From the NCBI RefSeq assembly GCF_003719195.1, contig NZ_CP024996.1, positions 1,054,001 through 1,118,000 of the forward strand: a stretch of DNA of 64,000 bases, in the 5' to 3' direction. The DNA comes from Herbaspirillum rubrisubalbicans (GTDB lineage: Bacteria; Pseudomonadota; Gammaproteobacteria; Burkholderiales; Burkholderiaceae_D). Positions within the stretch are counted from its first letter, which is position 1. Every line of letters begins with the position of its first letter. Under the pieces are notes generated by a model that did not search any database, was not told where the DNA came from, and saw nothing but the letters and a program-made list of their open reading frames with translations. This document shows positions 1-64,000 of this stretch, one piece after another. Made by a program: the position numbers and the translations under genes.

Positions 1-130
1 TCTTGACGATCAGGTTTTCGCCGTCGTAAGTTTTCTTCACACCGCAGAATTGCACCAGCACGTCGCTGTTGCTGCTGGCCTCTGGCGCGAATGCTTGCGC
101 CGATTGCTTCATTGCATGAGCTGCCATCAT
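1..130 (-). CDS. ABC transporter ATP-binding protein, polyamine type (5' end only)
   Basis: Only the first 43 codons are inside the window; the rest lies to the left. Two consecutive ATG codons (130 and 127) follow a GAGAGGA ribosome site. After a short polar leader the protein enters the pattern VQFCGVKKTYDGENLIVK, the usual opening beta-strand region of PotA-like spermidine/putrescine ABC ATPases, before the Walker A motif (which is outside the window). Its position downstream of gabT on the same strand, 97 bases away, fits a putrescine/GABA context. Family is inferred from the N-terminus alone, so substrate is uncertain. Confidence 0.6.
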   Translation of the reverse strand, partial: MMAAHAMKQSAQAFAPEASSNSDVLVQFCGVKKTYDGENLIVK

Positions 131-149
131 CGATCCTCTCTTTGCTACG

Positions 150-174
150 CGGGCCGGATGCATGGTCCGGCCCG
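150..174. terminator. Hairpin between gabT and the ABC ATPase gene
   Basis: Perfect 9-base stem CGGGCCGGA / TCCGGCCCG with a 7-base loop (arms 150-158 and 166-174). Neither strand has a good T-run after it, so it may be a weak terminator, a leader hairpin of the ABC gene or an mRNA-processing site. A short palindrome AATTAC-TAC-GTAATT lies beside it at 182-196. Confidence 0.3.
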
Positions 175-227
175 TCTACCCAATTACTACGTAATTACAG
201 AATAATAGCTGCCGTGCAATGCAAGAC

Positions 228-1508
228 TCAGGCCAGCTTGATGGCGTTGGCCAAAATGCCCAGCGCTTCATCCATGACGGCATCGGGAATGGTCAGCGGG
301 AACAAGAAGCGGATCACGTTGCCGTAGCTGCCACAGGACAGCAGCAGCAAGCCATTGCTGAGGGCGTGTTGCTGGACCTTCTTGGTGTATTCAGCATCCG
401 GCTTGCCGGTGACCGGATCGGCGAACTCCACCGCCACCATGGCACCCACGCCGCGCACTTCAGCGATCTGCGGCACGGCCGAACGCAATTCCTTGAGGTG
501 TTCCTGCAGCTTGTCGCCCAGGCGCTGACCACGGGCCACCAGCTTTTCTTCTTCCATTACGTCCAGCACGGCCAGGGCCGACGCCACTGCCAGCGGGTTG
601 CCGGCATAGGTGCCACCCAGGCCACCCGGGGCCGGTGCATCCATGATCTCGGCACGACCGTTGACGGCCGACAGCGGCATCCCGCCGGCCAGGCTCTTGG
701 CCATGGTCATCAGGTCGGGCAGCACGTCGTAGTGTTCCATGGCAAACAGCTTGCCGGTACGGCCATAGCCGGACTGCACTTCATCGGCGATCAACAGGAT
801 GCCGTGCTCATCGCAGATGGCGCGCAGGCCGCGCATGAAGTCGGCTGGCGCTGCGTAGAAACCGCCTTCGCCCTGCACCGGTTCCAGGATGATGGCGGCC
901 ACGCGCTTGGCTTCGATGTCGCTCTTGAAGAGACCCTTGACCGCTTCCAGCGCATCCTCGGTGCTGATGCCGTTCAAGGCGCTCGGGTAGGGCGCATGGA
1001 ACACGTCGCCGGGGAAGGGACCGAAGCCCAGCTTGTAGGGCGCGACCTTGCCGGTCAGTGCCATGCCCATCATGGTGCGGCCATGGAAGCCACCGGCAAA
1101 GGCGATCACGCCCGGACGGCCAGTGTAGGCGCGGGCGATCTTGATGGCGTTTTCCACGGCTTCGGCGCCGGTGGAGAAGAAGGCGGTCTTCTTCGGATAG
1201 TTACCCGGGGTCACCGCGTTGATGCGCTCGGCCAGTTCCACATAGCTGGCGTAGGGCACGATCTGGTAGGCGGTGTGGGTGAATTTTTCCATCTGCGCGC
1301 GCATGGCGTCGAGCAGCTTGGGGTGGCGATGGCCAGTATTGAGCACGGCGATGCCCGCGGCGAAGTCGATGAAGCGGCGACCCTCGACGTCCCACAACTC
1401 GGCATTGGCGGCGCGCTCGGCGTAGAAGTCGCACATCACACCCACGCCGCGCGGGGTCGCGGCATTCTTTCGTTGTTGCAGCTCTTGGTTGTTGGCCTTG
1501 CTGGTCAT
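228..1508 (-). CDS. gabT: 4-aminobutyrate aminotransferase
   Basis: Class III PLP aminotransferase that moves the amino group of GABA to 2-oxoglutarate, giving succinate semialdehyde. 426 residues from the ATG at 1508, the normal GabT length; this start has GGAG eight bases upstream, and the open frame further upstream (to 1628) runs into the divergent promoter and is not counted. Visible motifs: GHRHP near residue 60, STGAEAVENAIK for cofactor phosphate binding, FAGGFHGRT, LIADEVQSGYGRTG with the PLP-ring aspartate, and the Schiff-base lysine in TMAKSLAGGMPLS. Divergent from a MocR/GabR regulator, the classical arrangement for GABA use. Regulation by that protein is inferred. Confidence 0.93.
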   Translation of the reverse strand: MTSKANNQELQQRKNAATPRGVGVMCDFYAERAANAELWDVEGRRFIDFAAGIAVLNTGHRHPKLLDAMRAQMEKFTHTAYQIVPYASYVELAERINAVTPGNYPKKTAFFSTGAEAVENAIKIARAYTGRPGVIAFAGGFHGRTMMGMALTGKVAPYKLGFGPFPGDVFHAPYPSALNGISTEDALEAVKGLFKSDIEAKRVAAIILEPVQGEGGFYAAPADFMRGLRAICDEHGILLIADEVQSGYGRTGKLFAMEHYDVLPDLMTMAKSLAGGMPLSAVNGRAEIMDAPAPGGLGGTYAGNPLAVASALAVLDVMEEEKLVARGQRLGDKLQEHLKELRSAVPQIAEVRGVGAMVAVEFADPVTGKPDAEYTKKVQQHALSNGLLLLSCGSYGNVIRFLFPLTIPDAVMDEALGILANAIKLA

Positions 1509-1598
1509 AGCTTGCTCCGTTCTTGCTTCGTTGAGTGGCGCCGCGGCGGCGCAGGAAATTACTGCCGAATGCTGAGTTCGGAAACAATATAAAACCCC

Positions 1599-1646
1599 AG
1601 TGGCACTGTAATATAGAGCCAATTTCAAATATTTGATGGTGCCACT
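1599..1646. promoter_or_regulatory. Inverted repeat in the gabT/gabR divergent promoter
   Basis: AGTGGCAC (1599-1606) and its exact reverse complement GTGCCACT (1639-1646) lie 32 bases apart in the intergenic region, with AT-rich sequence between them. The right arm touches the regulator's start. MocR/GabR proteins are dimers that bind paired sites in such divergent regions, so this is a candidate operator; no binding evidence is available. Confidence 0.4.
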
Positions 1647-3226
1647 TGAAACTCGCCTCCTTGTCCGACTATCTGCTGCTGCGCATCAATCGTCCCCCCG
1701 CCAAGGCCGCACCGGGCAAGGGCAAGGCCGCCAGTGCCCGCGAAAGCAGTGCGGCGAAAATTACCAAAACCGCCAAGACATCCGGCGTCAGCACCCCCGT
1801 CAATCGCCAGATCTACCAGTTGATCCGCGAAGCCATCCTGGCCCATACCCTGCCGGCCGGGATGCAATTGCCTTCTTCACGCGACCTGGCGCTGGAGCTG
1901 GGCACCTCGCGCAACACCGTGACCTACGCCTATGAGCAATTGCTGGCCGAGGGTTACCTGGAGAGTCGCACCGGGGCCGGCACCTTCGTGGCCGACACGG
2001 CGCCGGACCAGATCCCCGAAGCGGTAGAGCGGGTCGAGCCCTTGACCGACCCGTCCGGCAAATCCGAACTGTCCGCACGGGGCGCGCTGCTCACGCGTCA
2101 GGCTGGGGTGGGGGAACGCCAATGGGGCGCCTTCATGCCGGGTGTGCCGGATGTGACCTGCGTGCCGCACAAGATCTGGGGTCGCCTGCAGAACAAGCAT
2201 TGGCGTCGTTCCAATTCCGACCTGCTGACCTACGGCCCCGGCGCTGGCTATACCGGCCTGCGCGAGCAGATCGCCGAATACCTGCGGGTGGCGCGCTCGG
2301 TCAACTGCACCCCTTCGCAGGTGCTCATCACCACCGGCATCCACCAGTCCATCGACATCGTGGTCAAGCTGCTGGGTGAACATGGCGACACCGCCTGGGT
2401 GGAAGATCCCTGCTACTGGGGCACACGTAGCGTGCTCAATTCACTGGGCATCCAATCGGTGCCCATCGCGGTGGACCAGGAAGGAATGCGGATGCGCCTG
2501 GCCAACCTGCGCCGGCCACCGCGCTTCATCTGTACCACGCCCTCGCACCAGTATCCGCTGGGCATGGTGATGAGCCTGTCGCGGCGGCGCATGTTGCTGG
2601 AGTATGCGGCCACCCACAAGGTGTGGATCATCGAGGATGACTACGACAGCGAATTCCGCTACGGTGGCCGCCCGCTGGCCTCGCTGCAGGGCATGGATAC
2701 CCAGCACCGGGTGCTGTACATGGGCACCTTCAGCAAGATCATGTTCCCTGGCTTGCGCATCGGTTTCCTGGTGGTGCCGGAGTCGCTGGCCCAGGCCTTT
2801 GCCACCGGCATCGCCGAGCTGTATCGCAACGGCCAGGTGTTCCTGCAGGCCACGCTGGCCGACTTTATGGCCGAAGGCCACTTCGCCTCGCACATCCGCA
2901 AGATGCGCGTGCTCTACGCCGAGCGGCTGCAATTGCTGCAGCAATCCATCAACCGTCACTTCGGCGAGAAGATGACCATCACCGGTGGCGAAGCGGGACT
3001 GCACCTGGTGCTGGGCCTGCCGCAGGAGTGCGATGACGTGCTCATCTGTGAACAGGCCTTGCAGGCCGGCATCGTGGTGCGCCCGCTGTCGCGCTACTAC
3101 ATGCACGCCCGCGGCGCGCGGCGGGGGCTGTTGCTGGGTTATGCCAGCGTGCCCAATGATGAGATCGCGCGTGCCTTCGACAAGCTGGCCGCAGTGATCA
3201 AGCCGCATCTGGCAGGCGCAGGGTGA
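1646..3226 (+). CDS. gabR: MocR/GabR-type PLP-dependent transcriptional regulator
   Basis: 526 residues. Residues about 50-125 form a GntR winged helix (NRQIYQLIREAIL, then LPSSRDLALELGTSRNTV and EGYLESRTGAGTFV). The rest is an aminotransferase fold-I domain: PGVPD entry, YGPGAGYTGLREQIAEYL, EDPCYWG, IIEDDYDSEFRY with the PLP aspartate, and the lysine in YMGTFSKIMFPGLRIGF. Such regulators sense an amino compound as a PLP adduct; GabR senses GABA and PLP. The start is a TTG with no strong ribosome site; there is no in-frame ATG upstream. Divergent from gabT, which it probably activates. The ligand is inferred from context. Confidence 0.85.
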   Translation: MKLASLSDYLLLRINRPPAKAAPGKGKAASARESSAAKITKTAKTSGVSTPVNRQIYQLIREAILAHTLPAGMQLPSSRDLALELGTSRNTVTYAYEQLLAEGYLESRTGAGTFVADTAPDQIPEAVERVEPLTDPSGKSELSARGALLTRQAGVGERQWGAFMPGVPDVTCVPHKIWGRLQNKHWRRSNSDLLTYGPGAGYTGLREQIAEYLRVARSVNCTPSQVLITTGIHQSIDIVVKLLGEHGDTAWVEDPCYWGTRSVLNSLGIQSVPIAVDQEGMRMRLANLRRPPRFICTTPSHQYPLGMVMSLSRRRMLLEYAATHKVWIIEDDYDSEFRYGGRPLASLQGMDTQHRVLYMGTFSKIMFPGLRIGFLVVPESLAQAFATGIAELYRNGQVFLQATLADFMAEGHFASHIRKMRVLYAERLQLLQQSINRHFGEKMTITGGEAGLHLVLGLPQECDDVLICEQALQAGIVVRPLSRYYMHARGARRGLLLGYASVPNDEIARAFDKLAAVIKPHLAGAG

Positions 3227-3250
3227 CGCTCGAAGCGGCTATTGCTCGCC

Positions 3251-4546
3251 TCAGAGGTCCAGGTCTTCCGCAGGGAAGTCGTTTGGCCCCAGCGTAGCAG
3301 GCACGGCCCACAGGGCATCGCGCAGGGAACGCTGGACCTGGTTCTCCACCCCCAGCAGGGTGGCAAAGATGGCCATGCGCACCGGCACGCCGTTATCGGT
3401 TTGCCGGAAGATCGCCAGGCGCGCATCGCCATCCAGGTCGGTATGCAGATCGTGCGCGCCGGGCCGGCTGTCGCGCGGCAGGGGATGCATCACGATGATA
3501 TCGGGCCGGCCATGCTGGTCGACCAGTTTCTTATTGATCTCGAAGGCGGCCAGGAAGTCATCGATCTTCTCGCCGGTGAGGCGTTCGCGCTGGATGCGGG
3601 TGGTGTAGATCACATCGGCGTCGGGCAGCGCATGGGCCAGCACATCGGTCGACGTGACGGTGTGGCCGCGGGCAGCGATACGCTTGACGATCTCTGCCGG
3701 CATCTCCAGCGAGGGCGGCGAGACCAGGGTGAAACGCATGTTTCGGTACAGCGACAGCAGCTTGATCAGGGAGTGCGCGGTGCGACCGTATTTCAGGTCG
3801 CCGGTGATGACGATGTGCGCCCCATCGACCAGCTTGCCCAGGCGCGAGAATTCGCGCTGCACCGTATAGAGGTCGATCAAGGCCTGGGTCGGATGTTCGC
3901 CCGCGCCATCGCCACCATTGATCAGCGGCACCTGCGTGGCCGCCGCGAACTGCGCCACCGATCCCTGCTCGGGATGACGCACCACGATCACATCGGCATA
4001 GCCGCTCACGGTGCGGCTGGTATCGGCGATGGACTCGCCCTTGGCCATGGAGGAATAGGTGAACCCGGTCGTATCGCACACCGAGCCGCCCAGGCGCATG
4101 AAGGCCGAGGCGAAGCTCAGGCGGGTACGGGTGCTGGCCTCGAAGAACAGATTGGCCAGCACCGCCCCCTCCAGCACCCGCGACACCTTGCGGCGCCGGG
4201 CAATGGGTTGCATGACGTCGGCCAGCATGAAGAGGTGCTCGGCCGAGTCGCGGCTGAACTGGTCCACCGACAGCAGGTGGCTGAGACGCCCGAAGGGCTC
4301 GGGGGTGGCGGTGCTTGCTGCGGTGGCCTCTGCAATTGCCGACCCGCCCGGATGGCTGGCCGCCAGGATCTCGGAAATGAAGCGCCTGGCCATTTCCGGC
4401 ATGGCGCGGAATTCGCCGGAGTCCTCGGGCAGCAGCCAGGTGTCCAGCGCCCGCTTGGTGCAGCCGATGCGCTGGGCCAGGCTTTCCCGGGTCAGGTTGA
4501 GGATGCGCATTGCGTCGCGCAGGAAGACTTGTTGGGGCAGGTTCAT
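3251..4546 (-). CDS. pyrB: Aspartate carbamoyltransferase with N-terminal helix-turn-helix
   Basis: 431 residues, about 120 longer than the roughly 310-residue catalytic chain of E. coli. Residues about 90-431 are a complete ATCase: FFEASTRTRLSFASAF (STRTR at 138-142), KGES at 169-172, GDGAGEHPTQALIDLY (HPTQ at 218-221), GDLKYGRTAHSL and MHPLPRD; all carbamoyl-phosphate ligands I know are present. Residues about 10-60 (AMRILNLTRESLAQRIGCT, then KRALDTWL) look like an XRE-type DNA-binding helix-turn-helix, followed by an Ala/Ser/Thr linker. The start has no Shine-Dalgarno, and a promoter can be drawn that gives a leaderless transcript. A palindrome sits in that promoter. Convergent with gabR; no other pyr gene is nearby. 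Confidence 0.85.
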   Translation of the reverse strand: MNLPQQVFLRDAMRILNLTRESLAQRIGCTKRALDTWLLPEDSGEFRAMPEMARRFISEILAASHPGGSAIAEATAASTATPEPFGRLSHLLSVDQFSRDSAEHLFMLADVMQPIARRRKVSRVLEGAVLANLFFEASTRTRLSFASAFMRLGGSVCDTTGFTYSSMAKGESIADTSRTVSGYADVIVVRHPEQGSVAQFAAATQVPLINGGDGAGEHPTQALIDLYTVQREFSRLGKLVDGAHIVITGDLKYGRTAHSLIKLLSLYRNMRFTLVSPPSLEMPAEIVKRIAARGHTVTSTDVLAHALPDADVIYTTRIQRERLTGEKIDDFLAAFEINKKLVDQHGRPDIIVMHPLPRDSRPGAHDLHTDLDGDARLAIFRQTDNGVPVRMAIFATLLGVENQVQRSLRDALWAVPATLGPNDFPAEDLDL

Positions 4547-4581
4547 GCGCGTATGGTATACGCAATGCGTATTTAATTCAA
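4546..4581 (-). promoter_or_regulatory. Candidate leaderless promoter of the HTH-ATCase gene
   Basis: On the minus strand TTGAAT (4576-4581) is followed after exactly 17 bases by TACCAT (4553-4558), each 4 of 6 to the sigma-70 consensus. Transcription would begin at about the A of the ATG at 4546, matching the absence of a ribosome binding site. A second TTGAAT lies at 4586-4591. Confidence 0.4.
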
Positions 4582-4604
4582 ATTAATTCAAATTAAAATA
4601 CGCA
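4558..4604. promoter_or_regulatory. Palindromic operator cluster upstream of pyrB
   Basis: ATACGCA-A-TGCGTAT at 4558-4572 is a 15-base palindrome with a single central base. A third copy of the half-site, ATACGCA, lies at 4598-4604, so the 4563-4607 segment is itself a longer imperfect inverted repeat around a tandem AATTCAAATT pair (4575-4594). The palindrome exactly fills the spacer of the candidate promoter. The natural candidate binder is the helix-turn-helix of the protein it precedes; that is inference. Confidence 0.55.
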
Positions 4605-4800
4605 TTGTGTCGTTGTTGCGTGTTTTGTCTGATGTCACCACGCATTTTCGTCCCCACGATGAAAGTCTTTCTGCCGCCAGGGGCTGGTTGTGGCCCCTCG
4701 TGCTGCCTAACATTTAGCTTCATATCGCGCTACGAGGCCAAGCCGGTGCGCAGCGTGTATCGCCTGTGCCCATCTTTTTGCTTCATATAAAAGGATTTTC

Positions 4801-5019
4801 CATGCAAGCCTCGGCCATGCTGATGCCGCCGCCATCCCGCTGACCGCCATCACCGCCTGGGAACTGCTGCAACGGGTGGCGCAACTGCTGGACAACGGCC
4901 TGTTGCGCACCACCACCGGTGAGCATTACGGACGCATCAGCGCCGAGAACCTGCGACGGGCACATGCGCTGTTGGAGTCGGGCAAGGCGAAGGGGAAGAT
5001 CGTGCTGGAGGGTTTTTGA
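4801..5019 (+). pseudogene. Remnant of a zinc-type alcohol dehydrogenase-like quinone reductase
   Basis: In the frame ending at the TGA at 5017-5019 the reading is DAAAIPLTAITAWELL, directly joined to a C-terminal tail LLDNGLLRTTTGEHYG ... RRAHALLESGKAKGKIVL. These are two separate, recognisable pieces of zinc-binding-dehydrogenase-family (MDR quinone reductase-like) proteins: the segment before the nucleotide-binding domain and the extreme C-terminus. The roughly 150-residue Rossmann domain between them and the N-terminal third are missing. The ATG at 4802 is in another frame and stops after 13 codons. I read this as an internally deleted, 5'-truncated relic. The upstream 4608-4800 holds nothing I recognise, apart from a short direct repeat GCTTCATAT at 4717 and 4780. 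Confidence 0.7.
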
Positions 5020-5158
5020 GCCATGCCTGAGCTTCATTTGCACGGGTGATTATCGATGTGACAATAAATTCGGTTCCTGTCGCCACCCATGTTAAATTAC
5101 GGAGTCCGGGCCGGGTCATGGTGTCCGGGCCCTTTGACAACCCCGATAGGAACCCTCG

Positions 5159-6481
5159 TTGGAAAACATATTGCTGATCGTCGCAGCCTTCTTCCTGGTT
5201 GCGTTGAACGGTTTTTTCGTTGCAGCAGAATTCAGTCTGGTCAAGTTGCGTCAAACGCGCATCCGGGCCATCGCAAAAACACAAGGCTTGCGCGGCCGTA
5301 TCCTGGCCGTGGTCCACAATCAGCTGGATGCCTATCTCTCCGCCTGTCAATTGGGCATCACCCTGGCCTCGCTGGGCCTGGGCTGGATCGGTGAACCGGC
5401 CTTCGCCCGCTTGCTCGAACCGATCTTCACCTTGCTCGGCGTGAGCAACCAGGAGCTGATCCACGGTATCTCCTTCGTGTTTGCCTTCCTCGTCATTTCC
5501 TTCCTGCACATCGTCGCCGGCGAGCTGGCCCCCAAATCGATGGCCATCCGCAGCCCCGAGAAGCTTGGCCTGTGGTGCGCAGTGCCCTTGTATGGCTTCT
5601 ACTGGGGCATGTATCCGCTGATCTGGGTCTTGAACGCCAGCTCCAACTGGCTCTTGCGCGTGGCCGGCCTGGGTGCGGCGCATGGGCATGACGCCCATTA
5701 TTCTTCGGACGAACTCAAGCTCATCCTGCGTGCCGGTGGCAAGAGCGGCAAGAGCGGCAAGTTCACCCGCGACGAATGGAACGTGCTGGTGCAAAGCCTG
5801 AACTTTGCCGAGCTGGATGTGGCCGACATCATGCGTCCGGCCAGCGAGATCGTGGCCCTGGGCGATGACAAGAGCCTGGAAGAAAACCTCGACATCATCT
5901 ACCGCAACCGTTATTCCCGCTATCCCTACTTCGATGCCGAGCGCCAGCAGGTGCTGGGCCTGGTGCATTTGAAGGATGTGTTCCTGGCGCAGCAGGATGG
6001 GCGCGCCATCAGCAACTTGAAGGATTATCTGCGCCCGGTGCAATTCATCTCCCCGGCCCTGCCGGCGCTGGACCTGCTGCGACGCTTCCGCACCGGGATG
6101 CCGCACTTCGCCATCATCGGCAAGAAGGGCCAGTCGCCGCTGGGTTTCATTACCCTGGACAATATGTTGAGCCTCCTGGTGGGCGAGATCCGCGACGAAT
6201 TCCGCCATAACACCGGTGAGTGGAGCCGCCAGGATGATGGCACTCTGCTGGGCAAGGGCAGCCTGCCCATCGTCACGCTGGAAAACATGCTGGGCATCGA
6301 TATCGACTATGACGACAGCATCGACTCGGTCGGTGGCCTGGTCATGGAAAAACTGGGCGACCTGCCCAAGGAAGGCCAGAAGATCGAATTCGCCGCCTTC
6401 GACGTAGTCATCAAGCGCATGTCGGGGCCCAAGATCGTGCTGGTGAAGGTGTATCCGAAGGTGGGGGAAGTGCGTGAGTAG
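5159..6481 (+). CDS. CNNM/CorC (HlyC) family membrane protein with CBS domains
   Basis: 440 residues starting at a TTG after GATAGGAACC. Residues 1-190 are a DUF21/CNNM transmembrane domain (LLIVAAFFLVALNGFFVAAE, the STACQLGITLASLGLGWIGE-like segment, and SFVFAFLVISFLHIVAGELAPKS split over two helices). A cytoplasmic CBS pair follows (DVADIMRPASEIVAL, RYSRYPYFDAERQQVLGLVH), then a C-terminal CorC_HlyC domain (IDYDDSIDSVGGLVMEKLGDL). The family is linked to magnesium and cobalt homeostasis or other divalent-cation transport; hemolysin annotation is historical. The start region is preceded by a short intergenic stretch, so it is probably monocistronic. Its 3' end is overlapped antisense by the truncated adhesin frame. 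Confidence 0.88.
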   Translation: MENILLIVAAFFLVALNGFFVAAEFSLVKLRQTRIRAIAKTQGLRGRILAVVHNQLDAYLSACQLGITLASLGLGWIGEPAFARLLEPIFTLLGVSNQELIHGISFVFAFLVISFLHIVAGELAPKSMAIRSPEKLGLWCAVPLYGFYWGMYPLIWVLNASSNWLLRVAGLGAAHGHDAHYSSDELKLILRAGGKSGKSGKFTRDEWNVLVQSLNFAELDVADIMRPASEIVALGDDKSLEENLDIIYRNRYSRYPYFDAERQQVLGLVHLKDVFLAQQDGRAISNLKDYLRPVQFISPALPALDLLRRFRTGMPHFAIIGKKGQSPLGFITLDNMLSLLVGEIRDEFRHNTGEWSRQDDGTLLGKGSLPIVTLENMLGIDIDYDDSIDSVGGLVMEKLGDLPKEGQKIEFAAFDVVIKRMSGPKIVLVKVYPKVGEVRE

Positions 6482-7860
6482 GGGCCAATCCTACCGGCGT
6501 CATCCAGGAATTTCAGGTTATCGGCCAGGCGGGCCAGCACGACGGCCTGGTTGGGATAGGTCTTGCTGTCCAGGCGCACCAGGTTGGCAATGGCCTTGAG
6601 GGCGGCACCGTAGTTCTGTGTTTGCACGCTCAGGGCGTTGTTGAAGCTTTTTTCGGTGGTGGCCACCACTTCGCCACCAATGGCATCGACCTTGAAGAAG
6701 CCGCTCACCGCGTTGTTGGCCGCGGTGATGCGCTCTTCGGTCACTTCGGGCAGGTCGGCCAGCCGCAGCACGCCTTGGTCCAGTCCGGCCTTGAGTGCGG
6801 CCAGTTCGGTCAGAGCCGTGACGTTGATGGTCTGGTTCACGCCACTGGCCATGACCACGGCGCGCAGCGGTATTGCGCCCAGGTCGGTCAGTTTCAAGCT
6901 GGCTTCGTCGACGTAGTTGTCGGCCACGCCCGGGGTGTTGTCGTGTACCACCAGCAGCAACGGGCCTTTGTAGAGGGGACGGTTCAGCGTCAGGGTGTAC
7001 TTGCCGTCGACCACTTCAACGGTGTCGCTCAAGGCATTGCCCAACTGGTCATAGGCCGTAACTTTTGCGTTCTTGATGGTGCCCAGCGTGGCGCTGCCCC
7101 GAATGACGGCCGCGGACGGGTCGATCGTGCCGGCGCCGCCACCGCCGCCGGCGGCTGCAGGGCCAGTGCCAGTACCTGTGCTGTTGTTGCCGCCGTTAGC
7201 AGCGCTGCCAGCATTGCTGATATTGCTGCCGCCGCCGCTATTACCACTGTTGCCAGCGTTGCCGGAGCTACCTCCGCCACCTCCGCCACCGCCGCCGGCC
7301 GCAGCCAGCAAGGCCAGCGCACCGGCTGCGAGGGGCCATTGCACGCCCCAGTTCTTTTCATGTTGTGAGTTGATTTCTGCATCGGCTATCTGGCTCTGGT
7401 GATCGGGAGCCTTGGTGGGCGTGAAGTTGGGTTGCTCGGTGTTGCCGCTGCTGCCGTGGCTCTCGGTGGCGGCGCTGGGTTCGCGCTCGCCGGGTTCCAC
7501 CAGCACCGGCTTGTCGCCGTCCTCCTCTTCTTCCTTGCGGGCCTTCTTGTTCTTGGCGTTGTTCTGGTTGTAGCGGGTGATTTCCTTGGAACTGACGGTG
7601 AGGTTGGCTTCCGGCGAGACATCGATCTTTTCGATCTGCTGGAACATGGTGGAGAACGGCAACTTGCCATCGGCGAACTGCAGTGACGAGTCAGGCGAAC
7701 TGAGCGCATTGACCGCGCCGTTGTTGATGATGATGCGGTCGCCATTGACCAGGACCAGCAACAGGTCGACATCGAGGGCACGTACGTCCTTGATGGTCTT
7801 GATGGAGATGTTCTTCAGATAGGCGTCGGCGTCGGAAAGCTTCAGGACGGTGATGGTCAT
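6307..7860 (-). pseudogene. Truncated BapA-like large surface adhesin (N-terminal part only)
   Basis: Residues 1-100 resemble the BapA prefix domain (RALDVDLLLVLVNGDRIII) of giant type I-secreted adhesins. A charged region follows, then a hydrophobic-glycine stretch (WPLAAGALALLAAAGGGGGG at about residues 175-195), a Gly/Ser/Asn linker and one bacterial Ig-like segment (about 250-340). The recognisable protein ends near FLDDAG, residue 456. The last 61 residues (from 6489 down to 6307) are largely the antisense of the CNNM gene. The many repeats and C-terminal secretion signal expected of this family are absent. A good Shine-Dalgarno (AGGGAG) precedes the ATG at 7860, so an N-terminal fragment may still be made. 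Best read as the 5' end of a large gene whose 3' part was deleted. Confidence 0.65.
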
Positions 7861-8535
7861 GGTGGTACTCCCTAGAAAGTGGCTAATCGAAATCGGGTCG
7901 GAACATGGTTTCCTCCAGGTGCGCAGGCGCTGCGTATTCGATCAGGTGAACTTTTGTTCGCGTCGGCCATCGCGCCGGGGCGATGCGTGGACTTGCCGTC
8001 GAAAAAAAGCTGCCGTGGCATGACGATTTGCGCTCGTCATGCCACTTCAGGTTGCGTAGATCGAAACGGGATGGAATTCGTGCTCAGTGACAAATACCCG
8101 CCATAGTGATGGCGCGAATTTGTCCTGATAAGGGGATGAGTGGAATAAGAGGTAAAACCAAAAAATTAACGAAATATGCCTCTTCATATTTCGATATCTA
8201 TATCGAATTATTTCTTTTATTTTTTCGAATATGTTCTGAATCAGGTATTCAAGAGGAGGCGTGATTGGCGGGAATCCGCTCTGGTAGAGGGTTTTGCCGT
8301 TCTTCTTTCGATCTATGAAAAGCGCTTGAATATGGAAGGCGAAAAATTATTGGATTACTGGAGAATTTGTTGTGGTGGATTGAAGATAAGTTTTTATTTA
8401 GGTACGCGCGATTCAGATCGACTGCGTAATAGATGAATCTACATGTCGAAGTCCCATGCCAGTTCCTGATGCTGATCCACTTGAAGTGAAAGAAAACGTG
8501 CGGCTTTTGGTGGTGCGAAGTTGGCGAGCTTGAAT
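7861..8535. other. AT-rich stretch without a convincing gene
   Basis: About 700 bases between the adhesin remnant and ggt. The part from about 8150 to 8450 is clearly richer in A+T than the surrounding chromosome. Small open frames exist (8176-8436 plus, 8249-8575 minus) but have odd composition, no ribosome site of note and no family I know. The adhesin promoter should be in 7861-8000. The mixture suggests the scar of a lost or transferred segment. Confidence 0.45.
8015..8045 (-). terminator. Perfect 12-bp hairpin upstream of the adhesin remnant
   Basis: GTGGCATGACGA (8015-8026) and TCGTCATGCCAC (8034-8045) are exact reverse complements with a 7-base loop. Read on the minus strand the stem is followed, after six bases, by a run of seven T (8002-8008), so it could be an intrinsic terminator for transcription entering from the right, or an attenuator in the adhesin leader. 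Confidence 0.5.
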
Positions 8536-8539
8536 AAAA

Positions 8540-8570
8540 AAAGCTCCCGAAAGTGATCGGGAGCTTTTTC
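8540..8570. terminator. Intrinsic terminator downstream of ggt
   Basis: Stem AAAGCTCCCGA / TCGGGAGCTTT (arms 8540-8550 and 8557-8567) with a 6-base loop, an A-run on the left and a T-run on the right, so it can work in both directions. It lies 42 bases past the stop of ggt on the minus strand. Confidence 0.85.
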
Positions 8571-8611
8571 TTCATTGCTTCAATGCTTCATCGCTTCAGG
8601 GGCTCAATGCT

Positions 8612-10369
<1,758 letters not shown>

Positions 10370-10572
10370 GAGGGATGCTCCTGATGATCTGGACTGGTGA
10401 ATGTGCATATTATTTATAGGAATGCCGACCGCACCCTGATGCAACTGCGGGCAGGGACGACACCGGGAGATTGTAGAGAATGGAGCTTTTCTGTCCAGAT
10501 CCAGGGACTGGCAATGGATGGATGATTGATGTGGATTCGTCCACCGATGGTGTGGATCGCTAGGGTAGCGCT

Positions 10573-11655
10573 TCAGGTGCTCTCGCGCAGCGCCAGTTCA
10601 AAGCCCAGATCGAGCCGACCTTTAGGAATGGCCTCGCCCTTCAACTGGCGCACCAGCATCTCGGCCGACTGGTAGCCGATCTCATAGCGCGGCGTGACCA
10701 CCGTGGTAATGGAGGGCGTGGCGCAGGCCGCCCAGGACAGATCGTTGAAGCCGGCGATGGCCATTTCGCGCGGCACGCTGATGCCCTGGCGCTGGCATTC
10801 GAACAGCGCACCCAGGGCCAGGTCATCATTGCAGCAGAACACCGAATCGCAATCCGGGTGCTGCTCCAGCACGCAGCGCAACAGTTGCGCCCCCATGTCC
10901 ACCGTGGTCGGCTGGGGCAGGAGCACTTCGATATCGGGCGCGATACCGGCTTCCAGCAAACCTTTGCGAAAGCCCTCGCGGCGCTTCATCATGCGCGGAT
11001 CGAGCTGGGCCGCCAGAAAGGCCGGCCGTCGATAGCCGCGTTCCACCAGATGCCGCGCCACCGCGTGGCCGGCGCGGGTCTGAGAAAACCCCACTGAATA
11101 ATCCTGCTGGCTGCGCCCCAGGTCGAACATGCGCACCGCAGGGATGTGGCGGCTGGCAGCTTGGCTTTGCAGGATCTCATACTGTTCGCTGCTGGAGAGC
11201 AGAAAGCCGGCTGGCGCATGGGCCAGGTAAGTGGCGATCAGTTGTTCCTCCTTGGCCCGCACGTAGCCGGTTTCACCGATGAGAAACTGGTAGCCGGCCT
11301 GGGCCAGGTAATCGCGAATGCCCGAGAGGGTTTCGATGAAGACCGCATTGGTCAGGGACGGCACCAGCACGGCCACCACCTGCGAGCGTGCCGAGGCCAG
11401 CGTGGAAGCGGCCTGGTTGGGGACGTAGCCGAGCTTCTGGATGGCTTGCTGGATGCGCAGGCGTGATTGCTCCTGCACCAGCGCGGGCGTTTTGAGCGCA
11501 CGCGAGACCGTCATCGAACTCACGCCCGCCTCGGCAGCCACGTCCATGATCGTCACGCGCCCGGTGGCGCGACTGCCGCGCACGGCGGATTTGGCCGACT
11601 TGGCGGCGGGGGTGGTCGCTTTGGGCTTGGACTTGGGTGCTGCGCGCTGGGTCAT
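10573..11655 (-). CDS. gntR: LacI-family repressor of gluconate genes (GntR type)
   Basis: 360 residues. A basic, Lys/Ala-rich N-terminal extension of about 30 residues precedes the LacI helix-turn-helix (VTIMDVAAEAGVSSMTVSRA) and the hinge helix (PNQAASTLASARS). The remainder is a periplasmic-binding-protein-like sensor (VVAVLVPSLTNAVFIETL, DSVFCCNDDLALGALFECQR, IAGFNDLSWA). It is divergent from gntP; two palindromes resembling the GntR operator ATGTTACCGGTAACAT lie in the gap. A nearly identical palindrome occurs at edd, so its regulon probably includes edd-eda. The inducer, gluconate or 6-phosphogluconate, is inferred from the neighbours. Confidence 0.88.
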   Translation of the reverse strand: MTQRAAPKSKPKATTPAAKSAKSAVRGSRATGRVTIMDVAAEAGVSSMTVSRALKTPALVQEQSRLRIQQAIQKLGYVPNQAASTLASARSQVVAVLVPSLTNAVFIETLSGIRDYLAQAGYQFLIGETGYVRAKEEQLIATYLAHAPAGFLLSSSEQYEILQSQAASRHIPAVRMFDLGRSQQDYSVGFSQTRAGHAVARHLVERGYRRPAFLAAQLDPRMMKRREGFRKGLLEAGIAPDIEVLLPQPTTVDMGAQLLRCVLEQHPDCDSVFCCNDDLALGALFECQRQGISVPREMAIAGFNDLSWAACATPSITTVVTPRYEIGYQSAEMLVRQLKGEAIPKGRLDLGFELALREST

Positions 11656-11816
11656 GGATCGAGGAGGAGGGCGGTCTTTTCAGGTGGCCACATGATACCT
11701 GCTTGCGCGCTACTGTTGGCGACGGCGAAGTGCCAAGCCGTATTTCTGCAAAACAATTTTCTCGACGCTGCGTCCTGCGGTGTGCATCGTCTTGCGCACC
11801 GCAACACAACAAGTGT

Positions 11817-11870
11817 TTGACCCGCGCAAAATGTTAGCGTTATCATCGCGCCGCATGTTAACGCTAACAT
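11817..11870 (+). promoter_or_regulatory. gntP promoter with two GntR-type operators
   Basis: TTGACC (11817-11822), an 18-base spacer, then TATCAT (11841-11846) form a sigma-70 promoter. Operator 1, ATGTTAGCGTTATCAT (11831-11846), covers the -10. Operator 2, ATGTTAACGCTAACAT (11855-11870), is a near-perfect palindrome just downstream of the expected start. Their centres are 24 bases apart, about two helical turns. The remaining 11656-12070 intergenic region shows no gene. Confidence 0.75.
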
Positions 11871-12070
11871 CCGAACCTCCGGGCACACGGCGGCGGTGCT
11901 GGTCGCGACATACCACACTCAGGACAATCAGATAACACTACGCAGATAGTGCAGGTGTTCGTGCCACCCAGGCCGGCCCGCAGGAGACGTTCGCCTCGCA
12001 TCGCTGCGGGCGCGTGGCTGCGGTCTTGCCGCGGGCCGCGCGGCATCGGCTATCGGCAATCGGAGATCCC

Positions 12071-13423
12071 ATGCTGGGCATGAGCCACGACGCCACCTTG
12101 CTGTTCAATGCAGTCATTGCGATTCTCGCGCTGATCCTGATGATCACGCGCTTGCGCATCCATCCTTTCATCGCCTTGACCATCACGTCGGGCTTGCTCG
12201 GCCTGATCTCGGGGATGCCTCTGCCCAAGATCGTCAAGTCCTTCCAGGACGGCTTCGGCGGCGTGCTCGGTTTCGTGGGCATCGTGCTGGGCCTGGGGAC
12301 CATGTTGGGCAAGCTCATGGCCGAGTCCGGCGGAGCCGACCAGATTGCGCAGACGCTGGTGCGCGCCTTCGGCCGCGAGCGGGTGCACTGGGCCATGATG
12401 ATGGGCGCCTTCCTGGTGGGCATTCCCTTGTTCTTCGAGATCGGCTTCGTGCTCCTGATTCCGCTGGTGTTCATCGTGGCGCGTCGCTCGGGCGTGCCGC
12501 TGTTCAAGATCGGGATGCCCATGCTGGCCAGCCTGTCGGTGATGCATGGCCTGGTGCCGCCGCATCCGGGGCCGCTGTTGGCCATCGGTATCTTCGGTGC
12601 CGACATCGGCAAGACTATCTTCTATGGATTGCTGGTGGGCCTGCCCACGGTCATCATTGCCGGTCCCCTGTTCGGCGCCTTCATCTCGCGTTACGTCGAC
12701 ATCAAACCGTCCGAGGAATTGATGGCGCAACTGGCGCGTGAACCGCAGACCACCAATCTGCCGGGTTTCACCACCACGCTGGTGACGGTACTGGCGCCGG
12801 TGTTCCTGATGCTGTTGAAGACCCTGGTCGATGTCACCCTGCCTGACGGCCACGCCCTGCGCGACCTGATGGACTTCATCGGCAACCCCATCGTGGCCCT
12901 GCTGGCCGCACTCCTGCTGGCGATGTGGACCTTCGGCATCGCCCGCGGTTTCACCCGCCAGCAAGTGCTCAAGTTCGTCGATCAGAGCCTGGCGCCGACT
13001 GCGGCCATCGTGCTCATCATCGGCGCCGGTGGCGGCTTCAAACAGATGCTGGTCAATTCCGGCGTGGGCACGTCCATCGGCCAACTGGCTGTCCATGCAC
13101 AGATCTCGCCGTTGCTGCTGGCCTGGTTCGTGGCCGGCGTGATTCGCGTGGCGACCGGTTCGGCCACGGTGGCTACCATCACCGGGGCCGGTATCGTGGC
13201 GCCGCTGGTGGCGCTGATCCCCGGTACCAACAAGGAATTGCTGGTGCTAGCCACCGGCGCCGGTTCGCTGATCCTGTCGCACGTCAACGATGCCGGCTTC
13301 TGGCTGGTCAAGGAATACTTCAACATGAGCGTCGGTGAGACCTTCAAGACCTGGACGGTGATGGAAACCCTGATCTCGGTTGTTGCTATCATCTTCATCA
13401 TGTTGCTCAACCTGGTCGTCTAA
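12071..13423 (+). CDS. gntP: Gluconate:H+ symporter, GntP family
   Basis: 450 residues, inner-membrane protein with about 12-14 hydrophobic segments, spanning the whole length. Family-typical pieces: FIALTITSGLLGLISGMP near residue 35, FGGVLGFVGIVLGLGTMLG, the proline-rich VMHGLVPPHPGPLLA loop near 160, and VATGSATVATITGAGI in the C-terminal half. Start chosen at 12071, which has GGAG eight bases upstream; an ATG at 12080 is an alternative. First gene of the gluconate operon, 58 bases before gntK. Imports gluconate or related sugar acids; idonate or 5-ketogluconate are possible given idnO and idnD downstream. Confidence 0.92.
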   Translation: MLGMSHDATLLFNAVIAILALILMITRLRIHPFIALTITSGLLGLISGMPLPKIVKSFQDGFGGVLGFVGIVLGLGTMLGKLMAESGGADQIAQTLVRAFGRERVHWAMMMGAFLVGIPLFFEIGFVLLIPLVFIVARRSGVPLFKIGMPMLASLSVMHGLVPPHPGPLLAIGIFGADIGKTIFYGLLVGLPTVIIAGPLFGAFISRYVDIKPSEELMAQLAREPQTTNLPGFTTTLVTVLAPVFLMLLKTLVDVTLPDGHALRDLMDFIGNPIVALLAALLLAMWTFGIARGFTRQQVLKFVDQSLAPTAAIVLIIGAGGGFKQMLVNSGVGTSIGQLAVHAQISPLLLAWFVAGVIRVATGSATVATITGAGIVAPLVALIPGTNKELLVLATGAGSLILSHVNDAGFWLVKEYFNMSVGETFKTWTVMETLISVVAIIFIMLLNLVV

Positions 13424-13481
13424 GACCCCGCAACGCCCGGCTGGTCCGGGCGTCTTGCTTTGCCTGATAAGGAAAATTCAC

Positions 13482-15035
13482 ATGTCCTCTTGCGCCCGCT
13501 ACATGCTCGGTGTCGATATCGGTACCACCAGCACCAAGACCGTCGTCTTCACGCTCGACGGTAAGGTGGTTGCCCAGTATGCAGAGGAATATCCGGTGAT
13601 CTGCACCGAACCGGGCATGGCGGAGCAGGACCCGGATCAGATCGTGGCGGCTGCGCTGGCCTCCATTGGCGGCGCGGTCAAGGCCGCCAAGGCGCTGCCC
13701 GAGGATATCGCGCTGCTTTCCTTCAGCGCGGCCATGCATAGCGTCATCGCGCTGGACGCCGACAACCGGCTGCTATGCAACAGCATCACCTGGGGCGATA
13801 TCCGCGCCTCGGTGTGGGCCGAGCGCATCAAGCACGAGCACGATGGCAATGCCATCTATCGCCGCACCGGTACGCCCATCCATCCGATGTCGCCGCTGTG
13901 CAAGCTGATGTGGCTGCGTCATGAAAAGCCGGAAGTCTTCCAGCAGGCGGCCCGCTTCGTGGGCATCAAGGAATATCTGCTGTACCAGTTGTTCGGTCAA
14001 TGGGTGGTGGATCACTCCATCGCCTCGGCCACCGGCATGTTCAACCTGCGCGAGCTGGCCTGGGACCAGGGGGCGCTGGCACTGCTGGGCGTCAAGCCCG
14101 AGCAATTGCCCACGCCAGTGCCTACCACCCACCGGCTGCCGGCGCTCTCGCCGGAGATGGCGCAGCGCCTGGGCCTGGCGGTCGATACCCCCTTCATCAT
14201 CGGCGCCAACGATGGCGTGCTCTCCAACCTGGGCGTCAACGCCATTGAGGTCGGTCACGTGGCGGTGACCATCGGCACCTCCGGCGCCATGCGCACCGTC
14301 ATCGATGAACCGCTGACCGATCCGCATGGCCGCCTGTTCTGCTATGCCTTGACCGAAAAGCACTGGGTGGTGGGCGGTCCGGTCAACAATGGCGGCAACA
14401 TCTTCCGTTGGGTGCGTGATGAACTGGCGACCGCAGAAGCGGCCGCAGCACGCGAGGAGGGTGTCGATCCCTATGAGGCCCTGACCCGCATCGCCGAGCA
14501 GGTGCGCCCCGGCGCGGAGGGTTTGCTGTTCCATCCCTTCATGGCCGGCGAGCGTGCGCCGTTGTGGAATGCCGACCTGCGCGGTTCCTTCTTCGGCCTG
14601 GCCCTGCATCATGGCAAGCACCACATGATCCGCGCTGCACTGGAAGGCGTGATCTTCAATCTCTACAGCATCCTGCCGGCACTGGAAGAACTGGTCGGCC
14701 CCACCAAACGCATGATGGCCACCGGCGGCTTCGCTCGCTCGGCGCTGTGGCGTCAGATGATGGCCGACATCTTCAACCGTGAAGTGGTGGTGCCGGAAAG
14801 CGTGGAATCGTCCTGCCTGGGCGCCGCCGTGCTGGGGGCCTGGGCATTGGGCCTGGTGCCGTCGCTGTCGGTGATCTCGGGCATGGTCGGTTCCACCAAT
14901 CACCATGCCCCCGAGGCTGACGCGGTGGCCGTCTATGGCCGCCTGCAACCCATCTTTGCAGCCATTCCGGCCAGGCTGGAGGCGGAGTATCACGCTATCG
15001 CCGCGTTCCAGCGCGAGACCGGCAAGCAGCACTGA
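13482..15035 (+). CDS. gntK: Gluconokinase, FGGY carbohydrate kinase family
   Basis: 517 residues from the ATG at 13482 (AAGGAA eight bases upstream). Phosphorylates gluconate to 6-phosphogluconate with ATP. It is the large FGGY type, as in Bacillus GntK, not the small P-loop kinase of enteric bacteria. Motifs: GVDIGTTSTKTVVF (phosphate 1 loop) at residues about 9-22, MHSVIALD, TWGDIRA, GANDGVLSNLG with the catalytic aspartate, VTIGTSGAMRTV (phosphate 2), GPVNNGGNIFRW and MATGGFARSALWRQMMAD near the C-terminus. Gluconate specificity rests on subfamily look and operon context; xylulokinase-like activity cannot be formally excluded. Confidence 0.88.
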   Translation: MSSCARYMLGVDIGTTSTKTVVFTLDGKVVAQYAEEYPVICTEPGMAEQDPDQIVAAALASIGGAVKAAKALPEDIALLSFSAAMHSVIALDADNRLLCNSITWGDIRASVWAERIKHEHDGNAIYRRTGTPIHPMSPLCKLMWLRHEKPEVFQQAARFVGIKEYLLYQLFGQWVVDHSIASATGMFNLRELAWDQGALALLGVKPEQLPTPVPTTHRLPALSPEMAQRLGLAVDTPFIIGANDGVLSNLGVNAIEVGHVAVTIGTSGAMRTVIDEPLTDPHGRLFCYALTEKHWVVGGPVNNGGNIFRWVRDELATAEAAAAREEGVDPYEALTRIAEQVRPGAEGLLFHPFMAGERAPLWNADLRGSFFGLALHHGKHHMIRAALEGVIFNLYSILPALEELVGPTKRMMATGGFARSALWRQMMADIFNREVVVPESVESSCLGAAVLGAWALGLVPSLSVISGMVGSTNHHAPEADAVAVYGRLQPIFAAIPARLEAEYHAIAAFQRETGKQH

Positions 15036-15106
15036 GTCCTGTTTTGCACCCGTGCGGGCAAGGCAGGTTTTGACAATGAAATTTCCGACAAGAAGAAAGA
15101 CACCTC

Positions 15107-15901
15107 ATGACCATCAAGACCACCCCCTTGCCCGCAGGTTTGCAGGGCTTTTCTCTGGAAGGTCGGCTGGCCCTCATCACCGGTTCTTCCGGTGGCATCG
15201 GCCTGGCGCTGGCGCGCGGCATGGCGCAAGCGGGCGCGGCCATCGTGCTCAACGGGCGCGATGCCGGCAAGCTCGCCAAGGTTGCCGCGCAACTGCGGGC
15301 CGAGGGACATACCATCCATGAATCCAGCTTCGATGCAACTTCCGCCGAAGACGTGAAGGCCGCGGTGCAGAAGATCGAAAGCGAGATCGGCGCCATCGAC
15401 ATCCTGGTCAACAATGCCGGCATCCAGCGCCGCAATCCGCTGGAAGAGTTCAAGGAATCGGACTGGCACGACCTCATCAATACCAACTTGAACAGCGTCT
15501 TCTATGCCGCCCAGGCGGTAGCCCGCCTCATGATCCCGCGTGGCGCCGGCAAGATCATCAACATCTGCTCGGTACAGAGCGAACTGGGTCGCCCCGGCAT
15601 TGCTCCCTATACCGCCACCAAGGGCGCGGTGAAGATGTTCACCAAGGGCATGGCCATCGACTGGGGCAAGTACGGCATCCAGGTCAACGGCCTGGGGCCG
15701 GGCTACTTCAAGACCGAGATGAACATGGCCCTGGTCAATGATGCCAAGTTCACCGACTGGCTGGTGGGCCGCACGCCATCGCGCCGCTGGGGCGACGTCG
15801 AAGACCTGGTGGGCGCAGCCGTGTTCCTGGCTAGCGACGCCTCGCGCTTTGTCAATGGCCATATCCTCTACGTGGATGGTGGCGTGACCGCGACCTTGTA
15901 A
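15107..15901 (+). CDS. idnO: Gluconate 5-dehydrogenase, short-chain dehydrogenase
   Basis: 264 residues, classical SDR. Cofactor loop ITGSSGGIGLALARG near residue 24, NNAGIQRRNPLEEF near 102, catalytic Ser in IINICSVQSELGRPG, YTATKGAVKMF with the Tyr-Lys pair, and DGGVTATL at the C-terminus. The AGIQRR.PLEEF and SELGRP features match the gluconate 5-dehydrogenase (IdnO/GnoD) group, which reduces 5-keto-D-gluconate to D-gluconate with NAD(P)H. It sits between gntK and idnD in one operon, completing idonate to 5-ketogluconate to gluconate to 6-phosphogluconate. Confidence 0.85.
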   Translation: MTIKTTPLPAGLQGFSLEGRLALITGSSGGIGLALARGMAQAGAAIVLNGRDAGKLAKVAAQLRAEGHTIHESSFDATSAEDVKAAVQKIESEIGAIDILVNNAGIQRRNPLEEFKESDWHDLINTNLNSVFYAAQAVARLMIPRGAGKIINICSVQSELGRPGIAPYTATKGAVKMFTKGMAIDWGKYGIQVNGLGPGYFKTEMNMALVNDAKFTDWLVGRTPSRRWGDVEDLVGAAVFLASDASRFVNGHILYVDGGVTATL

Positions 15902-15929
15902 ATCATTTACCTCATTTTCGGAGAAGACC

Positions 15930-16967
15930 ATGCAACAAGGCCTCGTCATTCATGCGCCGCACGACCTGCGCATCGAACCACTCGATACCGGCGCGCTGCA
16001 GCCGCAACAGCTGAAGGTCAAGGTCAAGGCCGGCGGCATTTGCGGCTCGGACCTGCACTACTATCACCACGGCGGTTTCGGCGTGGTGCGCATCAAGGAA
16101 CCCATGGTGCTGGGCCATGAAGTGTCGGGCCAGATCGCCGAAGTGGGTTCGGCCATCACCGACATCGCTCCTGGCACGCGTATCGCCATTTCCCCCAGCC
16201 GTCCCTGCGGCCTGTGCAAATACTGCCAGGAAGGCAAGCAGAACCACTGCCTGGACATGCGCTTCTACGGCAGCGCCATGCGCACCCCGCACGTGCAGGG
16301 CGCGTTCCGCCAGGAAATCATCATCGAACGTTCGCAAGCCCACATCGTGGCCGACCACGTCAGCGATGGCGAAGCCGCCATGGCCGAACCATTGTCGGTA
16401 GCGCTGCACGCGGTGCGTCGCGCTGGTCCGTTGGTGGGCAAGCGGGTGCTGGTGACCGGCTGTGGCCCGATCGGCGCGCTGGTAGTGGTGGCGGCGCGCC
16501 GCGCCGGGGCGCTGGAAGTGGTGGTCACCGATGTGGCCAGGATGCCGCTGGAAACGGCGTTGAAGGTCGGTGCCGACCGTGCCGTCAACATGGCCGAGAC
16601 CCCCGATGCGCTCAAGGCCTATGCCGCCGACAAGGGGACCTTCGATGTGCTCTTCGAGGCCAGCGGCAACGAGCGGGCCCTGGTCGGTGCGCTGGAAGCC
16701 TTGCGTCCGCAAGCCATCATCGTGCAGGTCGGCCTGGGCGGCGATATCCAGTTCCCGGCCAACCTGCTGGTGGGCAAGGAGCTGGACTGGCGCGGCGCCT
16801 TCCGCTTCCATGAAGAGTTCGCCATGGCCGTGGAGTTGATGAACCGCAAGCTGGTGGATGTGAAGCCGTTGATCTCGGCTACCTATCCGATTTCCCAGGC
16901 GGTGGACGCCTTCGAGATCGCTGGCGACCGCTCGCAGATGATGAAGGTACAGATCAGCTTCGACTGA
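15930..16967 (+). CDS. idnD: L-idonate 5-dehydrogenase, zinc-dependent
   Basis: 345 residues, medium-chain zinc dehydrogenase. Catalytic zinc site: GGICGSDLHYYHHGGFG (Cys near residue 37) and LGHEVSG (His-Glu). Structural zinc cysteines: SRPCGLCKYCQEGKQNHC at about 90-107. Rossmann loop VTGCGPIGALVVVAARRAG follows. The motif pattern and size match IdnD, which oxidises L-idonate to 5-keto-D-gluconate. Last gene of the gluconate operon, 28 bases after idnO and followed by a strong terminator. Confidence 0.87.
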   Translation: MQQGLVIHAPHDLRIEPLDTGALQPQQLKVKVKAGGICGSDLHYYHHGGFGVVRIKEPMVLGHEVSGQIAEVGSAITDIAPGTRIAISPSRPCGLCKYCQEGKQNHCLDMRFYGSAMRTPHVQGAFRQEIIIERSQAHIVADHVSDGEAAMAEPLSVALHAVRRAGPLVGKRVLVTGCGPIGALVVVAARRAGALEVVVTDVARMPLETALKVGADRAVNMAETPDALKAYAADKGTFDVLFEASGNERALVGALEALRPQAIIVQVGLGGDIQFPANLLVGKELDWRGAFRFHEEFAMAVELMNRKLVDVKPLISATYPISQAVDAFEIAGDRSQMMKVQISFD

Positions 16968-17011
16968 AAATACTGGGACGGGGCGGGTAATCGCCTCACA
17001 TCAGCTACCAG

Positions 17012-17052
17012 GAATGCCGTCCCGCACCTTGCCGGACGGCATTCTGTCTTTA
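17012..17052 (+). terminator. Intrinsic terminator after idnD
   Basis: Perfect 11-base stem GAATGCCGTCC / GGACGGCATTC (17012-17022 and 17034-17044), 11-base loop, followed by TGTCTTTAT. It closes the gluconate/idonate operon. Confidence 0.75.
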
Positions 17053-17189
17053 TCGCCCTGCAGTAATGCCGCGCATCGATTGACAAGCTCTGCCGCGCGC
17101 TATAAGTTGCTTGCCATTACTTGGCGTCCTTGCAACAGCATCGATGTCATCCTGAATGCACCGCGCTGTACCTCTGGGGGGAGGAAATC

Positions 17190-18740
17190 ATGTCCAGGCC
17201 TGGGTTTCGCACGTTGACCGTGGGTCAGCGTTTGTTCGTGCTGATCCTCTTGGCCATGCTGGGTCTGGTCGCCACGGCCGTTGTCAGTATGCGCCAGATC
17301 GAGAACGTCTTTCAGGCCGCCAGCTATGCCCAGGCCAGGACCGTACCCAGCGTGACCACGCTGGATGATGCGCTGGGTGCTTTCAATGCCATCCAGGGAC
17401 GGGTCTACAACTATCTCACCAATCCCGATGCCAATGACCGCGGCCGCCTGATGCAGGAGATGGCAGTGCACCGCGCACGCATGAACAAGCAACTCAAGAC
17501 CTATACCGAGGTGCATGTCTCCGACGATGCCGACCGCGCCATGCTGGCCGATGACTATGCCCACATTGCCGCCTTCGAGGAAGTGGTGCAGCGCCTGCTC
17601 GGGCTGGCCGGGCAAGAGCAGAGTGCCGATGAGCGCATCCTGGTGATCCTGGAGCTGCGCGCCGCCATCGACAGTGTGCAGGCCAGCTTCGCCCGTCATC
17701 GCTCCTACGACATTGCGCTGGGCGATGCCAGTGCCCTGACTGCACGCGAGATCATCGCCAATGCCCTCGATACGGTGTTGATGCTGGCCGCTGGTGTGAT
17801 GCTGGTCATGATGGGGGTAGGGTGGTGGCTCACACGCACCCTGCTGCGCCAGATGGGCGGCGAACCGGGTGACGTGGTGATGGTAATGCGGCATATCTCG
17901 CAAGGCGATCTGCAGCAGCAGATCACGCTTAAGCCCGGTTGTCGCGACAGTATGATGCACGCCATCCAGCGTATGGTGGAGCGGGTGTGCCAGGTGGTGA
18001 CCGAGGTGCGCAGCAATGCCGAGAGTCTGGTCAGCACCGCCGAAGAGGTCAGCGTCACCGCGCAAGCACTCTCGCGCGCCTCCACCGAGCAGGCCACGGG
18101 TGTGGAACAGACCAGCGAGGCGCTGGAGCGCATCCATGGGTCCATCCTCAGCACTTCGCAGAATGCCAGGTTGACCGACCAGATCGCCGCCGCCGCCGCG
18201 GTCGAAGCGCGCGCGTGTGCGGCCACGGTCAAGCAGATGGTCGCAGCCATCCAGCAGATTGCCGGCAAGATCGTGGTGATCGATGACATCGCCTACCAGA
18301 CCAATCTGCTGGCCTTGAACGCCACCATCGAAGCGGCGCACGCGGGAGAACACGGCACCGGGTTTGCGGTGGTGGCTGCCGAAGTGCGGCGCCTGGCCGA
18401 GCGCAGCCAGGCGGCCGCCCAGGAAATCGACGAAGTCGCGCGCCACAACGTGGCCTTGGCCAGCACGGCCGAAGAGCAACTCAACAGCATGGTGCCAACG
18501 ATCACGCGTACCTCATCGCTGGTGCAGGAAATCGTCGAGTCCTCGGCCCGGCAATCGGCAGCGGTCAGCCAGATCAGCCAGGCCGCCACGCAACTGGCCC
18601 AGGTGATCCAGCAGAATTCGCTCAGTTCGGAAGAACTGGCGGTGACCTCGGAAGAACTCAACCGCCGTGCGGTGTTGCTGCAGACGACGGTGGGTTTTTT
18701 CCAGTGCGAGCTGGGGCAGGGGGCATGTAAGCAGGCTTAG
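17190..18740 (+). CDS. Methyl-accepting chemotaxis protein
   Basis: 516 residues from the ATG at 17190, with GGGAGGAA upstream. Topology: cytoplasmic start, transmembrane helix 1 ([18 protein letters not shown], about 15-32), a four-helix-bundle periplasmic sensor of about 150 residues, transmembrane helix 2 ([20 protein letters not shown] near 200), HAMP ([19 protein letters not shown]), then the signalling coiled coil with the kinase-contact tip [19 protein letters not shown] and [19 protein letters not shown]. There is no PAS or Cache domain and no C-terminal CheR pentapeptide. Its ligand is unknown; its position between gluconate and polyol clusters is suggestive only. Its stop overlaps the convergent dehydrogenase stop by four bases. 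Confidence 0.9.
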
Positions 18741-19831
18741 GGCTGGGGCCTGAGCAAGACCTTGATCGAGTCCATCGAGTCGGCCATCTTGATGGCTGCT
18801 TCCCATTCGGAGAGTGCATAGCTATGGGTGACGATGCCGCGTGAAGTCACCAGCCCGCGCGCCAGCAGGTCGATGGCAATCGGATAGCAATCGCCGCTCA
18901 GATGGGCGCCGCGCAGGTCCAGTTCCTTTTCTTCGCCGATGATGGACCAGTCCACCGTGGTGTCGCGTCCGAAGACGCTGAACTCGACGAAACGTCCCAG
19001 CTTGCGGATCATGTCCAGGCCTTGCGTCACGCCGGCCGGTGCGCCCGTGGTCTCGATGTAGACGTCGCAACCATATTGCCCGGTCGCCGCGCGCACGATC
19101 TTCTGGGCATCCTCGCGGCTCGGGTTGATGACGATGTCGGCACCATACTCGCGCGCCAGTTGCAGCCGCTGGTCGGACAGATCGATGACGATCAGCTTCT
19201 TGGGGGTCTTCAGGTGCGCCACCTGTACCATCAGCAAGCCGAGCGTTCCCGCCCCGGCGATGACCACCACGTCATCCAGCTGGATGTCGCCACGGTTGAC
19301 GGCGTGGATGGCGCAGGACAAGGGTTCGGTCACGGCCGCGTCCTCGAAGCTGATGTGCTCGGGAATCTTGTGGATCACTGCGCGCGCCGACAGGCGCATG
19401 TAATCGGCCATGCCGCCCTCGGCCACCTGGCGCTGGAAACCATAGACATCATGGACCTCGCACATCCAGCGGTAGCCGGTCTTGCAGTAGCGGCACTTGC
19501 CGCAGGGGACGATCTGCTCGGCGATCACTCGGTCACCCAGAGCCACGCCGTGATGTTCTGCCGCGCCCGGCCCCATCTCTACCACGTGGCCCCAGAATTC
19601 ATGGCCGGGGATGACGGGCGGCTTGACGTAGGCGGGTTTGTTCTTTTCCTGGTCGCCCCAGAAGCGGGCCGCGCCGGCAAAGCATTTGCAGTCACCGGCA
19701 CAGATGCCGCAGGAGGCGATCTTGATGATGACTTCGTTGGGACCGGCGGCGGGGCGCTTGACCCGTTGCAGGCGATAGTCGCGGGGCGCGTGGCAGACCA
19801 CGGCCAGCATGTCGTCTTCATGGAAATGCAT
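18737..19831 (-). CDS. Zinc-dependent polyol dehydrogenase, erythritol/L-threitol type
   Basis: 364 residues, medium-chain zinc dehydrogenase. Catalytic zinc ligands in [20 protein letters not shown] (Cys near residue 40) and [10 protein letters not shown]; structural zinc cysteines in [17 protein letters not shown]; Rossmann loop [15 protein letters not shown]. The CAGD.KC..GA..FWG signature is what I associate with the erythritol/L-threitol dehydrogenase (EltD) group rather than sorbitol or threonine dehydrogenases. Start at 19831 has AAGGA upstream. Last gene of a minus-strand operon with dhaL, dhaK, an SDR and a sugar ABC transporter, 23 bases after dhaL. Predicted to oxidise a tetritol to erythrulose; the substrate is inferred. 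Confidence 0.75.
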
Positions 19832-19854
19832 GAGCTGTCCTTTGCATCAGAGGG

Positions 19855-20505
19855 TTAATGGCGCAGGCCGGCCTGCAGCGATTGCGCCAGGCTGTCCAGG
19901 ATCAGGGCACAGGAACAGGCGCCGGCATCGAGCACGCCGATGGAGCGTTCGCCCAGGCGGCTGGCGCGACCGATGCGTGCCTGCAGGGCGCGGGTCGAAT
20001 CACGTCCGGCCTCGGCGCCGCGTTGCATCGCCTGCAGGCAGGCGGCGAAGGGTTGCTCATGGTCCAATGCCAGCCTAAAGGCATCGCGTGCCGGGACCAG
20101 GGTATCCATCAGGGTCTTGTCGCCGACCTTGGCCTCGCCGATGGCTTGGACTGCCGCGATGCCTTCATCGAGCGCGTGCAGGAAGAGCTGCCGGTCCAGC
20201 GTGGCATGGCCTTGCAGTGCCGTGCTCATGGCCATGAAGAAGCTGCCGTAGAGTGGGCCCATGGAGCCGCCGATACCTTCCATCAAGGTGATGGACAGCG
20301 TATCGAGCGCCGCTGCCAGCGATGGCGCGGGCGCCTGCTTCAGGCGCTCGCCGCAGAGGCTGAAACCCTTGCTCATGTTGATACCGTGGTCGCCGTCGCC
20401 GATGGCCCCGTCGACTTCGCTGAGGTAATCGCGGTGCTGGTTGATGGTCGATACCAGGTCCTGCACCACCCAGCCGGCCTGCTGCATGTCGAAGCCGGCG
20501 CTCAT
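19855..20505 (-). CDS. dhaL: DhaL-type subunit of dihydroxyacetone/erythrulose kinase
   Basis: 216 residues. The nucleotide-binding half of the split Dak kinase: EVDGAIGDGDHGINMSKGF at about 30-48 with the magnesium-binding aspartates, GIGGSMGPLYGSFFMAMS near 85, and the TRALQARIGRASRLGERSIG segment. The start ATG overlaps the dhaK stop (ATGA at 20502-20505), so the two chains are translationally coupled. No DhaM/EI-like phosphotransferase gene is visible here, so ATP rather than PTS phosphate may be the donor. In this setting a ketotetrose (erythrulose) is the more likely substrate than dihydroxyacetone. Confidence 0.85.
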   Translation of the reverse strand: MSAGFDMQQAGWVVQDLVSTINQHRDYLSEVDGAIGDGDHGINMSKGFSLCGERLKQAPAPSLAAALDTLSITLMEGIGGSMGPLYGSFFMAMSTALQGHATLDRQLFLHALDEGIAAVQAIGEAKVGDKTLMDTLVPARDAFRLALDHEQPFAACLQAMQRGAEAGRDSTRALQARIGRASRLGERSIGVLDAGACSCALILDSLAQSLQAGLRH

Positions 20506-21515
20506 GGCTGGGCTCCCTGGCGCAGGCCGATGCTGTGGCAGGGGGCGGCCAGGCATTGGTCCAGTTGATCGTCCAGGCGCATCAGGGTCAGGCTCACGCC
20601 CATCATCTCCAGCGAGGTGAAGAGATTGCCGACGAAGCTGTGTACCACCTCCAGTCCCGCCGCGCGCAGGCCCTCGGCGACATCGGCATAGAGGATGTAT
20701 TGCTCCATCAGGGGCGTGGCGCCCAGTCCCGAGAGCAGCACCGCCACCTTGTCGCCGCGCGCGAAAGGCAGGTCCGGTAGCAGCTTGTCGAGCATCATGC
20801 GAGCCATGTCGCGGGCCGGTACCACGGCCTGTACCGCAACCCCTGGTTCGCCGTGGTGGCCGATGCCCACTTCCATCTCGCCATGCTTGATGGTGAAGTT
20901 GGCTTTGCCCACGGCCGGGATGGTGCAGGCCGACAGGCCGATGCCGATGGAGCGGGTCTGGTCGATGGCTTTCTGGGCGGCCTGGATCACCTGGTCCAGT
21001 GTGCCGCCTTGCGCCGCGACTGCGCCACCGACCTTCCACATCAGGATTTCACCGGCCACGCCGCGGCGCTTGGCCGCCTGCTCGGGCGGGGCGGAGGCGG
21101 CATCATCGTTGGCTACCACGGTGCGCACCTGGATGTCGGCCCGTTCGGCCAGCTTGATGGACATCTTCACATTCATGTTGTCCCCGGCATAGTTGCCGTA
21201 GAGGCAGGCGATGCCCTGGCCGCCATGCGCCAGTTGGAAGGCATCCATGAAGGACTTGGCGGTGGGCGAGGAAAATACTTCACCTACGGCCACGGCATCG
21301 ACCAGCCCCTGGCCGACATAGCCGAGGAAGGCCGGTTCGTGGCCCGAGCCGCCCCCTGTGACGATGCCCACGCGACCGGGCGTGCCGGCTTGACGGTGGC
21401 CGATCACGCGAGGATTGTCGGGGTGGCCCTGCAGGCCAGGGTGGGCGGCCAGTACGCCGCGCAGCATGTCCTCGACCACCAGATCGGGATGGTTGACGAT
21501 GCGATTGAGAGTCAT
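20502..21515 (-). CDS. dhaK: DhaK-type subunit of dihydroxyacetone/erythrulose kinase
   Basis: 337 residues, the substrate-binding half of Dak kinases. GGGSGHEPAFLGYVGQGL near residue 55 and the substrate-binding histidine region MEVGIGHHGEPGV near 220 are intact. AAGGA precedes the ATG at 21515. Located 45 bases after the SDR gene and coupled to dhaL. In mycobacteria, DhaK-like kinases (DerK, LerK) phosphorylate D- or L-erythrulose in tetritol degradation; the gene neighbours here (DthD-like SDR, EltD-like dehydrogenase, RpiB) match that better than glycerol use. Assignment to erythrulose is inference. Confidence 0.87.
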   Translation of the reverse strand: MTLNRIVNHPDLVVEDMLRGVLAAHPGLQGHPDNPRVIGHRQAGTPGRVGIVTGGGSGHEPAFLGYVGQGLVDAVAVGEVFSSPTAKSFMDAFQLAHGGQGIACLYGNYAGDNMNVKMSIKLAERADIQVRTVVANDDAASAPPEQAAKRRGVAGEILMWKVGGAVAAQGGTLDQVIQAAQKAIDQTRSIGIGLSACTIPAVGKANFTIKHGEMEVGIGHHGEPGVAVQAVVPARDMARMMLDKLLPDLPFARGDKVAVLLSGLGATPLMEQYILYADVAEGLRAAGLEVVHSFVGNLFTSLEMMGVSLTLMRLDDQLDQCLAAPCHSIGLRQGAQP

Positions 21516-21560
21516 GAATCAGTCCTTGGAAAAACGTCAGACGCAACAAAAAACAGCACT

Positions 21561-22343
21561 TCAGGCCACCGTGTAGCCACCGTCGATGAGGATGTTCTCG
21601 CCGGTGATCATGGCCGCCTGGGGGCTGGCGAGATAGGCCACCAGATGGGCCACTTCCTCGGGCTGGGCGAAACGTCCCACCGGGATGCGCGCGCGCATGG
21701 CCACGCCGACTGGTCCCGCCCAGGCCTGCTTGCCCAGTTCGGTCTCTACCACCGTGGGCGAGATGGCATTGACGGTGATGCCGTGGCAGGCCCACTCCAG
21801 CGCCAGTACCCGCGACAGGGCCACCAAGCCGGCCTTGCTGGCGCAGTAGGCGGCATGGCGCTCCAGCGCCACCACGCTGGCTTGCGAGGCGAGGTTGATG
21901 ATGCGTCCGCATTGCTGGCGTCGCATCATCGGCAACACCGCCTGGGCCAGCAGGAAGGGCGCCTTCAGGTTGATGGCCATGGTGCGGTCCCAGTCGCTCG
22001 AACTCGCCACTTCGGCCTCCTGCAACAAGGCCACGCCGGCGTTGTTGACCAGGATGTCGATGCGTCCGTAGCGCGCTTCGATCTGGGCGATGCAGCGTCC
22101 AATGGCGGCCTCGTCGCAGACGTCGAGCACGCAGCCCAGGTGGTGCTGGCTGTCGCGCTCCAGACGCTTGGCCAGCTCCAGCACGGCCTGGCTGCGGTCC
22201 ACCAGCACCAGTTGCGCGCCACAGCGGGCCAGCAACTGGCTGGTGGCCAGACCGATGCCGGCCGCGGCACCCGTGACAATGGCCACCCGGCCAGCGAAGT
22301 CATCAGGCTGAGTGATGGCCGGCGCGTGGGGTGCTGTACTCAT
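21561..22343 (-). CDS. Short-chain polyol dehydrogenase, GolD/DthD-like
   Basis: 260 residues. Cofactor loop IVTGAAAGIGLATSQLLA near residue 21, LDVCD, NNAGVALLQ near 100, catalytic Ser in IINLASQASVVALE, Tyr-Lys in YCASKAGLVALSR, and ILIDGGYTV at the end. The pattern fits the GolD/DthD group that oxidises D-arabitol or D-threitol to the ketose. Start ATG overlaps the stop of the binding-protein gene (ATGA at 22340-22343). With DhaK/DhaL next door the expected product is a ketose that is then phosphorylated. Exact polyol unknown. Confidence 0.75.
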   Translation of the reverse strand: MSTAPHAPAITQPDDFAGRVAIVTGAAAGIGLATSQLLARCGAQLVLVDRSQAVLELAKRLERDSQHHLGCVLDVCDEAAIGRCIAQIEARYGRIDILVNNAGVALLQEAEVASSSDWDRTMAINLKAPFLLAQAVLPMMRRQQCGRIINLASQASVVALERHAAYCASKAGLVALSRVLALEWACHGITVNAISPTVVETELGKQAWAGPVGVAMRARIPVGRFAQPEEVAHLVAYLASPQAAMITGENILIDGGYTVA

Positions 22344-23332
22344 TTCTTGACCTTTTTCAGGAAGGCGTCGGCGTTTTCGGGCATGATGGTGGTCCAGGGC
22401 ACGGTATAGGATTTTTCGGCACCGCCCTTCCATGGCAGCTTGTCGCCATACTCGGCCCAGATGGTCGAACGGGGCTGATAGGAAGGCCCCTTGATGGCGC
22501 GCAGCGCCACGTCCAGCGCGCCTTGTGCCTGCGCCTGGGCATCCTGGAACTGGGTCACCATCTCGCCGCGCTTGACCGCCGCGATGGCGTCGGCAATGCC
22601 ATCGATGCCCACCACCGCAATGGTCTTGGGATCAATGCCCTTGGCCTTGATGGCCTGCAGCGCGCCCAGTGCTTCATCGTCGTTCTGTGCCAGCACGCCC
22701 TTGATCTGGCCGGGATGGGCGGTCAGCCAGTTTTCCATCAAGGCCATCGATTCGGCACGCGACCAGTTGCCGGTCTTGCGCGCCAATACCTTCACATCCT
22801 TGTAGCGCGCGAGCACTTCATCGTTGCCGCGTGCGCGCTCGATCTGGGCCGACTGGCCGATGGGGCCTTCGATCATGACGATGTTGCCCTTGCCGCCGAT
22901 GGCCTTCATCAGCGCTTCCGCTTCCAGACGACCGGCCACCACATCATCGTTGCCCACGTAGGAAGTCAGCACGTCACCCTGTACCCGAGTATTGGAGCCG
23001 ATCACCGGGATGCCGGCCTTGACTGCCTTCTGCACCGGTGCCGCGCCGGCCTTGAGGTCAATGGGCACGAAGATGATGGCGTCGTACTTCTGCAGGATCA
23101 TCGTATCGAACTGGTTGCTCTGGGTGAGGGCATCGTAGTTGCCGTCAAACACGGTCACCTGGACGCTGCCATCCTGCACCGCCGGATGCGCCTTCAACTG
23201 GTTGCTCCACATCTGCATGAATTCGCCCTTGAGACCATAGACGGCGGCGCCGATGCGCAGGGGTTTGTTCTGGGCGCTCACACCGGTAGCCACGGCCATG
23301 AGCAGCAGGCTGGCGAGGGTTTTCTTGATCAT
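22340..23332 (-). CDS. Sugar ABC transporter substrate-binding protein (ribose/polyol type)
   Basis: 330 residues. A cleavable signal peptide (MIKKTLASLLLMAVATGVSA) directs it to the periplasm. The body is a type I periplasmic-binding fold of the RbsB/SBP_4 class: ILQKYDAIIFVPIDLKAG, KAGIPVIGSNTR, YVGNDDVVAGRLEAEALM, IEGPIGQSAQIERARG and AVVGIDGIADAIAAVKRGEM. Followed by a permease on the other side (23364) and coupled to the SDR downstream. The mycobacterial D-threitol locus is also fed by a binding protein of this class. Confidence 0.88.
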   Translation of the reverse strand: MIKKTLASLLLMAVATGVSAQNKPLRIGAAVYGLKGEFMQMWSNQLKAHPAVQDGSVQVTVFDGNYDALTQSNQFDTMILQKYDAIIFVPIDLKAGAAPVQKAVKAGIPVIGSNTRVQGDVLTSYVGNDDVVAGRLEAEALMKAIGGKGNIVMIEGPIGQSAQIERARGNDEVLARYKDVKVLARKTGNWSRAESMALMENWLTAHPGQIKGVLAQNDDEALGALQAIKAKGIDPKTIAVVGIDGIADAIAAVKRGEMVTQFQDAQAQAQGALDVALRAIKGPSYQPRSTIWAEYGDKLPWKGGAEKSYTVPWTTIMPENADAFLKKVKK

Positions 23333-23363
23333 GAATCGTCTCCGTGTTGGTTGTTGTTGGACT

Positions 23364-24350
23364 TCAATTTTTCTTGCGCGAGGAATCCAGCAGGACAGCG
23401 CCGACGATGATCACGCCCTTGATGACTTGCTGGTAATAGGAAGACACGCCGAGCAGGTTGAGCCCGTTGTTGATGACGCCGATGAGCAATGCACCCACCA
23501 CAGTGCCGCCCAGAGTGCCGGTGCCACCCGAGAGCGAGGTGCCGCCGATGACCACGGCGGCAATCGCATCCAGTTCGTAGGACACGCCGGCCTGGGGCAA
23601 TGCGGCGGTGGTACGCGCAGCCAGCAGTACGCCGGCCAGTCCGGCCAGCAGACCGCTGACCACGTACACGGCGAAGAACACCTTGCGGGGATCAATGCCG
23701 CTGGTCTTGGCGCTTTTGGCATTGCCGCCCACGGCGTAGATGTAGCGGCCATAGACGGTGAAGCGCAGCACGAACCAGGACAGCGCGATGACCACGCCGA
23801 AGATCACGATGGGTACCGGCACGTGCAGGATCTGGGCGCTACCGATGGCCAGCAGGCCAGATGGCAGGTCCGATACCGGCATCCCATCGTTGTAGATGTA
23901 GGTGGCCCCGCGGGCCGCACTCAACATGCCCAGCGTGGCCACGAAGGAAGGCACTGCCAGACGCGCCACCAACAGGCCGCTGATGGCGCCCAGCCCGGCA
24001 CCGGCACCCAGTCCGGCCAGCACCGCCACGGCCGGCGAATAGCCGCCACCGGTGGCCAGCCACGCCGCGACCATGCCGGAGAAGGCCAGTAGTGCGCCCA
24101 CCGACAGGTCGATGCCGCCGGTGAGCACGACATAGGTCATGCCGATGGCGAGGATGCCGTTGATGGAGGTCTGGCGCAGGATGTCGGTCCAGTTCTCCAG
24201 CGTCATGAAGTAGGGCGTCGCCAGCGACAGGGCCAGGCAGAGCACGATCAGCGCCGCCAGCACGCCGTAGCGCGCAGTGGCCTGGCGCAGGCTGGTCAGG
24301 GAAGGCGAGGCCAGGCGATTGGCCGAGAGCGAGGTGGGTTTGGTCATCAT
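23364..24350 (-). CDS. Sugar ABC transporter permease, RbsC family
   Basis: 328 residues, inner-membrane protein with about 8-10 hydrophobic helices. Diagnostic stretches: GMTYVVLTGGIDLSVGALL near residue 95, the EAA-like cytoplasmic region GRYIYAVGGNAKSAKTSGID, and AVVIGGTSLSGGTGTLGGTV near 265. Forms the channel of the CUT2-type importer with the double-ABC ATPase upstream (72-base gap) and the binding protein downstream (31-base gap). Confidence 0.9.
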   Translation of the reverse strand: MMTKPTSLSANRLASPSLTSLRQATARYGVLAALIVLCLALSLATPYFMTLENWTDILRQTSINGILAIGMTYVVLTGGIDLSVGALLAFSGMVAAWLATGGGYSPAVAVLAGLGAGAGLGAISGLLVARLAVPSFVATLGMLSAARGATYIYNDGMPVSDLPSGLLAIGSAQILHVPVPIVIFGVVIALSWFVLRFTVYGRYIYAVGGNAKSAKTSGIDPRKVFFAVYVVSGLLAGLAGVLLAARTTAALPQAGVSYELDAIAAVVIGGTSLSGGTGTLGGTVVGALLIGVINNGLNLLGVSSYYQQVIKGVIIVGAVLLDSSRKKN

Positions 24351-24422
24351 GGTGTCTTCAGTGGTTCAGCATCATCGGGACAACATTTCGGCAGGGCGGT
24401 ATCACATCACTGCGGTATCGCC

Positions 24423-25901
24423 TCACGAAGCCAGGTGCAGCAGTTCTTCCTGGGTGGTGCGATGGGCATCGACCACCTGCACCATGCGACCGGACTTGAA
24501 GATGGCGATGCGGTCGCACAGGTCGAGGATTTCCTGGGCTTCGGAAGAGACCACCAGTGCCGCGCCGCCTTCGTGGACGAAACGGTCGATTAACTGGTAG
24601 ACCTCGCGCTTGGCCCCTTCATCGATGCCACGCGTGGGTTCATCGCACAGCAGGCAGCGCGGCTGGGTGGACAGGCAGCGCGCCAGCACGACCTTCTGCT
24701 GGTTGCCGCCGCTCATCGATGACACCGGCAGATGGGGCGAACTGACCTTGATCTGCAATCGCTGGATCATCTGTCCGACCAGCGTCTCGACCCGGCGGCG
24801 CCGGATCAGCGGCAGGCGCGACAGGCGGCGGTAGGCGGCCAGGGCAATGTTGTCCTGGATCGAGGCGCACAGCACCAGGCCGCTTTCCTTACGATCCTCG
24901 GTCACCAGCGACAGCCCGGCGGCGATGCTGGCGGCAGGCTTGCCTGCGGGCAGAGGGCGCTCGGCCAGGGCGACGCTGCCACGGTGGGCGCGGGTCAGGC
25001 CATAGATGCAATTGAGGTATTCGCTGCGACCGGACCCCATCAAGCCATAGATGCCTACGACTTCGCCGGCGTGGACGCGCAGGGAGATGTCTTCGAATTC
25101 GCCATGACGACTCAAGGTGTCGGTGGCCAGTACCGGTGCGCCACCCTGGCGGCGGTTGCGTTCCCGTCCTTGCAGGGTGCGGCCGACGATGGCCTTGACC
25201 AGCTCGCTGCGATCGATGTCGCGCATCAGTCCGCTCTGCACGTAGCGACCGTCGCGAAACACCGTGTAGCTGTCGGCGATCTGGAAAATCTCCGACAACC
25301 GGTGCGAGACGTAGATGATGCCGGCCCCTTGGGCGGCCACGCTGCGGATGGCGCGAAACAGCACTTCGGTTTCCTTCTCGCCGATGGCCGAGGTGGGTTC
25401 GTCCATGATCATGACGTCGCAGTCGTGGCTGAAGGCCTTGGCGATTTCCACCAGTTGCACCTGGGCCAGGCTCAGGTCCTGCATGAGTGCGCGGGCATCG
25501 ACCTGGAATTGCAGCCGGTCCAGCAGGGCCTGGGCCTGCCGTTGCATGGCGCGGGTATTGACGCAGATGCCGCCGATGCGCGGTTCGCGACCGAGAAACA
25601 GATTCTCCGCCACACTCATGCCCGCAATCGGTGACAGCTCCTGCGTGATGATGGCGATGTGGTGATCCAGCGCCTCGGCCGGCGAGTGGAAATCCACCGA
25701 CTTGCCCTTCAGGCTCACCTCGCCGCTGTCTCGCCGCAGCAAGCCCATCAGGATGCCCAGGAAGGTCGATTTGCCGGCACCGTTGCCGCCGCACAGGGCG
25801 TGGACGCTGCCGCGCTTGAGTTGCAGGCGACCATCGGTGAGCGCGGCGACCTCATTGAAGGCCTTGCTCACCCCGTGTGCCTCCAGCAATAGCTCTGCCA
25901 T
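24423..25901 (-). CDS. Sugar ABC transporter ATP-binding protein, RbsA family
   Basis: 492 residues with two ABC cassettes. First cassette: Walker A CGGNGAGKST near residue 38, signature LSLAQVQLVEIAKAF, Walker B VMIMDEPTSA. Second cassette: Walker A is degenerate (GLMGSGRSEYL), as usual in this family, while its signature SGGNQQKVVLARCL and Walker B CLLCDEPTRGID are good. The ATG at 25901 is chosen because GGAG lies seven bases upstream; the ATG at 25913 has no ribosome site. First gene of the minus-strand operon, divergent from rpiB. Confidence 0.88.
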   Translation of the reverse strand: MAELLLEAHGVSKAFNEVAALTDGRLQLKRGSVHALCGGNGAGKSTFLGILMGLLRRDSGEVSLKGKSVDFHSPAEALDHHIAIITQELSPIAGMSVAENLFLGREPRIGGICVNTRAMQRQAQALLDRLQFQVDARALMQDLSLAQVQLVEIAKAFSHDCDVMIMDEPTSAIGEKETEVLFRAIRSVAAQGAGIIYVSHRLSEIFQIADSYTVFRDGRYVQSGLMRDIDRSELVKAIVGRTLQGRERNRRQGGAPVLATDTLSRHGEFEDISLRVHAGEVVGIYGLMGSGRSEYLNCIYGLTRAHRGSVALAERPLPAGKPAASIAAGLSLVTEDRKESGLVLCASIQDNIALAAYRRLSRLPLIRRRRVETLVGQMIQRLQIKVSSPHLPVSSMSGGNQQKVVLARCLSTQPRCLLCDEPTRGIDEGAKREVYQLIDRFVHEGGAALVVSSEAQEILDLCDRIAIFKSGRMVQVVDAHRTTQEELLHLAS

Positions 25902-25921
25902 GGCTGTCTCCATTCATGCGC

Positions 25922-26150
25922 TGATCAAATGTCCAGCGATGATTAAATGTTTGTTGTGGGGGCATCATTGCAAAGAATCTTTTTGCTGTCAACGGTCATT
26001 TGTTCACGACGATAAATAACTTTTTCTTCTTTATTGCGCTGTAATTATGTAAAAAATTAGAATATGTGCCAAATAATCGTGGTTTTTGTGGTGGTCAGGA
26101 CGTTTTTGCTTTAGTCTTCTGTTGAACAATTGATCAATGATGGTTAAATA
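25922..26150. promoter_or_regulatory. Divergent promoter of the tetritol operon with repeated sites
   Basis: The AT-rich 297-base gap contains TGATCAAATGT (25922-25932) and TGATTAAATGT (25940-25950) as direct repeats 18 bases apart next to the transporter start, and a related TTGATCAATGATGGTTAAAT near 26130-26149 on the rpiB side. SorC/DeoR-type regulators bind several such elements; the regulator encoded at 26732 is the obvious candidate. No gene is seen in the gap. Confidence 0.45.
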
Positions 26151-26198
26151 TATTTGTGGCTTACATCAAAGACAGACCATCGACAGGAGGAGATCAGG

Positions 26199-26660
26199 AT
26201 GAAAATTGCGATCGGATGTGATGAAGCGGCGTATGCGCTCAAGGAAATCATCAGGGCCCATCTGCTGGCCAAAGGCCTTGACGTGGTGGACTTCGGCACC
26301 CATGATACGGAGCCCGTGATTTACCCCGACATCGCCTTTGCGGTGGCCGAACAGATCCGGCAAGGGACGATAGCGCGTGCCGTCCTGCTGTGTGGCACGG
26401 GCATCGGCATGGCCATCTCGGCCAACAAGGTGCCGGGTGTGCGCGCGGCGCAATGCCACGACACGTATTCGGCCGAACGCGCCAGCAAGAGCAATGACGC
26501 CCAGATCATTACGCTGGGTGCGCGCGTGGTCGGGGCCGAGTTGGCCAAGGCCATCGTCGATACCTGGCTGGCGGCGGAGTTTTCAGGTGGGCGCTCGACC
26601 GAAAAACTGGAGCGCATCAAAGCGTATGAACACAATCTGCACAATGCCAAGCGCCTGTAG
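26199..26660 (+). CDS. rpiB: RpiB/LacAB-family sugar-phosphate isomerase
   Basis: 153 residues, usual RpiB size. An AGGAGG ribosome site lies eight bases before the ATG at 26199. Motifs: IGCDEAAYALKEII at the N-terminus, VVDFGTHD, the catalytic-loop cysteine in LLCGTGIGMAISANKVPG (residues about 66-83), and RASKSNDAQIITLGAR. Interconverts an aldose and ketose phosphate. In this cluster the expected reaction is erythrulose 4-phosphate to erythrose 4-phosphate (as DerI/EryI) rather than ribose 5-phosphate isomerisation. Divergent from the transporter operon and followed by the regulator. Confidence 0.88.
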   Translation: MKIAIGCDEAAYALKEIIRAHLLAKGLDVVDFGTHDTEPVIYPDIAFAVAEQIRQGTIARAVLLCGTGIGMAISANKVPGVRAAQCHDTYSAERASKSNDAQIITLGARVVGAELAKAIVDTWLAAEFSGGRSTEKLERIKAYEHNLHNAKRL

Positions 26661-26731
26661 GCGTGGCATTGCATGGCGCGTACCGGGCGTAGTCCCGAGG
26701 CTCATGCTGGTGCGAGCAAAGGGGGGATTCC

Positions 26732-27691
26732 ATGTCCATGGATGAATTGACGCGTCTGGCCACCTTGTATTACGTCGATGGCCTGACGCAGCAGGAGTTG
26801 TCGGAGCGCTTTTCGATTTCGCGTGCTTCCATTGCGCGGATGCTCAAACGTGCCCAGGATGAGGGCATCGTCGAGATCCGCGTGCGCCATCATCCGGGGC
26901 AGACCCTGGAACTGGAGCACGCGTTGATGCAGCGCTTCGGTATCGAGCGGGCGCTCATTTCGGTGAGCCACAACGACCAGGATCGCCAGCGCGCCATGCT
27001 GGCCGGTCTGGTCGCCAATCACCTGGACCGCAGCCTGACCGATGACAGCATCGTGGCCGTGGGTATCGGCCGCAACATCAACGCCGTTTCCGAACATGCG
27101 GTGTCGAACACACGACGCAGCGTCACCTTCGTCTGTGGTATCGGCGGTTACTATCGCGGTGGCGAGACGATGAATTCAGACCACATCTGCCGCCGCCTGG
27201 CCTCGCGCTTCGGTGGCGAGAGCGAGACGCTCTATGCGCCTGCGGTGGTCAACAGCGCCGCCGTGCGCGATGCGCTGCTGGCCAATGATGCGGTGCGGCC
27301 CACGCTGGACAAGGCGCGGCGCGCCGATGTGGCCTTGATCGGCGTGGGCGATATCAATGAAGACAGCCAGATGGTCAGGATGGGCTGGTTCACGCCACAG
27401 GAAATCCAGGAACTCAAGCGCCAGGGGGCGGTGGGCGACATGATGGGCTACGACTTCATCAATATCCAGGGTGAACCGACCCGCACCGAGACCCATTCCC
27501 GTGTCATCGGGCTGACGGTCGATGACCTGCGGCGCATTCCCGACGTCATTGCGGTGGCCAGCGAAAGCAGCAAGGCCAGTGCCATGCTGGGCGCCTTGCG
27601 CACCGGGACGATCAAGACCCTGGCTACCACCGACAGCATTGCGCATACCTTGCTGACCTTGGAAGAGGCGACCCGCCAGGCTGCGCGCTGA
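26732..27691 (+). CDS. SorC/DeoR-family sugar-binding transcriptional regulator
   Basis: 319 residues. N-terminal helix-turn-helix (LTRLATLYYVDGLTQQELSE, then RFSISRASIARMLKRAQDEG, residues about 4-45), then a SorC effector domain (VAVGIGRNINAV, FVCGIGGYYRG, YAPAVVNSAAVRDALL, ALIGVGDINEDSQM, and LATTDSIAHTLL at the end) that binds a phosphorylated sugar. A GGGGGG purine run precedes the ATG at 26732; a second in-frame ATG is two codons on. 71 bases after rpiB, same strand, so likely co-transcribed. Predicted local regulator of the tetritol operon. Confidence 0.87.
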   Translation: MSMDELTRLATLYYVDGLTQQELSERFSISRASIARMLKRAQDEGIVEIRVRHHPGQTLELEHALMQRFGIERALISVSHNDQDRQRAMLAGLVANHLDRSLTDDSIVAVGIGRNINAVSEHAVSNTRRSVTFVCGIGGYYRGGETMNSDHICRRLASRFGGESETLYAPAVVNSAAVRDALLANDAVRPTLDKARRADVALIGVGDINEDSQMVRMGWFTPQEIQELKRQGAVGDMMGYDFINIQGEPTRTETHSRVIGLTVDDLRRIPDVIAVASESSKASAMLGALRTGTIKTLATTDSIAHTLLTLEEATRQAAR

Positions 27692-27704
27692 AGCGCGCTC
27701 GGCA

Positions 27705-27744
27705 AACGACAAGGCCGCATCGTCATCGATGCGGCCTTGTCGTT
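27705..27744. terminator. Bidirectional terminator between sorC and tal
   Basis: Perfect 18-base stem AACGACAAGGCCGCATCG (27705-27722) with reverse complement at 27727-27744 and a 4-base loop TCAT. It lies between convergent genes ending at 27691 and 27790. There is no long T-run; the strength is in the stem. Confidence 0.7.
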
Positions 27745-27789
27745 GGTCGGGCCACCATGACGGCGGCCCAGGGGGTGGTCGTGCGCGAC

Positions 27790-28725
27790 TCAGCGCAGCG
27801 CTTCGACGATCTGCTCCAGTTTCACCGCATCGGCGGCGAACTGGCGGATGCCTTCGGCCAGTTTTTCGGTCGCCATGGCATCGGCGTTCAAGGCCAGGCG
27901 GAAGGCCTTTTCGTCCAGCGAGATGCGCTTGATGTCGGCGGCATCAGCGGCTTCCTTGCTGAGCTTGCGCTCGACTGGCGCATCGCTGTCGGCCAGCTTT
28001 TGCAGCAAGTCCGGGCTGATGGTAAGCAGGTCGCAACCGGCCAGCTCGACGATCTGCGACGTATTGCGGAAGCTCGCGCCCATCACTTCGGTGGCGTAAC
28101 CGAACTTGCGGTAATAGTTGTACACCGCCTTGACCGACTGCACGCCCGGGTCGTCGCTGCCGGTGTATTCCTGGCCGGTGGACTTCTTGTACCAGTCGTA
28201 GATGCGACCGACGAAGGGCGAGATCAGTTGCACACGGGCTTCGGCGCAGGCAATGGCTTGCGGCAGCGAGAACAGCAGGGTCAGGTTGCAGCGGATGCCA
28301 TCCTGTTCCAGGATCTCGGCGGCGCGGATGCCTTCCCAGGTGGAGGCGATCTTGATCAACACGCGCTCGCGGGCGATACCGGCTTCTTCATACAGGCGGA
28401 TCAGTTCGCGGCCCTTGGCGACCGTGCCTTCGGTGTCGAAGGACAGGCGCGCATCGGTCTCGGTGGAGACACGTCCCGGGATGAGTTTGAGGATTTCCAG
28501 GCCGAAGGCGATCAGCAGGCGGTCGATGATCTCATCGGTGCTCTTGCCGGCGTGCGCCTTGACGACGGACTCCAGCAGCGGCTGGTACTCGGCCTTCTGT
28601 ACAGCCTTCAGGATCAGCGAGGGATTGGTGGTGGCGTCCTGGGGTGCGAAGGCCTTCATCGCCTGGAAGTCGCCGGTGTCGGCCACGATGGTGGTGTACT
28701 GCTTCAACTGTTCAAGCTGGCTCAT
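27790..28725 (-). CDS. tal: Transaldolase
   Basis: 311 residues from the ATG at 28725 (AGGA six bases upstream); the open frame continues upstream only as an overlap with hexR. Moves a dihydroxyacetone unit between sedoheptulose 7-phosphate and glyceraldehyde 3-phosphate, producing erythrose 4-phosphate and fructose 6-phosphate. Motifs: [13 protein letters not shown] near residue 30, [12 protein letters not shown], the Schiff-base lysine in [10 protein letters not shown] near 132, [12 protein letters not shown] and [13 protein letters not shown]. Last gene of the pgi-zwf-hexR-tal array, 110 bases after hexR. It could absorb erythrose 4-phosphate from the adjacent tetritol cluster. Confidence 0.95.
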
Positions 28726-28835
28726 GGAAAATCCTGTTGCTGGAGGTGAAGAATGTGGGTGACATTGTACGCAATGGTCATCCCTTGTCTGTCGTTGAAT
28801 CACTGATCCTTGATCTACTGCTTCTGATGTTGACC

Positions 28836-29696
28836 TCAGCGGAAGAAGGAGTCGAATTGCATGTCGAACTTCTGCAGCGACTTCTGCGCGTTCTGCATTT
28901 TCTTGCGGAATTCCGGTCCGCGCCGCAAGGCCAGGCCCACCGCCAGGATATCGATCACCACCAGATGCGCCAGGCGCGCCGAGATCGGCGTGTAGGGATC
29001 GATGTTGAAGGATAGATCGATGGGCACCAGTACCGTGGCCAATTCGGCCAGCGGGGTGCCGGAGGGGCCCAGCACGATGATGTCGGCGCCACCCTTGCGC
29101 GCCAACTGGATCGAGCGCAGCAGGGCGGCGTTGCCGCCGCGCTGCGAAATGGCCACCACGCAATCGCCGGCCTTCAGAAGCGAGGCGGCAATGCTGTGGA
29201 TGTGCGGGTCGGAGTAGGCCACGGTGGGCACGCCCGAGCGGAAGAACTTGTGCTGGGCGTCGTTGGCCACGATGCCGGAGGTGCCCTGGCCGTAGAACTC
29301 GATCTTGTTGGCGCGCGCCAGCACGTCCAGCGCCAGCTGGATGGCATCCGGGTTCAGGTGGTTGCGCAGGTCCAGTAGGGTGTTGATGGAACGGCTGCAG
29401 ATCTTGTTGACCAGATCGGCGGCCAGGTCATCCTGGGCCAGTGTCTCGTCGGCGCCGGGCAAGGCCAGCGCCAGGCTCTGTGCCAGCTTGAGCTTGAAGT
29501 CATGCCAGCCCTCGTAACCGATGGCGCGGCAGAAGCGGATCACGGTCGGTTCCGACACTTCCGCATTCTTGGCCAGCGCCGTCAGGTTCTCCGCCAGCGC
29601 CAGTTGTGGATTGGCGAGGATGGTCGCCGCCACCTTCTTCTCCGACTTGGAGAGGGAGTTGATGTGGGTGCGAATGGAGTCGAGCAGCATGGACAT
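28836..29696 (-). CDS. hexR: HexR, RpiR-family regulator of sugar catabolism
   Basis: 286 residues. N-terminal RpiR helix-turn-helix ([35 protein letters not shown]) and a C-terminal SIS sugar-phosphate domain ([40 protein letters not shown]). Position between zwf and tal is the typical HexR neighbourhood; HexR proteins repress Entner-Doudoroff and zwf genes and are released by 2-keto-3-deoxy-6-phosphogluconate. A consensus HexR box stands in front of edd (33244-33258) and a weaker one in front of pgi (33066-33080). Gap to zwf 32 bases. Confidence 0.9.
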
Positions 29697-29728
29697 GAGG
29701 TTGACCTGGTGAGGCGATGAGGCGGAGG

Positions 29729-31195
29729 TCAGACCTCTGGCAAGGCTTCTTCACGCCACTGCAGGCCGTCGCGACCGATCAGGGCACTGGCCGCAGCCGG
29801 TCCCCAGGTGCCGGCGTTGTAGGGCACCGGGTCAGCTTCCTGCTGGTCCCAATAATTGAGGATCGGCTCCACCCATTCCCAGGCGGCTTCCAGTTCGTCG
29901 CTGCGCATGAAGAGCGTCAGGTGACCACGCAGCACGTCCAGCAGCAGGCGCTCGTAGGCATCCATGCGCGGGGTCTTGAACTTCTCGCGGAAGTCCAGTT
30001 CCAGCTCGACCGGACGCAGGCGCATTCCGTCGCCCGGCTGCTTGGCCATCAGGTTCATGTGCAGCCCTTCATCGGGCTGCAGGCGGATCACCAGGCAGTT
30101 GGGGGTGTCGTTCTGGTGCGCGAAGATGGAGTGCGGCACGCTCTTGAAGCGCACCACGATCTCGGCCAGCGAATCGGCCATGCGCTTGCCGGTGCGCAGG
30201 TAGAAGGGCACGCCGGCCCAGCGCCAGGTATCGATCTCGGCCTTGACCGCGACGTAGGTTTCGGTGCGCGAATCGGGATTGGCGTCGGCTTCCTTGCGAT
30301 AGGCGGGCACGGCCACGCCATCGACGTGACCGGCGCGATATTGGCCGCGCACCACGTTCATGGCCAGTGTGGTCGGGGTGAAGCGTTTCAGTGAGCGCAG
30401 CACCTTCAGTTTTTCGTCCCGCACGGCGTCAGCCGAATTGGAGACGGGCGGTTCCATGGCGACGATACACAGCAGTTGCAACAGGTGGTTCTGCAGCATG
30501 TCGCGCAGCGCGCCGGAGGTGTCGTAGTAGTCGAAGCGGCCACCTACGCCGAGTTCTTCGGCGATGGTGATCTGCACATCGGAAATCCATTCACGCCGCC
30601 ACAGCGGTTCGAACAGCACATTGCCAAAGCGCAACGCCAGCAGGTTCTGCACCGCTTCTTTGCCCAGATAGTGGTCGATACGGAAGATCTGCGATTCCTG
30701 GAAGAAGCGACCCACTTGCGCATTGATGTCGCGCGCGCTTTCCAGGTCGCGGCCCAGCGGTTTCTCCAGCACCACGCGCGCGCTCGGAGTGACCAGTCCG
30801 GCCTTGGAGAGGTGCTCGCAGATCGAGGCAAACAGGCTGGGCGGCGTGGCCAAGTAGAACACGCGGGCCAGGCCGTCGATATCGCGCAGGGCTTCCTTCA
30901 GATGAGCGAAGCTGGCGGCGTCCTTGGCATTGACCGAGGCGTATTGCAGGCGGTTGGTGAAGCGTTCCCAGACAGCAGCGTCCAGGTTGGAGGGGGGGAC
31001 GTGGGGTTTGGAATCCTTTTCCACCAGCTTCAGGAAATCCTCGCGTGATTTTTCTTCGCGGCCCAGGCAGATGATGCGTGCATTGGGGGGCAGGTCGCGA
31101 CCACGGTCACGCGCGTAGAGCGCCGGCAGCAGCTTGCGCATGGAGAGGTCGCCGGTGCCGCCGAATAAAACCAGATCGAAATCAGAAGTAGCCAT
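29729..31195 (-). CDS. zwf: Glucose-6-phosphate 1-dehydrogenase
   Basis: 488 residues. NADP-binding N-terminus LVLFGGTGDLSMRKLLPALY, the conserved active-site signature FRIDHYLGKEAVQNLLALRF near residue 170 with its catalytic histidine-aspartate set, EKPLGRD, and a C-terminal GTWGPAAASALI. Converts glucose 6-phosphate to 6-phosphogluconolactone. 48 bases downstream of pgi and followed by hexR. The lactonase gene pgl, often adjacent, is not in this array. Confidence 0.96.
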   Translation of the reverse strand: MATSDFDLVLFGGTGDLSMRKLLPALYARDRGRDLPPNARIICLGREEKSREDFLKLVEKDSKPHVPPSNLDAAVWERFTNRLQYASVNAKDAASFAHLKEALRDIDGLARVFYLATPPSLFASICEHLSKAGLVTPSARVVLEKPLGRDLESARDINAQVGRFFQESQIFRIDHYLGKEAVQNLLALRFGNVLFEPLWRREWISDVQITIAEELGVGGRFDYYDTSGALRDMLQNHLLQLLCIVAMEPPVSNSADAVRDEKLKVLRSLKRFTPTTLAMNVVRGQYRAGHVDGVAVPAYRKEADANPDSRTETYVAVKAEIDTWRWAGVPFYLRTGKRMADSLAEIVVRFKSVPHSIFAHQNDTPNCLVIRLQPDEGLHMNLMAKQPGDGMRLRPVELELDFREKFKTPRMDAYERLLLDVLRGHLTLFMRSDELEAAWEWVEPILNYWDQQEADPVPYNAGTWGPAAASALIGRDGLQWREEALPEV

Positions 31196-31243
31196 GTCGT
31201 GTGTTGTCTCTGTGTGCGTGAAGTAGCGCCTTGCCGCGCTACG

Positions 31244-32905
31244 TTAGTTTTCCTGCAATGCCTGGCGCGCCAGCGCGATCAGCGCGCTGGTGGAGGCATC
31301 GTGGCGTGCTGCATCGGGTGCGGCATCGGACTTCAGTTCGGCCAGGATGGTCTTGGCCAGGACCTTGCCCAGTTCCACCCCCCACTGGTCGAAGCTGTTG
31401 ATGCCCCAGATCGCCCCCTGGACGAAGGTCTTGTGTTCGTACAGCGCAATCATCGCACCCAGGGCGTGCGGGCTCAGTTCGGGCAGCAGCAGGGTATTGC
31501 TGGGGCGGTTGCCGGTGAAGGTTTTGTGCGGGACCAGTGCCGCAAGTTCCACTTCCGGCACGCCTTGTGCCTGCAGGTCGGCACGCACTTCGGCGGCGTC
31601 CTTGCCGCGCATGAATGCTTCGGACTGTGCAAAGCAGTTGGCCAGCAGCGTGGCCTGATGTTCGGCAATGTTGTGTGAAGGTTTGAGTACGGCGATGAAA
31701 TCGATGGGCGTGATGTCCGTGCCCTGGTGCAGCAACTGGAAGTAGGCGTGCTGGCCGTTGGTGCCGACGTCGCCCCAGATGGCCGGACAGGTCTGTACCG
31801 ACACCGGTGTGCCGTCACGCGTGATGCGCTTGCCGTTGCTCTCCATGTCCAGCTGCTGGAGATAGGCCGGGAAGAAGCGCAGCCATTGGTGATAGGGCGC
31901 GATGGTCAGCGAGGCACTATCGAGGAAGTTGCGGTTCCAGATGCCCACCAGAGCCTGGATCACCGGCATGTTGGTTTCCAGTGGCGCTTCGCAGAAGTGG
32001 CGGTCCATGTCGTGGGCACCGGCCAGGAACTGGGCGAAATGTTCGTAGCCGATCAGCAGCGCCACCGGCAGGCCGATGGCCGACCATACGGAGTAGCGGC
32101 CGCCGACCCAGTCCCAGAAGGGGAACATGTTGGCCGTATCGATGCCGAACGCAGCGACCTCGGCGGCATTGGTGGAGACTGCCACGAAGTGCCGGGCCAG
32201 ATCTTGCTGCTTGCCGTATTGCAAGAACCAGGCGCGCGCCGACTTGGCGTTGAGCATGGTTTCCTGCGTGGTGAAGGTCTTGGAGGCGACGATGAACAGC
32301 GTGGTCTCGGGATCGATGCGCGAGAGCACCTCATCAAGGTCGTGGCCATCCACGTTGGAGACGAAGTGCGCCGTCAGGCGCGCATGTTGGTAGTCGCGCA
32401 GGGCCGTGCAGACCATCTGCGGGCCGAGGAAGGAGCCGCCGATGCCGATGTTGACGATGTCGGTAATCTCGCGTCCGGTATAGCCGCGCCAGGCACCGCT
32501 GCGCACCTGCTCGGAAAAGCTGCGCATGTGCTGCAAGACCCGATGAACCTCCGGCGCCACCGCTTGTCCGTCCACTTGGGTGTCACAGGCATCAAGCGGG
32601 GCGCGCAGTGCGGTGTGCAAGACCGCGCGATGTTCGGTAAAGTTGATCTTCTCGCCGCTGAACATGGCCTCGCGCAGTGCTTCCACCCCGCGCTCGCGCG
32701 CCAGGTTCATCAGCAGCGCCAGCGTGTCGGCGTTGATGCGGTTCTTGGAATAGTCCAGCAAGAGCCCGGCAGCGCGCACGTGCATACGTTCGAAGCGGTC
32801 GGGTTGCTGGGCGAACAGATCGCGCAGGTGCCATTGAACTGCCGTGGCATGATGGGCTTGCAATGCCTGGTAGGCGGCCGTGTCGGTCAGGGCGGTGGTA
32901 TGCAT
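31244..32905 (-). CDS. pgi: Glucose-6-phosphate isomerase
   Basis: 553 residues. Motifs: [14 protein letters not shown] near residue 153, [37 protein letters not shown], the signature [19 protein letters not shown] with the catalytic His region, and [15 protein letters not shown] near the C-terminus with the catalytic lysine. Interconverts glucose 6-phosphate and fructose 6-phosphate. First gene of the minus-strand array; its promoter region contains a HexR-like site. Ribosome site is weak. Confidence 0.95.
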
Positions 32906-33040
32906 GAGTTGGATGTCGGTTGGCTGTGGTGGCCTGGCTCATCAATGCGTGTAATACGAGTCATCAGTACGAGCGATGCGCAGTGCGTGATACAAGGACA
33001 CACTGCTGGCCGCGTTCATGTTCTCGGAGTAACGTAGCAG

Positions 33041-33080
33041 ACTATACATCAATTAGCGCCCAAGTGGTAGTTTCACTACA
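33041..33080 (-). promoter_or_regulatory. pgi promoter with HexR-like site
   Basis: On the minus strand a -10 TATAGT lies at 33041-33046. GGTAGTTTCACTACA at 33066-33080 matches the HexR consensus TGTARTWWWAYTACA at 13 of 15 positions and would overlap the -35 region. This suggests HexR control of pgi-zwf-hexR-tal, including its own gene. The rest of the 32906-33284 gap holds no gene. Confidence 0.5.
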
Positions 33081-33243
33081 GTTTATGACGCCCCTATTAC
33101 ATTGCCGGCGGGCATGGTCGCGGCGTTGATTAAAGTCCGAAGTGATAAGGCTTTTGAAGCGGATTGTTCGCGACCAATGAAAAGACGCGCGGCGCTGGCC
33201 TGCTGCGAGGGTCTAAGTGTATGATTTCATTCGGCCAAAATTG

Positions 33244-33258
33244 TGTAGTAAAATTACA
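33244..33258. promoter_or_regulatory. HexR box upstream of edd
   Basis: TGTAGTAAAATTACA fits the published HexR consensus TGTARTWWWAYTACA at every position. TAAAAT (33249-33254) inside it could serve as the edd -10, with a weak TTCATT 17 bases upstream, so bound HexR would block the promoter. Confidence 0.8.
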
Positions 33259-33259
33259 G

Positions 33260-33273
33260 TGTTAACGCTAACA
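33260..33273. promoter_or_regulatory. GntR-type operator upstream of edd
   Basis: TGTTAACGCTAACA is identical to the core of gntP operator 2 at 11856-11869. It lies one base after the HexR box and 11 bases before the edd start codon, near or just after the transcription start. It predicts repression of edd-eda by the LacI-family protein at 10573. Confidence 0.8.
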
Positions 33274-33284
33274 GGAAACCGACA

Positions 33285-35156
33285 ATGCCTCTCAACGCTA
33301 CCTTAGCCAGCGTCACCCAACGCATCGCCGAACGTAGTCGTCCCTATCGGACCGCTTATCTCGAACGCCTGGAAGCGGCCCGCCGCAAGGGCGCACAGCG
33401 CGGCGCGCTGGCCTGTACCAATCTGGCCCACGGCTTCGCCGCCTTCCCCGCCAATGACAAGCTGAAGTTGAAGGAAGACAAGGCACCCTCCCTGGCCATC
33501 GTTTCGGCCTACAACGACATGCTCTCGGCGCACCAGCCCTTCGAGCGTTTCCCCCAGATCATCAAGGAAGCCGCCCGTGAAGCCGGCGCCGTGGCGCAGT
33601 TCGCCGGTGGCACCCCGGCCATGTGCGATGGCGTCACGCAAGGCCAGAGCGGCATGGAAATGTCGCTGTTCTCGCGCGACACCATCGCCATGGCCACTGC
33701 GGTGGCGTTGTCGCATAACATGTTCGACGCCGCGCTGTACTTGGGCGTGTGCGACAAGATCGTGCCGGGCCTGTTGATCGGCGCACTGCATTTCGGTCAC
33801 CTGCCGGCCGTGTTCGTACCGGCCGGCCCCATGACCAGCGGCATGAGCAATAGCGACAAGGTCAAGATCCGCCAGCTCTACACGTCCGGCAAGATCGGCC
33901 GCGCCGAACTGCTGGAAGCCGAAGCGAAGTCCTACCACGGCGCCGGTACCTGCACTTTCTACGGGACCGCCAACAGCAACCAGATGTTGATGGAAGCCAT
34001 GGGCCTGCACCTGCCGGGCGCCGCCTTCATCACCCCCAACACCCCGCTGCGCGATGCGCTCACCGCGGCCGCTGCCAAGCAGGCCGCCAAGATCACCGAC
34101 CTCGGTTCGCAATACACCCCGGTAGGACGCATGATCGATGAGAAGGCCATCGTCAACGCCATCGTCGCGCTGCACGCCACGGGCGGCTCCACCAACCACA
34201 CCCTGCACCTGGTGGCCATCGCCAAGGCGGCCGGCATCGTGATTGACTGGGACGACTTCGACAAGCTCTCGGCCGTGGTGCCGCTGATCACCAGGATCTA
34301 TCCCAACGGCAGCGCCGACGTGAACCACTTCCACGCCGCGGGTGGCACCGGTTTCGTGCTGCGCGAACTGATCGATGCCGGCCTGATGCATGACGACGTC
34401 ACCACCATCCTCGGCCAGGGTCTGCGCCAGCACTGCAAGGAGCCGATGCTGGCGGCCGAAGGCGAGAACGGTCGTCCCGGCATCGTCACCTGGCATGACG
34501 CCCCCGCCCAGAGCGGTGATGAAGGCGTGCTGGGCACGGTGGCCAAGCCCTTCGCCGCAGACGGTGGCCTGAAACTGCTGCAAGGCAACCTGGGCCGTGC
34601 CGTCATCAAGATCTCGGCGGTCAAGCCCGAGCATCGCGTGGTGGAAGCCCCGGCCGTGGTGTTCCACTCGCAGGAAGCCTTCATGGCGGCCTTCAAGGCG
34701 GGCGAGCTGGACCGCGATTTCGTGGCCGTGATCAGCTTCCAGGGCCCGCGCGCCAACGGCATGCCCGAGCTGCACGCCCTGACCCCGGCGCTGGGTATCC
34801 TGCAGGACAAGGGCCGTCACGTGGCGCTGGTCACCGATGGTCGCATGTCGGGCGCATCGGGCAAGGTGCCGGCGGCCATCCACGTCACGCCCGAAGTGCT
34901 GGGCGGTGGCCCGCTGGGCCGGGTGCGCAATGGCGACATCATCCGCCTGGATGCCGAGACCGGTACCCTGCAGGCCAAGGTCGAAGCCGCCGAATGGGAA
35001 GCCCGTGCGCAGGACAGCGCTGACCTGTCGGGTAACCAGCACGGCATGGGCCGCGAATTGTTCAGCCTGTTCCGCAACGCGGTGGGAACCGCAGAAGAGG
35101 GCGGCGCCACCTTCGGCCTGCCGCCGATTTTTGAGAAAGAGAAAGCCACGGTATGA
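33285..35156 (+). CDS. edd: 6-Phosphogluconate dehydratase
   Basis: 623 residues, IlvD/Edd family; dehydrates 6-phosphogluconate to KDPG, the first Entner-Doudoroff step, using an iron-sulfur cluster. Motifs: [18 protein letters not shown] near residue 70, [20 protein letters not shown] with an Fe-S cysteine, [35 protein letters not shown], and [20 protein letters not shown] in the C-terminal domain. AGGAAA lies before the ATG at 33285. The stop overlaps the eda start (ATGA at 35153-35156). Promoter carries HexR and GntR-type sites. Confidence 0.96.
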
Positions 35157-35782
35157 AGACCACACTGGAAATCATGCGCGCCTCGCCGGTCATTCCGGTG
35201 ATCGCCATCGACAAGTTCGAACACGCCGTGCCGCTGGCGCGCGCTTTGGTGGCAGGCGGCATCCGCGTGCTGGAAGTCACGCTGCGCACTGAACACGGCC
35301 TGCCGGCCATCCGCGCCATTGCCGAGCAGGTGCCTGAGGCCATCGTCGGCGTGGGCACCTTGACTGCACCGGAAGAATTCACGGCCTCGCGTGATGCCGG
35401 CGCCGTCTTCGGTGTATCGCCCGGCCTGACCCCGGCGTTGATCGAAGCCGCCAAGCGCAGCGGTCTGCCGTTGCTGCCGGGCGTGATGACGCCCTCCGAA
35501 GTGATGGCCGCACGCGAGGCAGGCTTCCGCCAACTGAAGCTGTTCCCGGCCGTGCCGGCAGGCGGCATCGGTATGCTCAACGGCATTGCAGGGCCCTTGG
35601 CCGATGTCTCCTTCTGCCCGACCGGTGGCATCACGCAAGAGACCGCACCGCAGTTCCTGGCCTGCAAGAATGTGGTGTGCGTGGGCGGTTCCTGGCTGAC
35701 CCCGAAGGCCGCCATTGAGGCGGGTGACTGGGACAAGATCACCGAGATTGCCAAGGCGGCGGCTGCGTTGAAGAAGGGTTGA
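35153..35782 (+). CDS. eda: 2-Keto-3-deoxy-6-phosphogluconate aldolase
   Basis: 209 residues. Class I aldolase splitting KDPG into pyruvate and glyceraldehyde 3-phosphate. The catalytic Glu is in [12 protein letters not shown] near residue 42, the Schiff-base lysine in [12 protein letters not shown] near 130, and the phosphate-binding PTGGIT follows at about 158. Coupled to edd by a four-base overlap and closed by an intrinsic terminator. Together with gntK and zwf this completes the Entner-Doudoroff route within the window, apart from the lactonase. Confidence 0.95.
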
Positions 35783-35846
35783 GTTTTCTGCAGCCTTGAG
35801 AGAAGACGGTAGTGTATTTCACATATCGTCTGATTCACCCGGAAAG

Positions 35847-35871
35847 CCTCGGTTTGCAGCCGAGGTTTTTT
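35847..35871 (+). terminator. Intrinsic terminator after edd-eda
   Basis: Stem CCTCGG / CCGAGG (35847-35852 and 35860-35865) with a 7-base loop, followed by six T. It ends eight bases before the stop of the convergent SanA-like gene. Confidence 0.8.
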
Positions 35872-35878
35872 GTTGTGG

Positions 35879-36448
35879 TCATTTCCTGGTGCTTAGCCAG
35901 TAGGCCGGTAGTGCGATCATTTCGCGTACCAGTGAATAGAAATCACGGGTTTCAAAGTAGTCGGCATGTGCCGAATGAACGGTATCGATGCCGACAAGGC
36001 GCAGCGCATAACGACTTCGCGCAACGTGGAAGAACTGCGTGACGACCAGGGCGCTCTTGAAACCATGGGCCTGCATGATGGCTGCGCTGTTGACAGCCGT
36101 TGCCCTGGTGGTGTTGCCTTGCTCATCAAGAAGGATGGCCGAGCGGGGCACGGATCGCCATTCGCTCAGGTAGGCTGCCATGACTTGAGCCTCGTTGAAC
36201 CCCTCCTTGCCTGTGCCTCCGCTGACGATGATGTGCCGGAACATGCCTTGCCGATACAGATCGGCGGTCTTGTCCAGCCTTGCGCGCAGGCGGTCAGAAG
36301 GCGTTTCGTCCGGCATGACCTTGGATCCGAGTACGATGCCTACATCGCTCACCTGGATGTCATCGAACAGGCCGGTCAGCACGGTGCCCAGCAGACATGT
36401 CATGACGATCAATATGAAGCATGTCGCGATAATGATGAGTCTTTTCAT
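35879..36448 (-). CDS. SanA/YdcF-family (DUF218) membrane-anchored protein
   Basis: 189 residues. One N-terminal transmembrane anchor (LIIIATCFILIVMTCLLGTV) and a DUF218 domain in the periplasm: VGIVLGSKVMPDETPSDRLR near residue 37, HIIVSGGTGKEGFNEAQVMA, AILLDEQGNTTRATAVN, and ALVVTQFFHVARSRYALRLVG. Members such as SanA affect envelope barrier function; the chemistry is not established. Lower G+C than eda and the genes beyond lgt, like the type VI cassette to its right. Confidence 0.8.
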   Translation of the reverse strand: MKRLIIIATCFILIVMTCLLGTVLTGLFDDIQVSDVGIVLGSKVMPDETPSDRLRARLDKTADLYRQGMFRHIIVSGGTGKEGFNEAQVMAAYLSEWRSVPRSAILLDEQGNTTRATAVNSAAIMQAHGFKSALVVTQFFHVARSRYALRLVGIDTVHSAHADYFETRDFYSLVREMIALPAYWLSTRK

Positions 36449-36550
36449 TGATAAGTTGGGATATGTTTGCGTTGAGCGGCGCCAAGCTAATCCATTGCTT
36501 ATGACAGATCATGTCCCCACGAGTATCAAGATGAGGCTGTGTTCTAAGTT

Positions 36551-36853
36551 TTAGATGGCTCGGTCAGCGAGCCTTGCGTAGCATTCGTATGGATCGGCTT
36601 CGCCGAAGCGCTGTTCACAATATTGTTTGAAGTCTGCCCGCTCTGAAATTGAAAGTTCATCGACCGGGATGATATCAAGCCCTTTTTGTGCGGGATTTGA
36701 GAAACGGAATTGCAAGGAGGGGCGATGCTTAAAGAATGGTTCCCAAGAGACTCCCATTTCGTGATCACCAACGATCCGCTCTATACCGACAAATGGCCAC
36801 ACGAAAAGTGCTGCCACTACTGCGAGCTTCTTCTTGAACGATAGGCTTCTCAT
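36551..36853 (-). CDS. Small putative immunity protein of the amidase effector
   Basis: 100 residues from the ATG at 36853, which overlaps the amidase stop (ATGA at 36850-36853). An N-terminal basic and hydrophobic segment (KKKLAVVAALFVWPFVG, about 7-24) is a signal peptide or membrane anchor, placing the remaining 75 polar residues (two cysteines near 78 and 90) in the periplasm. I do not recognise the family. A small exported protein coupled directly after a peptidoglycan amidase is the usual form of a type VI immunity gene, so that role is proposed from position only. Confidence 0.65.
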   Translation of the reverse strand: MRSLSFKKKLAVVAALFVWPFVGIERIVGDHEMGVSWEPFFKHRPSLQFRFSNPAQKGLDIIPVDELSISERADFKQYCEQRFGEADPYECYARLADRAI

Positions 36854-37629
36854 GGCGGCATCAAATTGAAATCTCGACGCATCATTTCCACGACAATCAT
36901 TCCATAGACGCCAGGACATGGTCGGTTGCTGCCATGAGTTTTCGCAAACTCACGATGGCCGCCAAGTATCTTAATCTCGAAAAACTGAAGTAGTGTTGTG
37001 ATCAATGCGGCTGCTGCATCAAGCTGATTTTCAGTCGGGTCGTCCTGGGTGACGTCTAATTTGTCCTTTTGCTCCCCTATCCATTCGGCGACCCCGGCTC
37101 TGAAGCCACGTTTCTTCATGACGCTCCATGCTCCTGGTCCATGTTTTGCAGCTTCTCCACGGACACTTAGGTCATTCAAGAAAACGATTCCAATCACTCC
37201 GGAGTTGCCGCCCTCGATGTGCGCGCCTAGAAAGCGAATATCAAGGGCTTCATAAATCACGCCTTGGCAGTCGATTGCATAGTGGTAACTGAGATTCCCG
37301 AATGACTTGATGTCCGTTGTTTCGGCTCTTCGCAATTCTGTCAACCCATCTGCAGCACAGTTATAGCTATTTCCGGCATGGTGTATTGCAATCGCCTTAT
37401 AGTCCCAGTCTGCCCCGGGATTCTTTGCCGGTTCTTTTGCTTTCCAATCGGAATGCGTTCTGAAGTCGAATTTCTTGCGTCTAATATCCGCGATGATAGC
37501 CTGTCTGGTAGCTGCTTTGGAATTGACCTTCACGTGTACCGTTTTGATTTCCGCTCCTCGCCTGGCTTCCGTGGTAGCCCAGGTGTCGAAGGGCCCCTTC
37601 TTGAGGTCGTCGTGATTTGTATTACTCAT
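36850..37629 (-). CDS. Peptidoglycan amidase, probable type VI secretion effector
   Basis: 259 residues with an amidase_2/PGRP (T7-lysozyme-like) domain from about 55 to 245. Expected zinc ligands are visible: His83 in AIAIHHAGNSYNC, His225 in LGGHREFAKTHG and Cys238 in SNRPCPGVYG; YHYAIDCQGVIYEAL (about 115-129) and AHIEGGNSGVIGIVFLND (136-153) are typical supporting motifs. No signal peptide, as expected for a cargo delivered by secretion rather than exported by Sec. It is coupled by ATGA overlaps to the PAAR gene upstream (37626-37629) and the small exported protein downstream. Predicted to cut the N-acetylmuramoyl-L-alanine bond. Composition is more A+T-rich than the flanks. Confidence 0.82.
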   Translation of the reverse strand: MSNTNHDDLKKGPFDTWATTEARRGAEIKTVHVKVNSKAATRQAIIADIRRKKFDFRTHSDWKAKEPAKNPGADWDYKAIAIHHAGNSYNCAADGLTELRRAETTDIKSFGNLSYHYAIDCQGVIYEALDIRFLGAHIEGGNSGVIGIVFLNDLSVRGEAAKHGPGAWSVMKKRGFRAGVAEWIGEQKDKLDVTQDDPTENQLDAAAALITTLLQFFEIKILGGHREFAKTHGSNRPCPGVYGMIVVEMMRRDFNLMPP

Positions 37630-38195
37630 ACTGCCAAATCCTCCCGATCGATATTGCTCCCCTTGGGCGACTTGAACATGAAGTGGACCCCGACGTGCTC
37701 GGGTCGCTTGGTCTCAATGATTTCGGTGTAGCCTTTTCGGTCCGTGATGCCGCCATGCTGTGTGCTGTTTTCCCGCGTCAGTATGTAGATACATTTTGGG
37801 GCCGGCTCTCCAGTTTCTGGATCAAGTGCCTGAAACCTGATTGCACAGGGTTGATCGTCATCAGGGAGTGCGGGGGCGAGTGGTGAGAGATACGCCGAGG
37901 CTTCTGCAAACGACGCGGAAACCGCAGAATCGTCGTCAATGGTAGCGGTGCTTTGGCTGGCAATCAGTTTTGCGCCGCATGAGGTGATGTCATCCTGTCT
38001 GGCGACGTTCTGGCTGCTCCACATAGATGGAGCTCCTGTGACGATGGGAAATGTTCCTTTGCAGTGTGGGCAAGACACCAAGTCGCCGATACGTGCTACG
38101 GACTTGCCATAAACAGCGAATGTATGATCGGCGCTGATGACTGTCCCGCCATGCGTGGTTCGGTCGCCGTAGCGGATTATAGGGCGCTTAGCCAA
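37626..38195 (-). CDS. PAAR-domain spike protein with C-terminal extension
   Basis: 189 residues from a TTG at 38195, supported by GGGAGG eight bases upstream. Residues 1-90 are a PAAR domain (YGDRTTHGGTVISADHTF, VARIGDLVSCPHCKG, and the closing QNVARQDDITSCGAKLIAS), the zinc-stabilised cone that tips a type VI secretion VgrG spike. After an Ala/Ser/Asp linker, residues about 110-185 form a beta-rich, transthyretin-like extension (CAIRFQALDPETGEPAPKCI, GITDRKGYTEII) that may carry the adjacent amidase. No vgrG, hcp or structural tss gene is in the window, so this is an orphan effector cassette. Confidence 0.87.
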   Translation of the reverse strand: MAKRPIIRYGDRTTHGGTVISADHTFAVYGKSVARIGDLVSCPHCKGTFPIVTGAPSMWSSQNVARQDDITSCGAKLIASQSTATIDDDSAVSASFAEASAYLSPLAPALPDDDQPCAIRFQALDPETGEPAPKCIYILTRENSTQHGGITDRKGYTEIIETKRPEHVGVHFMFKSPKGSNIDREDLAV

Positions 38196-38410
38196 TTTGC
38201 AGCCCTCCCGCGAATGCCTCGTATTTCATCTTGCTCTTTCCGGTTATCAGCGAATGCAGCCATCACAAAATCTCAGGACAGCATGCGATCTTCAGCATGC
38301 GAACAGAGGCGCGAGTGTACGGTTCGCCAACCAGAAAAAGCCCTTCAACTTGAGAACAAAGGCAGCACTTTCGAAAAATATCGGTTATGGCATCAAGCTC
38401 GAGTTCAAGA

Positions 38411-38450
38411 AAAAGGGCGGGAGCGATTGATTCGCTACCCGCCCTTTTCC
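38411..38450. terminator. Bidirectional terminator between the type VI cassette and lgt
   Basis: AAAAGGGCGGG (38411-38421) pairs with CCCGCCCTTTT (38438-38448); inside it AGCGA pairs with TCGCT. A-run left and T-run right. It serves lgt, which ends at 38470 on the minus strand. The rest of 38196-38410 is the promoter region of the PAAR gene with nothing else recognised. Confidence 0.85.
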
Positions 38451-38469
38451 TTTGCCTGCTTTTACTTTT

Positions 38470-39306
38470 TTATTCCTTGGCAGCCACCGTCGGCTCCACC
38501 GGCCCCTGCGCCTGCTGCTTCAACTTGTAAGCCAGCACCAGCAGGATAATGCCCAGCACGATCATGGGCACCGACAGCATCTGTCCGGCCGAGATGGTGA
38601 TGCCGCCGAAGTGCACTTCATAGTCCGGCACGCGGAAATACTCGGTGAAGAAGCGCGCGCAGCCGTACAGCAGCGAGAACATGGCCGCCACCGCCATGCG
38701 CGGGCGGGCGTGGCGCGCGTAGATCCACAGGATGATGAACAGCAGGATGCCATCGACCAGCATCTGGTAGATCGGCGAGGGATGGCGCGGGATGTTGTCC
38801 ACATTGGGCCAGATCATGGCCCAGGGCAGCGAAGGATCGGCCGGACGGCCCGGCAGTTCGGCATTGATGAAGTTGCCCAGGCGGCCGGCTGCATAGCCCA
38901 GCGGCACCAGCGGGGCGATGAAATCCATGATGTCCATCAGGTTGCGCCCGCGCTTGCGCCCCCACAGGTACATCGCCAGCAATACCCCGAGGAAGCCGCC
39001 GTGGAAGGACATGCCACCCTTCCAGACCGCGATCATGTCAGCCGGATGGGCGAAATAATAGGCCGGGTTGTAGAACAGGATCTCGCCCAACCGCCCGCCC
39101 AAGACGACCCCGAGCACGCCATAGAAGAGCATGTCGTCCAGGTCCTCCTTCTTCCAGCCTACCGCGGCGATGTGGGGTTGCTTGATGCGCAGGCGGCCCA
39201 CGGCGATGAATTGGGCGAATGCCAGCAGGTACATGAGGCCGTACCAGTGGACGGCCAGCGGCCCGATGTGGAAGGCAACCGGGTCGGGCATAGGATGAAC
39301 GAGCAT
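38470..39306 (-). CDS. lgt: Prolipoprotein diacylglyceryl transferase
   Basis: 278 residues from the ATG at 39306; an upstream extension to 39462 lacks homology and crosses the LysR gene end. Inner-membrane enzyme adding diacylglycerol to the lipobox cysteine of prolipoproteins. About seven membrane helices. Signatures: VHWYGLMYLLAF at the N-terminus, GGMSFHGGFLGVLLAMYLWG with the essential His, GRLGNFINAELPGRP (the Lgt signature) and YGCARFFTEYFRVPD. Housekeeping gene with its own terminator. Confidence 0.96.
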   Translation of the reverse strand: MLVHPMPDPVAFHIGPLAVHWYGLMYLLAFAQFIAVGRLRIKQPHIAAVGWKKEDLDDMLFYGVLGVVLGGRLGEILFYNPAYYFAHPADMIAVWKGGMSFHGGFLGVLLAMYLWGRKRGRNLMDIMDFIAPLVPLGYAAGRLGNFINAELPGRPADPSLPWAMIWPNVDNIPRHPSPIYQMLVDGILLFIILWIYARHARPRMAVAAMFSLLYGCARFFTEYFRVPDYEVHFGGITISAGQMLSVPMIVLGIILLVLAYKLKQQAQGPVEPTVAAKE

Positions 39307-39395
39307 GAGTTTGATCTTTCTGTTGTTAGGCGGAACGGCGGTTGGAACACGGCCGACGGCGCAAGTTCGCCGGCTCCGGTTCCCAGGCGGCGGGA

Positions 39396-40298
39396 TCAGT
39401 CCGGGGCGTCCAGTAATTCCAGCAGCGCGCGCAAGACACCAGAGGGATTGTCGCGACGCCAAGCCAGGCCGGTCTGGATGGACGGTGCCGCGTCCGAGAG
39501 CCGGCGATAGTCCACGCCCGGGCGTTTCAGATTCGACACGGATTGTGGCACAAGCGCCATTCCCATGCCAGCCGACACCAGGCCGACGATGGTCTGCATC
39601 TGGATCGCTTCCTGGTCGATGTGAGGCGTCACCCCGGCGTCGCGAAAGCAGGACAGGATGGTGTCATGGAAGGCCGGGGCGATGCGGCGCGGGAAGATGA
39701 TCAGCGGCAGTTCGCGCAGGCTCTTCAAGGAGACCGGCCCGCGTCTCTTGACGGCGCCTTCGGGCAGGGCGGCAATCAGTGGCTCCGACAGCACCGGCCG
39801 CACATCCAGCAGCGCGGCGGCTTTTTCCGGCAGCGGCGGCAACAGCAGGCCGGCGTCGATCTTGCCCTGAATCAGGTCGTCGAGCTGGATATCGGTGGTG
39901 GCTTCGCGCAATTCGATCTGTACCTGCGGATAACGCGCCCGAAAGCGCTGTAGTAGCGGGGGCAGGATGCTGTAGTCGGCGCTGGATATGAAGGAAAGTG
40001 ACAAGAGCCCCGAGGCCCCGCTGGCGGCGCGCCGAGCCAGGTCGGGTAGGGCCGCGGCCTGTTGCAGGATGCGTTGCACCTCGGGCAGCAATGCGGCACC
40101 GGCCGGGGTCAGCGCGACGCTACGCTTGGTGCGCTGGAACAGTGGCGTGCCCAGTTGCTCTTCCAGCGCGGCGATGGTCTGCGACAGCGGCGGCTGGGTC
40201 ATGTGCAGGCGGGCGGCGGCGCGGCCGAAGTGCTTTTCCTCGGCCACGGCGGCAAAGTAGCGGAGCTGGCGCAGTTCCAGGCGGGGATAGTCGGACAT
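39396..40298 (-). CDS. LysR-family transcriptional regulator
   Basis: 300 residues from the ATG at 40298. N-terminal winged helix-turn-helix (LRQLRYFAAVAEEKHFGRAA, RLHMTQPPLSQTIAALEEQL, VALTPAGAALLPEVQRIL) and a LysR substrate-binding domain (LSLSFISSADYSILPPLLQR, AGLLLPPLP). Resembles the BenM/CatM-like part of the family, but the target and ligand cannot be told. lgt lies 89 bases beyond its stop on the same strand. Confidence 0.88.
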   Translation of the reverse strand: MSDYPRLELRQLRYFAAVAEEKHFGRAAARLHMTQPPLSQTIAALEEQLGTPLFQRTKRSVALTPAGAALLPEVQRILQQAAALPDLARRAASGASGLLSLSFISSADYSILPPLLQRFRARYPQVQIELREATTDIQLDDLIQGKIDAGLLLPPLPEKAAALLDVRPVLSEPLIAALPEGAVKRRGPVSLKSLRELPLIIFPRRIAPAFHDTILSCFRDAGVTPHIDQEAIQMQTIVGLVSAGMGMALVPQSVSNLKRPGVDYRRLSDAAPSIQTGLAWRRDNPSGVLRALLELLDAPD

Positions 40299-40518
40299 GG
40301 ACTGATAGCGGATCCGAATGAGTCGGGCGTCTATGATATCCCCGGCATTGGCTCGCGGCAAGACGCGGTATTTCCCTCATGGAATTTGATCTATGACAGA
40401 TATACGCCACGGTAGATAGGGATGCGCACGGCAAGCCGGGTAGAATAGCCCCGCCTGTGAAGCGCCTTGAGAATGCTGCTGCAGGCCAGTCCGTTCACCG
40501 CTTGCTGAGGAGCCCCTA

Positions 40519-40833
40519 ATGAAATACCTGTTGTTGATCGCCACCTTGGTGGCCGGATCGGCCATGTCGGCCCAAGCCATGGCCAATGAGCAATTGGCCA
40601 AATCCAAGAATTGCATGGCCTGCCATTCGGTGGATGCCAAGATCGTCGGCCCCGCCTACAAGGAAGTGGCCAAGAAATATGCCGGCCAGAAGGATGCCGA
40701 AGCCAAGCTGGTCAAGAAGGTGCTCGACGGCGGCAGCGGCGTCTGGGGCCCGGTGGCCATGCCGGCCAACAAGGGCCAGGTGACCGAGGCCGAGGCGCAT
40801 CAGTTGGTGAAGTGGATCCTGAGCCTGAAGTGA
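40519..40833 (+). CDS. Small periplasmic class I cytochrome c (c551/c552 type)
   Basis: 104 residues with a signal peptide ending near AQA at residue 20, leaving a mature protein of about 80 residues. Heme-binding CMACH is at 32-36, and the distal methionine is in WGPVAMPANKGQVTE near 80. GGAG lies upstream of the ATG at 40519. Soluble electron carrier, probably feeding a cytochrome oxidase or peroxidase. Monocistronic, with its own terminator. Confidence 0.92.
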   Translation: MKYLLLIATLVAGSAMSAQAMANEQLAKSKNCMACHSVDAKIVGPAYKEVAKKYAGQKDAEAKLVKKVLDGGSGVWGPVAMPANKGQVTEAEAHQLVKWILSLK

Positions 40834-40854
40834 GGCTGGGTAGCACGTCATGAG

Positions 40855-40879
40855 AAAAGGAGACTGCGGTCTCCTTTTT
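40855..40879 (+). terminator. Intrinsic terminator after cytochrome c
   Basis: Stem AAAAGGAGAC / GTCTCCTTTT (40855-40864 and 40869-40878) with tetraloop TGCG and a T-run, 21 bases after the stop codon. Confidence 0.88.
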
Positions 40880-40957
40880 AATTTCTGCTACCTCGATCTT
40901 CCCGTTCGTCCGTCCCTAAGCGAACCATGTATGGCTGCGCGAGCAGGGCAGCCGGGT

Positions 40958-41866
40958 TTAATTGCCTGCCTTCTGCTGGCGCGCCACTTCCTTGCGCTTC
41001 ATGGACAGATAGTCGTCGCGGCTGACTTCGTGTAATTGGCGCGAATATTGTTCGGTGGCGTCATACCAGTGCGCCAGGCGTTTTTCCAGTTGCTCTGAGG
41101 GAGCCGCTTGCTGTGCCCACAGATAAGAATCGATGGCCAGGTAGTAGCGCATGGTATTGCGCTCGACGGTGGCGCGGCTGCCGGATACGTAATGCGGCTG
41201 GCCATTGGCGTCGCGCTTGACGATGCTGAAGCCCACCTTGTCGCGGCCCACCGTCATCAGGTAGGCACGCAGCGCCAGTTTGCTGGCCATGCCATAGGAG
41301 TAGGCATAGCTGAAGTGCAGGAAGGAGCGGTTCTCATCGACGGGAATGGCTTCGATCTCGATGTGGTAGTCGGAGGTATCCAGCGGTCCCTTGTCAGCCA
41401 GCATCGAGGAAGAAAAATAATCGGCGGCACTGCTCCCGCCCTGGTAGCGCAGGTCCACCTGGTAGGTATCCTTGAGTTGCTGTTCGGTCTTCTTGCCGAC
41501 CTGCATGTGCAGCGTGGTCTTGCCGCCTTCACGTGCGAGGCGACAGTACTTGGTGTTCAGGTGCAGGATCAGGATGTCGCACCAGTGGTCGGGACTGTCC
41601 AGTGCCTGGCGCACTTGCGCAAAGGGATAGTTCATCACGGCAAAGATGTCGCCTTTGGCCGTGCCGTTGTCGTCCCGTGAATTGAGGTAGAGCGCTCGCT
41701 GATAGACATTGTGATGAAGTTCGCCCTGCAGCTCCGTGTAGCGCGTTTTCATGGCATTGGCGCCGTTGAGCGTCTGTGCGTGACTCCAGCCGGAAAGCAG
41801 CAGTGCTAGTGCGACCGGGCCGATGCAGCGGGAAAGGAAACGGGACAGCTTGCTTGGCACGAGCAA
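40958..41866 (-). CDS. Secreted protein of unknown function paired with phospholipase D
   Basis: 302 residues. A signal peptide (CIGPVALALLLSGWSHAQT, ending near residue 31) exports it to the periplasm. The mature part is rich in Tyr, Asp and Ser with segments such as HWCDILILHLNTKYC, DYHIEIEAIPVDENRSFLHF and NTMRYYLAIDSYLW. I do not recognise the family with confidence; the pattern of charged strands followed by a helical C-terminus could be a lipid- or envelope-binding fold, but this is only an impression. It starts 18 bases after the phospholipase D stop, so the two are probably one transcript with a common envelope role. Confidence 0.75.
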   Translation of the reverse strand: MLVPSKLSRFLSRCIGPVALALLLSGWSHAQTLNGANAMKTRYTELQGELHHNVYQRALYLNSRDDNGTAKGDIFAVMNYPFAQVRQALDSPDHWCDILILHLNTKYCRLAREGGKTTLHMQVGKKTEQQLKDTYQVDLRYQGGSSAADYFSSSMLADKGPLDTSDYHIEIEAIPVDENRSFLHFSYAYSYGMASKLALRAYLMTVGRDKVGFSIVKRDANGQPHYVSGSRATVERNTMRYYLAIDSYLWAQQAAPSEQLEKRLAHWYDATEQYSRQLHEVSRDDYLSMKRKEVARQQKAGN

Positions 41867-41884
41867 CTCCTTGATGAATGAGGA

Positions 41885-43321
41885 TCACAGCAGGCGCGCC
41901 CACAGGCTGGCGCCGAATTCCTTCATACGTTCACTGATCGGGCGTTGACCCCATTGTTCCCTGGTGATTTCACGCGAAGCGCCCAGGTCGCGCTCGAACA
42001 TGCTTTTCATCTGCACGCCGAAGGCCGGGCTCAGGATCACCGCATTGATTTCCTGGTTGTAGACGAAGCTGCGCCAATCCAGATTGGTCGATCCGATGGT
42101 GGACCAGACGCCATCGATGAGCGCGGTCTTGGAATGCAACAGCGCATCCTGACGCTCATAGATGCGAATGCCTGCCTCCAGCAGTTCGGCATAGAAGGAG
42201 CGCGAGGCATACAGCACCAACGAGGAGTCGCTGTGGGACGGCAAGATCAGGCGCACATCCACGCCCCGTCTGGCCGCGGCCTTGAGTGCATCACGTAGTT
42301 GCGGGTCGGGCACGAAGTAGGCATTGGTGAGATAGATCGTACTTTCGGCATGTTGGATGGCCGAGATGAAGGTGGCGTAGATGACGCTGTAGGGGTCATC
42401 GGGCGAGCTGCCGATGGCGCGCACGATTTCATTGCCGGCCACAGCGACCTGCGGGAAGTAGCGGTGTTCGCCCAGGTCGGGGCCGCGCTGCTGCTGCCAA
42501 GTGTTGATGAAGAGCTTCTGGAATTCCAGCGCCACCGGGCCATCGATGCGCACTTGCGTATCGCGCCAGGGGATCTGTTGGCCTTGCTGGTTCACACGCG
42601 GTTTTTTCTGGCGGGAACTGAAGGAGCAGCTGGAATAGACGCTGCTGATGTTGATGCCGCCGACGAAGGCGGTCTTGCCATCGACCACCAGCAACTTGCG
42701 ATGGTCGCGCTGGTTGACTTCCCAATCCTTGCGTAACTGGGTGGGATTGAGCGGGTTGTATTCCAGCACGTGGATGCCGGCGTCGATCATGGGCTGGAAG
42801 AATGCGCGCGGGGTGTTGAGCGCGCCCACGCTGTCATACATCAGGTTGACCTGGACGCCTTTGTTTTGCATGGCGATGAGCAGGTCGGCGAACTGGCGGC
42901 CGACCTCATCGTCTTCCATGATGTAGGTCTCCATGTTGATGTGGTAGCGCGCAGCCTGGATGGCCTGCTGCATGGAGGCATAGGTGGCGGGGCCGTCGAT
43001 CAACAGCGTGACCTTGTTGCCGGTCACCAGGGGGGAGCCGGTGATGGCGCCTTCGATGGCTACGTGGCGGTCCAGGATGGTGTTGTCGGCGTTCTGTGCG
43101 CGCAGCTTGTCCAGCACCGCCTTGGACTGCGCCGCACTGAGTACGCCACGGCCACCCTTCATCTGGATGGTGCGAGCCGACTGCGTATCCATGTCGGGCA
43201 CGATGGTGGGCAGTGAGCTGCAGGCTGCCAGCGTCAGTGACAGCAGTACCAGAAGCAGCCAGGCCAGCCCGTAGCGTCGTGCGGGGGACTTGTGTGGATC
43301 ATTGATCTTGTTATCGCGCAT
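41885..43321 (-). CDS. Phospholipase D-like lipoprotein (cardiolipin synthase family)
   Basis: 478 residues from the ATG at 43321; a longer in-frame start at 43411 adds only a non-conserved leader. Lipoprotein signal: basic N-terminus, hydrophobic LAWLLLVLLSLTLAACSS with lipobox cysteine. Two HKD phosphodiesterase motifs: HRKLLVVDGKTAFVGGINIS in the middle and LHSKTALIDGVWSTIGSTNL near the C-terminus; the spacing matches cardiolipin synthase/phospholipase D enzymes. Unusual in being a predicted lipoprotein, since standard Cls enzymes have membrane helices. Followed by the unknown secreted protein. Confidence 0.85.
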   Translation of the reverse strand: MRDNKINDPHKSPARRYGLAWLLLVLLSLTLAACSSLPTIVPDMDTQSARTIQMKGGRGVLSAAQSKAVLDKLRAQNADNTILDRHVAIEGAITGSPLVTGNKVTLLIDGPATYASMQQAIQAARYHINMETYIMEDDEVGRQFADLLIAMQNKGVQVNLMYDSVGALNTPRAFFQPMIDAGIHVLEYNPLNPTQLRKDWEVNQRDHRKLLVVDGKTAFVGGINISSVYSSCSFSSRQKKPRVNQQGQQIPWRDTQVRIDGPVALEFQKLFINTWQQQRGPDLGEHRYFPQVAVAGNEIVRAIGSSPDDPYSVIYATFISAIQHAESTIYLTNAYFVPDPQLRDALKAAARRGVDVRLILPSHSDSSLVLYASRSFYAELLEAGIRIYERQDALLHSKTALIDGVWSTIGSTNLDWRSFVYNQEINAVILSPAFGVQMKSMFERDLGASREITREQWGQRPISERMKEFGASLWARLL

Positions 43322-43555
43322 GGAAGGATCCCGGTTGGGCGCTGCCAGGGTCCGGGAGGCTGTCCGGCGTCGGGAAGGCAACGCTGTGCGGTCGAGTATA
43401 TGCCCGGCCATCGACGCATTGGCGTGCGCCGATGCATGAACCGGCGCTGTCCTACAAAGGAAAGCGGGAGCTGCCTACAGGATGGGTGCGCGGCTGTTGC
43501 ATTGGCGCAGAAGGAGGGAGGCGGATAGGCCGGCTGGCCCATCCGGTCAGACGCA

Positions 43556-46111
43556 TCAATAGACGTCGCGGCGATAGCGGTTCTGTTCGATCAGTGCATG
43601 CACGGTCTGTTCGCCCAGGGTGGCGTTGAGCACCGCATCCACGCCGGCGGCCATGCCTTCCAGGCTGCCGCAGACATACAGCACGGCACCCTGGGCGATC
43701 CACTGGCGCAGTTCAGGCGCGGCTTCGCGCAGGCGATCCTGTACATAGAGGCGTTCGGCCTGGTCGCGCGAGAAGGCCAGGTCCAGGCGTGCCAACTGGC
43801 CTTGTTCCAGCCACTGAAGCAATTCCTCGCGGTAGAGGAAATCGTAACGTTCGTTACGTTCGCCAAAGAGCAGCCAGTTGCGCTTCTGCCCGGCCTGCAC
43901 GCGTGCGCGCAAATGGCTGCGCAGGCCGGCCAGGCCGGAACCATTGCCGATGAAGATGGCGGGGGCATCGGTGTCGAGCGGGGCGAAGCCGGCATTGTCC
44001 AGCAGGCGCAATGGCAGCGCTCCCTCGAGGGGGGCGTATTCGGTCAGCCAGCCGGAAGCCATGCCCAGGCCGTCTTCATGCTGCACCTGGCGCACCAGCA
44101 GGTGCAAGGCACCATCCTGGGGCACCGAGGCCACCGAATAGGAACGTGCGGCCAACGGCTGCAACTGGTCGGCCAGGGCTTGCGCATCGTTGGCCGGATG
44201 CGGCGGCAGGATGCTGCCGGCCAGGGCCTCGGCCAGCGTGTACTCGGCGCCCTGGTGGCGCACCCGCGTAGCGCGATCAAGCTGCAGTCGTTGCAGCAGC
44301 AGGGCGATGCGATCGGGGGCATGGCGCGGTTGCACCTGCACCAGCGCACCGGCTTGCCAGGCGGGCAGGGGGCCGCTTTGCGGTTGCAGTTCCAGGTGAT
44401 ACAGCGGTTCGCCCTGGCTGCCCGGATTCATCAGTACGCGACGGCGCAGGGTCCAGCTCTGCCAGGTCGGCACGCTGGTGGGCAGGAGCTCGGCGACGCC
44501 GGCTTGCAGGCCGTGGGCGGCCAGTTCGCTATCCCATTTGCGCAGCGCCGAGGCGGCCATGCGGTCTACTTCCACCAGCGGGAACAGGGGCGTGGCGCCG
44601 CACTGGCGCAGGCCGTGGTCGAGCGTGTGGCCAAAGCCGCAGAACTGGGTGTAATGGCGGTCACCCAGCGCCAGGATCGCGTACTGTACATGGGACAGCG
44701 ATTGCCCGGCCGCCTGGCGCAGACGCTTTTCGAAGCCGCGCGCGCTGTCGGGAGCATCGCCTTCGCCAAAGGTACTGGCGATGAAGAGGATGCGGCGATG
44801 ATGACGCAAGCTCTCCAGCGTGGTCTGCGCCAGCGCTTGCAGGCTCACGGACAGGCCGCTGCGGCGCAGGCCGGCAGCGGTATGCAGGGCGATGCGCTCG
44901 GCCTGGCCGGTTTGCGAGGCGTGTACCACCAGCACTGGATCGCCCTGCGTGGAGTCGGCCGCGTTGCGGGTGGCTTCGCCCAGGCTTTCGCGTTCAGCGC
45001 GCAGGGCCGTCTTCTTGCGGCGACGGTCCAGGTAGAGCATCCAGCCGGTGATGCCGAAGAGCGGCATCATCAGGCTGGCGATGGCCATGATGATGCGGCC
45101 CGGCAGGCCGAAGTAGGTTCCCATGTGCAGCGGATAGATGGCGGTGAGCAGCTTGCCGCCACGGCTTTTGTCTTCGTAGCGCTCCAGCTGCTTGACCTCG
45201 CCGGTTTGCGGCAGTACCACCATGCGATTGCGCGCCCGCTCATGCGGAGCATCGTGTCCGAGGAAGAAGATCTGTAGCGGTTGCGAACCCTGCTCGGGCA
45301 GGCGCAACTGGGCGTTCTGATAGTCTGGGGCCAGCGCCAGGAAACTGTTCCAGGCCTTGGTCAGCTCCAGCGGTACGGCGGCATGTGCTGCCTCTTTCTT
45401 CTTGCCGGCGTCGCGCTGCATGGGCGCTCGGCGGCTCTCGCCGGCCAGCGTGTTGAGGCCATCCTTGAACCAGTCCAGCGCCCAGTAAGCACCGGTGGTC
45501 GCCAACAGCACATAGATCACCAGCAACCAGGTGCCGATGACCGAATGCAGGTTCCACAAGAAGGAGCGCCCCTGCAACTGCCAGTCCAGCCTCAGCCAGG
45601 CGCGCAGCGACCAGGGCCGGCGCGGCCAGCGCAGGTACAGGCCCGACAGCGCCAGCATCAGCAGCGACAGCGCCAGCGTACCCAGCACGATCTTGCCGAT
45701 CTCGGTGGGCAGCAGCAGCCAGCGGTGGAAGCGTTCGGTGAATTCAAAGAACGCGGCCCCCTTCAGCGGCGGCAGCAGCGCGCCGGTATAGGGATCGACA
45801 TAACGTATCTCGCCCCGATGTACGCCCGGTGGCGGCGCAAATATCACGCGCACCGAGGCCCCCGATTCCGAGGACAGCAGCATGTTGGTCACACGTTGCT
45901 CGGGCCTTGCCTGGCGCAAGCGATCCAGGATCTGCTGCGGCGTGAGCGTGGCCTGCTGGCGCAGTTGCACGTGCATCACACCGGGGTTCATGGCTTCCAG
46001 GATTTCCTCGCGGAAAGCCAGCATGGCGCCGGTCACGCCGATGGTCATCAACAGGGTGCCGGCAGTGATGCCGATGAACCAGTGCAACTGGAACCAGATT
46101 TTCTTGAACAT
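43556..46111 (-). CDS. PepSY-domain membrane flavoprotein reductase
   Basis: 851 residues, a fusion. Residues 1-380 are a PepSY_TM unit with helices at about 12-34, 145-165, 195-215 and 340-360 and periplasmic segments between. From about 395 a flavodoxin domain begins (VLVVHASQTGQAERIALHTA, FIASTFGEGDAPDSA), then a ferredoxin-NADP reductase type FAD/NAD module (YSVASVPQDG, FIGNGSGLAGLRSHLRA, LYVCGSLEGMAAGVDAVL). It should move electrons from NADPH across the inner membrane, and relatives sit with siderophore receptors as ferric-siderophore reductases. A Fur-box-like site lies upstream, supporting a role in iron acquisition. Confidence 0.85.
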   Translation of the reverse strand: MFKKIWFQLHWFIGITAGTLLMTIGVTGAMLAFREEILEAMNPGVMHVQLRQQATLTPQQILDRLRQARPEQRVTNMLLSSESGASVRVIFAPPPGVHRGEIRYVDPYTGALLPPLKGAAFFEFTERFHRWLLLPTEIGKIVLGTLALSLLMLALSGLYLRWPRRPWSLRAWLRLDWQLQGRSFLWNLHSVIGTWLLVIYVLLATTGAYWALDWFKDGLNTLAGESRRAPMQRDAGKKKEAAHAAVPLELTKAWNSFLALAPDYQNAQLRLPEQGSQPLQIFFLGHDAPHERARNRMVVLPQTGEVKQLERYEDKSRGGKLLTAIYPLHMGTYFGLPGRIIMAIASLMMPLFGITGWMLYLDRRRKKTALRAERESLGEATRNAADSTQGDPVLVVHASQTGQAERIALHTAAGLRRSGLSVSLQALAQTTLESLRHHRRILFIASTFGEGDAPDSARGFEKRLRQAAGQSLSHVQYAILALGDRHYTQFCGFGHTLDHGLRQCGATPLFPLVEVDRMAASALRKWDSELAAHGLQAGVAELLPTSVPTWQSWTLRRRVLMNPGSQGEPLYHLELQPQSGPLPAWQAGALVQVQPRHAPDRIALLLQRLQLDRATRVRHQGAEYTLAEALAGSILPPHPANDAQALADQLQPLAARSYSVASVPQDGALHLLVRQVQHEDGLGMASGWLTEYAPLEGALPLRLLDNAGFAPLDTDAPAIFIGNGSGLAGLRSHLRARVQAGQKRNWLLFGERNERYDFLYREELLQWLEQGQLARLDLAFSRDQAERLYVQDRLREAAPELRQWIAQGAVLYVCGSLEGMAAGVDAVLNATLGEQTVHALIEQNRYRRDVY

Positions 46112-46234
46112 GTATCAGTAGGGCGGCGGGCGCGGGGGCGCCTTGTTGATCTTGTCTGCCGTGCCGCAGGGGGCGGCCGGCGCGTCAATGACCGCCAGCG
46201 CGGGCTGGGTGGGTCAGCCCGGTATTATAGATCA

Positions 46235-46258
46235 AATGAAAATGATTCTTATTGATAT
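46235..46258. promoter_or_regulatory. Fur-box-like site upstream of the flavoprotein reductase
   Basis: The stretch TGAAAATGATTCTTATTGAT resembles the 19-base Fur consensus GATAATGATAATCATTATC. It lies about 125 bases before the start at 46111, next to a small GC hairpin (46201-46221). Suggests iron-repressed expression. Confidence 0.6.
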
Positions 46259-46321
46259 CTTGGCGTGTGAAGCAGATGGCAAGCACGAGAGCAGGTGAGG
46301 CCTTGATCCTCCTGCAGACAT

Positions 46322-47155
46322 TCAGCCCAGCATCATCTTCACCATCGTGCGCGTCAGTACGCTGTGCGCATCCGCAGCCACATCCACCACATCCAGATGA
46401 TGCGCCTGCGGCAGCGACACCACTTCCACTGCATGACCGGACTGGCGCAGCGTGGCCGCATAGAGGTCGCGCTGGCGCTGGAATTCTGCCGATTCCTGAC
46501 CACCCGCGCACAGCAGCGCCTGCACGCCATTGGGCAGGGCTAGCAATTGCGGGCTGGCTTGCAGGGCGTCCGAGGGCGACAGGTGCAGCACTTCGTTGAG
46601 GTAGGACAGGCGCACCGGTTCCAGATCGTAGATGCCGCTGATGCCGCACAGGCCCCGCACCGGTGCTGCGCCCAGCGAGGCGATCAGGGCCGCCAGATGG
46701 GCGCCGGCCGAGTGGCCCATGAGCCAGATGGCGTCCGGGTCGAAGCGCAGCGCCGCCGCCTTGGCGTACAACAGGCGCAGCGCACGGCCGCAGTCGGCGG
46801 CGATGTCGCCCATCCTGACCTGTGGAGCCAGGCGGTAATTGATGAGGGCCACGTTGATGTCCTGCGCCAGGTAGGGCAGAGCCACCTGGCTGAACTGGTG
46901 CTTGTCCAGCGAACGCCAGTAGCCGCCGTGAATGAAGACCAGCAGCGGTCGTCCATTGCTGCGACCAGGGAAGAAATCCAGGGTCTGCAGTGCGTCCTCG
47001 CCATAAGGGACGTCCGCCAGGTGCGGATGCGCCTGGCGTGCAGCCTGGCCTTCGCTAGCGAAGCGGTCGAAGTAGGCCTGGAAATCGCTGATGCCCAGGC
47101 GCACGTTGTATTGCCGGTCCAATGCTTGGCGGTCATAGTCGCGATAGATGTTCAT
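46322..47155 (-). CDS. Alpha/beta hydrolase, kynurenine-formamidase-like
   Basis: 277 residues, cytoplasmic. The oxyanion motif is HGGYW (in LLVFIHGGYWRSLDKHQFSQ, near residue 75), the nucleophile serine is in WLMGHSAGAHLAAL near 148, and a C-terminal His is in QAHHLDVVD. HGGxW with GHSAGAH is typical of arylformamidase/carboxylesterase relatives. Without kyn genes nearby, kynurenine use is not supported; an ester or amide of an aromatic acid is an alternative, given the homogentisate genes beyond. 40 bases downstream of the LysR gene on the same strand. Confidence 0.8.
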   Translation of the reverse strand: MNIYRDYDRQALDRQYNVRLGISDFQAYFDRFASEGQAARQAHPHLADVPYGEDALQTLDFFPGRSNGRPLLVFIHGGYWRSLDKHQFSQVALPYLAQDINVALINYRLAPQVRMGDIAADCGRALRLLYAKAAALRFDPDAIWLMGHSAGAHLAALIASLGAAPVRGLCGISGIYDLEPVRLSYLNEVLHLSPSDALQASPQLLALPNGVQALLCAGGQESAEFQRQRDLYAATLRQSGHAVEVVSLPQAHHLDVVDVAADAHSVLTRTMVKMMLG

Positions 47156-47195
47156 GCCTCTCCTCCCTTGGCCTTGCAGGCCAGTTCTTCTCGGT

Positions 47196-48110
47196 TCATT
47201 CAGCGAAATGCTCGGAAATCAGGTTACGCAGCCAGACATTGCCTTCGTCCTGATTGTAGCGGCGATGCCAGAACATGTTGGTCTGCAGGGCCGGCAGGCG
47301 TAGCGGCGGTTTGATGTAGCGCAGTCCGAAGGGGGCGGCGGCACTCTCGGCCAGCTTGCGCGGCACCGTCACCACCAGCGCGGTGCTGCTGACGATGTAG
47401 GGCACGGCCGTGAAGTGCGGCACACGAAAGCGCACGCTGGGCAGGATGCCGGCTCTTTCCAGGTTCTGGTTGATGCGGTCGTAGGGACTTTCCTGCGACG
47501 ACACCATCAGGTGCTCGGCGGCAAGAAACTCCTTCAAGCTCACCTCGCCGCGCTTGTCCAACGCGTGGCCGAGGCGAAACATGCTCACGTATTCCTGGCG
47601 AAACAGCCGTCGCTGGTAGAGCGCTTCCGAGAGATTGTCGAAGGCGCCGATGGCCAGGTCCACCCGTCCAGCTTCCATCTCGCTCTTGAGGTCGATGTTG
47701 CCGGCCCGCACCGTGGAGAGGCGCACCCCGGGCGCCACGCAGGCGCAAGCCTCGATCAGGCGCGGCATGAAATAGACCTCGCCGACATCGGTCATGGCGA
47801 TGGTAAAACGCCGCTCGCTGTCCTGCGGCGCGAAGCCTTCCTGTAGATTGAGAGCGCGTGCCACCTGTTGCAGCGCCGCAGCTACCGGCTCGGCCAGGTG
47901 CTCGGCAAAGGGTGTGGGCTGCATCCCCTGGGCGGTGCGCACAAAGAGCTCATCGCCGAAGCTGCGCCGCAGTCGGGCCAGGGCATTGCTCACCGCTGGC
48001 TGCGACAGGCCCAGCCGGCGCGCCACGGAGGAAATCTGGCGTTCCTGGAAGACTTCCTGGAAGACCACCAGCAGGTTGAGGTCGATGTCGCGCGGTTCGA
48101 TGAGGGCCAT
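47196..48110 (-). CDS. LysR-family regulator (NahR/LinR-like), divergent from the homogentisate operon
   Basis: 304 residues from the ATG at 48110. Helix-turn-helix: LNLLVVFQEVFQERQISSVA, RRLGLSQPAVSNALARLRRS, FGDELFVRTAQGMQPT. The effector domain includes FTIAMTDVGEVYFMPRLIEA and LAIGAFDNLSEALYQRRLFR, which match the NahR/NodD-type branch that responds to aromatic compounds. Divergent from the aromatic-acid transporter with hmgA-fahA-maiA, so it is the likely regulator; a palindrome lies between them. Confidence 0.87.
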   Translation of the reverse strand: MALIEPRDIDLNLLVVFQEVFQERQISSVARRLGLSQPAVSNALARLRRSFGDELFVRTAQGMQPTPFAEHLAEPVAAALQQVARALNLQEGFAPQDSERRFTIAMTDVGEVYFMPRLIEACACVAPGVRLSTVRAGNIDLKSEMEAGRVDLAIGAFDNLSEALYQRRLFRQEYVSMFRLGHALDKRGEVSLKEFLAAEHLMVSSQESPYDRINQNLERAGILPSVRFRVPHFTAVPYIVSSTALVVTVPRKLAESAAAPFGLRYIKPPLRLPALQTNMFWHRRYNQDEGNVWLRNLISEHFAE

Positions 48111-48150
48111 GGTCGGGGCAGCTCGGCAGTGGACCTGCGCGCGCTGCAAT

Positions 48151-48165
48151 ATTCATGAAATGAAT
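48151..48165. promoter_or_regulatory. Candidate LysR operator
   Basis: ATTCAT-GAA-ATGAAT is a perfect 6-base inverted repeat with a 3-base centre and contains the T-N11-A pattern of LysR sites. It lies 41 bases before the LysR start and in the region shared with the transporter operon. The remaining gap to 48359 is AT-rich with no gene. Confidence 0.5.
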
Positions 48166-48359
48166 GGATCGTATTTTCGTATTTATATCGTAAAAGATGG
48201 GCGATTGCACTACAGTGACGTCGCCAGTCACACTAGGGCCACGCGGCCCGCCCGCCTACACGGCCACGCAGACTGCGCAAACTGCCATTTTCAGCCGCAT
48301 CGGCGCGCAGAGGGCAGACAAAAAACTAAAACAATGTAAAGACAGACGAGGAGCAAGAC

Positions 48360-49703
48360 ATGAGTATCCACGCAAGTGGCGCTCTCCCCACGGTCCATGT
48401 AGACCAGGTGGTGGAGCAGGGCCGGTTCGGCGCTTTCCAGTTCAGCCTGTTGCTGCTGTGCGGCCTGTGCCTGATCATCGATGGTTTCGACGTGCAGGCC
48501 ATGGGCTACGTGGCCCCGGCCATCATCGCCGACTGGGGCGTGAGCAAGGCCAGCCTGGGGCCGGTGTTCGGCGCCGGCCTGTTGGGCATGTTGCTGGGCT
48601 CGCTGGTGTTGACCCCGGTGGGTGATCGCTATGGCCGGCGCCCGGTCCTGATCGTGTCCACGCTCTTCTTTGCTGTTTGCATGTTGGTCACGCCCCTGGT
48701 CAGCAGCCTGGATCAACTGCTGGTGGTGCGCTTCATCACCGGCTTCGGGCTGGGCAGCATCATGCCCAATGCGATGGCGCTGGTGGGGGAGTTCAGTCCT
48801 TCGTCTTCACGCGTGACCCGCATGATGCTGGTGTCCTGCGGCTTTACCGTGGGAGCTGCTGCCGGTGGCTTCGTCAGTGCCGCGCTGATCCCGCACCACG
48901 GCTGGCATTCGGTGTTCTGGGTCGGTGGCGCGGTGCCGCTGGTGCTGGGCCTGGCCATGCTGGTCTGGCTGCCCGAATCGATCCAGTTCCTGGTGTTGCA
49001 TCGCCGCCCGCACGCCCAGGTGGCCCGCTGGTTGCGCAAGCTCGATCCGGCCATCGTCATCGATGACAAGAGCAACATCGTGGTCAAGGAAGCCAAGGCC
49101 GAAGGGATGCCGGTGGCCGCCCTGTTTCGCGATGGCCGCGCTGGGGTGACCGTGCTGCTGTGGGTCATCAGCTTCATGAACCTGATCAACCTGTATTTCC
49201 TCTCCAACTGGCTGCCCACGCTGATCCATGACGCCGGCTATTCCACCAGCACGGCGGTGCTGATCGCTACCTCGCTGCAAGTGGGCGGCGTGATCGGTAC
49301 CTTGTCCCTGGGCCGCTTCATCCATCGCTTTGGCTTTACCCGCGTGCTGGGTGTGTGCTTCCTGCTGGCCTGCCTTTCCATTGCTCTGATCGGCAAGGTG
49401 GCTGCGATCCCGGAATTGCTGTTCGTGGCGGTGATCGTGGCCGGCTTTTGCATCGTCGGCGGCCAGCCGGCCGTCAATGCGCTGGCCGGTACCTTCTACC
49501 CGACCACGCTGCGCTCCACCGGCATCGGCTGGGCGCTGGGCATCGGCCGCATCGGTTCGGTGGTGGGCCCGGTCATCGGCGGTCAATTGATCGCCTTGCA
49601 GTGGAGCAATGGATCGCTGTTCGTCGCCGCCGCCATCCCGGCCCTCATTTCCGCGCTGACCATCACGCGCTTGCATCGTCGTTCCCAAGGAGTTTCTGCA
49701 TGA
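48360..49703 (+). CDS. Aromatic acid:H+ symporter, MFS (AAHS family)
   Basis: 447 residues, about 12 membrane helices. The AAHS signature [18 protein letters not shown] lies in helix 1 (residues about 40-57), and the loop 2-3 motif is [30 protein letters not shown] and [20 protein letters not shown] further down are also typical (PcaK, BenK, MhpT relatives). GGAG precedes the ATG at 48360. Stop overlaps the hmgA start (ATGA at 49700-49703). Expected to import homogentisate or an aromatic acid converted to it. Confidence 0.9.
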
Positions 49704-51037
49704 ATACCGTCACCGATTCCGCCGTCAGCCATCACGTGCATACCCGTGGCTACCAATCCGGCTTCGGCAATGAGTTCGCCACTGAAGCGCTGCCGGGCGC
49801 CTTGCCGGCGCACCAGAATTCGCCGCAGCAGGTGGCCTATGGCTTGTATGCCGAACAGATTTCCGGCACCGCCTTCACCGCCCCGCGTGGCCACAATCGC
49901 CGCTCCTGGCTATATCGCATCCGACCGGCAGCCGTGCATCATCCCTTCGAGGCCATGCCGCGCGGTCTGCTGGTGAGCCACTTCGACGACGTGGCAGCGC
50001 CGCCCAACCAGTTGCGCTGGGATCCGCAACCCATGCCCACGGTCCCCACCGATTTCATCGAAGGCCTGGTCACCGTGGCCGGCAATGGCTCGCCGCAGGC
50101 ACAGAGTGGCTGCGCCATCCACCTGTACGCGGCCAATTGCTCGATGACCGATCGCTTCTTCTATTCGGCCGATGGCGAGTGGCTGATCGTGCCGCAATTG
50201 GGGCGGCTGCAATTGCGCACCGAAATGGGCGTGCTCGACATCGAACCCCAGGAAATCGCCGTCATCCCGCGCGGTGTGCGTTTCCAGGTGCGCCTGCCGG
50301 ATGGTGAGGCACGCGGCTACATCTGCGAGAACTTCGGCGCGCTGCTGCGTCTGCCCGATCTCGGCCCGCTGGGCTCCAACGGCTTGGCCAATCCGCGTGA
50401 TTTCGCCACCCCGCACGCCTGGTACGAAGACCGCGAAGGCGACTTCCAGTTGATCGCCAAGTTCGGCGGCAACCTGTGGCAGGCCCGCATCGGTCATTCG
50501 CCGCTGGACGTGGTGGCCTGGCACGGCAACTACGCGCCTTACAAGTACGACCTGCGTCACTTCAACACCATCGGCTCGATCAGCTACGACCATCCCGACC
50601 CGTCGATCTTCCTGGTGCTGCAATCGCAGAGCGACACGCCCGGCGTGGATACCATCGACTTCGTGATCTTCCCGCCGCGCTGGCTGGCCGCCGAACACAC
50701 CTTCCGCCCGCCCTGGTTCCACCGCAACGTGGCCAGCGAATACATGGGTCTGATTACCGGGCAATACGACGCCAAGGAAGGCGGCGGCTTTGTGCCCGGT
50801 GGCGGCAGCCTGCATAATTGCATGAGCGGCCATGGACCGGACGCGGCTACCTTCGAGAAAGCCAGCCGCATCGATACCACCCAGCCGAACAAGGTGGACC
50901 ACACCATGGCCTTCATGTTCGAGACCCGCAACATCCTTTGCCCGACCCGCCATGCCCTGGACACGCCGACCTTGCAGCGTGATTACCAGGACTGCTGGCT
51001 GGGCATCCAGAAGAACTTCAACCCGGAGCGCGCATGA
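49700..51037 (+). CDS. hmgA: Homogentisate 1,2-dioxygenase
   Basis: 445 residues. Opens the ring of homogentisate to maleylacetoacetate using Fe(II) and oxygen. Motifs: [19 protein letters not shown] near residue 15, [35 protein letters not shown], the iron-ligand stretch [18 protein letters not shown], and [18 protein letters not shown] with the further histidine. AAGGAG lies before the ATG at 49700. Coupled to the transporter upstream and fahA downstream by four-base overlaps. Confidence 0.96.
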
Positions 51038-52380
51038 GCCTGCCTAGCCTGAAACTGAACGAAACCCACGACACCGAGCTGCGTAGCTGGGTAGAGAGTG
51101 CCAATGCGGAAAACTGTCCTTTTCCGCTCCAGAATCTGCCTTACGGCGTGTTTCGCCGCACTGGCAGTGAAGAAAACTTCCGGGCTGGCGTGGCCATCGG
51201 CAACCAGATCCTGGACCTGCCCGCGGCCCAGGCCGCCGGTGCCTTCTCCGGCTACGACGAAGCCACCCGCGCCGCCGCCCATGCAGCTTGCAGCGGCAGC
51301 ACCCTCAATGCGCTGATGGCCCTGGATACGGCAGCCTGGTCGGCCCTGCGGCTGGCGTTGTCGCGCCTGCTGCGCAGCGGCTCGCCGCACCAGACCGAAC
51401 TGGCTGCCTGCCTGGTGCCGCAAGCCCAGGCCGAGTACGACGTACCGGCGGCCATCGGCGACTACACCGACTTCTACACGTCGATTCATCACGCCACCAC
51501 GGTGGGCAAGCTGTTCCGTCCTGACAATCCACTCTTGCCCAACTATAAGTGGGTACCCATCGGCTATCACGGCCGCGCCTCCTCCATCGCCATCTCCGGC
51601 CAGCAGTTCCGCCGCCCGGTGGGCCAGACCAAGGCGCCCGATGCCGATACCCCCAGCTTCGGTCCCTGCAAGCGGCTGGATTACGAACTGGAAATGGGCA
51701 TCTTCATCGGCACCGGCAATGCCCTGGGCGAACCGGTACCGATGAGCCAGGCCGAGGACAAGGTGTTCGGCCTGTGCCTGTTGAATGACTGGTCGGCACG
51801 CGATGTGCAGGCTTGGGAATACCAGCCGCTGGGGCCTTTCCTGTCCAAGAGCTTCGCCTCCACCATCTCGCCCTGGATCGTCACGCTCGAAGCGCTGGCG
51901 CCCTACCGCTGTGGCTGGACCCGTCCGGCCGAGGATCCGCAACCCTTGCCCTACCTGGATGCGCCGACCCTGCGCGAGAGCGGCGCCTTGGATATCGAAC
52001 TGGAAGTGCTGATCCAGACCGCGGCCATGCGTGAAGCCGGCACTGCGCCGCAGCGGCTGTCGCTGGGCAACTATCGTGATGCCTACTGGAGCGTGGCGCA
52101 ACTGGTCACGCATCACACCGTCAATGGCTGCAACCTGCGCCCGGGCGACTTTCTGGGCACGGGGACGCTGTCCGGTCCCCAGCCCGAAGAAGCAGGATCG
52201 CTATTGGAACTGAGCACCGGCGGCAAGGCGCCACTGACCCTGGCCAATGGCCAGCAGCGTGTGTTCTTGGAAGATGGTGACACCATCTTCCTGCGTGCGG
52301 CGGCACGTCGCGCTGGCCGACCCATCATCGGCTTTGGCGAAGCGGCCGGCACCGTGCTGCCCGCACGCCACCTGGACTGA
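51034..52380 (+). CDS. fahA: Fumarylacetoacetase
   Basis: 448 residues. Hydrolyses fumarylacetoacetate to fumarate and acetoacetate. An SH3-like N-terminal domain ([13 protein letters not shown]) is followed by the FAH barrel: catalytic [19 protein letters not shown] near residue 148, [38 protein letters not shown] with the metal ligands, and [20 protein letters not shown]. Start overlaps the hmgA stop (ATGA at 51034-51037). Confidence 0.96.
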
Positions 52381-52392
52381 GGAGGCCCGCGC

Positions 52393-53040
52393 ATGACTAC
52401 CTTGTACAGCTATTTCCGCAGCTCGGCCTCCTACCGGGTGCGCATCGCCCTGAATCTCAAGGGCGTAGCCTACGAGACGGCCGCGGTGCACCTGTTGAAC
52501 CAGGGCGGCGAGCAATTGCTGCCGGCCTTCACGCAAGTCAATCCGCACGCGCTGGTGCCGGTGCTGGCTGATCAAGGGCGCTTGCTCACGCAATCGATGG
52601 CCATGCTGGAATATCTGGAAGAGCGCTATCCTACCCCCGCGTTGCTGCCGGGTGACGCCTTCCAGCGCGCCCACATCCGCGAACTGGCTCTGGCCATTGC
52701 CTGCGAAATCCATCCGCTGAACAACCTGCGCGTGCTGCGTTACCTGAAGCACCAACTGGCGGTGGACGAAGCCCAGAAAACCGCGTGGATCCAGCATTGG
52801 ATCAAGCTCGGCTTTAGCGCGCTGGAGCAGCAGCTGGCCGCTGATACCACGCGCGGTCATTTCTGCGTGGGCGATGCCCCGACCATGGCCGATTGCTTCC
52901 TGGTGCCGCAGATCTTCAATGCCCGCCGCTTCGAGGTGGACATGGCACCATACCCCACGCTATGCGCCATCGACGCCGCCTGCAATGCCTTGCCGGCCTT
53001 CCAGCAGGCGCATCCGGCGCAACAGCCGGACGCCGCCTGA
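52393..53040 (+). CDS. maiA: Maleylacetoacetate isomerase, zeta-class GST
   Basis: 215 residues. Glutathione-dependent cis-trans isomerisation of maleylacetoacetate to fumarylacetoacetate. The zeta-class signature is YFRSSASYRVRIALNLKGV near residue 6; QVNPHALVPVL, SMAMLEYLEERYP and the C-terminal helix with VGDAPTMADCFLVPQIFNA also fit. GGAGG lies seven bases before the ATG. Last gene of the homogentisate operon, 12 bases after fahA. Confidence 0.95.
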   Translation: MTTLYSYFRSSASYRVRIALNLKGVAYETAAVHLLNQGGEQLLPAFTQVNPHALVPVLADQGRLLTQSMAMLEYLEERYPTPALLPGDAFQRAHIRELALAIACEIHPLNNLRVLRYLKHQLAVDEAQKTAWIQHWIKLGFSALEQQLAADTTRGHFCVGDAPTMADCFLVPQIFNARRFEVDMAPYPTLCAIDAACNALPAFQQAHPAQQPDAA

Positions 53041-53058
53041 GCGCGCTGTGGGCCGCGT

Positions 53059-53514
53059 TCAGCCCTGGGGGCGACGCGGCACCAGCAGGTTGCCGGTCAT
53101 GATCAGCACCGGCTCATCGTGCTGGTTGTAGGTGGTCACACGGTGGTTGAGGAAGCCCTGCTTGGGTTTGGATTGCGAAGTCTGGATGGCCAGCACCTCG
53201 GCTTCCAGCCGTAATACGTCAGCGGGCCGGGTCGGACGCGGCCAGCGGAATTCATCGAAGCCGGCACCGATCAGCCCGCCCTGGATGTGCAGGGTATCGA
53301 CCAGCAGGCGCATGGTCAGCGCGGCGGTATGCCAGCCACTGGCGGCCAGTCCCCGGAAGAAGCTCTGCTGGGCCGCCTGCTCATCCAGATGGAAGGGCTG
53401 GGGATCGAACTGGGCGGCGAATTGCTTGATGGCGTCGGCCTCCACGGTGATCGTACCCGGCGAGCGGAACACCTGGCCGGGGTGGAAGTCTTCCAGATAG
53501 TTGAGTGCGTTCAC
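53059..53514 (-). CDS. MaoC-family dehydratase (hot-dog fold)
   Basis: 151 residues from a GTG at 53514, chosen because GGGAG lies just upstream and 150 residues is the usual length; the in-frame ATGs at 53538 and 53586 have poorer sites. Motifs: LNYLEDFHPGQVFRSPG at the start, IKQFAAQFDPQPFHLDEQAA (the hydratase-like catalytic Asp-His pair), GLAASGWHTAALTMRLLVD and EFRWPRPTRPADVLRLEAEV. Likely hydrates or dehydrates an acyl-CoA. Convergent with maiA, with no clear pathway partner. Confidence 0.85.
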   Translation of the reverse strand: MNALNYLEDFHPGQVFRSPGTITVEADAIKQFAAQFDPQPFHLDEQAAQQSFFRGLAASGWHTAALTMRLLVDTLHIQGGLIGAGFDEFRWPRPTRPADVLRLEAEVLAIQTSQSKPKQGFLNHRVTTYNQHDEPVLIMTGNLLVPRRPQG

Positions 53515-53597
53515 TGTGTCTCCCTTGGCGTTACGCATGAGGACATGCTTGTTTTGTGAGTGAGGCAGGGACCAGTATAACGACACACCGGAAAAGC

Positions 53598-53640
53598 AAC
53601 AGGCCGCAGCGGACTTCTCCGCTGCGGCCTGTTGGCCTTT
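53598..53640. terminator. Strong terminator between the MaoC gene and fliD
   Basis: Perfect 16-base stem AACAGGCCGCAGCGGA (53598-53613) with its complement at 53618-53633, loop CTTC. Short T-runs occur on both sides. On the minus strand it lies 28 bases after the fliD stop. Confidence 0.85.
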
Positions 53641-53660
53641 TGCTCTCGACGCAGTGACGA

Positions 53661-55691
53661 TCAGGACGAATTGGACGACTTGGCCAACTTGGCCAACTGT
53701 TCCGTCAGATAGCTCTGGCGCGACTGCATGGTGGCCAGGGTGACATTGAGACGGTTGAACTGGTTGGTATAGGCATCCTTCAGGTTCTGCAGGCGGGTAT
53801 TGGCTGCGGTCTGCTGGTCGGTCACGACCTTGAGGCTGTCCTGCAGCCCCTTGGTCTTGGTGGCCAGCGTGCCGTTGTCGCCCAGGATCGAGTCCATCAG
53901 CTTCTGCAGCTTGGGCACTACGCCGCCGCTACCGGTGAAGAGCTTGCTGACCCCTTCAAAGTCCTTGCCCGCCGCCGTGGTCAGCTTGCTTGCGTCCAGC
54001 GCCAGCGTACCGTCTTTCTGGAAGGAAATGCCGACCTGCGACAGGTTGGTGCCGCCATCATCGCCCAGTGCGCCCAGCATGGTGCTGCGGATCTGGTTCA
54101 TCATGCTCAACACCGAGGATTCGGCCGCCAGCGGCGAACCGGTGCTGGCCTGGCCCTTGGTGGTGGACGGGGTCTGCTTGGTCAGGCCGGCCACCGCCTT
54201 GGCCAGGGTGTTGTAGGCGCTCACGAAGTTGTTGGCCGCAGTGGACACGCCGCTGGTGTCATTGGTGATGGCCAGCGTGAAATTGTCGGCTGCGGTAGTG
54301 ACCTTGCTCAGGTTCAGGGTCACGCCCGAGATGGCATTGCTGACCTTGTTGCTGGTGCTGGTCACGGCCACGCCATCGATGGTCAGCTTGGCATCCTGCG
54401 CCTTGGCCAGTTGCCCCATGCTGCTGCCCACCAGATCGGCATAGTCGTTGTTACCGGTCAGCTGGATGGCGTCGGTGCCGGTGGGGGTGAGCACCAGGTG
54501 GTCCTTGCTGCCATCGTTGCTGATGCTGGCGGTCACGCCCGTGTTGGCGTTGTTGATGGCCTTCATCACGTCATTGAGGCCGATGGCGCCGCTGCCATCG
54601 AGGTCGGTAGGGGTGATGGTGAAGGACTTGTTACCCACCTGCAGCGCCAGATTGCCGTTGCTGTAGGTCTTGCTGGTGTCGACGCCGGTGCTGGTCACCG
54701 TGCCGCTGGGGTCGAAGTTGAACACCGAGAAATTGCCCGTGCCGCTGACCCGCAGGTTGTTGGCTGCGCCAGTGTCTTTGGCAGTCAATACCAGGTGATC
54801 GTTGGTGCCATCGCTGACGATGGAGGCATTTACGCCGGCTTCACTGGCATTGATCGCATCGCGCACGCCGGCCAGGGAATTGGTCTTGGGCTGGATCAGC
54901 ACGGTCGAGCCGTTGCCGGTCTTGATAGCCAGCACGCCATTGTCGAAGGTGCTGCCGGGGGCGATGCCGGCCGAGCTGACCTTGACCGCCTGCGCCAACT
55001 GGCTCACACCGATGCTGTACTGGCCGGCGGCGGCCTTGGTGGCGTCGCGCGGCGCCTGGATCTGAGTGGTCGAGCCGGCCACGCTGGGGTCGTAGCTCAT
55101 GTCGGACATGCTGTTGTTGGCGCTGACCTTGATGGTATTGGCCGTGCCGGTGCTATTGGACTCCAGCACCAGGTGGTCGCCATTGGCATCGGTGGTAATG
55201 GAAGCCGTCACGCCTGCCTTGGAGGCATTGATCGTATCGCGCAGCCCGGCCATCGTGGCATCGGCCTTGAGGGTGATGAAGGTGGGCTGGTTGGTGCCGA
55301 TCTTGATGGCAATCGTGTCGCCCGAACTGAAGGTGGTGCCGCTGGAATAACCGCGCGACTGCAGCTTTTGCGCCAGCGCCTTGGTCGAGTCGTCGCTGTT
55401 GGCGTCGGCCGTGAAGGGATCGGTGGTCAGGTTGCTGCCGGTGCCGGCGTTGGTCAACGTGCTCTTCTGCGCGCTGAAGCTGGCCGCGGTCATCGCCTTC
55501 AAGGCGGTCTGGTAGCTCGACAGGGCGTTTTTCAACGAACCATAGGCCGAGATGAGCGTGTTGAAGCCGCTCTGCTTGGTCTGCAGTGGTGTGAGCTTGG
55601 ACTTGCTTTCGACGGCGATAAGCTGGTTGACCAGCGTCGATACATCAAGCGGACCGGCCGATGTCGAGATGGTACCGGTGGAAGTTGCCAT
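53661..55691 (-). CDS. fliD: Flagellar filament cap protein FliD (hook-associated protein 2)
   Basis: 676 residues from the ATG at 55691, with AGGGGTC upstream; longer than the roughly 470 of E. coli FliD. The N-terminal coil is typical (GPLDVSTLVNQLIAVESKSK, then KNALSSYQTAL). The centre has three repeats of a flagellin hook-type module, recognisable by GLRDTINASKAGVTASI, GVRDAINASEAGVNASI and DVMKAINNANTGVTASI, each followed by DHLVL. The C-terminal helices contain VSNAISGVTLNL and the region from FVSAYNTLAKAVAGLTKQ to MQSRQSYLTEQLAKL. It is secreted and caps the growing filament. No other flagellar gene lies in the window. Confidence 0.92.
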   Translation of the reverse strand: MATSTGTISTSAGPLDVSTLVNQLIAVESKSKLTPLQTKQSGFNTLISAYGSLKNALSSYQTALKAMTAASFSAQKSTLTNAGTGSNLTTDPFTADANSDDSTKALAQKLQSRGYSSGTTFSSGDTIAIKIGTNQPTFITLKADATMAGLRDTINASKAGVTASITTDANGDHLVLESNSTGTANTIKVSANNSMSDMSYDPSVAGSTTQIQAPRDATKAAAGQYSIGVSQLAQAVKVSSAGIAPGSTFDNGVLAIKTGNGSTVLIQPKTNSLAGVRDAINASEAGVNASIVSDGTNDHLVLTAKDTGAANNLRVSGTGNFSVFNFDPSGTVTSTGVDTSKTYSNGNLALQVGNKSFTITPTDLDGSGAIGLNDVMKAINNANTGVTASISNDGSKDHLVLTPTGTDAIQLTGNNDYADLVGSSMGQLAKAQDAKLTIDGVAVTSTSNKVSNAISGVTLNLSKVTTAADNFTLAITNDTSGVSTAANNFVSAYNTLAKAVAGLTKQTPSTTKGQASTGSPLAAESSVLSMMNQIRSTMLGALGDDGGTNLSQVGISFQKDGTLALDASKLTTAAGKDFEGVSKLFTGSGGVVPKLQKLMDSILGDNGTLATKTKGLQDSLKVVTDQQTAANTRLQNLKDAYTNQFNRLNVTLATMQSRQSYLTEQLAKLAKSSNSS

Positions 55692-55733
55692 GAATGACCC
55701 CTGAACAATGATGAGCTTTTCTTGTATTTTAAG

Positions 55734-55770
55734 AATCTGACGAAGCGTCAGATTCCCGAAGGTTAACGGC
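55734..55770 (-). promoter_or_regulatory. fliD leader: sigma-28-like -10 and hairpin
   Basis: On the minus strand GCCGTTAA (55763-55770) differs from the flagellar sigma-28 -10 GCCGATAA at one base; the -35 is poor. Just downstream the leader contains a perfect 9-base hairpin AATCTGACG-CTT-CGTCAGATT (55734-55754), followed by an A/T-rich stretch. The rest of the 55692-56000 gap shows no gene. Confidence 0.5.
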
Positions 55771-56000
55771 AGCTCTTTACAAAAGTAAAGGGTAATTTTG
55801 CTGACAAGAAATGACTTTTGTCTGCAGTTTTGATGGAGATTCGATGGAGATTCGGCGCGCGAGCCCGTCAGTAAAGGCCGGTGGCGCGATGGAGGGAGGG
55901 CGCGCGGAGCACCCGGCAGGCAAGAAATAAAGCGAAAAGTGTACAAAACTTCACGTCATGCCCGGAAATACCGCTGGCAGGCCGGTGCCTGCCAGCCGGT

Positions 56001-56495
56001 TTAGCTCTGTATGAACTTTTCCAAAGGATAGTGATGCTTGACGAAGGGCGACTTGATGACGATGTAGCTGAAATACTTCTCGATGCGCAGGTTCTGTTCC
56101 AGCAGCGACTCGATCACGCTCTGGTAATGCACCACGCTACGGGTCATGAACTTGAGCAGGTAATCATAGCCACCGCTGACCAGGTGGCATTCGATGATTT
56201 CATCGACATTGCGGATATAGGACTCGAACTTGGCAAAGTCTTCGCGCCGATGGTCCGACAGCGTCACTTCGGTAAACACGATCTGCACATCGGCCAGTTT
56301 TTCCAGCCGGATGTAGGCGCCATAGCCGCTGATGTAGCCGGCTTTTTCCAGGCGCTTGACGCGGATCAGGCAGGGACTGGGCGACAGGCCCACGGCATCG
56401 GCCAGGATCACATTGGTAATGCGGCTATTCTGCTGCAGGTGACACAAAATCCTCAGATCGATCCGGTCCAGTTTCAACGCGCCATTAGTCATCAT
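56001..56495 (-). CDS. Lrp/AsnC-family transcriptional regulator
   Basis: 164 residues. N-terminal helix-turn-helix (LDRIDLRILCHLQQNSRITN, ADAVGLSPSPCLIRVKRLEK, GYISGYGAYI) and a C-terminal RAM domain (ECHLVSGGYDYLLKFMTRSV). 144 bases downstream of the aminotransferase gene and on the same strand, so it probably controls the polyamine/amino-acid run 56640-63995 in response to an amino acid. Ligand unknown. Confidence 0.9.
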   Translation of the reverse strand: MMTNGALKLDRIDLRILCHLQQNSRITNVILADAVGLSPSPCLIRVKRLEKAGYISGYGAYIRLEKLADVQIVFTEVTLSDHRREDFAKFESYIRNVDEIIECHLVSGGYDYLLKFMTRSVVHYQSVIESLLEQNLRIEKYFSYIVIKSPFVKHHYPLEKFIQS

Positions 56496-56639
56496 CTTGC
56501 CTCGGGTTATTCGACAGCACCGGCCTGACTTGCTGGGATGGCGTCCACAGCGCAGGCAGGCCGGTTGTTGCAGGGCATTTTAACCCCTTAAGCCCGTATT
56601 GCTGCATCCGGTCAGGGGCTTTACTCGCATTCAGGCGTC

Positions 56640-58016
56640 TTATTTGACGGCCTGGCGCACGTCGGGCTGGGCCAGCACTTCGTCGAGGATGGCGCGCAGG
56701 CGCGCAAACATCAGTGCAAAGTCTTGCTCGGTGTAGCACAGCGCCGGCGCAAAGCCCAGGATGTTGTCGCCGAAGGCACGGAAGATCAGGCCGTGGCGAT
56801 AGGCCACCTGGAAGATGCGCTCATGCAGCTTGAGCTCCGGTGCAAAGCGCGCCTTGGTGGTCTTGTCGGCCACCAGTTCCAGCGCACCCAACAGGCCACG
56901 GCTGCGGGCGTCGCCCACCAGCGGATGATCCAGCAGCGCGCGCAGGCCGCCGGCAAACACCGGCTCCAGGCGCCGACCGTTTTCCAGCAGGCCGCCTTCT
57001 TCGTACAGGCGCAGCACTTCCAGCGCCACCGCGGCACTGACCGGATGGGCCGAGTAGGTCTGGCCATGGCCCACCACCGTGCTCATCGGCGCGCCATCGG
57101 CGATGCCCTGATAGACGCGATCAGACATCATCACCGCGCCCATGGGCGCATAGCCGGCCGTCAGCCCCTTGGCCATGGTCATCAGGTCGGGCTGCACGTC
57201 TTCGTCCAGGCAGGCGAACATGGGACCGGTACGACCGAAGCCGGTGATGACTTCATCCACCACGAACAGGATGTCCAGTTCATTGCAGGCCAGTTGCATG
57301 GCCTTGAGCCAGCCCTTGGGCGGCACCACCACACCGCCTGATCCCTGGATCGGTTCGCAGAAGAACGCGGCCACATTGTCGGCGCCCAGTTCGGCGACCT
57401 TCTCGCGCAGTGCCTGCACCGAGGCCGCGATGATCGCTGCATCGTCCTGCAGTTCGCTGCGGTAGGGATAGGGCGAGGGCAGGTAATGCTGGGTCGGCAG
57501 CGGCAGGTCGAAATGAAAATGGAAATTGGGCAGCGCCGTCAGGCCGGCACCTACCGAGGAAGAACCGTGATAGCCGCGCTGCAGCGAGATGAAGTTCTTC
57601 TTGGTGGGCTTGCCGATGGAGTTGTGGTAGTGCGTGATGTAGCGGATAGCCGCGTCCACCGCATCCGATCCGCCCAGCGTGAAGTAGACGTGCTGCAGCG
57701 ACGCCGGGCTGATGTCCACCAGTTTCTTGGCCAGCAGGATGGCCGGCTCCGAGGCGAAGTGGAAATAGCCGGTGGCATAGGGCAGGCGTTGCATCTGCTC
57801 GGTGGCGGCGCGGATCACGCTCTCTTGTCCATAGCCGGTATTGACGCACCACAGGCCCGAGAAGGCATCCAGCAACTGCTTGTCCTGCTGGTCGGTCAGG
57901 TAGGCGCCGTGGCCGGACTTGAGGATGATGGGCCCCAGTTCTTCATGCTCGCGGAAGCTGGCAACAGGGTGGATCAGGTGGCTGCGGTCAAGGGCGGCCA
58001 GGGAAGAAGTTTGCAT
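56640..58016 (-). CDS. Class III aminotransferase, putrescine/omega-amino acid:pyruvate type
   Basis: 458 residues from the ATG at 58016. PLP fold-I class III: FSGLWCVNTGYGQESVIRAA near residue 52, YFTLGGSDAVDAAIRYITHY for phosphate binding, RGYHGSSSVGAGLTALP, LFVVDEVITGFGRTGPMFAC with the PLP aspartate, and the lysine in TMAKGLTAGYAPMGAV. The pattern and length fit SpuC-like putrescine:pyruvate or beta-alanine/omega-amino acid aminotransferases. With the downstream-type partners here (semialdehyde dehydrogenase, amine-oxidase-like flavoprotein), diamine degradation to GABA and succinate is likely. Exact amine is inferred. Confidence 0.82.
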   Translation of the reverse strand: MQTSSLAALDRSHLIHPVASFREHEELGPIILKSGHGAYLTDQQDKQLLDAFSGLWCVNTGYGQESVIRAATEQMQRLPYATGYFHFASEPAILLAKKLVDISPASLQHVYFTLGGSDAVDAAIRYITHYHNSIGKPTKKNFISLQRGYHGSSSVGAGLTALPNFHFHFDLPLPTQHYLPSPYPYRSELQDDAAIIAASVQALREKVAELGADNVAAFFCEPIQGSGGVVVPPKGWLKAMQLACNELDILFVVDEVITGFGRTGPMFACLDEDVQPDLMTMAKGLTAGYAPMGAVMMSDRVYQGIADGAPMSTVVGHGQTYSAHPVSAAVALEVLRLYEEGGLLENGRRLEPVFAGGLRALLDHPLVGDARSRGLLGALELVADKTTKARFAPELKLHERIFQVAYRHGLIFRAFGDNILGFAPALCYTEQDFALMFARLRAILDEVLAQPDVRQAVK

Positions 58017-58153
58017 AGAAGAGGACTCGCTGAGGATGGCGTTGAACAAGGCAGTGCAGTGCAGGTGGCACAACCGGCATGTGTTCTATGCTATGCCGGC
58101 CTCATCGCAGGCGCTGCGCAAGATGCAGGGCCGAAAAAGCATCTTCATGGGTT

Positions 58154-58194
58154 TTGCGGGCGGCCATAGCATTTTCTGCGGCAGCCGCCCGCAA
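58154..58194. other. Intercistronic hairpin before the aminotransferase gene
   Basis: TTGCGGGCGGC (58154-58164) pairs perfectly with GCCGCCCGCAA (58184-58194), loop 19 bases, without a T-run on the minus strand. A second inverted repeat CCGGCAT / ATGCCGG lies at 58074-58099. They could partially terminate or stabilise the operon transcript between the GNAT and aminotransferase genes. Confidence 0.4.
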
Positions 58195-58198
58195 GTCT

Positions 58199-59119
58199 TC
58201 AGCCCAGTGCCTGATTGACGATGGAGAACAACTGCATGTCCGGGTTGTGTACCGGCGGGGTGCCCTTGCACATGCGCGTGACGTGGTCCACGCAGGTCAC
58301 GCCGAGCTTGTCCAGCCAGGTCGCCAGGCCGGTCGATTCGAATACGTCGATGCGGATGAAGGAATCCGAATAGGTATTGATCCAGTGCGCGATCAGCCCC
58401 TTGGCGCGTTCGGCGTCGGGCGCCACCACCGGGCCGATCACGCGGCCATGGCCGAAGCGGCGCACCAGGGCAAAGCCCAGCATCTCGCCATCGCGATCCA
58501 GCGCCACCCCTTCGGAGATTTCCAGCAGCGCCAGCAAAAGCTTGCTGCGGTCCATGCCACTGGCCTGGGCATCCAGCTCCAACAGCCTGGCGACGTCATT
58601 CTTACCCATCGGCCGTACCCGTTCGCCCGGAGGCAGCGACACCAGCACCGGTTGCGCCGAAGCGCCCTGGAACTGGTGCAGCACATCCTGCTGCACGAAG
58701 CCCAGTTGCTTGTACAAGGGCATCCCGGCGGCCGTGGCATTGACCACCAGGCTGTGCGCACTGACCTGGCTGGCCGCATGTTGCATCAGGCGTCGACCCA
58801 GGCCGCGCCGTTGCAGCTCGGCCTGTACCAACAGCATCCCGATGACTGCATGGTGCTCGCCATAGGGGGTACAGACGACGCTACCGACGATGCGCAGTGG
58901 GGCGTCCGAGGCGGTGTCTTCCAGCAGATAGCCTTGCCCCATCTGCAGCAGGAAGTCCCAGTCTTCCAGACGGTGCGGCCACTTGAAACGCAGCGAAAGC
59001 CGGTGACAGGCCCCCAGGTCATCGGCTGCCATGGGCCGCAACAGCAGGTCCGGCAAGGGCGGGCGGACCTGCTGGGCGGTCTGCCCGGGATGGGTGTCAG
59101 GGGGGGACAGCGCAGGCAT
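58199..59119 (-). CDS. GNAT acetyltransferase with two GNAT-like halves (paralogue 1)
   Basis: 306 residues from the ATG at 59119, with AGGAG five bases upstream. The N-terminal half is a GNAT domain: LLLRPMAADDLGACHRLSLR, then the acetyl-CoA loop AELQRRGLGRRLMQHAASQ near residue 108 and MPLYKQLGFV. The C-terminal half repeats the fold in weaker form (VRPMGKNDVARLLELDAQAS, then RFGHGRVIGPVVAPDAERAK). The architecture is shared with the gene at 63108-63995, including the ends GTPP and SIVNQALG / SIINQALG. Substrate unknown; within a polyamine run, acetylation of an amine is plausible. Confidence 0.8.
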   Translation of the reverse strand: MPALSPPDTHPGQTAQQVRPPLPDLLLRPMAADDLGACHRLSLRFKWPHRLEDWDFLLQMGQGYLLEDTASDAPLRIVGSVVCTPYGEHHAVIGMLLVQAELQRRGLGRRLMQHAASQVSAHSLVVNATAAGMPLYKQLGFVQQDVLHQFQGASAQPVLVSLPPGERVRPMGKNDVARLLELDAQASGMDRSKLLLALLEISEGVALDRDGEMLGFALVRRFGHGRVIGPVVAPDAERAKGLIAHWINTYSDSFIRIDVFESTGLATWLDKLGVTCVDHVTRMCKGTPPVHNPDMQLFSIVNQALG

Positions 59120-59155
59120 GTGGGCTCCTGTTCGGTTCAATGAGGGGGATGCAAC

Positions 59156-60637
59156 TCAGAGCTGACCCTGGCAGACGTACTTGGTATGCAGGTAGTCGTC
59201 CAGGCCATGCACCGAGCCTTCGCGACCATAGCCGGATTCCTTGACGCCGCCGAAGGGCGCCGCTTCGGCGGCCAGCGCACCTTCATTGACGCCGACGATA
59301 CCGCTTTCCAGCGCATCGGTGACGCGATGGATGCGACGCACATCGGTCGAATAGAAATACGCCGCCAGGCCGAAGGGCGTGGCATTGGCTGCGGTCACGA
59401 CTTCTTCTTCGGTGGCAAAGCGCGTCACCGGCGCCACCGGGCCGAAGGTTTCTTCGCAGCTGCATTGCATCTGACCGGTGACATTGGCCAGCACGGTGGG
59501 AGCGTAGTAGTTGTCGCTGTCGAACCCCGGACCTTGCAGACGCTTGCCGCCGGTAATGACGCGCGCGCCGCGTTCGATGGCGTCGCGCACGTGCTGGTCG
59601 ATCTTGGCAATGGCGCGGGCATTGATCATGGGGCCGATCTGCGAGGCCGGATCGGTGGCAGGGCCGACCTTGAGCGCGGCTACGCGGGCGCCCAGCTTGG
59701 CCACGAAGGCGTCATAGACCTTCTCTTGCACGTAGATGCGGTTGGGGCTCACGCAGGTCTGGCCGCCATTGCGGAACTTGGCCGCCATCACGCCATCGAT
59801 GGCCGCATCCAGGTCGGCATCGTCGAAGACGATGAAGGGCGCATTGCCACCCAGTTCCAGCGAGAGCTTCTTGAGCGTATCGGCGGAGTGGCGTGCCAGG
59901 TGCTTGCCCACTGCCGTGGAGCCGGTGAAGCTGATCTTGCGCACGCGCGAATCGGCCAGCCACACGTCCACCACTTCCGGCGTACGTTCGCGCGAGGCGG
60001 TGACGATGTTGATCACACCAGCCGGCACCCCGGCTTCCAGCGCCAGGCGGATGATTGCCAGCGAGGTCAGGGGCGTATCCTCTGCCGGCTTGCACACCAC
60101 GGTGCAGCCGGCGGCCAGGGCCGGGGCGATCTTGCGGGCGATCATGGCAGCCGGGAAATTCCACGGCGTGATGGCCGCCACCACACCCACCGGTTCCTTC
60201 AGCGCCATCATGCGGCGACCGGTGACCGGCGCCGGGATGATGTCGCCATTGGCACGCGTGGCTTCTTCGCCGAACCATTCCACGTAGCTGGCCGCATAGG
60301 CCACCTCACCCTTGGCCTCGGCCAGGGGCTTGCCCTGTTCGCGCGAGATCAGACGGCCCAGGTCTTCCTGGTGCGCCAGCAGCAGGTCATTCCAGCGCTT
60401 GATGATGGTGGCGCGCTGCTTGGCCGGCGTAGCGCGCCAGGCCGGGAAGGCGGCAACGGCCGCATCGACTGCGGCGCGCGCATCCTCGGCATTGCCATCG
60501 GGCACGGTGGCAAACACTTGGCCGGTGGCCGGGTTGCTCACCTCCAGCACGCGACCATCGGCCGCAGCGCGCCATTGGGCGCCGATCAATTGGGTACCGG
60601 GCATCAGGTCCGGGCGTTGCAGTTCGAGTGAATTCAT
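59156..60637 (-). CDS. gabD: NAD(P)-dependent succinate-semialdehyde dehydrogenase
   Basis: 493 residues, usual GabD size (about 480-490). Aldehyde dehydrogenase signatures: TPWNFPAAMIARKIAPALAA near residue 165, FTGSTAVGKHLARHSADTLK, the catalytic Glu in LSLELGGNAPFIVFDDADLD, the catalytic Cys in FRNGGQTCVSPNRIYVQ near 298, and CEETFGPVAPV. Oxidises succinate semialdehyde to succinate, or aminobutyraldehyde to GABA. It lies between the GNAT and the flavoprotein genes. It completes with gabT (228-1508) the GABA shunt, although the two genes are 58 kb apart. Confidence 0.92.
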   Translation of the reverse strand: MNSLELQRPDLMPGTQLIGAQWRAAADGRVLEVSNPATGQVFATVPDGNAEDARAAVDAAVAAFPAWRATPAKQRATIIKRWNDLLLAHQEDLGRLISREQGKPLAEAKGEVAYAASYVEWFGEEATRANGDIIPAPVTGRRMMALKEPVGVVAAITPWNFPAAMIARKIAPALAAGCTVVCKPAEDTPLTSLAIIRLALEAGVPAGVINIVTASRERTPEVVDVWLADSRVRKISFTGSTAVGKHLARHSADTLKKLSLELGGNAPFIVFDDADLDAAIDGVMAAKFRNGGQTCVSPNRIYVQEKVYDAFVAKLGARVAALKVGPATDPASQIGPMINARAIAKIDQHVRDAIERGARVITGGKRLQGPGFDSDNYYAPTVLANVTGQMQCSCEETFGPVAPVTRFATEEEVVTAANATPFGLAAYFYSTDVRRIHRVTDALESGIVGVNEGALAAEAAPFGGVKESGYGREGSVHGLDDYLHTKYVCQGQL

Positions 60638-60679
60638 GGCGGGTATTCAGTAAAAGTTAATACGGGAGACAAGGAGCAT

Positions 60680-61972
60680 TCAGGCCAGCTTATCCTTGAG
60701 CTGGTAATACAAGCCGATCATCGGCAGGAACCAGGGCGGGCCGAAGTGGCCGGGGATGGCCGGCCATTCACGTTCGCGCCAGGGATTGGCCTGGGCGTCG
60801 CCGGCCATGACCTGGGCCATGCACTGGCCCATGTGCACCGACATCTGGGTGCCGTGGCCGCTATAGCCCATGGAGTAGTACAGGCCATCGCGTTCGCCCG
60901 CCTGTGGCAGGCGGTCGCGCGTCATGTCGACCAGGCCGCCCCAGCAGTAATCCAGGCGCACCTGACCCAGTTGCGGGAAGGTCTCATGCAGACCCTGACG
61001 CAGGATTTCGCCGCTGGCCGCATCCGATTGCGGGCTGGAAATCGCAAAGCGCGCCCGGCCACCGAAGACCAGCCTGGTATCGGGCGTCATGCGGAAGTAG
61101 TGATGGATATTGGCCACCGTGGTGTAGGTACGCTGCCGGGCCAGCAGGCTGGCGGCGCGTTCGGCGCCCAGCGGTTCGGTCACCACGATGAAGCTGCCGA
61201 TGGGCACGATGCGCCGGCGCAGCCAGCCGAAGCTGCCATAGCTGCCGTGGCGGCTGGCGCCGGTGGCCAGCAAGACCTGCTTGGCCAGCACCGTGCCGCG
61301 CGCGGTGTGTACCCGATGGCCGTGGGTCTGGCCGATGCGTTCCAGGCGTCGTACTTCGGTGCTGGTGTGGATGGCCGCACCATGGCGCTCGGCGGCCAGC
61401 GCCAGGCCATAGGCGAACTGGCCCATGTGCATCTGTGCGCTGCGCTTGTAGAGCAGGCCGCCATGGAAGCGTTCGCTTTGCACCTCGGCGCGCACGCGTG
61501 CGGCATCCAGGATTTCCACGTCGCGGTCCACGCCATCGGCGATGAGGCGGTCGGCGCTGCGTTGCAGGGCTTCCATCTGGTAGGGGCGGGTCGCCATCTT
61601 GAGCTTGCCATGGCGCAGGAAGTCGCAGGCGATCTGTTCTTCCTTGACCAGGCGCGCCACGGTATCGACCGCATCGTCATAGGCGTGATACCAGGCGCGT
61701 GCGCGCTCCACGCCGACCTTGGCGGCCACTTCTGCATAATCTACCGCCAGGCCATTGTTGACGTGACCGCCGTTGCGGCCCGAGGCTTCGGCCGCCACGT
61801 GCGGGCCGGCTTCCAGCACGACCACCGAGGCCCCACGCTTGGCCAGCGCCAATGCGGCTGAGAGCCCTGTGAAGCCGCCACCGACGATGGCGACATCGAC
61901 TTGCGCCGGCAGGTCGCGGGAGGGGGAGATGTAGAGCGGGGCAGAATCGTTCCAGTAGGATTCCAGCTTCAT
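60680..61972 (-). CDS. FAD-dependent amine oxidoreductase, PuuB/DAO family
   Basis: 430 residues from the ATG at 61972 (MKLESYW...). Rossmann FAD motif VDVAIVGGGFTGLSAALALA near residue 30 and EASGRNGGHVNNGLAVDY, the hallmark of the gamma-glutamylputrescine oxidase/DadA-like group. Later RRIVPIGSFIVVTEPLG, FGGRARFAISS and YYSMGYSGHGTQMSVHMGQ with C-terminal FAD contacts. Oxidises a primary or secondary amine to the aldehyde or keto form. Followed 42 bases later by gabD. Confidence 0.85.
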   Translation of the reverse strand: MKLESYWNDSAPLYISPSRDLPAQVDVAIVGGGFTGLSAALALAKRGASVVVLEAGPHVAAEASGRNGGHVNNGLAVDYAEVAAKVGVERARAWYHAYDDAVDTVARLVKEEQIACDFLRHGKLKMATRPYQMEALQRSADRLIADGVDRDVEILDAARVRAEVQSERFHGGLLYKRSAQMHMGQFAYGLALAAERHGAAIHTSTEVRRLERIGQTHGHRVHTARGTVLAKQVLLATGASRHGSYGSFGWLRRRIVPIGSFIVVTEPLGAERAASLLARQRTYTTVANIHHYFRMTPDTRLVFGGRARFAISSPQSDAASGEILRQGLHETFPQLGQVRLDYCWGGLVDMTRDRLPQAGERDGLYYSMGYSGHGTQMSVHMGQCMAQVMAGDAQANPWREREWPAIPGHFGPPWFLPMIGLYYQLKDKLA

Positions 61973-62163
61973 GGTCGGGGCAATCGGGCAGGTAAATGGA
62001 TAAAGGGCAGGGCGGTACGCCACAGGACGCAACACGCCATGTCATCAAGGATAGAACGCCCGCGCCAGACAGGTGGCGCAAACTGCACCTGGCGAGTGGC
62101 ATGAGATGCCGTTCTTGGCTGGGCAATCGGCATTTTGTTTGCCATGGAGCAGCATGATCTGTT

Positions 62164-63090
62164 TCAGTACCCGCGCTGCCGGTCCACCAGACCCAGCAAG
62201 GGCAGGCCGGCCTGATGACGGCGCAGGTTCTCCAGCACGGCGTCGACCGCACCATCGGGCTGGGTCATGCTGGCGATGTGGGGCGTGAGTACGATGTCCG
62301 GGTGGCTCCAGAACGGATGGTCGGCCGGCAGGGGTTCGGTCTGGCATACGTCCAGCACGGCCGCGCTCAATTGTCCTTCCTGTAGTGCTGCCAGCAGATC
62401 ATCCTCGACCAGGTGGCCACCGCGGCCCACGTTGACCAGCGCTGCGCCGCGCGGCAATTGCGCAAACAATTCACGGCAGAGCAGGCCACGGGTGTCATCG
62501 GTCAAGGGCAGCAGGCACACCAGCACATCGGTACGCGCCAGGAAGTCCCGTAGACCTGCGCTGCCGCTATAGCAGGTGATGCCCTCCAACTGGTGCGCCG
62601 AACGGCTCCAGCCGGCGCAGGGAAAGCCCAGCCCCTGCAACTGCTGCAGCACCGCGCGACCCAGCATTCCCAGGCCCAGCACGCCAACCCGGCAAGCCGA
62701 GGCCGGCCGCACGCGGTGGGCTTGCCACACCTGTTGGCGCTGCTGGCGCGCATAGAGGCGGGCCTCGCGATGCAGGCCCAGCACGGCATGGGTGACGTAC
62801 TGCACCATGCCGGCGACGATGCCCGGCTCGGTCATGCGCACCACCGGCAACGCCGGGGGCAGGATCGACATGTCGAACTGGTCGATGCCGGCACCCACCG
62901 AGAACAGGATCTCCAGGTTGGGGAAGCGCTGCGCGATATCCTCCGGCGGCGTCCAGGCGGCCAGGTAGCGCACGCTGGCGCCATCGCCTTCATGCGGCCA
63001 GATCTGGAAAGGGAGTTCGGGCGCCTTCTGTGCAAACAATTGCGCCCATTCGGCGCCGCGTACCGGGTCCGCTTTGTAGAGAAAAGTCAT
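62164..63090 (-). CDS. D-2-hydroxyacid dehydrogenase, GhrA-like glyoxylate/hydroxypyruvate reductase
   Basis: 308 residues from the ATG at 63090; an ATG at 63111 overlaps the stop of the upstream gene (ATGA) and would add seven residues, so coupling is possible. Motifs: FSVGAGIDQFDMSILPPALP near residue 70, MTEPGIVAGMVQYVTHAVLG, the Rossmann loop VGVLGLGMLGRAVLQQLQ near 140, LLPLTDDTRGLL, the catalytic arginine region NVGRGGHLVEDDLLAALQ and the HP.FW / LTPHIAS end with the catalytic His. Reduces glyoxylate, hydroxypyruvate or another 2-ketoacid. 191 bases separate it from the flavoprotein gene. Confidence 0.87.
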   Translation of the reverse strand: MTFLYKADPVRGAEWAQLFAQKAPELPFQIWPHEGDGASVRYLAAWTPPEDIAQRFPNLEILFSVGAGIDQFDMSILPPALPVVRMTEPGIVAGMVQYVTHAVLGLHREARLYARQQRQQVWQAHRVRPASACRVGVLGLGMLGRAVLQQLQGLGFPCAGWSRSAHQLEGITCYSGSAGLRDFLARTDVLVCLLPLTDDTRGLLCRELFAQLPRGAALVNVGRGGHLVEDDLLAALQEGQLSAAVLDVCQTEPLPADHPFWSHPDIVLTPHIASMTQPDGAVDAVLENLRRHQAGLPLLGLVDRQRGY

Positions 63091-63107
63091 GATGTCTGGC
63101 GCGCCTT

Positions 63108-63995
63108 TCATCCCAGCGCCTGGTTGATGATGGAATAGGTGCGCCACTGCGCGTGCGCCTGCGGCGGCGTGCCGCGGCACATGCTCACCACGTCGTCCAC
63201 GCAGACCAGGCCGATCTCCTGCAGCCAGGGTTTGAGGCCGCTCCTGCCGGGTACGTCGATACGCAGCAAGTTGCCGGGATACTGATTGACCCAGTAGGCG
63301 ATGAGTGTCTTGGCATCCTCCACGTTGCTGGCGATCACCGGACCGATCACGCGACCACGACCGAATTCGCGCAGCATCGCTGCACCTTTGACCTGACCAT
63401 CCTGTTCCAGCACCGCCACCTGGGCAAATTGCAGCAGAGCCTGCAGCAGGGCGCTGCGGTCCATGCCGCTGGCCTGGCGGTCCAGTGCCAGCAGGGCCGG
63501 GGCTTCGTCTGCTCGCAGCGCCCGGATCTGCGTACCCGGCGCCAGCGTCACGCTGGCCTGGGCACTGCTGCTCTGGTGCTGGCTCAGGGTATCGGTGACC
63601 ACGAAGCCCAGTTTCTCATAGAGCGGGCGGCCGGCTTCGGTGGCATTGAGGAGCACGCTGCGGGTGCCGGCATCACGCAGCAACTGTTGCATCATGGCGC
63701 GACCCAGGCCACGGCCCTGTAGTGCATCGGCGATGATGACCAGGCCCAGCGAAGCGTAATCAGCGCCGGCCAGGTACAACATGCCGCTGCCGGCTACCGA
63801 CTGGGTGCCATCGGCTTCTTCCAGTTCGACCGCCCAGCTACGGCTGACGCGATGATGGAATTGCCAGTCAACCAGACGGTGCGGCCATTTCAAGTGTTGA
63901 CTCAGGGCATGGCAACTGGCCAGGTCGGTCTCGCGCATCGGGCGCAGCGTGGCCTGGGCGTTCTGTGGGGCGGAATGGGTGCTTGCAGCTTGCAT
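63108..63995 (-). CDS. GNAT acetyltransferase with two GNAT-like halves (paralogue 2)
   Basis: 295 residues, ATG at 63995 near the window edge (upstream sequence not seen). Same architecture as the gene at 58199-59119: TLRPMRETDLASCHALSQHL, KWPHRLVDWQFH, acetyl-CoA loop DALQGRGLGRAMMQQLLRD, GRPLYEKLGFVVTD, then the second half with DRQASGMDRSALLQALLQFA, REFGRGRVIGPVIASNVEDA and the end SIINQALG. The two proteins agree over their whole length, so this is an in-cluster duplication. Its stop couples to the GhrA-like gene. Function unknown. Confidence 0.8.
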   Translation of the reverse strand: MQAASTHSAPQNAQATLRPMRETDLASCHALSQHLKWPHRLVDWQFHHRVSRSWAVELEEADGTQSVAGSGMLYLAGADYASLGLVIIADALQGRGLGRAMMQQLLRDAGTRSVLLNATEAGRPLYEKLGFVVTDTLSQHQSSSAQASVTLAPGTQIRALRADEAPALLALDRQASGMDRSALLQALLQFAQVAVLEQDGQVKGAAMLREFGRGRVIGPVIASNVEDAKTLIAYWVNQYPGNLLRIDVPGRSGLKPWLQEIGLVCVDDVVSMCRGTPPQAHAQWRTYSIINQALG

Positions 63996-64000
63996 AAAGC

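Follow-up and report, generated by a model that had tools for sequence, protein, structure and literature searches.

A helix-turn-helix aspartate carbamoyltransferase as a probable autoregulator acting through a conserved palindrome at its own promoter

Aspartate carbamoyltransferase (ATCase) is a textbook allosteric enzyme. The locus described here raises the question of what an ATCase gene gains from an N-terminal extension that resembles a helix-turn-helix (HTH) domain, and whether that domain reads the palindrome lying directly upstream of the gene. We analysed a stretch of 64,000 nucleotides (the window), corresponding to positions 1054001-1118000 of a single-contig 5.6 Mb genome, and compared the HTH-ATCase locus with its relatives in other genomes (Table 1).

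Table 1. Features of the HTH-ATCase locus, in positions of the window.
Feature	Position	Strand	Evidence
HTH-ATCase gene, 431 aa	3251..4546	-	ORF; NF008853 profile; full-length relatives at 61-98% identity
ATCase catalytic domains, residues 89-400	3347..4282	-	PF02729 at 90-230 and PF00185 at 242-396
Low-confidence linker, residues 66-88	4283..4351	-	pLDDT <50 at 66-88
XRE-like HTH domain, residues 1-65, helices 4-16, 20-27, 31-38, 51-64	4352..4546	-	predicted structure
Presumed recognition helix, residues 31-38	4433..4456	-	third helix of the model; role inferred from fold
Candidate sigma-70 promoter TTGAAT-17-TACCAT, leaderless-type	4553..4581	-	layout in 5/5 Herbaspirillum-like members
Primary candidate operator ATACGCAATGCGTAT, 13-bp core 4559-4571	4558..4572	.	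single exact genome copy; kept upstream of HTH-ATCase genes
Possible second upstream operator TACGCATTGTGTC, 2/10 mismatches, 40 bp from first	4599..4611	.	weak alone

The protein and its upstream region in the window

The protein matched the NCBIfam model NF008853 (PRK11891) with 683.5 bits (cut-off 560), and the match ran from residue 1 to 427 over model positions 1-427 of 430; thus, the N-terminal extension belongs to the family model. Pfam recognized two carbamoyltransferase domains only, both inside residues 90-396. Every ATCase motif was found in the window's protein (STRT, SSMAKGES, RHP, HPTQ, YGRT, TRIQRER and HPLP), and STRT, K169, RHP, HP.Q, R255, TR.Q.ER and HPLPR were invariant across 37 aligned sequences. 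We take STRT, S..K, RHP, HPTQ, YGRT, R.Q.ER and HPLP to be the substrate-binding motifs of ATCases. FxExSTR, RxQxER and HPLP are given as ATCase motifs in PMC4581275. Judged by its sequence, the protein is a complete ATCase whose catalytic motifs are intact. The nearest relatives with a name, at 80-81% identity to the gene, belong to records labelled Herbaspirillum. Its neighbours in the window were gabR/gabT-like genes and a CBS-domain-type membrane protein (translations read, no search), and it was found neither beside pyrR nor within the pyrR cluster.

The original prediction of about 60 XRE-like HTH residues ahead of the catalytic ATCase was borne out by the N-terminal ~65 residues, which are covered by NF008853 and are predicted to form four helices (mean pLDDT 88.1) in a compact all-helical HTH fold like that of solved members. 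Residues 32, 34, 35 and 37-39 were invariant or almost so in 34 sequences. The domain matched Pfam HTH_3 weakly (12.7 bits, cut-off 23), and among seven stand-alone relatives that were scanned P0219 alone exceeded this cut-off, with 27.0 bits. Foldseek with the HTH domain returned nothing below E 0.001, and the best solved-structure match was Aca1, presumably an autoregulator, at 14% identity. Aca1 of Pseudomonas phage JBD30 (PDB 7vjm, 7c0g) is a small HTH protein solved on palindromic DNA; unlike the HTH-ATCase, it is the product of a phage gene and has no enzyme domain. The full-length model of our protein had a mean pLDDT of 71.9 and was left out of quaternary claims.

The palindrome ATACGCANTGCGTAT was present as an exact copy in the 5.6 Mb genome at 4558-4572 only. 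With up to two mismatches, the 15-mer was found at nine forward-strand places, compared with five for a reversed-pattern control, while the exact 13-mer pattern was found elsewhere in the genome inside two other ORFs only. The palindrome had been placed in the 17-base spacer of a candidate leaderless promoter, and this placement held. The promoter boxes (TTGAAT at 4581-4576 and TACCAT at 4558-4553, 17 bp apart) end 6 nt ahead of the ATG, and their spacer holds the whole 13-bp core, and the 15-mer minus one base. The corresponding pattern, TTGA[AT]T-17-TA[CT][CT]AT at 6-7 nt ahead of the ATG, recurred in 5/5 Herbaspirillum-like members, defined as the five distinct proteins with a core identity of at least 79% (L001, L004, L005, L006 and L020, window's own included), which supports the leaderless layout. 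L001, L006 and L020 had an operator copy with 0, 1 or 2 mismatches inside the promoter spacer, and in L004 and L005 the operator was located upstream of the -35 box, at -55 from the ATG.

A third half-site had also been reported at 4598. It proved to be part of the possible second upstream 13-mer, which is weak alone because 18 sites in the 64 kb window, the primary operator among them, have at most two mismatches. A second upstream site was also present in L006 and L020, two of the four other Herbaspirillum-like members. The stretch that separates the two operator copies (window 4573-4598) contains an AT-rich direct repeat, AATTCAAATTA (at 4575 and 4585); it is perhaps an UP element, and L020, a 92% identical relative, did not show it.

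Conservation of the palindrome with the HTH domain

We searched 392 genomes of the family (26 with the full fusion), 399 genomes of the order (26 matches, 22 over the cut-off), 150 genomes of family f31 (73 matches) and 200 genomes of family f4 (137 matches, 135 over the cut-off). After dropping 56 duplicates with identical first 300 residues, the 207 loci with an ATCase core were reduced to 151 loci, comprising 143 HTH-positive and 8 HTH-negative genes; gene fragments such as L047 and many matches without fetched loci were left out of this set. Start codons were chosen by script, and for the HTH-less proteins the start is a guess. The motif was first taken as a 15-mer and was loosened to TACGC-N3-GCGTA after the first comparisons, so this form was partly chosen on the same data.

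Within 80 bp upstream of the 143 HTH-positive genes, TACGC-N3-GCGTA was found with 0 mismatches in 95 genes, with one in 39, with two in 2 and with four or five in 7. Cumulatively, 134 genes had at most one mismatch and 136 at most two, vs 0.4% and 5.1%, respectively, of 2860 dinucleotide shuffles (0% exact, 4.7% with exactly two mismatches). The operator was found in none of the eight HTH-negative relatives, where the best site had three mismatches, and still at least three after widening the search to 150 bp. The prediction that the palindrome is conserved upstream of HTH-pyrB homologues is therefore well supported. All seven HTH-positive genes beyond two mismatches came from 0.8 Mb genomes of genus g189 and had eroded HTHs, with the lowest HTH scores of the set (32-57 bits vs at least 81 in the other 136). 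When the genes were clustered at 75% identity, every member had at most two mismatches in 12 out of the 15 clusters, and the other three clusters were those of reduced genomes. Base composition is a confounder here: upstream G+C was 12-25% in the seven eroded genes and in the HTH-negative L227 and L234, but never below 29% (median 47%) in the other 136 genes. The other six HTH-negative relatives had an upstream G+C of 31-60%, so base composition fails to explain their missing operator. The consensus of the aligned upstream sites was TAATATACGCA-NN-GCGTATAT, and the flanking columns carried little information.

The position of the operator bears on the direction of the putative control. In a simple consensus scan, run with no control, the operator overlapped the best-scoring promoter-like core in 114 of 136 genes, and the commonest -10 position (65/136) touched the left edge of the operator. 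This arrangement argues against activation, or a dual mode of regulation, by the HTH-ATCase at its own gene in place of repression. That reading draws on the more distant operators of L004 and L005, whose place is also fit for activation, and we consider it rather unlikely.

A putative second operator inside the gene and stand-alone relatives of the HTH

A further copy of the 13-mer was detected inside the coding sequence, between the HTH and the enzyme (ORF nucleotides 190-240, near nt +206). It was exact in 61 of the 143 genes and had one mismatch in 24 and two in 30, while 50-nt windows taken elsewhere in the coding sequence of these genes (2718 in all) gave 0 exact copies, 0.4% with one mismatch and 2.0% with two. 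The usual spelling was ACG CAN AGC GTA. For a codon test, 74 genes were chosen by the peptide T[QHPL][SRG]V, for which the valine was required and its codon left free. The aligned valine codon was GTA in 72 out of 73 cases, compared with at most 20.3% GTA at 15 other conserved valine columns, and both ACG and GC-GTA were kept in 69/74 genes. The peptide itself varied (TQSV in 60 genes, TQRV in 5, THSV in 4, TLGV in 2, THRV in 2 and TPSV in 1). A rare valine codon, GTA, that is almost always kept while the peptide varies points to selection on the DNA of the putative intragenic operator rather than on the peptide.

The upstream and intragenic operators were 230-261 bp apart in 84 out of 85 genes, and 281 bp apart in one. 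Helical phasing of the two was seen in the full set (85 genes), was weak after thinning at 95% (48 genes) and was gone at 90% (25 genes) and 85% (18 genes), and we did not retain it. The intragenic site was missing in all five Herbaspirillum-like members (best match in the window's gene, 5 mismatches); three of these five had instead the second, weaker upstream copy.

The same HTH domain was also found alone in 101 small proteins (48-116 aa, mostly ~72). We examined ten stand-alone loci: L009, L010 and eight from 49 matching plasmid records. A sister palindrome, TACTC-N3-GAGTA, was found beside the gene in 5/10 of these loci, namely in 5/5 close relatives and in 0/5 distant ones (L282-L286, 51-62% identical to L009), with the split into close and distant made post hoc. 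In L279-L281 (71-78% identical to L009) it was located 29-36 bp upstream of the HTH gene, and in L009 and L010 close to where a pair of nucleotidyltransferase/HEPN-like genes (by reading) starts, just before the HTH gene. Additional copies were found directly after the HTH gene in L010, L279 and L281. The palindromes of the fused and the close stand-alone genes have the same 5-3-5 layout and differ by one base per arm. This common layout suggests that it is the fused HTH that reads the ATCase operator, and the fusion likely descends from a stand-alone HTH that had a palindrome of its own.

The 72-aa HTH sites were L009:4117-5201, L010:790-1883, L279:1472-1735, L280:1469-1713 and L281:1459-1723. 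In L281, the HTH gene and its palindrome adjoin an annotated death-on-curing toxin gene. The stand-alone 72-aa HTH resembles a small autoregulator that serves mobile or toxin-antitoxin genes.

Physiology, alternative readings and a proposed mechanism

The enzyme had been proposed to act in pyrimidine synthesis without PyrR, which was wrong for the window's own genome: locus L002, ~0.55 Mb away, has pyrR in a row with a canonical pyrB and a gene read as pyrC-like, and the HTH-ATCase is thus a second ATCase in this genome. Among 41 scored genomes, the HTH-ATCase was the sole match over the ATCase cut-off in 10 HTH-positive genomes belonging to 8 genera (G037, G487, G526, G580, G593, G622, G651, G707, G733 and G758), including genomes of 0.8 Mb and 1.2 Mb. 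PyrR was found in none of these ten (two weak hits, E 1e-5 or worse), and in 24 of the 27 two-ATCase genomes, the exceptions being G538, G574 and G680; G322 and G226, counted among the 27, each have one ATCase gene that is a fragment at a contig edge. Another four genomes (G403, G443, G450 and G493) had an HTH-less ATCase only and no strong PyrR hit, so PyrR loss tracks the loss of canonical pyrB and not the HTH alone. The pyrD gene was present in all ten sole-ATCase HTH-positive genomes (17/17 tested). Since it is the sole ATCase over the cut-off in these ten genomes, which also have pyrD, the fusion presumably serves pyrimidine synthesis there.

The same genomes weigh against the ~430-residue enzyme being a catabolic ATCase, engaged in the breakdown of carbamoyl-aspartate, with the HTH regulating catabolism. 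A second ATCase does stand beside a canonical one in the window's genome and in others, and PMC4581275 leaves open a catabolic role for one of two Burkholderia ATCases. We regard this reading as unlikely, while second copies may still be catabolic.

We also scanned 20 HTH-ATCase genomes with TACGCANNGCGTA and read by eye the neighbours at 27 of the loci found. Among the ORFs of these 27 loci, the HTH-ATCase was the only pyr gene noticed beside the site. The recurrent neighbours in f4 genomes were iclR/Bug/P450-like genes (iclR and Bug identified by BLAST among the loci, P450 by reading). In genomes without a detected HTH-ATCase, 20/30 had any match, and among ten loci that were read the site was again found in the same iclR/Bug/P450-like neighbourhood. 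We therefore set this neighbourhood aside as a candidate pyrimidine regulon and took the site there to be that of an independent regulator; a look-alike of the ATCase operator apparently serves an unrelated regulator. The 13-bp palindrome was located beside iclR-type and/or Bug/TctC-like genes in L109, L128, L131, L135, L138 and in L260, L261, L264, L265, L266, L276 and L278 (near position 1500).

Several results count against autoregulation: the window's own HTH scored below the Pfam cut-off and had no Foldseek match under E 0.001; its gene has no intragenic site and a weak second upstream one; the distant stand-alone HTHs have no sister palindrome; helical phasing disappeared on thinning; the operator of L004 and L005 is placed where activation would also fit; the enzyme is a second ATCase in the window's genome; the motif is not exclusive to the HTH-ATCase, as shown by the iclR-type genes; and the genome-wide palindrome count was not above the reversed-pattern control overall. 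It is nevertheless quite improbable that another transcription factor binds the palindrome and that the HTH of the ATCase is vestigial or serves assembly only. Elsewhere the same palindrome does have an iclR-type regulator gene next to it, also where no HTH-ATCase was detected, but that IclR (at least 60% identity) was found in no more than 5 of the 33 HTH-ATCase genomes that were tested, and the window's own genome lacked it. The absence of the operator at 8/8 HTH-less relatives and at 7/7 eroded HTHs, and the sister palindrome of the close stand-alone relatives, which has the same 5-3-5 layout, also speak against it. That the palindromes are RNA hairpins for attenuation or translation control, and not protein-binding DNA, is highly improbable and was set aside: a hairpin could form from the 5-bp arms and 3-nt loop, and the intragenic copy is transcribed, but arm bases 3, 5, 9 and 11 had a frequency of 1.0 as printed in the 136 aligned upstream sites, fixed rather than covarying and with no compensatory change, and the upstream copy mostly overlaps the presumed -10 box, so it would not be wholly transcribed.

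From these comparisons of sequences, the HTH-ATCase is very probably an autoregulating trigger enzyme that controls its own gene through the 13-bp palindrome TACGC-N3-GCGTA over its own promoter, most likely by repression. Enzyme motifs and a DNA-binding domain were found in one chain together with a conserved likely operator, as expected from a trigger enzyme. Control of its own gene is strongly supported by comparison: the operator is kept with the HTH, absent without it, gone where the HTH is eroded, repeated inside the gene in most lineages and matched by a sister palindrome at five close stand-alone HTH relatives. Of the self-repressing enzyme in the original prediction, control of its own gene through the fused HTH and the operator thus stands, while repression is deduced from position only and the sensing of carbamoyl phosphate, aspartate or nucleotides stays a proposal.

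The catalytic chains of ATCases form trimers. The HTH would bind the palindrome overlapping its own promoter, and the bound enzyme would block transcription, a direction suggested by the position of the site. Since the chains are trimeric, one enzyme particle would carry several HTHs and might bind two operators simultaneously, the second being inside the coding sequence in most lineages and upstream, in its weaker form, in three of the five Herbaspirillum-like members. Enzyme beyond need would sit on the operators. Following the logic of the pathway, occupancy of the catalytic domain, by carbamoyl phosphate first and then by aspartate, may alter the particle, and the DNA would be released once carbamoyl phosphate builds up. 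As a tentative model, with somewhat less than an even chance of being right, the ATCase oligomer could be a metabolite-gated multivalent repressor that loops the gene between its operators and is opened by carbamoyl phosphate/aspartate, and that has taken over from PyrR the control of the committed step of pyrimidine synthesis in some Burkholderiales lineages.

PutA, a proline dehydrogenase, has its own kind of DNA-binding domain and a redox switch. In Salmonella, PutA is both an enzyme and the repressor of the put operon (PMC6978683); as would be the case for the HTH-ATCase, a metabolic enzyme and a direct transcriptional repressor of related genes are combined in one polypeptide. Our protein differs in being an ATCase with an XRE-like domain and, in most lineages, a second operator in its gene. 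BzdR, in which an XRE HTH is fused to a shikimate kinase-like domain (PMC3602430), has the same order of N-terminal XRE HTH, linker and C-terminal enzyme fold; BzdR is no longer active as an enzyme and controls genes for benzoate degradation, whereas the HTH-ATCase has intact motifs, its apparent target is its own gene and several are the sole ATCase of the cell. PepA is a trigger enzyme at E. coli carAB that binds about 230 bp of DNA (PMC6245113) and, like the proposed HTH-ATCase, is a multimeric enzyme repressing a gene of the carbamoyl phosphate/pyrimidine pathway; it is an aminopeptidase that represses the gene of another enzyme and binds by basic patches, whereas here the pathway enzyme itself has an HTH. 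The class B ATCase of E. coli, in which catalytic trimers are linked by regulatory dimers (PMC7053772), shares the catalytic family, motifs and pathway step, and the HTH-ATCase has an HTH in its N-terminal extension. In searches of an open-access library (subscription papers and theses lying outside it), no title or abstract opening described an ATCase with a DNA-binding domain.

A 2015 review mentions a ~430-residue ATCase form in Burkholderia and leaves its role open (PMC4581275). Our comparison suggests such a role, namely that of a self-regulating enzyme that is the sole ATCase in the 10 scored genomes noted above. The intragenic site is a clear example of an operator maintained within coding sequence, where it fixes codons while the peptide drifts.

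Finally, reduced genomes provide natural knock-outs, in which the HTH is eroded or lost and the operator is lost. Nine genomes of 0.7-0.9 Mb have kept the ATCase, either with HTH and operator eroded (G758, G954, G982, G1005, G1025, G1058 and G1073, genus g189) or with no detectable HTH (G1043, also of g189, and G946). In G946, pyrD was found as two pieces in adjoining frames (C1:377734-378749), possibly a broken gene or an assembly error.
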